Positions 1 through 38,825 of a DNA stretch of 38,825 nt are shown one piece after another. This stretch comes from an uncultured Clostridia bacterium. GTDB taxonomy: Bacteria; Bacillota; Clostridia; Christensenellales; Aristaeellaceae. The translations under genes and the position numbers were made by a program. Within the stretch, counting starts at the first letter, position 1, and the number at the start of each line of letters is the position of its first letter. The notes below the pieces were generated by a model. It was not told where the DNA came from. It made no database searches and saw only the letters and a list, made by a program, of their open reading frames with translations. The stretch is taken from NCBI GenBank assembly GCA_946411525.1, contig CAMKEI010000020.1:1-38825 (forward strand), read 5' to 3'.

Positions 1-50
1 CCGGTGTGATTCCGGGGCCGACAGTACAGTCTGGATGAGAGAAGAACGGA
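1..50 (+). promoter_or_regulatory. FMN riboswitch (RFN element), 3' part only
   Basis: The window opens inside an FMN aptamer. Conserved RFN blocks are readable: GGTGTGATTCC, then GCCGACAGT, then the AGTCTGGATGAGAGAAGA closing block. The 5' half lies before position 1. The aptamer senses flavin mononucleotide and normally turns off riboflavin synthesis or uptake genes. The next gene is a riboflavin importer of the RibU type, which fits. The regulatory platform is probably the hairpin at 77-138. Confidence 0.9.
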
Positions 51-76
51 ACAGAGATAATACCGCGCGTCAGCGC

Positions 77-146
77 ATAATGCTCTCCGCCTCCTTGAAG
101 CAAAATGAGAAGTTGCTTTAAGGAGGCGCGCGCATTATAAGGAGGG
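77..146 (+). promoter_or_regulatory. Leader hairpin with decoy Shine-Dalgarno next to the ribU ribosome site
   Basis: Positions 88-103 pair with 113-128 (16 bp, one G-U), and 77-83 pair with 132-138. The 3' arm carries AAGGAGGC (120-127), a copy of the true ribosome site AAGGAGGG (139-146) that lies directly after the hairpin. The 5' arm CCTCCTT (90-96) could therefore pair with either copy. There is no U-tract, so this looks like a translational switch rather than a terminator. The switching itself is inference. Confidence 0.55.
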
Positions 147-153
147 TATTACC

Positions 154-708
154 ATGACAGCACAGACAAAATCCAGAATTCTTTCCACCGCAGGCCTGAC
201 CCGTATCGCCATTCTGGCGGCGGCCGGGGTCGCCCTATCCATGCTGGAATTTCCCGTTTTTGCCGGAGCGCCGTTCTACAAGCTTGATCCCAGCGGACTT
301 GCGGTAATGCTGGCGGGCTTTTCCATGGGGTTCCCGGCAGGCGTGCTGACGCTGCTGATCAAGGATCTTGTCAGCCTGCTGGTTCATCCCAGCGGCGGAT
401 GGGTCGGACAGCTGGCGGATTTTATTGCCCTATTCGCGTTTTTCGCGCCGGCGTCTCTTGTTTATTTCAGGAAGAAGACCCGCTTAAACGCTCTGATCGG
501 AATGATTATCGGGATCGCCGTCATGACGGTCGCCGCCGTGCTGGCGAATCTGTATATTCTGTTCCCGGCTTACGGAGTCCCGAACGGTGAGAGCTATATC
601 CTGCCCTTTACGGTGCCTTTCAACCTGATCAAAGGCGCTGCGCTGACGATTGTCACTTTCCTGATCTACAAGCCGCTGTCTCCGATTCTGCATGGAAAAA
701 TCAAGTAA
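154..708 (+). CDS. ribU: Riboflavin ECF transporter S component, RibU type
   Basis: This 184-residue, very hydrophobic protein is the substrate-binding S component of an energy-coupling-factor importer in the cytoplasmic membrane. It would bind riboflavin and work with a shared EcfA/A'/T module not found in this window. Family features seen are the segment FYKLDPSGLAVMLAGF near residues 42-57, a central GQLADF, and a C-terminal PFNLIKG followed by a last membrane helix. I count about five to six membrane segments, and the length is normal for RibU. The ATG has AAGGAGGG seven bases upstream. The FMN riboswitch in front supports riboflavin as substrate over other vitamins. Only 23 bases separate it from rqcH, with no terminator or promoter visible between them, so the two are probably co-transcribed. 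Confidence 0.88.
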   Translation: MTAQTKSRILSTAGLTRIAILAAAGVALSMLEFPVFAGAPFYKLDPSGLAVMLAGFSMGFPAGVLTLLIKDLVSLLVHPSGGWVGQLADFIALFAFFAPASLVYFRKKTRLNALIGMIIGIAVMTVAAVLANLYILFPAYGVPNGESYILPFTVPFNLIKGAALTIVTFLIYKPLSPILHGKIK

Positions 709-731
709 CGTACAAAGAGGAATGAACTGAT

Positions 732-2504
732 ATGCCGATGGACGGGCTGACGGCGGGATTTGCCGCCAGAGAACTGAATGAGATACTCCGGGGCGGGCGG
801 ATCGACAGGATCACCCAGCCGGAGCGGGACACAGCAGTCCTGGTGATTCGCTCGGGCGGTATGAATCACCGGCTGCTCCTGTGTGCCTCGCCGAACAACG
901 CCCGGTGCCACCTGACCATGAAGTCGTATTCCAATCCGCTGGAACCGCCGGCCCTGTGCATGCTGATGCGCAAGCAGCTGACCGGCGCACGGATTACCGA
1001 AATCCGTCAGATCGGCGGAGACCGGATCGTACATGTGGATATGGACGCGGTCAATGAACTGGGAGACCATGTGCTCCGCCGCCTGGTGCTGGAGATCATG
1101 GGACGCCATTCCAATCTGCTGCTGCTGGACGAACAGGATCGGATCCTGGAAGCGACACGGCACGTTAACCCGGAGATGAGCCGGGTGCGTCAGATTCAAC
1201 CCGGCATGATCTATCTGCCTCCGCCCCGGCAGGACAAGCTGGATCCGGAAACGCTGACCGGAGAAGCGCTTTACGGGAGAATCGCGGGAACCCCTGCCGA
1301 TTCCGCTTCATTTCCGGTCGGGAAGGCAAACAGGGCGTTCGGCAAAGTGCTCGGAGAAACGGTTTCAGGGCTCAGCCGGGCTTCGGCGGAAGAGTTGGCT
1401 TTCCGGGTGACACAAGGCGCGGAATGGCCTGACGATCTGAAGAACGCCTGTATGCGTCTGGCGGATCTGCTCCGGCGGCTGCCGTCAATGGCTGACGCCC
1501 GGGTGCTTTTCGGTGAAAACGGGGAAGCGGAGGACGTATTTCCTTTCCCATATCTGTCCGTACGTACGGAGGAGCAGAAACCGTACAAAACCCTCAGCGA
1601 GGCGTTGGAGATCTATTTCGGCACCCGGGACACCCGGGAACGGCTGAATCAGCGGAGCGCGGCCATGATCCGGACACTGAAGGGGCAGCTCGACAGGTGC
1701 CAGCGAAAACTGGCCATCCAGCAGGAAGAACTATCCGCCGCGGGACGGATGGAAGAATACCGCCGGATGGGAGAGGCAATCAACGCAAACCTCTACCAGC
1801 TGAAAAAAGGCATGACGGAAGCGACGCTTACGGACTGGAACGATCCGGAAGGCGGAAGCATCACCGTACCGCTGGATATCAGGCTGACCCCCGGGCAGAA
1901 TGCCCAGAAGTATTTCAAGAGGTATCAGAAAGCGCGTTCCGCTCGGGAGATTGCCGCACAGCAGCGGGACAGGACCCTTGCTGAGATCGACTATCTGGAG
2001 AGTATGCTGCTCGACGTGGATAAATGCGTCGGAGAGAGCGAACTGGAGGAGATCCGCCAGGAACTGGTCCGCACAGGTTACATGAAAAAAACGACCAGCC
2101 GGAAGCAGCAGCGCCAGTTGCCCCAGAGCAAGCCTTACCGCTATCTGTCCGATGACGGAATTGAAATCCTTGTCGGAAAGAACGCCGCGCAGAACGACCG
2201 GATTACGCTCGGCGCAGGGCCGGAGGAATTATGGCTGCATGCCAAAGACATGCCCGGCAGCCATGTGATTATCCGCCGGGAGGGTGAAATCCCCCAGGCT
2301 ACGATGAAACAGGCGGCACTGCTGGCGGCATGGTACAGCAAAGGCAGCCGCAGTTCGCTGGTGCCTGTGGATTATACGCTGCGCAAGTATGTTAAAAAAC
2401 CTTCCGGGGCTGCGCCCGGGAAGGTGATCTATACGCATCAGAAGACGGCGTATATGACGCCGGAGGAAGAAGAGATCAAAAGGATCAGGCTTGTGGAAGC
2501 CTGA
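732..2504 (+). CDS. rqcH: Ribosome quality control protein RqcH (NFACT family)
   Basis: RqcH binds obstructed 50S subunits carrying peptidyl-tRNA and directs C-terminal alanine tailing of stalled peptides; in older databases it is called a fibronectin-binding protein. The 590-residue length is normal. An N-terminal NFACT-N domain spans about residues 1-240, with the conserved Asp97-Arg98 pair inside GGDR, the same numbers as the pair needed for tailing in Bacillus subtilis. A helical, charged coiled-coil middle follows at about 290-440, and then a C-terminal NFACT-R domain with ELWLHAKDMPGSHVII near residues 498-513. It starts 23 bases after ribU with GAGGAA as ribosome site. An alternative ATG two codons in is possible. 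The stop codon sits inside the terminator hairpin at 2482-2512. Confidence 0.93.
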   Translation: MPMDGLTAGFAARELNEILRGGRIDRITQPERDTAVLVIRSGGMNHRLLLCASPNNARCHLTMKSYSNPLEPPALCMLMRKQLTGARITEIRQIGGDRIVHVDMDAVNELGDHVLRRLVLEIMGRHSNLLLLDEQDRILEATRHVNPEMSRVRQIQPGMIYLPPPRQDKLDPETLTGEALYGRIAGTPADSASFPVGKANRAFGKVLGETVSGLSRASAEELAFRVTQGAEWPDDLKNACMRLADLLRRLPSMADARVLFGENGEAEDVFPFPYLSVRTEEQKPYKTLSEALEIYFGTRDTRERLNQRSAAMIRTLKGQLDRCQRKLAIQQEELSAAGRMEEYRRMGEAINANLYQLKKGMTEATLTDWNDPEGGSITVPLDIRLTPGQNAQKYFKRYQKARSAREIAAQQRDRTLAEIDYLESMLLDVDKCVGESELEEIRQELVRTGYMKKTTSRKQQRQLPQSKPYRYLSDDGIEILVGKNAAQNDRITLGAGPEELWLHAKDMPGSHVIIRREGEIPQATMKQAALLAAWYSKGSRSSLVPVDYTLRKYVKKPSGAAPGKVIYTHQKTAYMTPEEEEIKRIRLVEA

Positions 2505-2512
2505 TCCCTTTT
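2482..2512. terminator. Bidirectional rho-independent terminator between rqcH and xylanase
   Basis: GGATCAGGCTT (2482-2492) pairs perfectly with AAGCCTGATCC (2497-2507) around a GTGG loop. CTTTT follows on the plus strand, and the A-run before the stem gives a T-run on the minus strand. The rqcH stop codon (2502-2504) is inside the 3' arm. It can end the rqcH transcript and the minus-strand transcript of the xylanase ending at 2533. Confidence 0.85.
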
Positions 2513-2532
2513 CAGTTCGGAATTAAAGTGAT

Positions 2533-3759
2533 TTATTCGCCTTTAAGCGTGTGATATACAGCGTCAAAGCAGGTTTTGATCTTGTAGTCCCGGGTCAGCA
2601 GACAACCGTAAGGACTGTTCAGGTCATGCACGTAATTGCCTTTCATACCTGCAGGCGCATCCACCAGGCCCCAGATGCAAACGGCGGTCAGCGGCGCATT
2701 CTCTTCCGTGTTGGCCTTCATGAATACATCGCTGAACAGTTTTGAATAGAAGGCGTCATGTTCCGCGACCTTAGTCTTGTCAAAGTTGCGGACGGCCATT
2801 TCCGTCAGCTGTACTTCCATGCCCAGGGACGCGTAGGTTTCGATGGATTCTTTCACATTCGTGATGATGGATGGATCCAGGCAGCCGTTCTGCTCGCCGT
2901 AGCCGCCCATATAGCCCTGCATACCAACGCCGTCAATCAGGGAGCGGGGATTGCCTTCCTCGTCCGTCGCATAGGATTGGATGCTCTTCACCAATGCGCA
3001 GGCAGCCTTTCGTTTGGCCGGGAAAAACAGGTTATAGTCGTTGTAAAACAGTTTGATATCCACGCCGAGTTTGTCTATGGCATTCCGCGCGCAGAGGAAC
3101 GCAAATTCGACGTAGTCGTCCCCGACGTATTCCAGGAAGCAGTTTTTTTCTCCGTTCCGTTTGGTGCGCAGATGGCGCAGATCCGTCACGCTGTATTCGC
3201 CGCCGTTATCGCCGATGGCCTCGTTGACGACATCCCAGCAGTAGATCACGCCGGGGAATTTCTTTTCGAAATGGTTGATGACCCGCTCGATATAGCAGGC
3301 AAGGCGGGCCCGTATCGTTTCCTTGTCCGCGATGGGCTTGGCCAAATTATAGTCTTCATGGAAGAACCACTTGGTCATATAGGCATCCCAGACCAACACA
3401 TGCCCGCGAACCCGGATACCGTTCTGCTGCGCCCAGGTAAGCATAGCGTCCGCCCGGGAGTAGCTCATACAGGGCATGCCGTCCTTGGCGGATTTCGAAG
3501 CCCCTTCGTCCAGCAGGGAATAGGCCTTGGTCTCGTTGCAGCATGTGACGGAATTGAAATGCCGGGCCAGGAAATCCATGAAGACCTGGTTCCTCATGTC
3601 GTCATAGCTGAAGGCACCGCCAAACTTGAAACCGTAAGGTTCGGTCAGCTGCCACATCGGATCGTAATCCTCGGATACGGTTCCCGCCTCTTCAGCGAAC
3701 GCAGCCACCGGCAGAACACAGAAAATGAATGCAAGAATCAGCATCAGGAATGTTTTCAT
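2533..3759 (-). CDS. Secreted endo-1,4-beta-xylanase, GH10
   Basis: This 408-residue glycoside hydrolase of family 10 cuts internal beta-1,4 bonds of xylan by the retaining mechanism. A signal peptide covers about residues 1-22 (MK, hydrophobic stretch, AFA-E cleavage), so the enzyme should be exported. Family motifs are seen in order: NETK (75-78), RGHVLVW (118-124), WDVVNEAI with acid/base Glu180, and QLTEMA with nucleophile Glu320. The usual TELD around the nucleophile is here TEMA, a mild oddity. No carbohydrate-binding module or anchor is visible. The start has GGAGGT eight bases upstream. It is the last gene of the minus-strand run and lies 51 bases after the kinase gene, with a small AT-rich repeat between. 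A second, unsecreted GH10 lies at 34738-35790. Confidence 0.93.
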   Translation of the reverse strand: MKTFLMLILAFIFCVLPVAAFAEEAGTVSEDYDPMWQLTEPYGFKFGGAFSYDDMRNQVFMDFLARHFNSVTCCNETKAYSLLDEGASKSAKDGMPCMSYSRADAMLTWAQQNGIRVRGHVLVWDAYMTKWFFHEDYNLAKPIADKETIRARLACYIERVINHFEKKFPGVIYCWDVVNEAIGDNGGEYSVTDLRHLRTKRNGEKNCFLEYVGDDYVEFAFLCARNAIDKLGVDIKLFYNDYNLFFPAKRKAACALVKSIQSYATDEEGNPRSLIDGVGMQGYMGGYGEQNGCLDPSIITNVKESIETYASLGMEVQLTEMAVRNFDKTKVAEHDAFYSKLFSDVFMKANTEENAPLTAVCIWGLVDAPAGMKGNYVHDLNSPYGCLLTRDYKIKTCFDAVYHTLKGE

Positions 3760-3780
3760 GGGAGACCTCCAATTTCAAGG

Positions 3781-3801
3781 ATGAATTATGAATTGTGAAT
3801 T
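3781..3801. repeat. AT-rich 7-bp direct repeat, copy 1
   Basis: Three adjacent units read ATGAATT, ATGAATT and GTGAATT. The block lies about 10 bases after the stop of the minus-strand kinase gene and before the xylanase ribosome site. The same unit, or its complement AATTCAT, recurs at 6481, 29256 and 31529, always at the 3' end of a gene. Confidence 0.8.
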
Positions 3802-3810
3802 CTGGATCAA

Positions 3811-5457
3811 TCAGACTTCTTCCATTGTGCAGCCACCGATGAACTCACGCAGGAGGGAGAGCGGCGGGATTTCATTCTGTATGGACTCATCCACGTCCGG
3901 CAGATAGTTCAGCGCCTTGATCAGGCGGCGGGAGAGCAGGTAGTTGGGGGAGGAAGACGGTACTTCCATCAGCAGTTTATAGGCGTAGAACTTCAGGATC
4001 GGCAGCTCATACTGGAGAGCGGTATTGAACATGCTGTCCGCATTCTCCTGATAAGTAAAGATGTACTTTTCTTCCGCACTGCGCACCCGGGGCCACATTT
4101 CCAGCGTGGTTTCCGGAGGATAGCCGCGGAACTGGTTGTCCCGGACGATGCGGCGCAGCAGACGGACGTCCGTGGTGCGGATCCGGTTGTGGTCGTCCAG
4201 GTTCAGGCAGGTCAGCGCACTGGCAAAAATCCTGTAGATCTCATCCGCCGGAAGCATCTCGCATACCTGCGGATTCAGGCCGTGGATACCTTCCAGGATG
4301 ATAATTTCGCCGGGGGCGAGGGTGGTGGGCGGCGTCAGGTAATCCTTGGAACCGGAGGCGAAATCGAAATTGGGCATGAAAACTTCCTCACCGTTGAGCA
4401 GTCCGGTCAGGCTGTCGGAGAGGAGCTTCAGATCCAGCGCGTCAATGGAATCGTAGTCCCGGGTGCCGTCGACCTGCAGGGGCATGTCATCCCGGTTGAT
4501 GAAAAAGTCATCCATGGAGATCCGGCGACAGGCGTGGCCATACATCTGCAGATGCACGCCAAGCCTTCCGGCGAAGGTTGTTTTGCCGCTGGAGGAAGGA
4601 CCGGCCACCAGCACGATGTGCTTGTTCTGGTCGTGAATTTTCCTTGCGATCCGGTGAATGGCGGCTTCGTGGAGCGCTTCGTTCACGCGGATGAAGTTGC
4701 GCAGTTTGTTATCCTCGATCATCCGGGACAGATCGGAGACGTTTGTGACGCCCAGGATCTCACACCACTCGGCACTCTGGTTAAAGATTTCGAGATGCTT
4801 CGGACGATAAACATACGGAGCGGCATGGTCGAAGTCGGCGCCGGCCGGCAGCTGCAGCACAAAGCCGCCCCTCAGTTCGAATATGGTAAAGACTTTGACA
4901 TAACCGGTGGAAACGGTCATGGCACCGTAGAAGTATTCCCACATTCCGTCGATGCAGTACATATTGAAATAGGGAACCGTACGATGCTTCAGCAGATTGA
5001 CCTTGTCCGGCATCTGCTCTTCCTCAAAATACCGGATGGCGTCTTCCTTGGTCCAGCGCTTCTTTTCGAAGACCAGATCCAGTTCGGTGAGACGCCGCAT
5101 TTCGTTTTCAATACGAACGATATCCTGACGGTGCAGTTCGATGCCGGGCAGGCGGACAAACACGCCGTAGCCGACGGAGTATTCGATCCGGACCCGCTGA
5201 TAAGGATAGAGATGACGGAGGGCAAGCAGCATCACAAAGCGCAGGGAGCGCTCATAGATCCGGCGGCCTTCCTCGTTTTCCAGCGTCAGGGGTATCAGTG
5301 TGCAGTCCTGCCGGAGGACGTCGTTCAGTTCACAGACGACACCGCCCGACTGCGCGGCAAGGGTGCCTCGGGGAAACGCGTCAAGCGCTTTGAGGCAATC
5401 CATGACGGTTTTGCCTTCCGGGAATTCTTTTTCGTTGTTCATGGAACGGATGATCAT
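3811..5457 (-). CDS. TGS-domain nucleoside (uridine) kinase-like protein
   Basis: This 548-residue protein is built from translation-like and kinase-like parts. Residues 1-60 resemble a TGS domain, and about 65-240 resemble the second additional domain of threonyl-tRNA synthetase. From about 280 there is a P-loop kinase of the uridine kinase/phosphoribulokinase type, with Walker A GPSSSGKTT at 286-294 and SMDDFFINRDD shortly after, the usual uridine-kinase acidic motif. The kinase part would phosphorylate a nucleoside with ATP or GTP; the true substrate is not known to me. This architecture is common in Firmicutes, so the fusion is real rather than an assembly fault. The start has AAGGAGGG, which overlaps the stop codon of the exonuclease gene upstream, so the two are translationally close and in one operon. 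Confidence 0.85.
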   Translation of the reverse strand: MIIRSMNNEKEFPEGKTVMDCLKALDAFPRGTLAAQSGGVVCELNDVLRQDCTLIPLTLENEEGRRIYERSLRFVMLLALRHLYPYQRVRIEYSVGYGVFVRLPGIELHRQDIVRIENEMRRLTELDLVFEKKRWTKEDAIRYFEEEQMPDKVNLLKHRTVPYFNMYCIDGMWEYFYGAMTVSTGYVKVFTIFELRGGFVLQLPAGADFDHAAPYVYRPKHLEIFNQSAEWCEILGVTNVSDLSRMIEDNKLRNFIRVNEALHEAAIHRIARKIHDQNKHIVLVAGPSSSGKTTFAGRLGVHLQMYGHACRRISMDDFFINRDDMPLQVDGTRDYDSIDALDLKLLSDSLTGLLNGEEVFMPNFDFASGSKDYLTPPTTLAPGEIIILEGIHGLNPQVCEMLPADEIYRIFASALTCLNLDDHNRIRTTDVRLLRRIVRDNQFRGYPPETTLEMWPRVRSAEEKYIFTYQENADSMFNTALQYELPILKFYAYKLLMEVPSSSPNYLLSRRLIKALNYLPDVDESIQNEIPPLSLLREFIGGCTMEEV

Positions 5458-5469
5458 GAGGTGCCCTCC

Positions 5470-6471
5470 TTAATCAAACGGCATACTGGACACATCAGCG
5501 TTCAGCAGCTCTTCATCCGGATCGGGAAGCGTACCATGCTCCGCCAGATACTGTTCCTGACGCTGCCGCACCTGAAGCTGCTTGGTATGCACATAGGCTA
5601 CATTCGCGTGTGTGGCCGGGGCGGCGGTGCGGGTCATAATCTTTTTGCCGTCGTCATCAATCCGGAACCGGAGGCGGATCAGGACGCGGCCGTGGTTTTT
5701 ACATCTGGCAACAGCAATATACTTATCGGCGCTCTGTTTAATATATTCGCCGTCCATTGTCAGAACCCTTCCGCAGCGCGGACAGGTCGGATGAATTGCG
5801 GATTCGCTTTTCAGCGCGTCCCGGACGGAATCAAAAATTTCGCCGGGCGTTTTCTCACGGGAGGAACGCCTGCCATGGATCAGCTCCTTCGGCTCACGGG
5901 CATAGTTCAGTACGGCGGACGGATCCGGCAGCGTGCGGAAGACCAGGGCCGTATACCAGGCGTCGTTCAGCGCGTTATGGAAAGACATGTTTTCATCCGG
6001 CTCGATGCCTGTCAGTTCCATGGCAGCCTTCAGGCCGGCACGGTCTTTAAGTTTGTGCTCCTGACTGAACAGCTGCTGGATGTCGCAAAGCGGCGGCAGG
6101 GGAATATCCTCGCAATGGAAGAAATGAATATTCTGATACAGGACGCTGACGTCATCAATGCCCCAGGTCAGCAGCGTATAATCGTCCCCGCACCATGACG
6201 TGAACTGTTCCAGCGCTTCCCGGAAAGCCGGGGCGCCGGCGAGCGTCTCAGAATCCAGGCCGGTCATGCGGCGGATACGGGGATGGATGCGCAGGTAATG
6301 TGTCGGCGCGATCGGGATTGAGATCGAATCCGACGGATTCAGGTTTCCGTCAAGCTTCACGGCGCCGATCTGGATCATTTCGAAGATCAGTTTGTCACCG
6401 ACCTCGCGGTAGGCGCGGCTCTGATAGGAGATAGGCTGATTCCATTCCAAATCCAGGATGATATAGGTCAT
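5470..6471 (-). CDS. DEDDh-type 3'-5' exonuclease with C-terminal zinc ribbon
   Basis: The 333-residue protein has a DnaQ/ERI-1/KapD-like exonuclease fold. Exo I is LDLEWN with Asp7 and Glu9, Exo II is WGIDD around Asp106/107, and Exo III is HNALND with His165 and Asp170. All four acidic residues and the general-base histidine are therefore present, and metal-dependent 3'-5' cleavage of RNA or DNA is expected. A second part carries CPRC (Cys230, Cys233) and CKNH (Cys257, His260), a likely zinc ribbon that may bind nucleic acid. About 60 basic or polar residues follow. The ribosome site (GAGGC) is weak. It sits between the HI0933 flavoprotein and the kinase with gaps of 19 and 12 bases. The substrate cannot be told from sequence. 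Confidence 0.85.
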   Translation of the reverse strand: MTYIILDLEWNQPISYQSRAYREVGDKLIFEMIQIGAVKLDGNLNPSDSISIPIAPTHYLRIHPRIRRMTGLDSETLAGAPAFREALEQFTSWCGDDYTLLTWGIDDVSVLYQNIHFFHCEDIPLPPLCDIQQLFSQEHKLKDRAGLKAAMELTGIEPDENMSFHNALNDAWYTALVFRTLPDPSAVLNYAREPKELIHGRRSSREKTPGEIFDSVRDALKSESAIHPTCPRCGRVLTMDGEYIKQSADKYIAVARCKNHGRVLIRLRFRIDDDGKKIMTRTAAPATHANVAYVHTKQLQVRQRQEQYLAEHGTLPDPDEELLNADVSSMPFD

Positions 6472-6480
6472 AACTGCCTC

Positions 6481-6504
6481 AATTCATAATTCACAATTCA
6501 TAAT
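6481..6504. repeat. AT-rich 7-bp direct repeat, copy 2
   Basis: The units AATTCAT, AATTCAC and AATTCAT are followed by AAT. The repeat runs into the 3' end of the flavoprotein gene, so its last codons (His-Tyr-Glu-Leu) and stop codon (6491-6493) are made of repeat sequence. The other end is nine bases from the exonuclease start. Confidence 0.85.
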
Positions 6505-7729
6505 GGTTTGCGGCCGCAGTTCCGGCCAGGGCACCGGTTGACCAGGCAATCTGCAGGTTGAAGCCGCCCGTATGAGCGTCAACGTCGATCATTTCACCGG
6601 CAAAGTAGAGGTTCGGGATCAGCCTGCTGCGCATAGCGCTGGGCTCGATTTCCTTTACGCTGACACCGCCGCGCGTAACGACTGCCTCGTCGACAGGTCT
6701 CGGAGCCCTGACTGTCAGCGGCAGGGCCTTGAGGCGGCCCAGGAGTGTTTCCCGCTGTGCGGATGTAATCTGACTGCAGGGCAGGGAAACGCTGACGCCG
6801 CACAGAGCGGGAAAGAGCTCCGCGAGGCTTGCAGGCAGCAGGCCCGGCAGAACGCTTTTCAGCTGCTTTTTCCCCGCTTCGGCGAAATCCCGGCGGAGAC
6901 GGGCATCCAGCTGCTCCCGGGAGAGTCCGGGTTTCAGGTCGACAGTCAGCACGGCACCTTCAGCAGGAACGGGCAAGTGACAGCTGGCTTCCAGGGCTAG
7001 AGGCCCGGAGATTCCGAAGTGGGTGAAAAGCATTTCACCGATCTCGGAATACAGCGTTTTTTTGCCGGCTGACAGAGTCAGCGTTACGTTCCGCAGGCTC
7101 AGCCCCTGCAGGGACCGCGGCCAGGTCTCCTCCGTTTCCAGACCGACCAGGACGGGAGATGGCGGGATCACAGTATGCCCCAGTGCTTCGGCAAAGCGGT
7201 ATCCGTCGCCGGTGGAACCGGTGGAAGGATAGCTCAGCCCGCCGCAGGCGAGAATCACCGCATCCGCGGGCAGATAAGATCCGTCAGCGAGCTCCGCGCC
7301 GGCAATCCGGCCGCTGTCCGTTTTCAGACGGCGGACAGCACTGTTCAGGCGGATCCGGACATTCAGCTTCCGGAGAAGGGAGGCCAGGGCTTTGGTCACG
7401 TCGCTGGCCTTCTCAGAAGCGGGGAATACGCGTTTCCCGCGCTGTACGATGACCGGACAGCCGCATTCTTCCAGCAGCACCATCATATCCCGGGGAGAAA
7501 AAAAGTTCAGCGCGCTGTACAGGAACCTCGGATTACGGGGCACCTGAGCCAGAAAACCTTCCAGGTCGCAGTCGTTGGTCAGGTTACAGCGGCCTTTGCC
7601 GGTAATATACACTTTCTTTCCGAGCTTTTCGTTCTTTTCCAGCAGGGTAACATTTCCCCCTGCCCGGGCAGCGAAAACCGCGGCCATCATGCCGGCCGCG
7701 CCGCCCCCGATGACCAGGATCTCTGACAT
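6491..7729 (-). CDS. HI0933/YhiN (BaiN)-family FAD-dependent oxidoreductase
   Basis: This is a 412-residue flavoprotein of the HI0933 family. The dinucleotide-binding motif VIGGGAAGMMAA is at the N-terminus, followed by GKKVYITGKGRCNLTN, the family hallmark. Later come ACGGLSYPSTGSTGDG and the C-terminal FAD motif FAGEMIDVDAHTGGFNLQIAWSTG. The physiological role of the family is poorly known; one member was named BaiN for bile-acid metabolism, but that label should not be carried over on homology alone. I place the start at 7729 rather than at the longer frame start 7783, because GGAGGC lies just upstream and the extra 18 residues do not look like family sequence. The stop codon lies in an AT-rich repeat. 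It follows etfA by 54 bases. Confidence 0.9.
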   Translation of the reverse strand: MSEILVIGGGAAGMMAAVFAARAGGNVTLLEKNEKLGKKVYITGKGRCNLTNDCDLEGFLAQVPRNPRFLYSALNFFSPRDMMVLLEECGCPVIVQRGKRVFPASEKASDVTKALASLLRKLNVRIRLNSAVRRLKTDSGRIAGAELADGSYLPADAVILACGGLSYPSTGSTGDGYRFAEALGHTVIPPSPVLVGLETEETWPRSLQGLSLRNVTLTLSAGKKTLYSEIGEMLFTHFGISGPLALEASCHLPVPAEGAVLTVDLKPGLSREQLDARLRRDFAEAGKKQLKSVLPGLLPASLAELFPALCGVSVSLPCSQITSAQRETLLGRLKALPLTVRAPRPVDEAVVTRGGVSVKEIEPSAMRSRLIPNLYFAGEMIDVDAHTGGFNLQIAWSTGALAGTAAANHYEL

Positions 7730-7783
7730 ACATGCCTCCGTAAGCCATTCAGTCCACGGGAGAGTATACGGGAAAAGAGGCAA

Positions 7784-8764
7784 TTATGCAAGAAGATCAA
7801 GCATAGCCCGCAGGAACGCGCCGCAGTCGCATCGGATCACAATGTCAGCATATCCGCAGATCGGCGCGTCAGGATCCGTATTTACCGCGACGAGTTTCTG
7901 CGCGGCGACGCCTGCCATATGCTGAATGGCACCGGAGATTCCCAGCGCCAGATACAGCCGCGGAGAAACGGTCTTGCCGGTCTGGCCCACCTGGCGGGGG
8001 TAGGGCATGATTCCGTTATCCACCAGGGGACGGCTTGACGCGAGCGAACCGTGCAGCTTCCGGGCCAGCTTTTCCGCGAGGGAGATGTTTTCCGCGCTGC
8101 CGATACCCTGACCGACGGCAACCAGCACGTCTGCTTCCCCGATATCCGAATCCGCCCCGGAAGCAAGCTGTTCCAGCCATTCGAAGGCACGGGGCCCTGC
8201 CGTCCGGGCCTCCGTGATCAGGCGCCAGGGCTTGTCCGGATCCGGAACCGGCGCGGGAAAGACTTTCGGGCGTACGGTCGCCATCTGCGGCCGGTGTTCC
8301 GGACATACGATGGTCGCCATCAGATTCCCGCCGAAAGCAGGACGGGTCTGACGCAGCAGGCCTGTTTCCGGATCTGCGGCGAGGGCGGTGCAGTCCGCCG
8401 TCAGGCCGGTGTCCAGCCGGGCAGCCAGCCTTGGCGCCAGAGAGCGTCCGAAGGCGGTCGCGCCGAACAGGAGGATGGACGGGCTATACTTCCGGACAAG
8501 ACCGGTGAGAATTGCTGTATACTGCAGTTCGTCCGGCTGTTCGGTATCCGCGTTTTCGATCAGAAGCACCGTGTCGGCCCCGGCGGCGCCAAGGCCCGGC
8601 GCAAGGCTCCCGTTTTTCCCCGGAAGCACGGCTGTAACGGAACAACGCAGATCCGATGCGAGCCGGGAGGCCTTCCCCAGCAGTTCAAAGGCAACAGGAT
8701 GAACCCCCGCCGGGGTTGGCTCACAAAAGACCCACAGGCCGCCTGAACTGAGATTCTCCGACAT
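7784..8764 (-). CDS. etfA: Electron transfer flavoprotein subunit alpha
   Basis: The 326-residue EtfA carries the C-terminal FAD domain, with GQTGKTVSPRLYLALGISGA and the ending HMAGVAAQKLVAVNTDPDAP, both standard family signatures. It pairs with EtfB encoded 20 bases upstream and shuttles electrons from the dehydrogenase at 9566-11170. The N-terminus starts straight into the Rossmann-like domain. There is no N-terminal ferredoxin module with CxxCxxC clusters such as some bifurcating complexes have. Ribosome site AGGAGGA. Length is normal for the simple form. Confidence 0.93.
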   Translation of the reverse strand: MSENLSSGGLWVFCEPTPAGVHPVAFELLGKASRLASDLRCSVTAVLPGKNGSLAPGLGAAGADTVLLIENADTEQPDELQYTAILTGLVRKYSPSILLFGATAFGRSLAPRLAARLDTGLTADCTALAADPETGLLRQTRPAFGGNLMATIVCPEHRPQMATVRPKVFPAPVPDPDKPWRLITEARTAGPRAFEWLEQLASGADSDIGEADVLVAVGQGIGSAENISLAEKLARKLHGSLASSRPLVDNGIMPYPRQVGQTGKTVSPRLYLALGISGAIQHMAGVAAQKLVAVNTDPDAPICGYADIVIRCDCGAFLRAMLDLLA

Positions 8765-8784
8765 GAATCAATCCTCCTGACGGT

Positions 8785-9576
8785 TTATTCCGTGATCAGT
8801 CCGGCTGACTTCAGCCGGGCGGTAAGCGCCTGCGCCTGCTGCGCAGGCGTTCCGGAAAGGATTTCACTTTTCTTTTCAAGAACAGGACGGAAAGAAGAGA
8901 TGACACGGGTGGCAGAGCCGGCCAGCCCGGTACGGACAGGATCCAGCCGGAGATCTGCGTGGTCCGCCGAAGGGACCGCCTTTTCCTCGGCCTGCAGGAT
9001 GCCCGTGAGGGAAGGCAGGCGAGGGTTATTGATTTCCCTGAGAACGGTCAGCAGCGCGGGAAACCTGATCCGGAGCCGGACATAGCCATTGTCCGTCAGC
9101 CTGCGGACAACCGCGGACTCATCCGTGAGATCTTCCACAGCGGCAACGTCGCTTACATGGGGAATGCCGAGACACTCCGCCAGCATCGGCCCGACCTGGG
9201 CGGTATCCCCGTCTGTGGCCATACGTCCGCACAGAATCAGATCCGGCAGGCCGTCCGCGGAGATCGCGGCAGCCAGCACCCGGGCGGTGGCCAGCGTATC
9301 GGATCCGGCAAAAGCGCGGTCAGTGAGCAGCAAGGCGCTGTCGACACCCAGCGCAAGGACACGGCGCAGCATCCCGGCGGCGGCCGGAATACCCATCGAG
9401 AAGGCTTTGACCGTTCCACCGCGCCGCTCCCGGAGGCGCAGCGCCTCTTCCACCGCATAGGCATCGAAGGGATTGAGCACGGAGCAGACACTGTCCCTGA
9501 TGATTGTGTGAGTGACGGGATCCAGTCGCGTCTCATTGGACGCTGGAACCTGCTTGACGCAGACGTCAATCTTCAT
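8785..9576 (-). CDS. etfB: Electron transfer flavoprotein subunit beta
   Basis: The 263-residue EtfB begins MKIDVCVKQVP, the usual family start, and contains DGDTAQVGPMLAECLGIPH near residues 120-140, typical of the nucleotide-binding region. In bifurcating ETFs the beta subunit holds the extra FAD that splits electrons between NAD and ferredoxin; whether that happens here cannot be read directly. I use the ATG at 9576; an in-frame GTG one codon earlier is possible. The gene overlaps the end of the dehydrogenase gene by 11 bases, which suggests translational coupling and a fixed complex. Confidence 0.93.
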   Translation of the reverse strand: MKIDVCVKQVPASNETRLDPVTHTIIRDSVCSVLNPFDAYAVEEALRLRERRGGTVKAFSMGIPAAAGMLRRVLALGVDSALLLTDRAFAGSDTLATARVLAAAISADGLPDLILCGRMATDGDTAQVGPMLAECLGIPHVSDVAAVEDLTDESAVVRRLTDNGYVRLRIRFPALLTVLREINNPRLPSLTGILQAEEKAVPSADHADLRLDPVRTGLAGSATRVISSFRPVLEKKSEILSGTPAQQAQALTARLKSAGLITE

Positions 9577-11170
9577 CACGGATCGCCCCCTCCCGCGTCA
9601 GAATATTACCCGGGCCCAGCAGGCCGTCCGGATCGAAGGACTGTTTCAGCCGGTTCAGCATACGCATCCTGTCGGCACCGTACATGATGAGAGCCAGTTT
9701 CCGTTTGATTTTACCGGCACCGTGCTCGGCGGAGATGCTGCCGCCCATCCGGTGAACGTCCCGGGCCCATTTTTCGAAAATCGAATGTCCCTGCTCGTAT
9801 TCCTGCCGGCTGCGGGCCAGAATATTCGGATGGACGTGGTTCTCCCCGATGTGCCCGAAGATGACCCAGGGCAGGCCGGAAACGGAAAGATCATGCCGGT
9901 AGATATGATAGAGCTCGTCGAAGTGGTCGTCATCGACCGCCATATCAGTGGACAGGATCGTGATGCACGGCTCATGCTTCCGGTTCTCCTCCACGATCAG
10001 GTCGATGGTTTCCGGCACGCTGTGGCGGAAAAAGAGCAGCTGCTCAAGTTCCAGTTCATCCCGGGCGACCCAGGTGCTGTCCGGATCGCCGCCCACGGAA
10101 ATCAGCAGGCCGGAAAGAGATTTCAGAATCGGAATCATTTCCCCCGGATCATTGCCGTTAAACTCAGCATATACCGCGCACCGGCCGTCATCCGGAACAT
10201 CCGGCAGCCGGCGGAAGGCAGGGGTTACGGTTTTCTGACGCATGACCATCTTCAACGCGTTCCGGTCAAAAAACTCAATGGAAGCGGCTTTCTGCCCAAA
10301 GAGGGGTATGCCGGGATCCGGGCGTCCCTTCAATGCCCGGACATAGGCCAACGCGCACTCATCATCCGGGAAAAAGGCTGTTATACCCCACAGGTGCCGG
10401 GGCGCGGGCATCAGTTCCAGCAGCAGTTCACTGATGATTCCGAGGGTGCCCTGGCTGCCGACGAACAAATCGACCAGGTCCATATCCCGGCGGAGAAAAA
10501 ACCCCGCGTCTTTGATCGGCGGCGTTTCAAAGGGGGGCAGTTCCGTCCGGAACCGGCTGCCGTCTTCCAGGGGAAGACAGACGTCCCGGCCGGAAGCCCT
10601 GTCCCTGCCGCGGATCAGTTCTGTGACACGGCCGTCCGCCAGGACGATCCGAAGGCCGCGGATATGTGCGCGGGTGCAGCCGTAGAGGACGCTGCGCGCT
10701 CCGCAGGCGTTGCAGGAAGCCATACCTCCGAGACTTGCGGTGGGTTCGGTAGGATCGGGCGGGAAGAACAGCTGACCGGGCCGGATATCGCGGAGCGTCT
10801 CCAGAGAGAGATTATCCCAGCCGCTGACGTCAAACATTTTGAGCTGCAGGGCACGGCGAAGCTGAGCCAGCCGCAGGCCCGGCTGAACCCGCAGGCAGTA
10901 TGTTCCGTCTTCGGCTCTGCGAATTCCGAGGATTCGGTTCATCCGCTGGAGGTTCAGGATCAGCCCGCCGTCCGGACTCGCACCGCCGGCCAGTCCGGTG
11001 AGCGCTCCCTGGGCGGTGAGCGGGACATGGTTTTCCGCGCACCAGCGGACAACCTCCTCGAGTTCGGCTTCGTTCGAGGGAAAAGCGATATACTCCGCGT
11101 GTCCCATGGTACGGGATTCGTCAAACAGGTAATCCGCGTATTCAGGGGACATTTTCCGGATCAGCGCCAC
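9566..11170 (-). CDS. FAD-linked 2-hydroxyacid (lactate/glycolate) dehydrogenase, GlcD/LctD-like
   Basis: The 534-residue flavoenzyme belongs to the vanillyl-alcohol-oxidase/GlcD group. The FAD-binding domain contains PLTAQGALTGLAGGASPDGG near residue 60, and then TEPTASLGGMASCNACG and VGSQGTLGIISE. The substrate domain ends with HIGENHVHPN and EHGAGKIKR, both typical of D-lactate or glycolate dehydrogenases. Together with the adjacent etfB and etfA it matches the lactate dehydrogenase-ETF complex of anaerobes, where NAD-linked lactate oxidation is driven by ferredoxin. Other 2-hydroxyacids, including aryl-lactates, are possible. I choose the GTG at 11170 because AAAGGAGG stands eight bases upstream; the longer frame from 11206 has no ribosome site. 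No clear promoter lies between it and the terminator at 11213-11240. Confidence 0.88.
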   Translation of the reverse strand: MALIRKMSPEYADYLFDESRTMGHAEYIAFPSNEAELEEVVRWCAENHVPLTAQGALTGLAGGASPDGGLILNLQRMNRILGIRRAEDGTYCLRVQPGLRLAQLRRALQLKMFDVSGWDNLSLETLRDIRPGQLFFPPDPTEPTASLGGMASCNACGARSVLYGCTRAHIRGLRIVLADGRVTELIRGRDRASGRDVCLPLEDGSRFRTELPPFETPPIKDAGFFLRRDMDLVDLFVGSQGTLGIISELLLELMPAPRHLWGITAFFPDDECALAYVRALKGRPDPGIPLFGQKAASIEFFDRNALKMVMRQKTVTPAFRRLPDVPDDGRCAVYAEFNGNDPGEMIPILKSLSGLLISVGGDPDSTWVARDELELEQLLFFRHSVPETIDLIVEENRKHEPCITILSTDMAVDDDHFDELYHIYRHDLSVSGLPWVIFGHIGENHVHPNILARSRQEYEQGHSIFEKWARDVHRMGGSISAEHGAGKIKRKLALIMYGADRMRMLNRLKQSFDPDGLLGPGNILTREGAIRDED

Positions 11171-11212
11171 GCCTGTATCCTCCTTTGACTGCGCCTGGCA
11201 GGACATAATCAG

Positions 11213-11240
11213 AAAAGAACCGCAGACCCGGGGCCTGCGG
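11213..11240 (-). terminator. Rho-independent terminator after the amino-acid ABC operon
   Basis: Read on the minus strand, CCGCAG pairs with CTGCGG across a G/C-rich inner part, followed at once by TTCTTTT. It lies 17 bases after the ATPase gene stop and 43 bases before the dehydrogenase start, so the latter may depend on read-through or on a promoter I cannot see. Confidence 0.75.
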
Positions 11241-11257
11241 CAGGGATCATCATCAGG

Positions 11258-12043
11258 TCAGGTATTGCTGTAATTCTCCAGGAACTGCCGGGTTCGCTCG
11301 TGCTGCGGATTGTCGATCACGTCCGCAGCCGCGCCGTATTCGACCACGACGCCGTGATCCATAAACAGCACGTTATCCGCCACCTGACGGGCAAACTGCA
11401 TCTCATGCGTTACGATAATCATCGTAGTGTTCCGGGAAGCGAGGGAACGGATCACGCTGAGCACCTCGCCGGTCAGCTCCGGATCCAGCGCTGACGTCGG
11501 TTCGTCAAAGCAGAGGATGTCAGGATTCAGCGCCAGTGCCCGGGCGATGGCAACCCGCTGCTGCTGTCCGCCGGAAAGCTGGTGCGGATAATTATCCGCC
11601 TTGGCAGCCAGACCGACAGAATCCAGCAGCTTCTGTCCGTTCTGACGGATCTCATCGAGAATCTGCTTTTTATTGGCCTTAAAGTCCGGCCGCTCCTTCG
11701 CCAGCAGTTCACCGGCCAGGGTCACGTTCTGGAAAGCCGTGTACTGGGGGAAAAGATTGAAGGACTGGAAAACCAGACCGAAATGCAGCCGCTTTCGCCT
11801 CAGCTCCGCACTGCTGACAGCATCTTTTCTGTCACCGTCAAAAATGACTTCGCCGTTGACACTGATACGGCCGGAGTCAGGCGTCTCGAGAAAATTGAGG
11901 CAGCGCAACAGGGTCGTTTTTCCGCTGCCGGAGGAACCGATGATGGCCAGGGATCCGCCCTTTTCCAGGGAAAAGCTGATATCCTTCAGCACCTCAGTGG
12001 CGCCGAAGCTCTTGCCGAGATTGGATACTTCCAGAATTGGCAT
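11258..12043 (-). CDS. Polar amino-acid ABC transporter ATP-binding protein
   Basis: The 261-residue ATPase powers an importer of the GlnQ/HisP type. Walker A is GSSGSGKTT (about 36-44), the Q-loop is LVFQSFNLFPQ, the signature is LSGGQQQR, Walker B is ILCFDEPTSALDP, and the switch histidine is in VTHEM. It is the third gene of the operon after the binding protein and permease. Its AAGGGGGG ribosome site overlaps the permease stop codon. Substrate is a polar amino acid or cystine; nothing in the ATPase narrows it. Confidence 0.93.
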   Translation of the reverse strand: MPILEVSNLGKSFGATEVLKDISFSLEKGGSLAIIGSSGSGKTTLLRCLNFLETPDSGRISVNGEVIFDGDRKDAVSSAELRRKRLHFGLVFQSFNLFPQYTAFQNVTLAGELLAKERPDFKANKKQILDEIRQNGQKLLDSVGLAAKADNYPHQLSGGQQQRVAIARALALNPDILCFDEPTSALDPELTGEVLSVIRSLASRNTTMIIVTHEMQFARQVADNVLFMDHGVVVEYGAAADVIDNPQHERTRQFLENYSNT

Positions 12044-12056
12044 GCGCGCGCCCCCC

Positions 12057-12692
12057 TTATACCTTAAAATAGTCCATCCGCTTTTCGATCCAGCCCAGCA
12101 GCAGGGTAAGCAGGCCGTTGAACAGCAGGAAGTACAGGCCGGTTGAGAACAGCGGGACGATCAGGCCCTGCTTGGTAAACCGTTCGGCCACCATGATAAT
12201 TTCAGCCACACCGATGACCCGGGAAAGGGAAGTATCCTTCACAAGGGTGATGACCTCGTTGCCCATGGCCGGGGTGATCCGCTTGACGACCTGCAGGAGC
12301 ACCACCCGGAAAAAGATCTGCGAGCGGGTCATGCCCAGCACCGCGCCGGCTTCATACTGGCCGCGGGGGATGCTTTCGATGCCGCCGCGGTAGATCTCGG
12401 AGAGATAGGCAGCGTAGTTGATCACGAAGGCGACAAGGGTCGCGGTGAACCGGTTGCGCATCGGCACGCCGAAGACAAGGCCCGGCGCGTAAAGCACGAC
12501 GAACAGCTGCAGCATCAGCGGTGTGCCGCGGATGATCCAGACGAATGTGCGGGTGAGCCAGCGAAGCGGTTTGAAACGGGTCATGGAACCGAAAGTGATC
12601 ACCAGGCCCAGGGGAATGGCCATGACCAGGGTCAGCGCGAAAATCCGGAGGTTTTCGCCGAAACCTTCGAAGAGGACTTTAACGACATCCAT
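12057..12692 (-). CDS. Polar amino-acid ABC transporter permease (HisM/GlnP type)
   Basis: The 211-residue membrane protein has about five helices and the cytoplasmic coupling motif YEAGAVLGMTRSQIFFRVVLLQ, where it docks on the ATPase. RGTPLMLQL near residue 55 is a strong mark of the HisMQ family. It probably acts as a homodimer, because only one permease gene is present. It lies between the binding protein, from which a hairpin separates it, and the ATPase gene. Confidence 0.93.
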   Translation of the reverse strand: MDVVKVLFEGFGENLRIFALTLVMAIPLGLVITFGSMTRFKPLRWLTRTFVWIIRGTPLMLQLFVVLYAPGLVFGVPMRNRFTATLVAFVINYAAYLSEIYRGGIESIPRGQYEAGAVLGMTRSQIFFRVVLLQVVKRITPAMGNEVITLVKDTSLSRVIGVAEIIMVAERFTKQGLIVPLFSTGLYFLLFNGLLTLLLGWIEKRMDYFKV

Positions 12693-12743
12693 GGTGTGTT
12701 CTTCCTTTCAGGAATGCAGGATGAACCGGTAAATAACAGCGAA

Positions 12744-12773
12744 AGCCAGGCCCCGGCGGACCGGGGTCTGGCT
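12744..12773 (-). terminator. Intercistronic hairpin after the binding-protein gene
   Basis: AGCCAG-G-CCCCGG pairs with CCGGGG-T-CTGGCT, about 13 bp with one G-T pair. On the minus strand it is followed by TTTCGCTG, a weak T-run. A hairpin between a binding protein and its permease usually stabilises the upstream message or lets only part of the transcripts through, giving more binding protein than channel. That role is inference. Confidence 0.6.
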
Positions 12774-12794
12774 GCTGATCAGAAATGACAGGGA

Positions 12795-13628
12795 TTATTC
12801 GACGGGAACCAGCGCGTCGGTAAGACCGTAGCGGCCGGCGATCTCAGCGATGGTGCCATCTTTGGTCAGCTCAATGATGGCCTGGTTGACCATTTCGGTC
12901 ACGTCGCTGCCCTTGCGGAAAGCGATGCCGTATTCCTGCAGGCCGAAGTTGTTGTCCAGGTTAACTGTCATGTCTTCATAGTCGGTGCCTTCGCCGACCA
13001 TGGCCAGCGCGCAGACGCTGTCAACAAGGGCGATATCGGCGGTGCCGGCCTTGACTTCCATCAGGGCCTTGGCCATGGAGTCAACAGCGGTGTAGTTGGC
13101 CTTGGCAAAGTATTCCTTGGCGGAAACCACCACGGTCTCGTCGTCCTCGATCGTGCCCTGCAGTTTGCCTTCACCGGTAGACCCCTGCTCGGCGACCACA
13201 TACAGGCCGTCCATTCCGGCAGCCAGCAGGTCGGCGATCCGGTCGGTCTTGGCAACGATCGCCTGGGTGTTATACAGGTAAGCGTTGGTCATGGACATGT
13301 TTTCTTTCCGCTCGGGGGTGATGCACATGCCGTTCCAGATGCAGTCGATGTTCTTGGAATTCAGCTCGATCTCCTTGGAGTCCCAGTTGATCTCGATGAA
13401 TTCAACGTCCACGCCCAGCTTGGCGAAGACGGCTTTGGTCAGCTCCGTGTCGAAACCGATGAATTCATTGGCGTCATTATAGTAGTTCATGGGAGCAAAC
13501 AGCGTCATGCCGACAACAATTTTGCCTTTGCCCTGAATGTATTCCCAGTCGGATTCCTCAGCTGCCGCCACGACGGCGCACAGGGAAATCATCATAACAG
13601 CCAGGACCAGAGCGAGCAGTTTTTTCAT
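12795..13628 (-). CDS. Amino-acid ABC transporter substrate-binding protein
   Basis: This is a 277-residue family-3 solute-binding protein. A signal peptide of about 23 residues (MKKLLALVLAVMM and a small-residue end) leads to export. A Cys lies in the hydrophobic part, but ISLC is not a proper lipobox, so lipid anchoring is uncertain. The mature part starts with GKGKIVVGMTLFAPMNYYND, followed by FIGFDTEL, the standard domain-1 start. GTADIALVDS and the later LQEYGIAFRKGSD are also typical of glutamine, histidine or cystine binders. It is the first gene of the operon, with ribosome site AAGGAGG and its own sigma-A promoter. Confidence 0.93.
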   Translation of the reverse strand: MKKLLALVLAVMMISLCAVVAAAEESDWEYIQGKGKIVVGMTLFAPMNYYNDANEFIGFDTELTKAVFAKLGVDVEFIEINWDSKEIELNSKNIDCIWNGMCITPERKENMSMTNAYLYNTQAIVAKTDRIADLLAAGMDGLYVVAEQGSTGEGKLQGTIEDDETVVVSAKEYFAKANYTAVDSMAKALMEVKAGTADIALVDSVCALAMVGEGTDYEDMTVNLDNNFGLQEYGIAFRKGSDVTEMVNQAIIELTKDGTIAEIAGRYGLTDALVPVE

Positions 13629-13689
13629 AGGTCAGTTCCTCCTTGATGCTTTTTCGTGTTATCGCTTTAGCGTAACAAATCACAGAGAG

Positions 13690-13718
13690 ATTATAACAGG
13701 AATCTTTTCCAAAGTCAA
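13690..13718 (-). promoter_or_regulatory. Sigma-A promoter for the amino-acid ABC operon
   Basis: On the minus strand, TTGACT is separated by exactly 17 bases from TATAAT, a near-perfect vegetative promoter. The leader to the binding-protein start is about 55 bases and holds a small GTTACGC/GCGATAAC hairpin. Confidence 0.85.
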
Positions 13719-13744
13719 AGGGAACTTTTCGGCTGATTCTTAAG

Positions 13745-13774
13745 TTGACACTGATCCTCCGGATATTGTATCAT
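13745..13774 (+). promoter_or_regulatory. Sigma-A promoter for the exported flavin reductase
   Basis: TTGACA and TATCAT are spaced by 18 bases, about 50 bases ahead of the ATG at 13828. It points away from the ABC promoter, with the two -35 elements about 26 bases apart, so a shared regulator is possible. Confidence 0.7.
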
Positions 13775-13827
13775 GGAACTGGAAAAAAATACCTTACAAC
13801 TGAACAATACAGAACGGAGGGAAACCG

Positions 13828-15588
13828 ATGAAAAAGCTTCTTTGCCTGTTCCTGACCCTGGCTATGGTTCTGGGCTGTACCGTCGCCTTTGCCGAGGCGC
13901 AGCCGGAAGGAGCCCTGTTTACACCGGGCACTTACAGCGGTGAAGCACAGGGAATTTTTGTTCCGGTCAAAGTGATGATCAGGGTTTCGGAAAGTGAGAT
14001 CCAAACCGTGCTGATCGACGCGACCGGCGAGACGCCTGAGCTGGGGGGCGTCGCGGCCGAAAAAATGGCGATGTCCATTATGAAGGCACAGACGCCGAAC
14101 GTGGACACTGTATCCGGCGCCACCGTGACCAGCAAGGCCATCATCGCCGCGGCGACACAGGCGCTGGAAAACGCCGGCGCGGACATCGCAGTGCTGGACG
14201 CGAACCGGAAAGACACCGGGGACGCGGGTCCCAAAGCGGAAAAGACCATTGACACCGAGATCGTGATTATCGGCGCGGGCGGCGCCGGTATGACGGCCGC
14301 GATTATGCTTCAGCAGGCCGGAAAAGATTTCGTGATCCTGGAAAAAATGCCCTATGTCGGCGGCAACACCACCAAGGCTACCGGCGGTATGAATGCTTCC
14401 GAGACACATTATCAGAAGGAACAGGGCATTGAGGATTCGAATGCGCTCTTCGCCGCGGATACGATGAAGGGCGGCCACGCCCTGAACGACGCATCGCTGG
14501 TGGCCATGATGGCGAACAGCTCCGCGGGAGCGATCGACTGGCTGGACACCATCGGCGCGGAACTGCCGAAGATTTCCTTCTCCGGCGGCGCGTCCGTCAA
14601 CCGGATCCACGCGCCTGAGGACGGTTCCGGAGTCGGCGCGTACCTGGTGGACCGGTTCTCCGCGAAGCTGAACGAGCTGGGTGTGGAAGTGATGCTGGAA
14701 ACCGCGGCGACGGAGCTGATCGCCGACGCGGAAGGAAAAATCACCGGCGTTAAGGCCGAGAGTCCCGACGCGGTCTATACCATCAATGCCAAGGCGGTCA
14801 TCCTGGCCAGTGGCGGTTTCGGTGCGAACGAGGAGATGTATACCACTTACCGGCCCGACCTGAAGGGCACCGTAACAACCAACGCGCCGGGCGCGACCGG
14901 CGACGGTATCGTTATGGCCCAGAAGCTTGGCGCGGACCTTGTGGATATCGAGCAGATCCAGCTGCATCCCACCGTAGAGCAGACCACATCCATCCTGATC
15001 ACCGAGTCCGTCCGCGGAGACGGTGCGATTCTGGTCAACCAGGGCGGCATGCGGTTTACCAACGAGCTGCTGACCCGCGATGCGGTGTCCGCGGCGGAAC
15101 TGGCGCAGGAAGGCATCTACGCCTATATCATCTTTGACCAGAAACTGCGGGACGGCCTGAAGGCGATCGAGAAATACGTCAAGAGCGGCATCACCGTACA
15201 GGCGGATACGATCGAGGGCCTGGCGGAACAGCTGAGCATCGATCCGGCGACGCTGGCCAAGACGCTGGCTGACTGGAACGAAATAGTGAAAAACCAGCGC
15301 GACACCGAATTCGGCCGGACGACCGGCATGAACGAAGACCTGACCACACCGCCGTATTACGCGATCAAGATTGCTCCCGGTATCCATCACACTATGGGCG
15401 GCGTAAAGATCAACACGGCGGCGGAAGTGATCAGCACCGAAGGGAAAGCAATCCCCGGCCTGTTTGCAGCAGGTGAGGTGTGCGGAGGCGTTCACGGCGG
15501 CAACCGGCTGGGCGGAAACGCGGTGGCGGATATCGTCATCTTCGGCCGGATCGCGGCGGAGAGTGCCATGGCATATCTGGGAGAATAA
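13828..15588 (+). CDS. Exported FMN-binding, FAD-dependent reductase of the fumarate-reductase type
   Basis: The 586-residue protein has a signal peptide (about 1-22; VLGC is a possible but imperfect lipobox). An FMN-binding domain (about 30-115) carries D93-x-x-SGAT with Thr99, the motif for covalent FMN attachment by ApbE. A FAD_binding_2 domain follows from VIIGAGGAG (147-154). Compared with flavocytochrome c3 of Shewanella frigidimarina (numbering from memory), His380, Glu393, Arg396, Arg417, His520 and Arg560 line up with H365, E378, R381, R402, H504 and R544, so the fumarate-type active site is complete. It should reduce fumarate or another unsaturated carboxylate outside the cell using electrons from membrane flavoproteins. 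No ApbE or cytochrome partner is in the window. Own promoter and own strong terminator indicate a single-gene unit. Confidence 0.87.
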   Translation: MKKLLCLFLTLAMVLGCTVAFAEAQPEGALFTPGTYSGEAQGIFVPVKVMIRVSESEIQTVLIDATGETPELGGVAAEKMAMSIMKAQTPNVDTVSGATVTSKAIIAAATQALENAGADIAVLDANRKDTGDAGPKAEKTIDTEIVIIGAGGAGMTAAIMLQQAGKDFVILEKMPYVGGNTTKATGGMNASETHYQKEQGIEDSNALFAADTMKGGHALNDASLVAMMANSSAGAIDWLDTIGAELPKISFSGGASVNRIHAPEDGSGVGAYLVDRFSAKLNELGVEVMLETAATELIADAEGKITGVKAESPDAVYTINAKAVILASGGFGANEEMYTTYRPDLKGTVTTNAPGATGDGIVMAQKLGADLVDIEQIQLHPTVEQTTSILITESVRGDGAILVNQGGMRFTNELLTRDAVSAAELAQEGIYAYIIFDQKLRDGLKAIEKYVKSGITVQADTIEGLAEQLSIDPATLAKTLADWNEIVKNQRDTEFGRTTGMNEDLTTPPYYAIKIAPGIHHTMGGVKINTAAEVISTEGKAIPGLFAAGEVCGGVHGGNRLGGNAVADIVIFGRIAAESAMAYLGE

Positions 15589-15636
15589 CGCGGAAATCAT
15601 CCATACAGTATTCAGGGCGGAGGATGACTGACGGTA

Positions 15637-15670
15637 CCCCGGAGTTCGGGAAAGAACTCCGGGGTTTTTT
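15637..15670 (+). terminator. Strong rho-independent terminator
   Basis: CCCCGGAGTTC (15637-15647) pairs perfectly with GAACTCCGGGG (15654-15664) around GGGAAA, followed by six T and a further T-rich stretch. It closes the reductase unit. Confidence 0.95.
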
Positions 15671-15693
15671 CTGTTTTTTTCTGTTTATTCCTG

Positions 15694-15722
15694 TTGTGAT
15701 GGAATGATCCGGGTGATAAGAT
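15694..15722 (+). promoter_or_regulatory. Likely promoter of iorA-iorB-paaK
   Basis: TTGTGA and TAAGAT are separated by 17 bases, each matching four of six consensus bases. It stands after the reductase terminator and before the iorA ribosome site GAGGTGA, so the three downstream genes are probably a unit of their own. Confidence 0.55.
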
Positions 15723-15750
15723 AGGGGTCAGTAAATCCTGAGGTGAGCAA

Positions 15751-17547
15751 ATGAAGCAATATGTGATGGGAAACGGTGCCATCGCCCTCGGAGCGCTTTC
15801 GGCCGGCGTCCGCCTGGTGGCGGGATATCCGGGCACTCCGTCTTCCGAGATCATCGAGACGGTTTCCAGGGCACCGCATGAGGGTGTACACCTGGAATGG
15901 TCGGTAAACGAAAAGGCGGCGCTGGAAGTAGCCGCGGCTGCCGCGTACAGCGGCGCAAGGGCCATGGTAACAATGAAGCAGATGGGCTTGAACGTCGCGT
16001 CGGATCCCCTGATGTCCGTAGCCTATATCGGTGTGAAGGGCGGACTGGTGATTGTCAGCGCGGACGATCCGGGCCCCATTTCTTCCCAGACGGAGCAGGA
16101 TACCAGAAGATACGCGGATTTCTGCCGGATCCCGGTGTTTGATCCCGCTTCCCCCGAGGAAGCGTATGAGATGATCCGGGAAGCTTTCGCGTATTCCGAA
16201 AAGTACAATACGCCCGTGCTGTTCAGACCGACAACGAGGGTATGTCATGCCTACGCTGCGATCGAGACGCCGGACAGCTTTGCCCCCGGACCCTGCGACG
16301 GATTCGTGCGGGATCCGGGACGGTGGGTGATCTTCCCGCGGCTGTCCTATATGAACCACGGAAAAATCGAGCAGCGCAACGTGGAAATCGGGAAGGACTT
16401 TTCATCCTTCCGGTTCAATACCGTGGAAGGTACAGGATCCGGGAAGGCTGTTGTGACTTCCGGCGTAAGCTATAACTATGTCCGGGAATGCCTGAAAGGG
16501 CATGACGGTATCCGGCTGATCCGGGTTGCCACCGCTTTCCCGTTCCCCGAGGATTTTATGCTGAAGGCGCTGGACGGCGTACAGGAAGTGCTCTGTGTTG
16601 AGGAACTCAGCCCGTATATCGAGGAGCAGATCCTCAAAACAGCGGGGAAGCACCATCTGGCGCTGAAGGTGTCCGGCAAGCTGGACGGAAGCGTACCGCA
16701 TAACGGCGAGAACAGCGTGGAACTCTGCAGTGCCATCCTGGACAGATTCCTCGGGATCCGTACCGGCCTGGCCCAGACGGACGTGTCCGACGCGCCTGAA
16801 CTGCCGGTCCGTCCGCCCGTGCTCTGCGCGGGATGCCCGCACAGGGCCTCCTTCTATGCCGTGAAACAGGCGATGAAAGGCAGGCAGGCTGTCTTCTGCG
16901 GCGATATCGGCTGCTATACGCTGGGCAACGCCATGCCGCTGGACATGGTGGACACCTGCCTGTGCATGGGCGCCGGGATCACGATGGCGCAGGGACTGAA
17001 CCATATGAACGAAGGCGTGACCTGCTTCGCGTTTGTCGGCGACTCCACGTTCTTCGCATCCGGAATCACCGGCGTGGTGAACGCCGTTTATAACGAGGCG
17101 GATATCATCCTGTGCGTGCTTGACAATTCCACGACCGCCATGACCGGCCATCAGCCGCATCCGGGCACGGGCCGGAATATGATGGGCAACGCGGTGGAGA
17201 AAGTCAGTATCGAGAAGGTACTGGAAGGCATCGGCGTCAGGAAGATCCTGACCGTGGATCCGCTGAATCTGGATGAAGCCGTATACGCCGTGGAGCAATG
17301 CGCCGAGGAGAAAGGCGTCCGCGCGATCGTTTTCCGTTCGCCCTGCGTCGCGATAACAAAACCTCAGGGGAAATGCGCGGTAGAAGCAGCAAAATGCGTC
17401 AATTGCAGGAAGTGCATCCGGGAGATCGGCTGTCCTGCCCTGACCACCGTTGACGGCGCGGTGACGATCGACCGGAATCTCTGCACGGGCTGCGGCCTGT
17501 GCAGCCATATTTGCCCTGTGCATGCGATCGGAGGTGAAAAGGGATGA
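15751..17547 (+). CDS. iorA: Indolepyruvate ferredoxin oxidoreductase, alpha subunit
   Basis: IorA with IorB oxidatively decarboxylates aryl-pyruvates (indole-, phenyl- and hydroxyphenylpyruvate) to aryl-acetyl-CoA and reduces ferredoxin. The 598 residues hold an N-terminal pyrimidine-type domain (GNGAIALGALSAGVRLVAGYPGTP), a thiamine-diphosphate domain with GDSTFFASG and LDNSTTAMTGHQPHPGTG, and two C-terminal [4Fe-4S] sites. Site one has Cys549, 552, 555 and 561; site two has Cys578, 581, 584 and 588. Length and cluster pattern are normal. The stop codon overlaps the iorB start. The neighbour paaK supports aryl-acids as the pathway product. Confidence 0.95.
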   Translation: MKQYVMGNGAIALGALSAGVRLVAGYPGTPSSEIIETVSRAPHEGVHLEWSVNEKAALEVAAAAAYSGARAMVTMKQMGLNVASDPLMSVAYIGVKGGLVIVSADDPGPISSQTEQDTRRYADFCRIPVFDPASPEEAYEMIREAFAYSEKYNTPVLFRPTTRVCHAYAAIETPDSFAPGPCDGFVRDPGRWVIFPRLSYMNHGKIEQRNVEIGKDFSSFRFNTVEGTGSGKAVVTSGVSYNYVRECLKGHDGIRLIRVATAFPFPEDFMLKALDGVQEVLCVEELSPYIEEQILKTAGKHHLALKVSGKLDGSVPHNGENSVELCSAILDRFLGIRTGLAQTDVSDAPELPVRPPVLCAGCPHRASFYAVKQAMKGRQAVFCGDIGCYTLGNAMPLDMVDTCLCMGAGITMAQGLNHMNEGVTCFAFVGDSTFFASGITGVVNAVYNEADIILCVLDNSTTAMTGHQPHPGTGRNMMGNAVEKVSIEKVLEGIGVRKILTVDPLNLDEAVYAVEQCAEEKGVRAIVFRSPCVAITKPQGKCAVEAAKCVNCRKCIREIGCPALTTVDGAVTIDRNLCTGCGLCSHICPVHAIGGEKG

Positions 17548-18152
17548 ACAAGGATATCCTGATCTGCGGCGTCGGCGGACAGGGAACGGTTCTGGCTTCC
17601 CGGATCATTGCCGCGGCGGCTATGGAAGAAGGCAGCTCCGTCCATTCGGCCGAGACAATCGGCATGGCGCAGCGCGGCGGTTCCGTAACCAGCCATGTCC
17701 GGTCAGGAGATGAAGCGTATTCCCCGATGATTCCCTTCGGTGCGGCGGATATGCTGCTCGCCTTTGAACCGGGGGAAGCGGTCCGGAATCTGCGCTACCT
17801 GCGCAGGGGCGGAACCGCGGTGGTAAACACGACCGCCGTGAAGCCGGTGACGGAATCGCTGAGAGACACCGGCTATGACGGAAGCGAAATGGTGAATTAT
17901 CTGCAGGGGAAATGCGACTGCATTTTCATCAACGCGGAAGAAGTCTGCAAACCCTTCGGTTCCACCAAATTCTTCAATATCATTATGCTTGGAGTGGCGG
18001 CCGGATCCGGACATCTGGGCCTGAAAAGCGAAACCCTGCTGAAGATGATCGGACAGTATGTCCCGTCCAGGTTCCTGGACGTGAATATCCGGGCTTTCAA
18101 CGCCGGGATGGAGATTGCCGGACAGACGTCCGGAAACCTGAAAGGAGAATAA
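17544..18152 (+). CDS. iorB: Indolepyruvate ferredoxin oxidoreductase, beta subunit
   Basis: This 202-residue protein is the gamma-type domain of the 2-oxoacid:ferredoxin oxidoreductase family, which helps bind coenzyme A. It begins DILICGVGGQGTVLASRI, the family start, and contains SAETIGMAQRGGSVTSHVR near residues 35-53. The ATG overlaps the iorA stop as ATGA, and GGAGGTG lies eight bases upstream, inside iorA, so the two are translationally coupled. Length is normal. Confidence 0.95.
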   Translation: MNKDILICGVGGQGTVLASRIIAAAAMEEGSSVHSAETIGMAQRGGSVTSHVRSGDEAYSPMIPFGAADMLLAFEPGEAVRNLRYLRRGGTAVVNTTAVKPVTESLRDTGYDGSEMVNYLQGKCDCIFINAEEVCKPFGSTKFFNIIMLGVAAGSGHLGLKSETLLKMIGQYVPSRFLDVNIRAFNAGMEIAGQTSGNLKGE

Positions 18153-18156
18153 AGGC

Positions 18157-19398
18157 ATGAGAATCAACGATACCCAGCTGGCGCTCGTGGACAGACAGAT
18201 CAAGCGCATCCTGGCCAGCGGCAACTACTACAGCGAAGTATACAGGAAGGCCGGCATTACCGGCGTGAGCAGTACGGAGGATTTTGAGAAGATTCCCTTT
18301 ACGGACAAAGCGGATCTGCGCAACGCGTATCCGCTGGGGATCCAGGCGGTTCCAGACGAGCAGGTCGTGCGGATTCATTCTTCCTCAGGTACAACCGGCA
18401 AACCGGTTATCATTCCCTATACTGCGAAGGACGTCGATGACTGGGCCACTATGTTTGCCCGCTGCTATGAGATTGCCGGAATCACGGCAAAGGACCGTAT
18501 CCAGATTACGCCCGGCTACGGCCTGTGGACGGCAGGCATCGGCTTCCAGGCGGGATGCGAGAAGCTGGGCGCCATGGCGATTCCCATGGGCCCCGGCAAT
18601 ACAGACAAGCAGCTTCAGATGATGATTGATCTGGAATCCACTGTGCTGTGCGCGACTTCTTCCTATGCGCTGCTGCTGGCGGAGGAAATCAACAAGCGCG
18701 GCCTGAAAGACAAGATCAAGCTGAAGAAGGGCGTCATCGGTTCCGAGCGCTGGAGCGAGGCAAAACGCAAGTATATCCATGAAGCACTGGGTATCGAGCT
18801 TTATGATATTTACGGCCTGACAGAGATCTACGGCCCGGGCATCGGCATCAACTGCCTGGGTGAGAACGGCATGCATATCTTTGACGACTATCTCTATACG
18901 GAAATCATTGATCCCCAGACCGGTGAGGTGCTTCCGGACGGCGAGGAAGGCGAAATCGTCATCACGACGCTGGTGAAGGAAGGCGCGCCGCTGATCCGCT
19001 TCCGCACGCACGACCTGTCCAGGATCCTTCCGGGAGAGTGCCGCTGCGGACGGAAATACCCGAGACTGGATATCATCAAGGGCAGAAGCGACGACATGTT
19101 CAAGGTTCACGGCGTCAACATGTTCCCCAGCCAGGTGGAGGAAGTACTCGGCATGGTCGACGGCGTTTCCAGCGAATACAAGATCGATATCGCCCATGAC
19201 GACGCCAACAACCGCGATATTATCATGGTCACCGTGGAAGCGGAAGGACGGGTCGACTTTATGACGACTGGAGAGAAGATCAAACAGCTCTTCAAATCCA
19301 GGCTGAACGTCACGCCCAAGGTTGCCGTGATCGCCCTGAACACGCTGCCCCGTTCCGAAAAGAAAACCCGCCGCGTATTTGATCACAGAGAAGAATAA
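18157..19398 (+). CDS. paaK: Phenylacetate-CoA ligase family protein
   Basis: The 413-residue AMP-forming ligase interconverts an aryl-acetate and its CoA ester. Seen are the P-loop-like SSSGTTGKP (75-83), YDIYGLTEIYGPG in the middle, and LIRFRTHDLSRI followed by IKGRSDDMFKVHGVNMFPSQVEE, all PaaK signatures. It starts four bases after iorB with ribosome site AAGGAG. Paired with IorAB it may run in reverse, recovering energy from aryl-acetyl-CoA, or it may activate aryl-acetates. Direction cannot be decided from sequence. It is about 15-20 residues shorter at the N-terminus than aerobic PaaK, as usual in anaerobes. Confidence 0.9.
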   Translation: MRINDTQLALVDRQIKRILASGNYYSEVYRKAGITGVSSTEDFEKIPFTDKADLRNAYPLGIQAVPDEQVVRIHSSSGTTGKPVIIPYTAKDVDDWATMFARCYEIAGITAKDRIQITPGYGLWTAGIGFQAGCEKLGAMAIPMGPGNTDKQLQMMIDLESTVLCATSSYALLLAEEINKRGLKDKIKLKKGVIGSERWSEAKRKYIHEALGIELYDIYGLTEIYGPGIGINCLGENGMHIFDDYLYTEIIDPQTGEVLPDGEEGEIVITTLVKEGAPLIRFRTHDLSRILPGECRCGRKYPRLDIIKGRSDDMFKVHGVNMFPSQVEEVLGMVDGVSSEYKIDIAHDDANNRDIIMVTVEAEGRVDFMTTGEKIKQLFKSRLNVTPKVAVIALNTLPRSEKKTRRVFDHREE

Positions 19399-19403
19399 AA
19401 ACA

Positions 19404-19440
19404 CGATCCCGGTTCGGCATGAACCGGGATCGCTGTTTCA
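19404..19440 (+). terminator. Terminator after paaK
   Basis: CGATCCCGGTTC (19404-19415) pairs perfectly with GAACCGGGATCG (19421-19432), loop GGCAT. The following CTGTTT is only a weak T-run; a better run of seven T comes at 19451. It lies five bases past the paaK stop. Confidence 0.75.
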
Positions 19441-19470
19441 GAGGCGCCCCTTTTTTTCTCCGGCAGACTG

Positions 19471-19479
19471 TGGTATCAT
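19471..19479 (+). promoter_or_regulatory. Possible extended -10 promoter for the deaminase-SLOG gene
   Basis: TGGTATCAT matches a TGn extended -10 element. No convincing -35 is seen 17 bases upstream, only a T-run. It stands about 95 bases ahead of the ATG at 19576, after the paaK terminator. Confidence 0.4.
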
Positions 19480-19575
19480 CATGGCAGGAACTGACGCGCC
19501 GCACGGACGGAAAACGTATACAGACAGGACGGGGATTTCTCCGGAAAACGCCTATGACCGGCGAAGGAGCAGGAT

Positions 19576-22026
19576 ATGATCTTTTTTCAGCAGTTCTACC
19601 TGGATAAAGAGAAGGACATCGCGGTCGATCTTCAGATGGAAGGGGACCGCCTGTTTTATACCATCCGGACGCCGAATCATCATTCCGGAAACCTGATTAC
19701 AAACCTGGCAAAGCTGTGCAATCTGAAGACCGGGGAGGACGACCAGGGACTGAAGGTCATCCGGGACGAGATTCCGTGCTACTATGACGGAGACAACCGG
19801 AAAATGTATATCCTGCGGCTCGGAAACACGAAAATCGCCAACATATTCCCGGACGGCAGAGTGGAAATGAAAGCGTCGATCCCCGCTATCTCCAAGACGC
19901 TTATGAGTCAGACGCGGGACTATAAACTCGGCGTGGCCAAGACGATTGTAAAAACCTATATTCTCGGCGACTGTAAATTCCGGACAGATCTGCATACGCA
20001 TATGAATGGCAATCTGCCGCCGGACGCCCTGATTGCCCTGGGCATCGTACGCCAGTTGAGATATCCCTATTACTATATCAAGAAGCTGGGACTGCGCTGC
20101 GACCTGTCCCAGACAGCCAGGCTGGAAGAACGCCGGGCCGCGGCAGAGGCGGCGCTGGGGGAGACGGGCCTGACAGGCAAACGCAGGGAACGCCGGATCG
20201 ATGACCATACGTTTATCAATTTTGCCGAGCTGATTCTCGGCAATCCGGCGGACGCGCAGTACAACATCGACCGGATCCGGAATTCCCTGACAATTCCCAA
20301 GGACGGTCAGGCGGTGTTCGCGGATCTGGAAAAGGTCTATCTGTACCGATACGTATTCACAAAAGGACTGCCGGCTGAAGATCCGTACAGCGGGATCAAC
20401 CTGGCGCTGATTCCGGACCGGGAGGTATCCGCCTACGCGGAGCAGATGCGGCGGGACCGGGAGACGGAACGCTTCGGAAGCAATACGCTGTATCAGGACC
20501 TGCTGCTGTGGATCGCCCGGGAATACCGCCGCCGGGGTATCGAATACGCGGAAATTTCAGATACGGGGCTGCTGAACCGCGAGAGCTTTGCAGGGAAACT
20601 GCGGGAGATCCATGAGATCATGCCGGCGGTGGTCCGGGAAACCGGGGTAACGCTCCGGTTCCTGGCCGGTATCCGGCGGGTTCCGCTGACGATTATCCGT
20701 GACAGGATTACACCCAACGATTATCTTGCGGACAACTTGCAGATCCTCCGGGCAATCGCCGGGGATCCGTATGTGGCCGGCAGCGACATCATCGGCGAGG
20801 AGATCAACAATATCCTGGAGCTGCGTGCGCTGATCCGGGAACTGGTGAGGATCGCCGGCGAACAGGACGGTTTTGTGATCCGGATCCACGCGGGCGAGAA
20901 CGATGCCCTGCGAGACAACGTGGCGAACAGCATCGCCTGCGTGGCAGACGCACTGGCCCCCGGGCAGAAGATGCCTCTTCTGCGGATCGGCCACGGCCTG
21001 TATACCTGTGACCTGCGCAAGCCGAAAGGGCAGAAACTGCTGGCGGATATGAAGAAATACCGGGTTACGCTCGAATTCCAGATCACTTCAAACGTGCGGC
21101 TGAATAACCTGTCCCGGCTGGACAACCATCCGCTGCGGCAGTATCTGCGCGCCGGTATCGCCTGCGTGCAGGGCACGGACGGCGGAGCGCTGTACGGGAC
21201 GGACTCCATTGACGAGGAACTCTCGCTGGAAAAACTCCTGGGCCTGAACTATGATGAACTGAGGAAAATGCGCAGGGCGGATGAGAAGATCCTGCAGGAG
21301 AGCCGGCAGGTCTTTGAACGGCGGATGACTGTCTTCAGGGAACAATGCGGCGCGGGGGATGCGGAGAAATGGTATCTTCGCCGGCTGGAAGAGACGCCGC
21401 GCATCACCCAGGATCTGTGGAAGGAATCTGGCAGGATCGACGCGGCGGAAGAACTGAAGGAACTGATCGGACCGCTGCCGGACGGGCGGTTCCCGGTGGT
21501 GATCGCCGGCGGCAGCTTCAATCACAGCAACCACCGGACAAGCGTACGCGATGAGGAAAAACAGCTGATCGACCGGCTGCTGGATACGCTGGATCCTGAA
21601 AGGGTATTCTTTGTCATCGGCCACAGCCTCGCCGGACAGGAAGGCTGGCTGGTGCAGCAAAACCAGGGAAGATTCAGGATTGTCGCGATCGTGCCGAATC
21701 GGATCAGCCGGGCGGAAAAAAACCGCCTGCTCAGGTCGGGCGTTTCGGTGAGGATTTCCATCGAAAGCTCAGGGATGGGACTGTACAAAAGCTTTGCCTA
21801 CGAGATCTTCAAACGGATGAATTCTGCCCTGCTTGTCTTTGACGGCAATGCGCCGGCGCAGAACCTTCTCCAGGAAGCGAAGAACGGGCGGTTCCGGTGC
21901 CGGATTTTTGTTAATCCGCGGTCACGCGGACTGAGCGTCAAGGCAAGAATGCTGGAAGGCTACGTGGAACCTCTGGAAACCTCCTGCGAGGCTGTCAAAA
22001 ACCTGGCTGAAAAGCCGGGAACATAA
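19576..22026 (+). CDS. Large adenosine-deaminase-like protein with C-terminal SLOG/DprA-like domain
   Basis: This 816-residue soluble protein has three parts. Residues 1-130 match nothing I recognise. About 135-610 is an adenosine/AMP-deaminase barrel: metal ligands His140 and His142 (DLHTHMNG), HAGE at 438-441, catalytic-type His473 (GHG), TSNVRL, and Asp535. The second Asp of the usual TDD motif, which contacts the purine in adenosine deaminase, is Gly536, so the substrate may differ. About 60-100 residues are inserted after the first metal motif. About 638-800 looks like a Rossmann domain of the SLOG/DprA kind: VVIAGGSF, then FFVIGHSLAGQEG, AIVPN and a terminal NSALLVFDG. SLOG domains bind nucleotides or nucleotide-derived signals. 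Ribosome site AAGGAG. It appears to be a single-gene unit. The function is unknown. A link to RADAR RdrB is possible, but no RdrA-like ATPase lies nearby. Confidence 0.7.
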   Translation: MIFFQQFYLDKEKDIAVDLQMEGDRLFYTIRTPNHHSGNLITNLAKLCNLKTGEDDQGLKVIRDEIPCYYDGDNRKMYILRLGNTKIANIFPDGRVEMKASIPAISKTLMSQTRDYKLGVAKTIVKTYILGDCKFRTDLHTHMNGNLPPDALIALGIVRQLRYPYYYIKKLGLRCDLSQTARLEERRAAAEAALGETGLTGKRRERRIDDHTFINFAELILGNPADAQYNIDRIRNSLTIPKDGQAVFADLEKVYLYRYVFTKGLPAEDPYSGINLALIPDREVSAYAEQMRRDRETERFGSNTLYQDLLLWIAREYRRRGIEYAEISDTGLLNRESFAGKLREIHEIMPAVVRETGVTLRFLAGIRRVPLTIIRDRITPNDYLADNLQILRAIAGDPYVAGSDIIGEEINNILELRALIRELVRIAGEQDGFVIRIHAGENDALRDNVANSIACVADALAPGQKMPLLRIGHGLYTCDLRKPKGQKLLADMKKYRVTLEFQITSNVRLNNLSRLDNHPLRQYLRAGIACVQGTDGGALYGTDSIDEELSLEKLLGLNYDELRKMRRADEKILQESRQVFERRMTVFREQCGAGDAEKWYLRRLEETPRITQDLWKESGRIDAAEELKELIGPLPDGRFPVVIAGGSFNHSNHRTSVRDEEKQLIDRLLDTLDPERVFFVIGHSLAGQEGWLVQQNQGRFRIVAIVPNRISRAEKNRLLRSGVSVRISIESSGMGLYKSFAYEIFKRMNSALLVFDGNAPAQNLLQEAKNGRFRCRIFVNPRSRGLSVKARMLEGYVEPLETSCEAVKNLAEKPGT

Positions 22027-22091
22027 CCGCGGCCGTCATGCGGCGGACCGGAAATCTTTCAAGACAGACAGCATATCCGGAAATCCCTCGG

Positions 22092-22141
22092 CACCTGTCC
22101 GGGCCAGAAAGCCGGACAGGTGTTCCGCGTTCCGGACAGGT
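22092..22141 (+). promoter_or_regulatory. Hairpin with a duplicated 3' arm
   Basis: CACCTGTCCGG (22092-22102) pairs with CCGGACAGGTG (22112-22122). The arm CCGGACAGGT occurs again at 22132-22141, so two hairpins of different size can compete. There is no U-tract. It lies between the deaminase-SLOG stop and the next promoter, so it most likely ends or protects the upstream message. Confidence 0.5.
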
Positions 22142-22169
22142 TGCAAAAGCAGATGGAAAAGGGTAAAAT
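22141..22169 (+). promoter_or_regulatory. Promoter of the YtvI-like gene
   Basis: TTGCAA and TAAAAT are separated by 17 bases. Transcription would begin near 22176, only about six bases before the ATG at 22182, which argues for the downstream ATG at 22203 as the real start. Confidence 0.6.
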
Positions 22170-22202
22170 AATAGGAAACGTATGAAAAAAGGCGGTGAGC
22201 GA

Positions 22203-23327
22203 ATGAGCGAGGAAAGGAAAGCGGCAGAGCGGCTTGTGCTGAGGCTGCTGGGGCTCGCACTGACGTTCGCTGTGCTGCGTTGGGTACTGCCTGAAGTCTG
22301 GGACAAGCTATCCCCCTTCATCATCGCGATTCCGATTGCCGCCGCGCTGCAGCCGGTGATCCGGTTCCTGCAGAAGAAGCTGAAGCTGAAGAGAAGCCCT
22401 GCATCTCTGATTCCGGTCCTTCTGCTGCTGTTTGTTTTTCTGGGCCTGCTGACCTGGCTGTTCACATTCGGCATCGGTCAGGTGACCCGGATTGTGAATC
22501 ATTCCGGGGATCTGATCACTGAAACCGTCAGTTCTGTCCGCCAGGCACTGAACAATGTGCTGACCTCAATCGGGGCGTCCACCTCTCCCGGGATCGAACA
22601 GTGGATCCGGGACGCGGTCACCGACGCGATCAAGCGCCTGAGCCAGTGGGGGACGGGCGTCGGAGAACGCCTGGTATCCTTCTCGATCAGCCTGGCGGCT
22701 TCCATGCCGTACTGCATCATCTATATCAGTTTTCTGACAATCGGACTTTACTTCATCTCAAAGAATTATGATGACATCCGGAGCTATCTGCCGGGCGGAA
22801 AACGCCGCAGGCAGGACAGTACGACGACACAGCTGACCAATTCCACACTGAAAAGCCTGTTCGGCTATCTGCGGGTGCAGGGCACCTTCGCCCTGATCGT
22901 CTGGATTGTTTCCTGGATCTATCTGACCCTCTTCGGTTTCTCCTACGCGGGGATCACGGCGCTGTTCTGCGGTGTGATGGAACTGGTGCCGATGATCGGC
23001 AGCGGCGTGCCTTATATCGTGATGGCTGTCGTACAGTTCCTGCTGGGCAATACACGTTTCGGAATCCTGCTGCTGGTGCTGACACTCGGACTGCAGCTGC
23101 TCCGGCGGGTCCTTGAACCGAAACTGATGGCCGACAGGATCGGCATTACCCCGCTGCAGAGCCTGATCGGCATGTTTGTCGGCCTGCGCTACGGTGGAAT
23201 CATCGGCCTGATCGGCGGGCCGGTGCTGATGTCCGTACTGGTCGGCGCATTCAAGGGAGGCCTGTTCGCCTCCACTTTTCGCGATTTTCATCTGATTTCG
23301 GCCTGGATGAAAAACAGACTGAAATAA
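22203..23327 (+). CDS. AI-2E/YtvI-family integral membrane protein
   Basis: The 374-residue membrane protein belongs to the AI-2 exporter-like superfamily (DUF20/PerM). In Clostridia and bacilli the closest type is YtvI, a sporulation-associated membrane protein. Two or three N-terminal helices, a long amphipathic soluble stretch (about 85-160) and four or more C-terminal helices are seen. VLEPKLMADRIGITPLQSLIGMF near the end is the family signature. I choose the ATG at 22203, with GGCGGTGAG upstream; the earlier ATG at 22182 would leave almost no leader after the promoter. The substrate, if it is a transporter, is not known. A gap of 15 bases to the zinc-ribbon gene suggests co-transcription. 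Confidence 0.85.
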   Translation: MSEERKAAERLVLRLLGLALTFAVLRWVLPEVWDKLSPFIIAIPIAAALQPVIRFLQKKLKLKRSPASLIPVLLLLFVFLGLLTWLFTFGIGQVTRIVNHSGDLITETVSSVRQALNNVLTSIGASTSPGIEQWIRDAVTDAIKRLSQWGTGVGERLVSFSISLAASMPYCIIYISFLTIGLYFISKNYDDIRSYLPGGKRRRQDSTTTQLTNSTLKSLFGYLRVQGTFALIVWIVSWIYLTLFGFSYAGITALFCGVMELVPMIGSGVPYIVMAVVQFLLGNTRFGILLLVLTLGLQLLRRVLEPKLMADRIGITPLQSLIGMFVGLRYGGIIGLIGGPVLMSVLVGAFKGGLFASTFRDFHLISAWMKNRLK

Positions 23328-23342
23328 CAAGGAGGATCAACC

Positions 23343-24917
23343 ATGTACAGTTGTCCCGGATGCGGATCCCAGATGCTGTTTGATATTGCAGGCCAGCAAT
23401 TGAAGTGCGGCCGGTGCGACCGGACCATGAGCATTGGGGAAGCGGACGAAAAAGAAGCGCGGCAGGCCGGAAGCAGCTTTGCCGTGGACGTGCTGACGTG
23501 CCCGACCTGCGGCGCGGAAATCCGCGCGGTCAATACGGCCGCTGCGTCCTTCTGCAGCTACTGCGGCGCCTCTGTCATGCTGGAGAAACAGGAAGGCGCA
23601 GAGTTTGTGCCACCGGAGACCGTGATTCCGTTCCAGATTACCCGGGAGCAGTGCTTTGACAAGTTCAGGGATATGCTGAAGGGCAGCTTCTGCGCAGACC
23701 ACCGGCTGAAAAAGAACATTACCGCGGACAGCTTCCGCGGGATTTATGTGCCTTATCATACGTACAGCGGTTCCGTGGAAGGCAGTGCAACCGTCGAGGG
23801 AACGGAAACCAAGGGCGACACAACATATTACTACAAGACCCGGGTTCATCTGGACCATCACTATACCGGGATCATGCATGACGCTTCCCGGGAGATGCCG
23901 GACAATATTTCCGAAGCCATTTCGATTTCCAAAGACGCCCGGTATCTGGTCCGGCCGTTTTCTCCCGCCTACCTGAGCGGCTTCTATGCGGATGTGGCGG
24001 ATACCGATCCGGATTACTATATTCCTTACGCCCGGTCGGAAACGATCCGGAAAGGCCTGGAAGATACGCTGCCGGCCCTGGAGAACGATTCCTGCAGCTA
24101 TTCCACATCCGCGGCGGAGAAAGCGCTGATGCCCAAGGCCAGGGCTGAATATACCGGCGATACCATGATCCCGGTCTGGTTCATGTCCATGAAGAGCGGG
24201 AAACGGGTGCTCTATGCCGTACAGAACGCTGTAACAGGGGAAATGTGGGCGGATATCCCGATGGATATTTCCCGGTTTGCACTGGTGGCGCTGGCTATCG
24301 CGGCTGTGCTCTTCCTTATATTCAACAGCTTCCTGACGCTTCGCCCGGAGATGGTGATGATCGCGGCTATGCTGCTGGCCATTTTTGCCCAGTACGCCGT
24401 AAACGGCAGGCGCACAAAGATGGGGGAGAAAGAACTGGCAGAGGCGGTGATCCGGGGAGAAACCGTGGACGTCAGTGACCGGATATCAAAAATGAAAAAG
24501 CTGAAGGCGAGAGTAAACCGGCAGAAAAACGGCGGGATCTTCCGTTATCTCGGAGCGCTGGGTACCGGCATTGCCTCGGTCATCGCGCTGAATGCTCTTT
24601 CCAGCGTGGACAATATTATGTATTTCCGGTACGGAGCGCTGATCCTGACTGCGGTCATGGCGGCGCTGCTTATTCCCTGGGGCAAACGGTCAAAACTTCC
24701 CGCCGGCTGCCTGGTTACGTTCATCGCGATGGTCGCGGGGACCGCGATCATGCTTCTGGATCCGTTCCACAGCGCGGACGGGCCTGTATACATTATCACG
24801 CTGACGATCATGGCCGGCGTGGTTTGGGAGAGTCTGACCCTGCTGAGACTATACAACAAATCCTGCTCCAACAGCCTGCCTCAGTTTGAATCCCATCAGG
24901 GAGGTGAACTGCTGTGA
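23343..24917 (+). CDS. Zinc-ribbon membrane protein, partner of TPM protein
   Basis: This 524-residue protein opens with two zinc ribbons (Cys4, 7, 22, 25 and Cys53, 56, 71, 74). A soluble region of about 200 residues follows, with YVPYHTYSG and IPVWFMSMKSGKRVLYAVQN, as in uncharacterised TFIIB-type zinc-ribbon membrane proteins of Firmicutes. Six hydrophobic segments complete the C-terminal half, starting near residue 313. The function is unknown. The ribosome site AAGGAGG is strong. The stop overlaps the GTG start of the TPM gene by the four bases GTGA, so the two proteins are probably made together and may form a membrane complex. Confidence 0.75.
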   Translation: MYSCPGCGSQMLFDIAGQQLKCGRCDRTMSIGEADEKEARQAGSSFAVDVLTCPTCGAEIRAVNTAAASFCSYCGASVMLEKQEGAEFVPPETVIPFQITREQCFDKFRDMLKGSFCADHRLKKNITADSFRGIYVPYHTYSGSVEGSATVEGTETKGDTTYYYKTRVHLDHHYTGIMHDASREMPDNISEAISISKDARYLVRPFSPAYLSGFYADVADTDPDYYIPYARSETIRKGLEDTLPALENDSCSYSTSAAEKALMPKARAEYTGDTMIPVWFMSMKSGKRVLYAVQNAVTGEMWADIPMDISRFALVALAIAAVLFLIFNSFLTLRPEMVMIAAMLLAIFAQYAVNGRRTKMGEKELAEAVIRGETVDVSDRISKMKKLKARVNRQKNGGIFRYLGALGTGIASVIALNALSSVDNIMYFRYGALILTAVMAALLIPWGKRSKLPAGCLVTFIAMVAGTAIMLLDPFHSADGPVYIITLTIMAGVVWESLTLLRLYNKSCSNSLPQFESHQGGELL

Positions 24918-25708
24918 AAAAACTCCTGGCTTTCCTTCTGATCCTGACGCTGATGATCCCCGGACTTGCCGCGGCGGAGGCAAAAACCCGGCAGAATGAG
25001 GAAACGGGTTTCCGCGCCGTGATCGAAGACGGCGCCGGGCTGCTGGATGCCGCAGAATATGAGGGCGTCTTCGCCTCGATGATGCCGATTACGGACACCT
25101 GCAACGCCGGTTTTTATACTTACGGCGGAGAATCAAGGGAATATGTGATTACAAAGGCGCAGAACTGGGCGGCAGAAACGTTCGGGAACAGCTGCACGCT
25201 GTTTATTATCGATATGGCCACGCGCCAGCTGGCGGTCTGGTCCAGTGACGACATGCTGAAGACGCTGACGCAGGCGAAGAGCTATACCATTACCGACAAC
25301 GTCTATTCCTATGCATCCCGGGGCGATTACGCGGGCTGCGCCGAGAGCGCTTTCAACCAGATGTACAAGGCGCTGAAAGGCGAAAAACTCTCAGGTGCCA
25401 TGCGCCTGATCAGCAACGGGCTCCTGGCCCTTCTGGCGGCAATCCTGCTGGCTTATCTATTTATCTCCGCCCGGATGGAGCAGGAAGTGAAGGTGTCCCT
25501 GCCTGAGATCGCGACGGCCACAATGGGAGCCGGCGCGGTGATTGCCGCAAAGACGCTGGTCCGGAAAGTGCGTCACACCTCTTCTTCAGGCGGCGGGTCC
25601 CACGGCGGATTCGGCGGCGGAGGCGGATTCGGCGGCGGCGGCGGAGGCGGATTCGGCGGCGGCGGCGGAGGCGGATTCGGCGGAGGCGGCGGAAGCCACG
25701 GGTTCTGA
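24914..25708 (+). CDS. TPM-domain protein with glycine-rich tail
   Basis: The 264-residue protein has a signal peptide (MKKLLAFLLILTLMIPGLAAA), a TPM domain of about 120 residues (from AVIEDGAGLLDAAEYE), one membrane helix near residues 166-186, and a tail of glycine with regular Phe and final His-Gly-Phe. The TPM fold is known from chloroplast TLP18.3 and bacterial membrane proteins, with roles proposed in repair or quality control of membrane complexes. The start is GTG and overlaps the stop of the zinc-ribbon gene. Family tails are often Gly-rich, but this one is encoded by a clean DNA tandem repeat and may vary in length between strains. Confidence 0.83.
   Translation: MKKLLAFLLILTLMIPGLAAAEAKTRQNEETGFRAVIEDGAGLLDAAEYEGVFASMMPITDTCNAGFYTYGGESREYVITKAQNWAAETFGNSCTLFIIDMATRQLAVWSSDDMLKTLTQAKSYTITDNVYSYASRGDYAGCAESAFNQMYKALKGEKLSGAMRLISNGLLALLAAILLAYLFISARMEQEVKVSLPEIATATMGAGAVIAAKTLVRKVRHTSSSGGGSHGGFGGGGGFGGGGGGGFGGGGGGGFGGGGGSHGF
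25604..25692 (+). repeat. In-frame GC-rich tandem repeat coding the Gly-Phe tail
   Basis: GGATTC recurs at 25607, 25625, 25649 and 25673. The spacings are 18, 24 and 24 bases, filled with GGCGGC and GGCGGA triplets. Every spacing is a multiple of three, so copy-number change keeps the frame. Confidence 0.85.
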
Positions 25709-25752
25709 TACCCGATTAAGCCCCGACTATCATCAATGGAAAAGGGAAGAGA

Positions 25753-27105
25753 ATGACAGCTGAACTGACGCGGAGCGCAATGACAAGAAAAGCGCTGTCT
25801 GTTGCCTGGCCAGCAATGGCAGAAAGCTTTTTTGTCGCGCTCGCGGGCATGATAGACACAATGATGGTGTCCGCCCTGGGCAGCTATGCCGTGGCAGCGG
25901 TCGGTCTGACCAATCAGCCGAAGTTTATCGGGCTGACGATTTTTTTCGGCATCAACGTGGCGGTCTCAGCCCTCATCGCAAGGCGGAAGGGGGAACAGCG
26001 CCAGGACACTGCCAATCAGATCCTGCTGACGGCGATTATCCTGGCGTGCATTGCCTGCGTGGCTGTGACGGTGCTGTTTGTGGTTTTTGCGCCGTGGATG
26101 ATGGAACTGGCCGGCAGCAATGCGGATACGCATGAGGCTGCCGTTATCTATTTCCAGATTATCATGGGCGGCACGTTCTTTAACGTGATTACGATGGTCA
26201 TCAATTCCGCACAGCGGGGCAGCGGCAATACCAAGCTGTCCATGACCACCAACCTGACCAGCAGCGTCGTCAACATCATCTTCAATTATCTGCTGATCGA
26301 GGGACATTTCGGCTTCCCGCGGTGGGGGATCCGCGGCGCGGCGATCGCCACGGTACTTGGCACGGTAGTGGCAGCCGCCATGGCAGTATCATCCCTGTTC
26401 CGGCGCGGCAGCTATGTGCGCATCCCGCTGATGAAACGGCTGAAGCTCCGATATTCACGCGAGAGCGCGAGATCCATCTGGCATCTTGCGGTGAACACCT
26501 CGTTCGAGAATATCGCTGCGCGGATCGGGTTCCTGGCGACGGCGATGATCGCCGCGAGGCTGGGAACGGATGAATTTGCCGCGCATAATATCGGTATGAG
26601 CATCCTCGGACTCGGCTTTTCCTTTGCCGACGGCATGCAGGTGGCGGCGGTGGCACTGGCCGGGGAGGCGCTTGGCGCAGGGCAGAAGCAGACCGCAAAA
26701 CGTTACGGAAGCATCTGCCAGCGGATCGGCCTGCTGATCTCCTTCATCCTTGCGCTGCTCCTGTTCTTCGGCGGACGCTGGTTCTATGGACTGTACTTCA
26801 CGGAACCACATATCCTGGAGATGGGTGAAGTGATCTGCCGGTACCTGATTGTTATCGTGCTGCTGCAGATCAGCCAGATCATCTTTACCGGCTGCCTGCG
26901 TGCGGCGGGGGACGTCCGGTATGTTCTTTTTGCCGCGATGGTCTCTATCGCCGGCATCCGTACGCTGAGCACGCTTCTGATGGTCAACGTTCTGGGCTGG
27001 GGGCTGCACGGCGTCTGGCTGGGCGTCCTGGCGGACCAGCTGTCCCGGTTTATCATGGTATCCCTTCGCTTCAGGCAGGGGAAATGGGTGGACCTGAAGA
27101 TTTAG
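25753..27105 (+). CDS. MATE-family efflux transporter
   Basis: The 450-residue membrane protein has twelve hydrophobic segments in two similar halves, starting ALSVAWPAMAESFFVALAGMIDTMMVSALG, a clear MATE (NorM/DinF-like) first helix pair. The second half repeats the pattern from LAVNTSFENIAARIGF. Such proteins export cationic compounds, drugs or metabolites with sodium or proton gradients; the substrate is unknown. Length is normal and all helices seem intact. Ribosome site AAGGGAAGAG. The remains of a second MATE gene follow 19 bases downstream. Confidence 0.92.
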   Translation: MTAELTRSAMTRKALSVAWPAMAESFFVALAGMIDTMMVSALGSYAVAAVGLTNQPKFIGLTIFFGINVAVSALIARRKGEQRQDTANQILLTAIILACIACVAVTVLFVVFAPWMMELAGSNADTHEAAVIYFQIIMGGTFFNVITMVINSAQRGSGNTKLSMTTNLTSSVVNIIFNYLLIEGHFGFPRWGIRGAAIATVLGTVVAAAMAVSSLFRRGSYVRIPLMKRLKLRYSRESARSIWHLAVNTSFENIAARIGFLATAMIAARLGTDEFAAHNIGMSILGLGFSFADGMQVAAVALAGEALGAGQKQTAKRYGSICQRIGLLISFILALLLFFGGRWFYGLYFTEPHILEMGEVICRYLIVIVLLQISQIIFTGCLRAAGDVRYVLFAAMVSIAGIRTLSTLLMVNVLGWGLHGVWLGVLADQLSRFIMVSLRFRQGKWVDLKI

Positions 27106-27124
27106 CACCCGGAGCAGATGCTTT

Positions 27125-27509
27125 ATGATTACAGCAAACATCCGCAAACCGTTTCTGAAACTGCTTCCGATCCGGATCGCAACGATCGTTGCCGGGACGG
27201 TCAATTCCCTGGTGGACACATTGTTCACCAGCCGGCATCCCGGGGAGAACGCGGTTGCCGGGACCGGCTTTTTCAGCCCGATGGTGAGATCATCTATCTG
27301 TGCTATGTGATCCTGAACGGAACGCAGATCCTGTGCGGCCAGGGGCCGGCAGAGGAAAACGCCGGGAGGTCACCTCCCTGTTCACGACAGTGATGGTGAT
27401 GCTGCCGGGATACGGTATGATTGCTGACCTGGCATCGGAGATGGATTACCATAATGATGCGGGAATCAATACCCTGCTGATCAGGATTCAGACAGGGAAT
27501 CAATCATAA
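27125..27509 (+). pseudogene. Decayed MATE transporter fragment with frameshifts
   Basis: Frame one from 27125 reads PFLKLLPIRIATIVAGTVN, then LVDTLFTSR and ENAVAGTGFFSPM, a MATE N-terminus. Near 27285 the frame slips and the next piece, IIYLCYVILNGTQILCGQ, continues in another frame. Near 27350 it slips again to GRGKRREVTSLFTTVMVMLPGYGM. The last part to the stop at 27509 no longer resembles the family. About 300 residues of a full MATE protein are missing. At least two frameshifts plus a 3' deletion make this a relic, probably of a second, tandem MATE gene. Confidence 0.8.
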
Positions 27510-27511
27510 GG

Positions 27512-27539
27512 AAAACGGCCTGCAAATGCAGGCCGTTTT
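27512..27539. terminator. Bidirectional terminator between MATE relic and cysK
   Basis: AAAACGGCCTGCA (27512-27524) pairs perfectly with TGCAGGCCGTTTT (27527-27539), with A-runs and T-runs on both outer sides. It serves cysK, whose stop is at 27553 on the minus strand, and any transcript from the MATE side. Confidence 0.9.
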
Positions 27540-27552
27540 GTCCGGTCAACGG

Positions 27553-28485
27553 TTATTCCGTAAACAGGGCAGTGGAATAATAGCGGTCGCCGCTGTCGGG
27601 CAGCAGGGCAACGATGACTTTGCCCTTGTTTTCCGGCCGCTTCGCGAGCTCAATCGCGCCGTGCAGCGCCGCACCGGAGGAGATGCCCACGGAGATTCCT
27701 TCCTTCTTCGCCAGCAGCTTTGCGGCGGCAAAGGCATCCGCGGCCGCGGCCCTGAAGATCTCATCATAAATCTTTGTGTTCAGCACATCCGGCACAAAAC
27801 CGGCGCCGATGCCCTGGATCTTATGGGCGCCGGAGCGGCCTTCGGACAGGACGGGGGAGTCTTCCGGCTCGAGGGCGACGATCTTTATATCGGGATTCTT
27901 TGATTTCAGGAATTCGCCCACTCCGGTCAGGGTACCGCCGGTGCCGACGCCGGCGATGAACAGGTCGACCTTTCCGTCTGTATCATTCCAGATTTCAGGG
28001 CCGGTGGTCGCCTTATGGATCGCAGGATTCGCGGGGTTCACAAACTGGCCGGGGATGAAGCTGCCAGGCGTTTCCTTCGCCAGTTCCTCCGCTTTGGCGA
28101 TGGCGCCTTTCATACCTTTCGCGCCTTCGGTAAGGACCAGTTCCGCGCCGTAGGCTTTCAGGATGTTCCTGCGTTCCACGCTCATGGTTTCGGGCATGGT
28201 CAGGATGATACGGTAACCCTTGGCGGCGGCGATGGACGCTAGGCCGATACCGGTGTTGCCGCTTGTGGGCTCGATGATGACGGATCCTTTTTTCAGCAGG
28301 CCTTTCGCCTCAGCGTCCTCGATCATGGCCCTGGCGATACGATCCTTGACGCTGCCGGCCGGGTTGAAGTATTCCAGCTTAACCAGCACGGTGGCTTCCA
28401 GTCCCAATTCCTTTTCGATATTCACAACCTCGACCAGCGGGGTGTTGCCGATCAGCTCCAGGGATCCCTTGTAAATCTTAGACAT
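27553..28485 (-). CDS. cysK: Cysteine synthase A (O-acetylserine sulfhydrylase)
   Basis: The 310-residue PLP enzyme makes L-cysteine from O-acetylserine and sulfide. PLP-binding Lys47 lies in NPAGSVKDR, the substrate loop TSGNTGI is near residue 72, and [10 protein letters not shown] binds the cofactor phosphate. The ending [12 protein letters not shown] is also typical of CysK. I use the ATG at 28485, with GGAGGT eight bases upstream; the longer frame from 28524 has no support and would include promoter sequence. The gene stands alone with its own promoter and an inverted repeat over the -35. Confidence 0.95.
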
Positions 28486-28514
28486 AACCGTTACCTCCTC
28501 AATGTGTTGGGGGT

Positions 28515-28548
28515 AATATATCACATTAAACCTATCAAGTCAATAGGT
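28515..28548 (-). promoter_or_regulatory. cysK: cysK promoter with overlapping inverted repeat operator
   Basis: On the minus strand, TTGACT (28538-28543) and TATATT (28515-28520) are separated by 17 bases. ACCTAT (28530-28535) and ATAGGT (28543-28548) form an inverted repeat with a 7-base centre that spans the -35 element, a place where a repressor would block RNA polymerase. Rrf2-type regulators of cysteine or iron-sulfur metabolism (CymR/IscR kind) are candidates, but this is inference. Confidence 0.7.
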
Positions 28549-28661
28549 AATACAATAGAATAAGCTGATCATCAGCTATAAACTGAGTCTATATCCTGAC
28601 TTGGTTGACTTTGCCGGGAGAGGAGAGTAAAGTGACCATACTGAACCGGAGGTGCAGGCGC

Positions 28662-29264
28662 ATGGAAAAGCGGAACTATCAGCGGGAAATGGAAGCGGAG
28701 ATCGCGCGGCTGGAAGGCCAGCGGCCGTCCCTGCTTCTGCACAGCTGCTGCGGTCCCTGCTCCAGCGCGGTGCTGGAGCGGCTCTGCGAACACTTCTGTG
28801 TGACGCTTCTGTATTACAATCCGAATATCGAACCGGAGGAGGAGTATCTTCACCGGCTGTCGGAACAGAAACGGCTGCTCAGCCTGCTGCCGGGAACGAT
28901 CCCGATGCTGGATTGCGCCTATGACCACGAGGCCTTCGACGCTTTCGCGCCGGCAATGGCTGGCGCGCCGGAAGGCGGCGAACGATGCCTTGCCTGTTTT
29001 GCCCTGCGGCTGAACTTCACTGCCCGGCAGGCGAAGGAGCACGGATTCGAGTATTTCACGACCACGCTGTCCGTAAGCCCTCATAAAAACGCCGACAATG
29101 TGAACCGGATCGGTGCCGAAGCGGGGGAACGCGCCGGGGTAAAGTATCTCTTCGCGGACTTCAAGAAGAAGAACGGTTATCTGCGTTCGCTGGAGCTGTC
29201 GAAGGAGTACGGGCTGTACCGGCAGGACTACTGCGGATGCAGGTATTCGATGAACAATTCATAA
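28662..29264 (+). CDS. queH: Epoxyqueuosine reductase QueH
   Basis: The 200-residue protein matches the DUF208/QueH family, which reduces epoxyqueuosine to queuosine in tRNA and replaces the cobalamin-dependent QueG. Its iron-sulfur and metal cysteines are seen in HSCCGPC (Cys29, 30, 33), ERCLACF (Cys109, 112) and the C-terminal YCGCRYS. FTTTLSVSPHKN is another family mark. The ATG at 28662 has GGAGGTG ten bases upstream; the longer frame from 28605 adds 19 unlike residues. The last codons and the TAA stop lie inside the AATTCAT repeat. Confidence 0.9.
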   Translation: MEKRNYQREMEAEIARLEGQRPSLLLHSCCGPCSSAVLERLCEHFCVTLLYYNPNIEPEEEYLHRLSEQKRLLSLLPGTIPMLDCAYDHEAFDAFAPAMAGAPEGGERCLACFALRLNFTARQAKEHGFEYFTTTLSVSPHKNADNVNRIGAEAGERAGVKYLFADFKKKNGYLRSLELSKEYGLYRQDYCGCRYSMNNS

Positions 29265-29280
29265 TTCATAAATCATAATT
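29256..29280. repeat. AT-rich 7-bp direct repeat, copy 3
   Basis: Units AATTCAT, AATTCAT and AAATCAT plus AATT. The queH stop codon TAA (29262-29264) is formed by the junction of the first two units, and the codons for Asn-Ser before it are partly repeat. Confidence 0.85.
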
Positions 29281-29385
29281 AAATGACGTTTCCTGTGAGC
29301 GGGCGGGATTCCTCTGTTTCGGTCTGTATGACAGTGAGCAGGCTGCGTGCATGCAGGAATGGAAAAAAGAACGGGGTTGATTCAG

Positions 29386-31530
29386 ATGGATTTTGTAAAC
29401 AGGCTGGCTACGGAGTTTAAACTGAGGCCGCAGCAGGTGCAGGCAGCGGTGGAACTGCTGGACGCGGGGAATACGATACCTTTTATTGCCCGGTACCGGA
29501 AAGAAGCAACCGGATCCCTGGACGACCAGGTGCTGCGCGAACTGGCGGAACGGCTGGAATACCTGCGGAACCTTGAGAAGCGGCGGGAAGAGATCGCGTC
29601 CTCACTGGAAGAGCAGGGCGTTATGAACGAAGCGCTGCAGGCGCAGCTGGCCAGGGCGGTGACCCTGAGCGAACTGGAAGACATTTACCGTCCGTACCGG
29701 CCGAAGCGGCGGACCCGCGCCACTGTGGCGAAGGAACGGGGACTGGAGCCGCTTTCCCTGTGGCTGATGCTGCAGCAGGCCGGAGATCCTGCATCGGAAG
29801 CGGCGAAGTATATTGACCCGGAGAAGGAAGTGCCGGACGCGGAGACGGCGCTGGCCGGCGCGCGGGACATTCTCGCGGAGACCGCGAGCGACAGCGCGGA
29901 GGTCCGGAAGGAACTGCGCGCGCTGCTGAACCGGGAAGGCGTGATCCGGAGCAAAGCGGCGAAGGAAGAAGACAGCGTATACAGCATGTATTACGACTTC
30001 CGGGAACCGGTGCGGACCATCGCGGCGCACCGGATCCTGGCGGTGAACCGGGGCGAACGGGAAGAGTTCCTCAAGGTTTCCCTGGAAGTCCCGGACGAGA
30101 AGGCGCTGGAAGTGATCCGCAGGGCGTTCGTACGGAACAGCACCCCGGCGGCGCATCAAGTTGCGGAAGCCTGTGCTGACGCCTGGGAACGGCTGGTGTT
30201 TCCCTCCCTGGAGCGGGAGATCCGCAGCGACCTGACAGACCGGGCGAACGTCAGCGCCATCAAGGTGTTCAGCGACAACCTGCACCAGCTGCTGATGCAG
30301 CCGCCGATCAAAGGAAAGGTTACCCTGGGCGTGGATCCGGGCTTCCGGACCGGCTGTAAGCTGGCCGTGGTGGATGAAAACGGCAAAGTGCTGGATACCG
30401 GCGTAGGCTACTTCACTTTGCCGGGGAACGAAGCGCGCAAAGCGGAAGCTGCGCGGCTGATAAAAAGCTTCGCGAGGAAATACGGCATCACGGCCATCGC
30501 CATCGGGAACGGGACGGCCAGCCGGGAGAGCGAACAGTTTATCGTATCCCTGCTGCCGGAGCTGCCGGGCACGGCCTATATGATCGTCAGCGAGGCCGGC
30601 GCTTCCGTTTACAGCGCCAGCAAGCTGGCGGCGGAGGAATTCCCGGATTTCGACGTGACCCAGCGCAGCGCGGTTTCGATCGCACGGCGTATGCAGGACC
30701 CGCTGGCGGAACTGGTGAAGATCGATCCGAAGGCGATCGGCGTGGGACAGTACCAGCATGACCTGAAGCAGAACGAACTGACTGCCGCGCTGGACGGTGT
30801 GGTGGAGCAATGCGTGAATCAGGTGGGCGTGGAAGTCAGCACGGCTTCGGCGGAACTGCTGAGCCACGTGGCAGGCATCGGTCCGGCGCTGGCGAAGAAT
30901 ATCGTGGCGTACCGGGAAGAAAACGGGATTGCCAGCCGGGCGGCGCTGAAAAAGGTACCGAAACTGGGTCCGAAGGCATTTGAACAGTGCGCGGGCTTCC
31001 TGCGGGTAATGGACAGCAAAAACCCGCTGGATGCGACGGCGGTCCATCCGGAAAGCTACGACGCAGCGAAGCTGCTGCTGGAAAAACTCGGATATGACCT
31101 GAAGGAGATCCGCGGCGGCGCTGCGGACGTGATCCATCGCGCTGCCAGTTACGGACACGAGAAGCTGGCGCAGGAGATCGGGGTCGGCCTGCCGACGCTG
31201 AACGATATGCTGGCCGAACTGGCCAAGCCGGGCCGGGATCCCCGCGACGAACTGCCAAAGCCGGTGCTTCGCACGGACGTGCTGGAGATGAAGGACCTGA
31301 AGCCCGGGATGGAGCTGACAGGTACGGTCAGGAATGCGATTGATTTCGGCGCGTTTGTGGATATCGGCGTCCATCAGGACGGACTGGTGCACATCAGCCG
31401 CATGGCGGAGAAGTTTATTAAACATCCCTCTGAAGTTGTCAGGGTGGGGGATGTCGTGAAGGTCTGGGTGGTCAGCGTGGACGAACAGAAGAAGCGGATC
31501 GCCCTGACGATGGTTCAGGGAAGGAATTAA
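29386..31530 (+). CDS. tex: Tex family RNA-binding transcription accessory protein
   Basis: The 714-residue Tex protein is a conserved nucleic-acid-binding factor linked to transcription. The helical N-terminus has GNTIPFIARYRKEATGSLDD. A YqgF-like RNase H fold starts with VDPGFRTGCK near residue 323, followed by helix-hairpin-helix repeats (VAGIGPALAKNIV). A C-terminal S1 domain begins near 640, with ELTGTVRNAIDFGAFVDIG and DGLVHISRM. The other domains are in their usual order and the length is normal. I use the ATG at 29386 because MDFVNRLATEF matches family starts; upstream ATGs at 29347 and 29359 are possible and no site has a strong ribosome signal. The TAA stop touches the AATTCAT repeat. 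No clear promoter is seen in 29265-29385. Confidence 0.93.
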   Translation: MDFVNRLATEFKLRPQQVQAAVELLDAGNTIPFIARYRKEATGSLDDQVLRELAERLEYLRNLEKRREEIASSLEEQGVMNEALQAQLARAVTLSELEDIYRPYRPKRRTRATVAKERGLEPLSLWLMLQQAGDPASEAAKYIDPEKEVPDAETALAGARDILAETASDSAEVRKELRALLNREGVIRSKAAKEEDSVYSMYYDFREPVRTIAAHRILAVNRGEREEFLKVSLEVPDEKALEVIRRAFVRNSTPAAHQVAEACADAWERLVFPSLEREIRSDLTDRANVSAIKVFSDNLHQLLMQPPIKGKVTLGVDPGFRTGCKLAVVDENGKVLDTGVGYFTLPGNEARKAEAARLIKSFARKYGITAIAIGNGTASRESEQFIVSLLPELPGTAYMIVSEAGASVYSASKLAAEEFPDFDVTQRSAVSIARRMQDPLAELVKIDPKAIGVGQYQHDLKQNELTAALDGVVEQCVNQVGVEVSTASAELLSHVAGIGPALAKNIVAYREENGIASRAALKKVPKLGPKAFEQCAGFLRVMDSKNPLDATAVHPESYDAAKLLLEKLGYDLKEIRGGAADVIHRAASYGHEKLAQEIGVGLPTLNDMLAELAKPGRDPRDELPKPVLRTDVLEMKDLKPGMELTGTVRNAIDFGAFVDIGVHQDGLVHISRMAEKFIKHPSEVVRVGDVVKVWVVSVDEQKKRIALTMVQGRN

Positions 31531-31550
31531 TTCATAATTCATAATTCATA
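31529..31550. repeat. AT-rich 7-bp direct repeat, copy 4
   Basis: Three perfect AATTCAT units. The first two bases are the last two of the tex TAA stop. The repeat separates tex from the cobalamin-riboswitch promoter 22 bases further on. Confidence 0.85.
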
Positions 31551-31571
31551 ATGTAATGTACAATGCGTAAA

Positions 31572-31600
31572 TTGACGCAGAGGGTGCGGACGCCTATAAT
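31572..31600 (+). promoter_or_regulatory. Sigma-A promoter of the cobalamin-riboswitch operon
   Basis: TTGACG and TATAAT are separated by exactly 17 bases; transcription should begin near 31607, directly before the aptamer. Confidence 0.85.
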
Positions 31601-31606
31601 AAAAAC

Positions 31607-31825
31607 GACAGATGAATAGCCGGCGTATCTGCGCGGAAACGCGCGACGCAGCGGAGTGATCCACTGCGCCACAGGAACCGGGTGAGATTCCCGGACTTTC
31701 CCAGAAACCGTGACGCAGACGACGGAACACGGGACGAAAAACCGTCTCATCCATTGCGGCAGAAGCTGTGAGAAGGAGTTCCAGGTAGGATGAAGCCAAG
31801 CCGGGAGACTTGTTTACGCCGTGAA
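31607..31825 (+). promoter_or_regulatory. Cobalamin (adenosylcobalamin-type) riboswitch aptamer
   Basis: The core CACAGGAACCGGGTGAGATT continues into CCCGG and then CCCAGAAACCGTGACG (about 31670-31714), the standard B12 core. Near the end lies the B12 box, here GAAGCCAAGC followed by CGGGAGACTTG (31792-31811). Its position before a BtuFCD-like importer makes B12 or a corrinoid the likely cargo. The switch probably works by transcription termination, using the hairpins at 31857-31922. Confidence 0.92.
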
Positions 31826-31856
31826 TAATCATTCCCCTGGGGGTGGGATATGCTAT

Positions 31857-31922
31857 AAAACTTGCGGACGGTTAAGCCGCAGGTTTTGTTGGCGTGCCTC
31901 GGGGAGGGGCGCTTTTCGTTTT
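31857..31922 (+). terminator. Two adjacent terminators forming the riboswitch expression platform
   Basis: Hairpin one: AAAACTTGCGG (31857-31867) pairs with CCGCAGGTTTT (31877-31887), ending in T. Hairpin two: GCGTGCCTC (31892-31900) pairs, with one mismatch, with GAGGGGCGC (31904-31912), followed by TTTTCGTTTT. The ligand-bound aptamer is expected to permit these hairpins and stop transcription before the importer genes. Confidence 0.75.
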
Positions 31923-31971
31923 GAAAAGCCATCCCGCTGATTCATCTGATCTTTTATGAGGAGGGACAGAT

Positions 31972-32886
31972 ATGTCCAAAAAACTTGTTTCCCTTTTCCT
32001 GGCGCTGGCGCTGACGCTTGCCTGCGCCCCGGTCCTGGCGGAGGGCGGCGTAACCGTCACCGACATGACCGGCCGGGAGATCGTGCTGGACGGCCCGGCG
32101 GCGAAGATCGTCGCGCTGACCGCATCCGACGTAGAGATCATCTACGCCCTCGGCGCGGGAGATCTGCTGGTAGGCCGCGGCGAATACTGCGACTGGCCGG
32201 CGGAAGTGCTGGAGAAGCCTGTGGTGAAGTCCGGCGCGGAGACCAACCTGGAAGAGATCCTGGCGCTGGAGCCAGACGTCGTCATCATGGCGACCATGGC
32301 CCAGAGCAAGGAACAGGTGGAAGCGCTGGAACAGGCCGGTGTGAAAGTCATCGTTTCCGACGCCCAGAACCTGGAAGGCGTCTATACCGCCATCACCCTG
32401 ATCGGTGATGTAACCGGCAAAACGGAAGAAGCGGCCGCCATCGTGCAGGGGATGAAGGACACCTTTGACGGGATCAGGGCGAAGGCACAGGACTCCGGAA
32501 AGACCATCTATTTTGAGGTTTCCCCGCTGGAATGGGGTTTGTGGGCTGCAGGCAGCGGCACCTTCATGGATGAGCTTGCCGGGATCTGCGGGCTGACCAA
32601 CGCTTTTGCAGACGTGGAAGGATGGGGAGCTGTTTCCGAAGAACAGGTTTTTGAGAAAGATCCCGACTATATTGTTACGACCGCCATGTATTGGGGAGAA
32701 GGCCCGACTCCGGTGGAGGAAGTGAAAGGCCGCGCCGGCTGGGACCAGCTGAAGGCCGTGCAGAACGACCAGATTTTCAACGCCGACCAGAACGAGATTA
32801 CCAGACCCGGCCCCCGGCTGGCTGACGCGGCTGCTGCGCTGTATGAGTTTGTTTACGGTACAGAGGCGGAAGAACCCGCAGCATAA
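31972..32886 (+). CDS. Cobalamin/corrinoid-type ABC substrate-binding protein (BtuF-like)
   Basis: The 304-residue class III solute-binding protein has a signal peptide of about 23 residues (PVLA-EGG cleavage). A Cys in LTLAC is not in an ideal lipobox, so anchoring is unsure. The mature chain starts VTVTDMTGREIVLDGPAAKIVALTAS, typical of BtuF/FhuD/FepB proteins, with two lobes linked by a long helix near residues 150-175. The riboswitch points to cobalamin. Ribosome site GGAGGG eight bases before the ATG. It is first in a three-gene operon. Confidence 0.88.
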   Translation: MSKKLVSLFLALALTLACAPVLAEGGVTVTDMTGREIVLDGPAAKIVALTASDVEIIYALGAGDLLVGRGEYCDWPAEVLEKPVVKSGAETNLEEILALEPDVVIMATMAQSKEQVEALEQAGVKVIVSDAQNLEGVYTAITLIGDVTGKTEEAAAIVQGMKDTFDGIRAKAQDSGKTIYFEVSPLEWGLWAAGSGTFMDELAGICGLTNAFADVEGWGAVSEEQVFEKDPDYIVTTAMYWGEGPTPVEEVKGRAGWDQLKAVQNDQIFNADQNEITRPGPRLADAAAALYEFVYGTEAEEPAA

Positions 32887-32906
32887 CCAGAAAGGAAACC
32901 ATTAAC

Positions 32907-33941
32907 TTGAAAAACAGTCCTCGGAAGGAGGGCAGGCTGAGTCCCGGCTCAGCCGCCCTCTGGACCGGGCTGATGCTGGCCACTTTTGTGGCATGCGTCA
33001 GCCTTGGCAGTGTGAATATCCCTCTTCGGGACGTATGGAACGCGGTCTTCGGCGGTGAAGTCAGCCGGGAGACCTATCGCTCCATCATCTGGTGGACGCG
33101 ACTGCCCCGGGTTCTTTGCGCAGGGCTGATGGGCGCTGCCCTGAGCCTGTGTGGCGCCGCGATGCAGGGCCTGCTCCGCAACCCGCTGGCGGACGGCTCC
33201 ACGCTGGGCGTATCCTCCGGCGCGGCGCTCGGCGCCGCCCTGTCGATCGTCCTGGGCATATCCGTCCCGGGGCTGGAGAGCGCCGGACCGGCGGCCATGG
33301 CGATGATCTTCGCCTTTGGCTCGCTCCTGATGATCCTGGCGCTGGCCTGGGGGATTGACCGGAGTTTTGCGACGCATAATATTATCCTGATCGGCGTCGT
33401 TTTTACGATGCTTGTTTCAGCACTGCTGAGTATCCTGATTACTTTCTCCGGGGAAAAACTGCGGTCCATTACCTACTGGACCATGGGATCCCTGAGCGGT
33501 AAAAGCTATGAACAGGCTGCTGTACTGTTGGGCGGGATGATTCTTTTCGGGCTGCCGCTGTTCCTGCAAAGCCGGGAACTGAACGCTTTCGCGGTGGGCG
33601 AGGAGAACGCCGTGCATATCGGCGTACCGGTGCGGCGGGTCAAGCTGACTGTCATGATCTGCGCTTCCGCGCTGATCGGAATCTGCGTGTCCATCGGCGG
33701 AAGCATCGCCTTTGTCGGCCTGATCGTTCCGCATATGGTACGGCTGGCTGCAGGACCGAACCATCGCAGACTGCTGCCGCTGTCCGCTTTTGCCGGAACG
33801 GTCTTCCTGATGCTGGCGGACCTGGCAGCCCGGAGCATTCTGAGTCCGCTGGAGCTTCCGATCGGCGTGGTGACCTCCCTGATCGGCGCGGTGGTCTTTA
33901 TCGTGATTTTCTACCGGAGCCGGAAAGGAGGGATTCGCTGA
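32907..33941 (+). CDS. FecCD-family ABC permease (BtuC-like)
   Basis: The 344-residue permease has nine to ten helices and the motifs RLPRVLCAGLMGAALSLCGA and GLLRNPLADGSTLGVSSGA near residues 54-105, hallmarks of the BtuC/FhuB/FecCD family. Near the C-terminus is GSIAFVGLIVPHMVRLAAGPNHRRLLP, which contacts the ATPase. It probably works as a homodimer. The start codon appears to be TTG at 32907 with AAAGGA ten bases upstream, since the next Met lies inside the first helix. The stop overlaps the ATPase start. Confidence 0.92.
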   Translation: MKNSPRKEGRLSPGSAALWTGLMLATFVACVSLGSVNIPLRDVWNAVFGGEVSRETYRSIIWWTRLPRVLCAGLMGAALSLCGAAMQGLLRNPLADGSTLGVSSGAALGAALSIVLGISVPGLESAGPAAMAMIFAFGSLLMILALAWGIDRSFATHNIILIGVVFTMLVSALLSILITFSGEKLRSITYWTMGSLSGKSYEQAAVLLGGMILFGLPLFLQSRELNAFAVGEENAVHIGVPVRRVKLTVMICASALIGICVSIGGSIAFVGLIVPHMVRLAAGPNHRRLLPLSAFAGTVFLMLADLAARSILSPLELPIGVVTSLIGAVVFIVIFYRSRKGGIR

Positions 33942-34696
33942 TGCTGAAAGCGGAACACCTGATGGTCCGGTACGGGGAGAGAACGGTGCTGGAGGATATC
34001 TCCCTGGAGGTTAATCCGGGCGAATGGCATGTAATCGTCGGGCCCAACGGCGCCGGAAAATCCACGTTGGCCGGTGTGCTGGGAAAGACGGTCCCCTATG
34101 AAGGGACGGTGAGACTGGAAGGGAAGGACATCCGGGAGATTCCCGCGCAGGAGTACGCCCGGAAGGTCGGGGTGCTGAGCCAGAACCACAGCGCCGTTTA
34201 CGGGTTTACCGTGGAGGAAGTCGTTGGTTTGGGCCGTTATGCCCGAAACACCGGTTTCCTGCACAGAAGCGACCCGGACGGCGCGGAAAAAACCGATGAA
34301 GCGCTGGCACTGACAGGCCTGGCTGAAATGCGGAAGCGGAACATGCTGACGCTCTCGGGCGGAGAACGCCAGCGGGTTTTCCTGGCTCAGGTCTTCTGCC
34401 AGGATCCGGAGATCCTGATTCTGGACGAGCCGGCGAACCATCTGGATCTGCCTTTCCAGCAGGAACTGTTCACGCTGATCAGGGCGTGGCTGAAAACGCC
34501 GGGCCGGGCGGTTATTACAGTGATGCACGACCTGAGCCCGGCAAGGAAATACGGTTCCCACGCCCTGCTGCTGGACAGAGGGAAACGCGCGGCACAGGGA
34601 GAAGTATCCGAAGTGCTGACCCCGAAAACGCTGCAGGTAGTATACGGGATGGATGTATACGGCTGGATGAGAGAGATGCTGACGCAATGGAAATGA
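33941..34696 (+). CDS. ABC transporter ATP-binding protein (BtuD/FecE-like)
   Basis: The 251-residue ATPase completes the importer. Walker A is GPNGAGKST, the signature is LSGGERQRVFLAQ, Walker B is ILILDEPANHLD, and the switch histidine is in VMHDL. The start overlaps the permease stop as TGATG. The TGA stop codon lies in the 5' arm of the terminator at 34692-34717. Length is normal for the family. Confidence 0.93.
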   Translation: MLKAEHLMVRYGERTVLEDISLEVNPGEWHVIVGPNGAGKSTLAGVLGKTVPYEGTVRLEGKDIREIPAQEYARKVGVLSQNHSAVYGFTVEEVVGLGRYARNTGFLHRSDPDGAEKTDEALALTGLAEMRKRNMLTLSGGERQRVFLAQVFCQDPEILILDEPANHLDLPFQQELFTLIRAWLKTPGRAVITVMHDLSPARKYGSHALLLDRGKRAAQGEVSEVLTPKTLQVVYGMDVYGWMREMLTQWK

Positions 34697-34717
34697 GCGG
34701 CCCGCAGGCCGCTCATT
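34692..34717. terminator. Bidirectional terminator between the B12 importer and xylanase 2
   Basis: AATGAGCGGCC (34692-34702) pairs perfectly with GGCCGCTCATT (34707-34717). The T-runs are short. The ATPase stop codon (34694-34696) lies inside it. It also faces the minus-strand xylanase ending at 34738. Confidence 0.75.
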
Positions 34718-34737
34718 TGCTCATGATCTTCATTGCT

Positions 34738-35790
34738 TTATTCCGCCGCTTTCATGACGGCATCATAGGCGTCCTTGGCCTGCTTATCCCGGGTGAAGAG
34801 GAGGGGATAACTGGTTTCGCGGCGGAAACCGGTCAGCCAGCTGTCGGCGTCCGTGACACCCCAGAAAGTGACGGCCTCGATCCCAATTCCTTCTGCGGAC
34901 AGTTTCTTCAGCATGGCAAAGTAGTCGCCGTAGAGCTGCGCCAGTTTCAGCCGGTGCTCCTCATCGTCACTGTTGCAGTGGATGTCCAGTTCCGTAACCT
35001 GCAGTTTCAGGCCCAGGGCGGCATAGGCACGGGCGGCTTCCTCGCACAGGGAAACGTTCATCCAGTCCATGACGTAATGGCCCTGCATGCCCATGGTATC
35101 CACCAGGTTTTCCGCCTGCAGCTTTTTCAGCAGGGCAAGGATCGCGTCCCGTTTGACAGGCTGGAAGGCGTTATAGTCGTTATAGCACAGGGTCTGTCCA
35201 GGCGCCTGTCCCTTCCGGGCGGCCCGGAACGCAGCGGGCAGGAAGTCCTCTCCGCAGGTCCGGTACCACGGGCTCCGCGTGCGGTACAGTCCCGGCCCGC
35301 CCTGGTCCGGTTCAATCGCTTCGTTCACCACGTCCCAGGTATAAACCAGGCCGGGGAAACAGGTGTTCACATGGTTCATGACGTCCAGAATATAGTTCTC
35401 AAGGCGGGCGAGCATAACATCCCGGGAGGCAGGTTCGGCATTCTCTGCATCACTCCAGTCCTTTGCAAAGAACCAGCGCGGCGTCTGGTTATGCCAGGCA
35501 AGGGTATGATACCGGACGGCGATTCCGTTTTCATTCGCAAAGGAAAGCAGGCTGTCAACCGATCTGAAACTCACCGCCGCATGGCTGAGATCTCCCCGGG
35601 CCAGCGTCGCGTCGCGGTCCATCACGAACATCGGCTTCATCTGATTGTCCGCCGTGATGGAATTGAAGTGGCGGCAGATCAGCTCCCGGTACGCCGGATC
35701 TGCGGGCATGCGTCCGTTGATTGCCGCGCCGACACGGAAATGCTTTTCATAGGCTCTGAAAAGGGAAGGGCACTGCAGCGCGTTTTTCAT
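34738..35790 (-). CDS. Cytoplasmic endo-1,4-beta-xylanase, GH10
   Basis: The 350-residue GH10 enzyme lacks a signal peptide; it starts MKNALQCPSLFRAYEKHFRVG, directly in the catalytic domain. Acid/base Glu157 (WDVVNEAI), nucleophile Glu267 (VTELDI), HTLAWHNQTPRW (95-106) and FWGVTDADSW near the end are all standard. Intracellular GH10 enzymes usually trim imported xylo-oligosaccharides, and they complement a secreted xylanase such as the one at 2533-3759. Ribosome site AAGGAGG. Its promoter carries a palindrome TTGTATGTACAA just after the -10, so expression is probably repressor-controlled. Confidence 0.93.
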   Translation of the reverse strand: MKNALQCPSLFRAYEKHFRVGAAINGRMPADPAYRELICRHFNSITADNQMKPMFVMDRDATLARGDLSHAAVSFRSVDSLLSFANENGIAVRYHTLAWHNQTPRWFFAKDWSDAENAEPASRDVMLARLENYILDVMNHVNTCFPGLVYTWDVVNEAIEPDQGGPGLYRTRSPWYRTCGEDFLPAAFRAARKGQAPGQTLCYNDYNAFQPVKRDAILALLKKLQAENLVDTMGMQGHYVMDWMNVSLCEEAARAYAALGLKLQVTELDIHCNSDDEEHRLKLAQLYGDYFAMLKKLSAEGIGIEAVTFWGVTDADSWLTGFRRETSYPLLFTRDKQAKDAYDAVMKAAE

Positions 35791-35812
35791 AGGCGTCCTC
35801 CTTGAATCAAAT

Positions 35813-35860
35813 TTGTATGTACAACAAAGCGATTATAACATGCACCTGGACTGCCGGCAA
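35813..35860 (-). promoter_or_regulatory. Xylanase 2 promoter with palindromic operator
   Basis: On the minus strand, TTGCCG (35855-35860) and TATAAT (35832-35837) are separated by 17 bases. The palindrome TTGTATGTACAA (35813-35824) begins about at the transcription start. Its TTGTA/TACAA arms resemble GntR-type sugar regulators such as AraR. Binding there would block transcription. The regulator identity is inference. Confidence 0.7.
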
Positions 35861-35901
35861 GTGTTTCCGGAAAAGCAGCGATACCCGGCGGACGATACCG
35901 G

Positions 35902-36564
35902 TTATTTTCTTTTTTTGATAAAGATCGTTTTGATGTATCCGGTTTTTCCGTTGACAGAAACTTTGGTCCAGGTACGGCCGGACTTCAGAACCGTCACCTT
36001 TGTCCCGGTTTTGTACATGGCAATGATTTTATATTTTGTTCCGGGGCCTTTGCGAAGGTATACCTTTTTGTTTTCATAGTTTTTGATATAGGCGGTGTAT
36101 GCGGACGGCTTTCCGGTGCTCAGGCTGCTGTTCCGGATATATCCCTTTCCCCTGGAAGTGGAGACAAAATCGTATGACGAACCGTGCGTCAGAACCGTGA
36201 CTTTCGCGCCTTTGTCGAGTTTGCGGAGGGATTTGAAGGAAGCAGCGGGCCCGGAGCGCAGGACCGTACTGTCTTTGGTCACATACGCGGTATAGCTTGA
36301 ACAGAGCTTCAGGTATTTCGTCCGGACAAAAAGAGCCGCGCCGCCGGGACGGAAGCGAACTTTCGCCCAGCCGTTGCCGGCGTTTTTCACGATCGTGACG
36401 GCGGAATCCTTCAGGTACGACGCTTTGACGACGGAGGAAAAGGCAGGTTTTTCATGGGCCTTCAGCGAGGTGGTATCGACCCGGTAATACCGTACGGCCA
36501 GCGCCGAGCCGAACGGCAGGAGCAGGGCCAGAACAAGGATAAAGGCGATTACTTTTTTACACAT
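35902..36564 (-). CDS. Secreted protein with three SH3b repeats
   Basis: The 220-residue protein has a signal peptide (about 1-23, ALA-V) and then three bacterial SH3 repeats of about 60 residues. Each holds a pattern such as VLRSGPAASFKSLRKLDKGAKVTVL or VYLRKGPGTKYKIIAMYKTG followed by WTKVSVNGKTGYI. The whole is very basic, rich in Lys, Arg and Tyr, and ends in FIKKRK. SH3b domains often bind cell-wall peptides. No enzyme domain is present, so a cell-wall-binding or surface role is likely, but the function is unknown. The AGGAGGG ribosome site and a sigma-A promoter are clear. Confidence 0.85.
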   Translation of the reverse strand: MCKKVIAFILVLALLLPFGSALAVRYYRVDTTSLKAHEKPAFSSVVKASYLKDSAVTIVKNAGNGWAKVRFRPGGAALFVRTKYLKLCSSYTAYVTKDSTVLRSGPAASFKSLRKLDKGAKVTVLTHGSSYDFVSTSRGKGYIRNSSLSTGKPSAYTAYIKNYENKKVYLRKGPGTKYKIIAMYKTGTKVTVLKSGRTWTKVSVNGKTGYIKTIFIKKRK

Positions 36565-36599
36565 GCTGCCCTCCTGTATTTCACTTTATATCTGTGATC

Positions 36600-36628
36600 A
36601 TTATCGGCGAAAAGCGAAGTTCAGTCAA
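36600..36628 (-). promoter_or_regulatory. Sigma-A promoter of the SH3b protein gene
   Basis: On the minus strand, TTGACT (36623-36628) and GATAAT (36600-36605) are separated by 17 bases, about 35 bases ahead of the start codon. Confidence 0.75.
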
Positions 36629-36664
36629 GACGGTTTCCGTGCAGGTTTTGAACAACCGGAATGA

Positions 36665-36694
36665 TTGACAGTACAATATATTCAGCGGTAAAAT
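36665..36694 (+). promoter_or_regulatory. Promoter of purA-purB
   Basis: TTGACA and TAAAAT are separated by 18 bases. The leader to the purA ATG at 36742 is about 40 bases, with no riboswitch visible in it. Confidence 0.75.
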
Positions 36695-36741
36695 AACTTG
36701 TTGTGTTTTGGGACGAGTATCACGACCGGAGGAGAAAGAAA

Positions 36742-38019
36742 ATGGCTTGCACAGCGATCGTTGGCATCAACTGGGGAGATGAAGGCAAGGGCCGGATGGT
36801 CGACCTGCTGACCGAACAGTTTGACATCGTGGTCCGTTATCAGGGCGGCGGCAACGCCGGCCATACCGTAATCAACGAATTCGGGCATTTTGCCCTGCAT
36901 CTGCTGCCGTCCGGCATATTCAGGAAGAACGTCATCAACGTACTGGGCAACGGCGTGGCGATGGACCCGGAAAGCCTGATGAACGAGATCGGTGACGTCG
37001 CGGGAAAAGGTGTTGCCGTAACACCGGAAAACCTGAAGATCAGCGACCGCGCTTCTCTGCTGATGCCCTGGCACCGCCGTCTGGACGAGCTGGAAGAGCA
37101 GCGGCTGGCGGACAAGAAGTACGGTTCCACCAAACAGGGGATCGCGCCGTTTTACTCCGACAAATACCAGAAGAAGACCGTCATGGCGGGCGAGCTGTTC
37201 TATCCGGACGTGCTCCGGGCCCGGCTGAAGGACCTGATGGAGTGGAAAAACCTGATCATCAAAGGCGTATACGGCGCCGAACCCTACACCTGGGAAGAGA
37301 TTGAAAACTGGCTGAATACCAGCTGTGAAGTGATCAAGCCTTTTATCTGCGATACAGGTGCGCTTCTGCGGGAAGCGGAGGAGAACGGAAAGAAAATCCT
37401 GTTTGAGGCCCAGCTGGGTTCCCTGCGCGACCTGGATCACGGCATCTATCCGATGACCACCTCCTCCAACACGATCGCCGCCTATGCTCCGGTGGGATCC
37501 GGCCTGCCCGGAGCGGAGCTGGACCGGATCATCGGCGTGGTGAAAGCCTATTCCACCTGCGTGGGCGAAGGCCCCTTCACCTGCGAGATGTTCGGCGAGG
37601 AAGCGGAAAAACTCCGCGAAGCGGGGCATGAATACGGCGCCAAGACCGGCAGACCCCGTCGGGTCGGTCCGGTGGACCTGGTGGCGACCCGCTACGGCGT
37701 GGAAGTGCAGGCGGCGACGGAAATCGCGCTGACCAAGCTGGACGTGCTGAGCTACCTGGACGAGATTCCGGTATGCGTGAAGTATGAACTGAACGGAGAA
37801 GAAACCGACCGGTTCCCATTCCCGGCCGCGTTGGGTGCCTGCAGACCCGTGATCAGAACCGTAAAGGGCTGGAAGAAGGACATCAGCGGGGTGCGTTCCT
37901 GGGAGGAGCTGCCGGAAGAGGCAAAGGCCTACGTACAGATGATCGAGCAGGCGATCCGGTGCCCGATCAGGTGGATTTCCGTGGGACCCGAAAGAGAAAG
38001 TATCATTTTAAGGGGATAA
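36742..38019 (+). CDS. purA: Adenylosuccinate synthetase
   Basis: PurA makes adenylosuccinate from IMP, aspartate and GTP, the first step from IMP to AMP. The 425-residue protein starts ACTAIVGINWGDEGKGRMVD, with the catalytic Asp and GTP loop. NAGHT lies near residue 38, and KAYSTCVGEGPFTCE and TGRPRRVGPVDLVATRYG come later; all are family marks. I use the ATG at 36742 because GGAGGAG lies upstream; the longer frame from 36703 would overlap the leader. The next gene, purB, starts five bases after the stop, so both steps are co-expressed. Confidence 0.96.
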   Translation: MACTAIVGINWGDEGKGRMVDLLTEQFDIVVRYQGGGNAGHTVINEFGHFALHLLPSGIFRKNVINVLGNGVAMDPESLMNEIGDVAGKGVAVTPENLKISDRASLLMPWHRRLDELEEQRLADKKYGSTKQGIAPFYSDKYQKKTVMAGELFYPDVLRARLKDLMEWKNLIIKGVYGAEPYTWEEIENWLNTSCEVIKPFICDTGALLREAEENGKKILFEAQLGSLRDLDHGIYPMTTSSNTIAAYAPVGSGLPGAELDRIIGVVKAYSTCVGEGPFTCEMFGEEAEKLREAGHEYGAKTGRPRRVGPVDLVATRYGVEVQAATEIALTKLDVLSYLDEIPVCVKYELNGEETDRFPFPAALGACRPVIRTVKGWKKDISGVRSWEELPEEAKAYVQMIEQAIRCPIRWISVGPERESIILRG

Positions 38020-38023
38020 AGAC

Positions 38024-38825
38024 ATGACACAGCAGTATGAAACGCCATTGTCCTCCCGGTATGCCTCGAAGTATATGCTGGAGCTGTTTTCGGCGGATAC
38101 CCGCTATCAGACCTGGCGGAAACTGTGGGTGGCGCTGGCAAAGGCGGAAATGGAGCTTGGCCTGCCGGTGAAGCAGGAGCAGGTGGACGAGCTGGCCGCG
38201 CATATCACGGATATCGACTATGAATGCGTCAGGGAGCGGGAAAAGGAAGTCCGCCACGACGTGATGGCACACGTTTACGCTTACGGCAAGGCGGCTCCTT
38301 CCGCGGCAGGTATCATTCACCTGGGCGCCACGAGCTGCTATGTGACCGACAACGCGGACCTGGTAATCTACCGGGACGGCCTGAAATACCTGCGCGGGGA
38401 ACTGCTGGGCGCGATGAAGAGCCTGTGCGGATTCGCAGAGAAGTACAAAGACCTGCCGACGCTGGGCTATACCCATTATCAGCCGGCGCAGCCGGTGACC
38501 GTGGGCAAGCGCGCTTCCCTGTGGCTGCAGGACCTGGCCTCCGACCTGGAGGAGATAGATTTTGTCATCGATCATCTGCGCTTCCTGGGATGCCGGGGAA
38601 CGACCGGCACCGAGGCGAGCTTCATGGACCTGTTTGAGGGAGATGAAGCAAAGATCGACGAAATGAACCGGAGGATCGCGGCAGGGTTCGGGTTTGCCGA
38701 ATGCTTCACCGTGAGCGGCCAGACCTATCCCCGGAAAACGGACGCCCGGATCCTGAACGCGCTGAGCGCGCTGGCCCAGAGCTGCTACCGGATGGCGAAC
38801 GACATCCGCCTGCTGCAGCATGACC
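38024..38825 (+). CDS. purB: Adenylosuccinate lyase, 5' part (runs off the window)
   Basis: The open frame begins at ATG 38024 and stays open to the last base, giving 267 codons of a protein normally about 430-475 long. The N-terminus MTQQYETPLSSRYASKYM fits PurB. HLGATSCYVTDNAD, THYQPAQPVTVGKR and GTTGTEASF follow, typical of the fumarase/lyase superfamily in its adenylosuccinate branch. The flexible signature loop lies beyond the window. PurB splits adenylosuccinate to AMP and fumarate and also acts in IMP synthesis. The ribosome site AAGGGG is moderate. It forms an operon with purA. Confidence 0.93.
   Translation, partial: MTQQYETPLSSRYASKYMLELFSADTRYQTWRKLWVALAKAEMELGLPVKQEQVDELAAHITDIDYECVREREKEVRHDVMAHVYAYGKAAPSAAGIIHLGATSCYVTDNADLVIYRDGLKYLRGELLGAMKSLCGFAEKYKDLPTLGYTHYQPAQPVTVGKRASLWLQDLASDLEEIDFVIDHLRFLGCRGTTGTEASFMDLFEGDEAKIDEMNRRIAAGFGFAECFTVSGQTYPRKTDARILNALSALAQSCYRMANDIRLLQHD

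Follow-up and report, generated by a model that had tools for sequence, protein, structure and literature searches.

The window, a 38,825-nucleotide stretch of DNA from an uncultured Clostridia bacterium, carries a gene for an 816-residue protein in which an adenosine deaminase (ADA) barrel is flanked by an N-terminal domain of no known family and a predicted SLOG-like Rossmann domain. The barrel has a complete ADA zinc and catalytic site, in which the two positions that adapt ADA to free adenosine both carry other residues. We tentatively propose that the protein may well be a one-chain, ligand-gated deaminase of adenine nucleotides; its substrate, ligand, gating and role are what we infer. 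The original prediction, made from the bases, is thus partly supported as a whole, and its self-contained sensor-effector is plausible.

Overall architecture

The reading frame at 19576–22026 (+) is present as originally predicted, with 816 codons that start at ATG and end in a stop. The bases alone suggest AAGGAG at 19564–19569 (+), six bases 5′ of the start, as a likely ribosome-binding site. The gene is matched in 31 of 61 relatives, all 31 in the window's genus, and 26 of these matches, own genome included, are near full length and stop-free, the other 25 at 54–89% identity. The remaining matches comprise one that is split in two (G024), a short fragment each in G004 and G030, and two in frames of plain-ADA size, 337 aa in G021 and 341 aa in G028, the G021 frame being a plain ADA. 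The frame is a real gene, far beyond chance.

The protein consists of three parts, an N-terminal domain (residues ~1–134), an ADA barrel (~135–612) and a C-terminal Rossmann domain, and the full-length AlphaFold model has a mean pLDDT of 87.4 and a pTM of 0.81. A_deaminase is the sole Pfam family on the protein, and its sole PADLOC match, to CARF_ADA (E 6.6e-6), covers residues 312–542 and hence the barrel only. The fold search and the model bear out the original prediction in its layout of three parts and in its SLOG/DprA-like call.

The ADA barrel and its active site

The ADA barrel spans residues 135–612 (19978–21411, +), as placed by Pfam, the model and Foldseek. The Pfam match, A_deaminase (PF00962), extends over residues 315–567 at E 4.7e-13 and 49.3 bits against a curated cut-off of 27. 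When the full-length model is compared by Foldseek, ADAs rank first (E 1.4e-9), the highest identity among the best 50 matches listed (22%) belongs to a chain of Cad1 (9ofd_K), and the matches listed include ADA homologues that act on adenine, AMP and N6-methyl-AMP. Profile searches of the PDB with the whole family give ADA-type chains only among the matches listed, with neither RdrB nor Cad1, and the protein lies below every cut-off of the NCBIfam ADA models among the matches listed (aden_deam, 42.0 against 216.55 bits).

Alignment resolves the active site into a series of motifs. H140-T-H142-M-N144 (19993–20007, +) contains the zinc HxH and places N144 where mouse ADA has D19, in the numbering given in the available text of PMC12669630. 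A helical stretch of approximate limits (~172–305; 20089–20490, +; DSSP and alignment) leads from the HxH to the rest of the barrel and is longer than in plain ADA. H438-A-G-E441 (20887–20898, +) holds a zinc His and the catalytic Glu, H473 (20992–20994, +) is the catalytic His, and D535-G536 (21178–21183, +) is the zinc Asp followed by a Gly at the place of mouse ADA D296. The zinc ligands H140, H142, H438 and D535 and the catalytic E441 and H473 are found in 99/99 family rows and in both distant rows. The D19 place is occupied by Asn144 in 99/99 family rows and by Ala in both distant rows, and the D296 place by Gly536 in all 99 and in both distant rows. A TDD or HxHxD motif occurs in 0 of the 101 sequences, and in a canonical ADA of the same genus the corresponding columns hold D and TDD.

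The 99 rows are the window, 80 loci from the scan of named genomes and 18 fetched regions, with near-identical rows kept; five of them (L052, L061, L062, L098 and L112) are affected by a contig end, an N or a stop overrun and were cut at the first stop, owing to which C-terminal columns count 97–98. The alignment columns are fixed by three ADA-like proteins, with Asp and TDD in L126, Asp and TDN in L033, and Thr and TDD in the GNAT-fused L131. The last of these lies on a contig (C24) of the window's own genome at L131:580–1968 (+) and has 462 residues, with an N-terminus that by eye is acetyltransferase-like and a second ADA-type barrel in which TDD is present and Thr takes the D19 place.

The replacement of two substrate-contact residues might point to a deaminase that has lost its activity and persists as a nucleotide-binding regulator, but every one of the 99 rows retains the six residues of the zinc and catalytic site, which makes such a regulator extremely improbable.

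The C-terminal domain

The SLOG-like Rossmann domain occupies residues ~636–800 (21481–21975, +), as judged from the model, Foldseek and a motif count. Folded alone, residues 629–816 reach a pLDDT of 91.5, and a Foldseek search with this model is led by a Moco carrier protein (E 2.4e-4), the TRPM8 channel (6.3e-4) and YvdD (7.5e-4), followed by DprA, the E. coli protein ShosA, TRPM4 and LOG with AMP. We take these proteins together to be of the SLOG fold. Single matches are modest (TM ~0.6, six at E ≤ 0.001), and from rank 24 on unrelated proteins, cystathionine beta-synthase among them, join a list that the SLOG fold dominates. The models thus support a SLOG Rossmann fold; a C-terminal part of some other fold, which would have spoken against the original prediction, is not what heads the search. 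Sequence comparison of the C-terminal profile with the PDB gives 0 chains at E 10. LSDAT_prok, the TRPM-type SLOG family (PF18171), has no match in the window's clade, and a search of 299 genomes with it finds 19 that match, the window's genome not among them.

SLOG domains include enzymes as well as sensors, according to the accessible part of PMC9503650. The presence of LOG and LOG–AMP structures among the C-terminal Foldseek matches would suit a chain of two enzymes, in which a LOG-like N-glycosidase is joined to the deaminase. The motif PGGxGTxxE, which we take to be the catalytic motif of LOG phosphoribohydrolases, is however present in 0 of 101 sequences; a sensor is therefore likelier than a LOG-type enzyme, and we regard the two-enzyme chain as very unlikely.

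The N-terminal domain and a distant clade

The N-terminal domain (residues 1–134; 19576–19977, +) is mostly beta by DSSP on the model and belongs to no known family, with zero matches of residues 1–138/139 in Pfam, NCBIfam and PADLOC. A distant homologue, L032, has 783 aa in the same layout at 26% identity in a four-row alignment. Its C-terminus has a weak LSDAT_prok match (E 7.6e-4, 19.2 bits against a cut-off of 25.4) and aligns with the C-terminal profile of the family at a probability of 93.5. The N-terminal domains of the family and L032 align weakly, scoring 30.0 against at most 16.0 for 30 column shuffles, with a probability of only 52.8. The three-domain layout is kept across genera.

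Comparison with known systems

The protein resembles Cad1 (CARF-ADA), an effector of type III CRISPR, in having an ADA barrel and a Rossmann-type sensor in one chain, and CARF_ADA is its closest PADLOC model. The same two adenosine-fitting positions are altered in both, as far as the available text of PMC12669630 describes Cad1, with Gly and Asn at the two places there and Asn and Gly here. In contrast to Cad1, where the CARF domain is N-terminal, a SLOG-like domain lies at the C-terminus and a new domain at the N-terminus, and the gene belongs to the core of its lineage. Cas effectors are absent from the 19 window proteins and from the best 25 of 60 PADLOC families among the neighbours of the homologues. 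Membership of Cad1 itself is not supported, since the protein has no CARF domain.

In the portion of PMC12669630 available, TaqCad1, with Gly and Asn at the D19 and D296 places, does not deaminate adenosine and converts ATP to ITP when cA4 or cA6 is bound; its N549D and double variants, in which Asp is restored, do not act on ATP, and mouse ADA is severely impaired when Asn takes the place of D296. From these variants and the mouse defect, G536 could mean a weak or a very different activity, and the residue parallel with Cad1 is suggestive only.

The accessible part of PMC9994260 presents RdrB of the RADAR system as an ATP/dATP deaminase that averages ~900 residues; its N-terminus is extended, its core carries a second insertion, and a third insertion follows the last catalytic His. 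Compared by that description, the two are alike in outline: both are large ADAs extended at the N-terminus, and in both a long stretch separates HxH from HxxE, H152, H154, H498, E501 and H530 of RdrB corresponding to H140, H142, H438, E441 and H473 here. The third insertion of RdrB has no counterpart, as only 62 residues separate H473 from D535, and the same part of PMC9994260, unlike our model, reports no SLOG domain. The PADLOC model for RdrB gives no match even at E 10. RdrA is likewise unmatched by PADLOC among the 19 window proteins and in the best 25 of 60 families of 117 neighbours of 20 homologues, and RADAR membership is not supported, no RdrA having been seen. The prediction that no ATPase partner lies nearby holds for RdrA within this scope, the window containing an ABC-transporter ATPase at 11261–12043.

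From canonical adenosine deaminase, with which the protein shares the barrel, the zinc ligands and the catalytic Glu and His, it differs in the replaced D19 and D296 equivalents and in scores far below the NCBIfam ADA cut-offs. With the SLOG superfamily (the LSDAT_prok/TRPM type, LOG, DprA and Moco carrier) it shares the fold, and the distant homologue its weak LSDAT_prok match, but the window's clade has no family-level sequence match and no LOG motif. A sensor-fused ADA is of a known kind, exemplified by Cad1. The literature searched describes no ADA with a SLOG domain and this N-terminal domain, most subscription papers and the main SLOG survey lying outside its reach.

A one-chain, ligand-gated deaminase could work as follows. 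The resting enzyme would probably be oligomeric, with contacts made by the N-terminal domain and the helical stretch. A nucleotide-type signal may bind the SLOG domain and switch the barrel, by analogy with CARF in Cad1. The barrel, having lost its fit to free adenosine, would then deaminate an adenine nucleotide, a phosphorylated or otherwise larger adenine compound of which ATP or dATP is the most likely. Its likely role would be to control the pool of adenine nucleotides when the cell meets some stress and, less likely, to act as a fixed abortive-infection device. We advance with considerable doubt a more specific proposal, that an immunity-type ATP/dATP deaminase has become a core, vertically inherited gene of rumen and gut Clostridia, in which a TRPM-like SLOG sensor within the chain reads an NAD-derived or alarmone-type nucleotide, so that the protein would be a self-contained alarm of the nucleotide pool requiring no partner gene. 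ATP deamination is known from the defence systems Cad1 and RADAR, which depend on a CRISPR signal or on a second protein; if the proposal is true, a one-gene core version would put this chemistry into normal physiology, or would mean that an effector which arrests growth can become a fixed part of the core gene set. With sensor and enzyme in one chain, the question of the ligand is directly testable.

Distribution and inheritance

The gene is carried by gut and rumen bacteria. Within the window's genus, it is present in 9 of the 10 genomes that are at least 90% complete, the exception being G012. Presence in the sampled class is sparse (13/391 genomes and 6/223 genera match, the 13 including one plain ADA-like protein, L033, and one member of the distant clade), as it is in the sampled phylum (2/398 at E 1e-20, own genome included). 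Genus g56 has the gene in 31/41 genomes and in 21/22 good ones; genus g124, where it is less universal, in 20/39 and 13/21. The distant clade is patchy within its own genus, at 3/41 genomes and 2/32 good genomes. A scan of named genomes confirmed at least 563 pattern stretches as relatives, a count from two patterns in which one gene can yield two stretches. The 80 loci kept come from uncultured Clostridia/Clostridiales, Oscillospiraceae, Ruminococcaceae and Lachnospiraceae, many from ruminants, and a few titles in the scan name Blautia, Solobacterium or Christensenella. Several rows of the query alignment used for the named, viral, phylum, g56 and g124 searches lack some N-terminal residues. 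Among viral contigs 22 pattern stretches were found and 0 confirmed as family; the phage collection searched contains no family member, the plasmid collection yields a single record, annotated as plain ADA and aligned over 19% of the query, and the distant homologue has zero matches in phages and plasmids.

Within the window's genus the gene is inherited vertically, following the divergence of a core gene. Its distances track those of the window's NFACT gene (Spearman 0.70, Pearson 0.91; 5 of 5000 permutations as high) across the 12 genomes from which both genes were fetched at full length, G023 (partial marker) being excluded along with G007, G017 and G018, where both genes match but only one had been retrieved, and the mean distances in these 12 are equal, 0.227 for the protein and 0.223 for NFACT. 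A mobile-defence pattern, patchy, horizontal and set in defence islands, is not what we observe, yet g124 stands at 13/21 and the distant clade has a patchy distribution. A gene that is nearly universal and descends vertically speaks for physiology rather than for mobile defence, and the defence flavour of the original prediction is weakened by near-universality in g56, by vertical descent in the window's genus and by the lack of an island.

A single-copy, vertical, lineage-core gene that diverges as a core gene does would also suit ordinary purine metabolism, in which the protein would deaminate nucleosides or bases with an unusual specificity and the SLOG domain would be structural or a simple allosteric brake; the Foldseek-listed homologues that act on adenine, AMP and N6-methyl-AMP are in keeping with it. 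We nevertheless consider this explanation rather doubtful, as both adenosine-fitting residues are replaced in 99/99 rows and another A_deaminase match, a second one or one outside the family, exists in at least 8 of 25 same-genus genomes (G000, G002, G004, G008, G009, G013, G015 and G021), so that the gene is not simply a stand-in for ADA.

Gene neighbourhood

In the window the gene is flanked on one side by indolepyruvate oxidoreductase and PaaK-like genes and on the other by a YtvI-like gene. Conserved neighbours are absent from 20 hand-picked regions, the commonest cluster occurring in 6. Among the best 25 of 139 Pfam families of the 117 neighbours within three genes, HTH_3 (6), HTH_19 (5), MatE (4) and PDZ (4) lead and no purine-salvage family does, a further point against ordinary purine metabolism. 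Homologues that always sit in plain purine-salvage operons, which would have told against the original prediction, are not seen in these regions.

PADLOC matches of the neighbours (best 25 of 60 families, E 1e-5) are led by HTH_VI, several RmrA models and PDC-M69A with 5 members each; the same 25 include capH (3), mad3, mad8, AriA and dCTPase (2 each), and single matches to AbiLi, RT-protease and a CAS-associated WYL regulator. These matches, with gene sets unchecked, do not make a conserved defence context, yet they are not nothing. Ten further window proteins give no PADLOC match at 1e-4.

A fixed anti-phage device, a one-gene functional relative of Cad1 and RADAR that deaminates ATP on infection, would be in line with CARF_ADA as the closest PADLOC model of the barrel, with the patchiness of the distant clade (2/32 good genomes) and with the use of SLOG sensors by Thoeris, as described in the available part of PMC12948488. 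We judge it unlikely, because 21/22 good g56 genomes have the gene and distances follow the core gene, phages and viral contigs give no match and plasmids only a plain ADA, the best 25 of 60 PADLOC families include no conserved defence neighbour, and a TIR protein is not obligate. A Thoeris-like TIR partner as the obligate maker of the signal is rejected because 4/22 good g56 genomes (G834, G407, G859 and G861) carry the gene without a TIR_2 match, as do two near-complete genomes of the window's genus, G002 and G022.

At L077:4845–7835 (−), directly upstream of the gene and divergent from it, a 997-aa frame has a TIR_2 match, the rest of this protein being by eye transmembrane and propeller-like; tblastn with it finds no other match in 101 records, which are the window and 100 loci. 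Many TIR_2 matches in g56 and g1 genomes fall in open frames of ~1000–1080 aa, often several per genome, and these frames resemble a large paralogous family.

The window encodes a MATE-type transporter at 25753–27105, a few genes downstream of the gene, and a cluster of 448–466-aa neighbours, probably also of the MATE family, is downstream in 6/20 regions (L132, L133, L134, L136, L142 and L151); this recurrence may be due to chance, as MATE genes are common. Elsewhere in the window, two long antisense frames overlap at 13771–15600 (−) and 13828–15588 (+), the former, of 609 aa, matching neither Pfam nor PADLOC. Downstream of the gene, at 23343–25708, a zinc-ribbon protein adjoins a TPM-domain protein, and related pairs occur in a few of the nearest loci.
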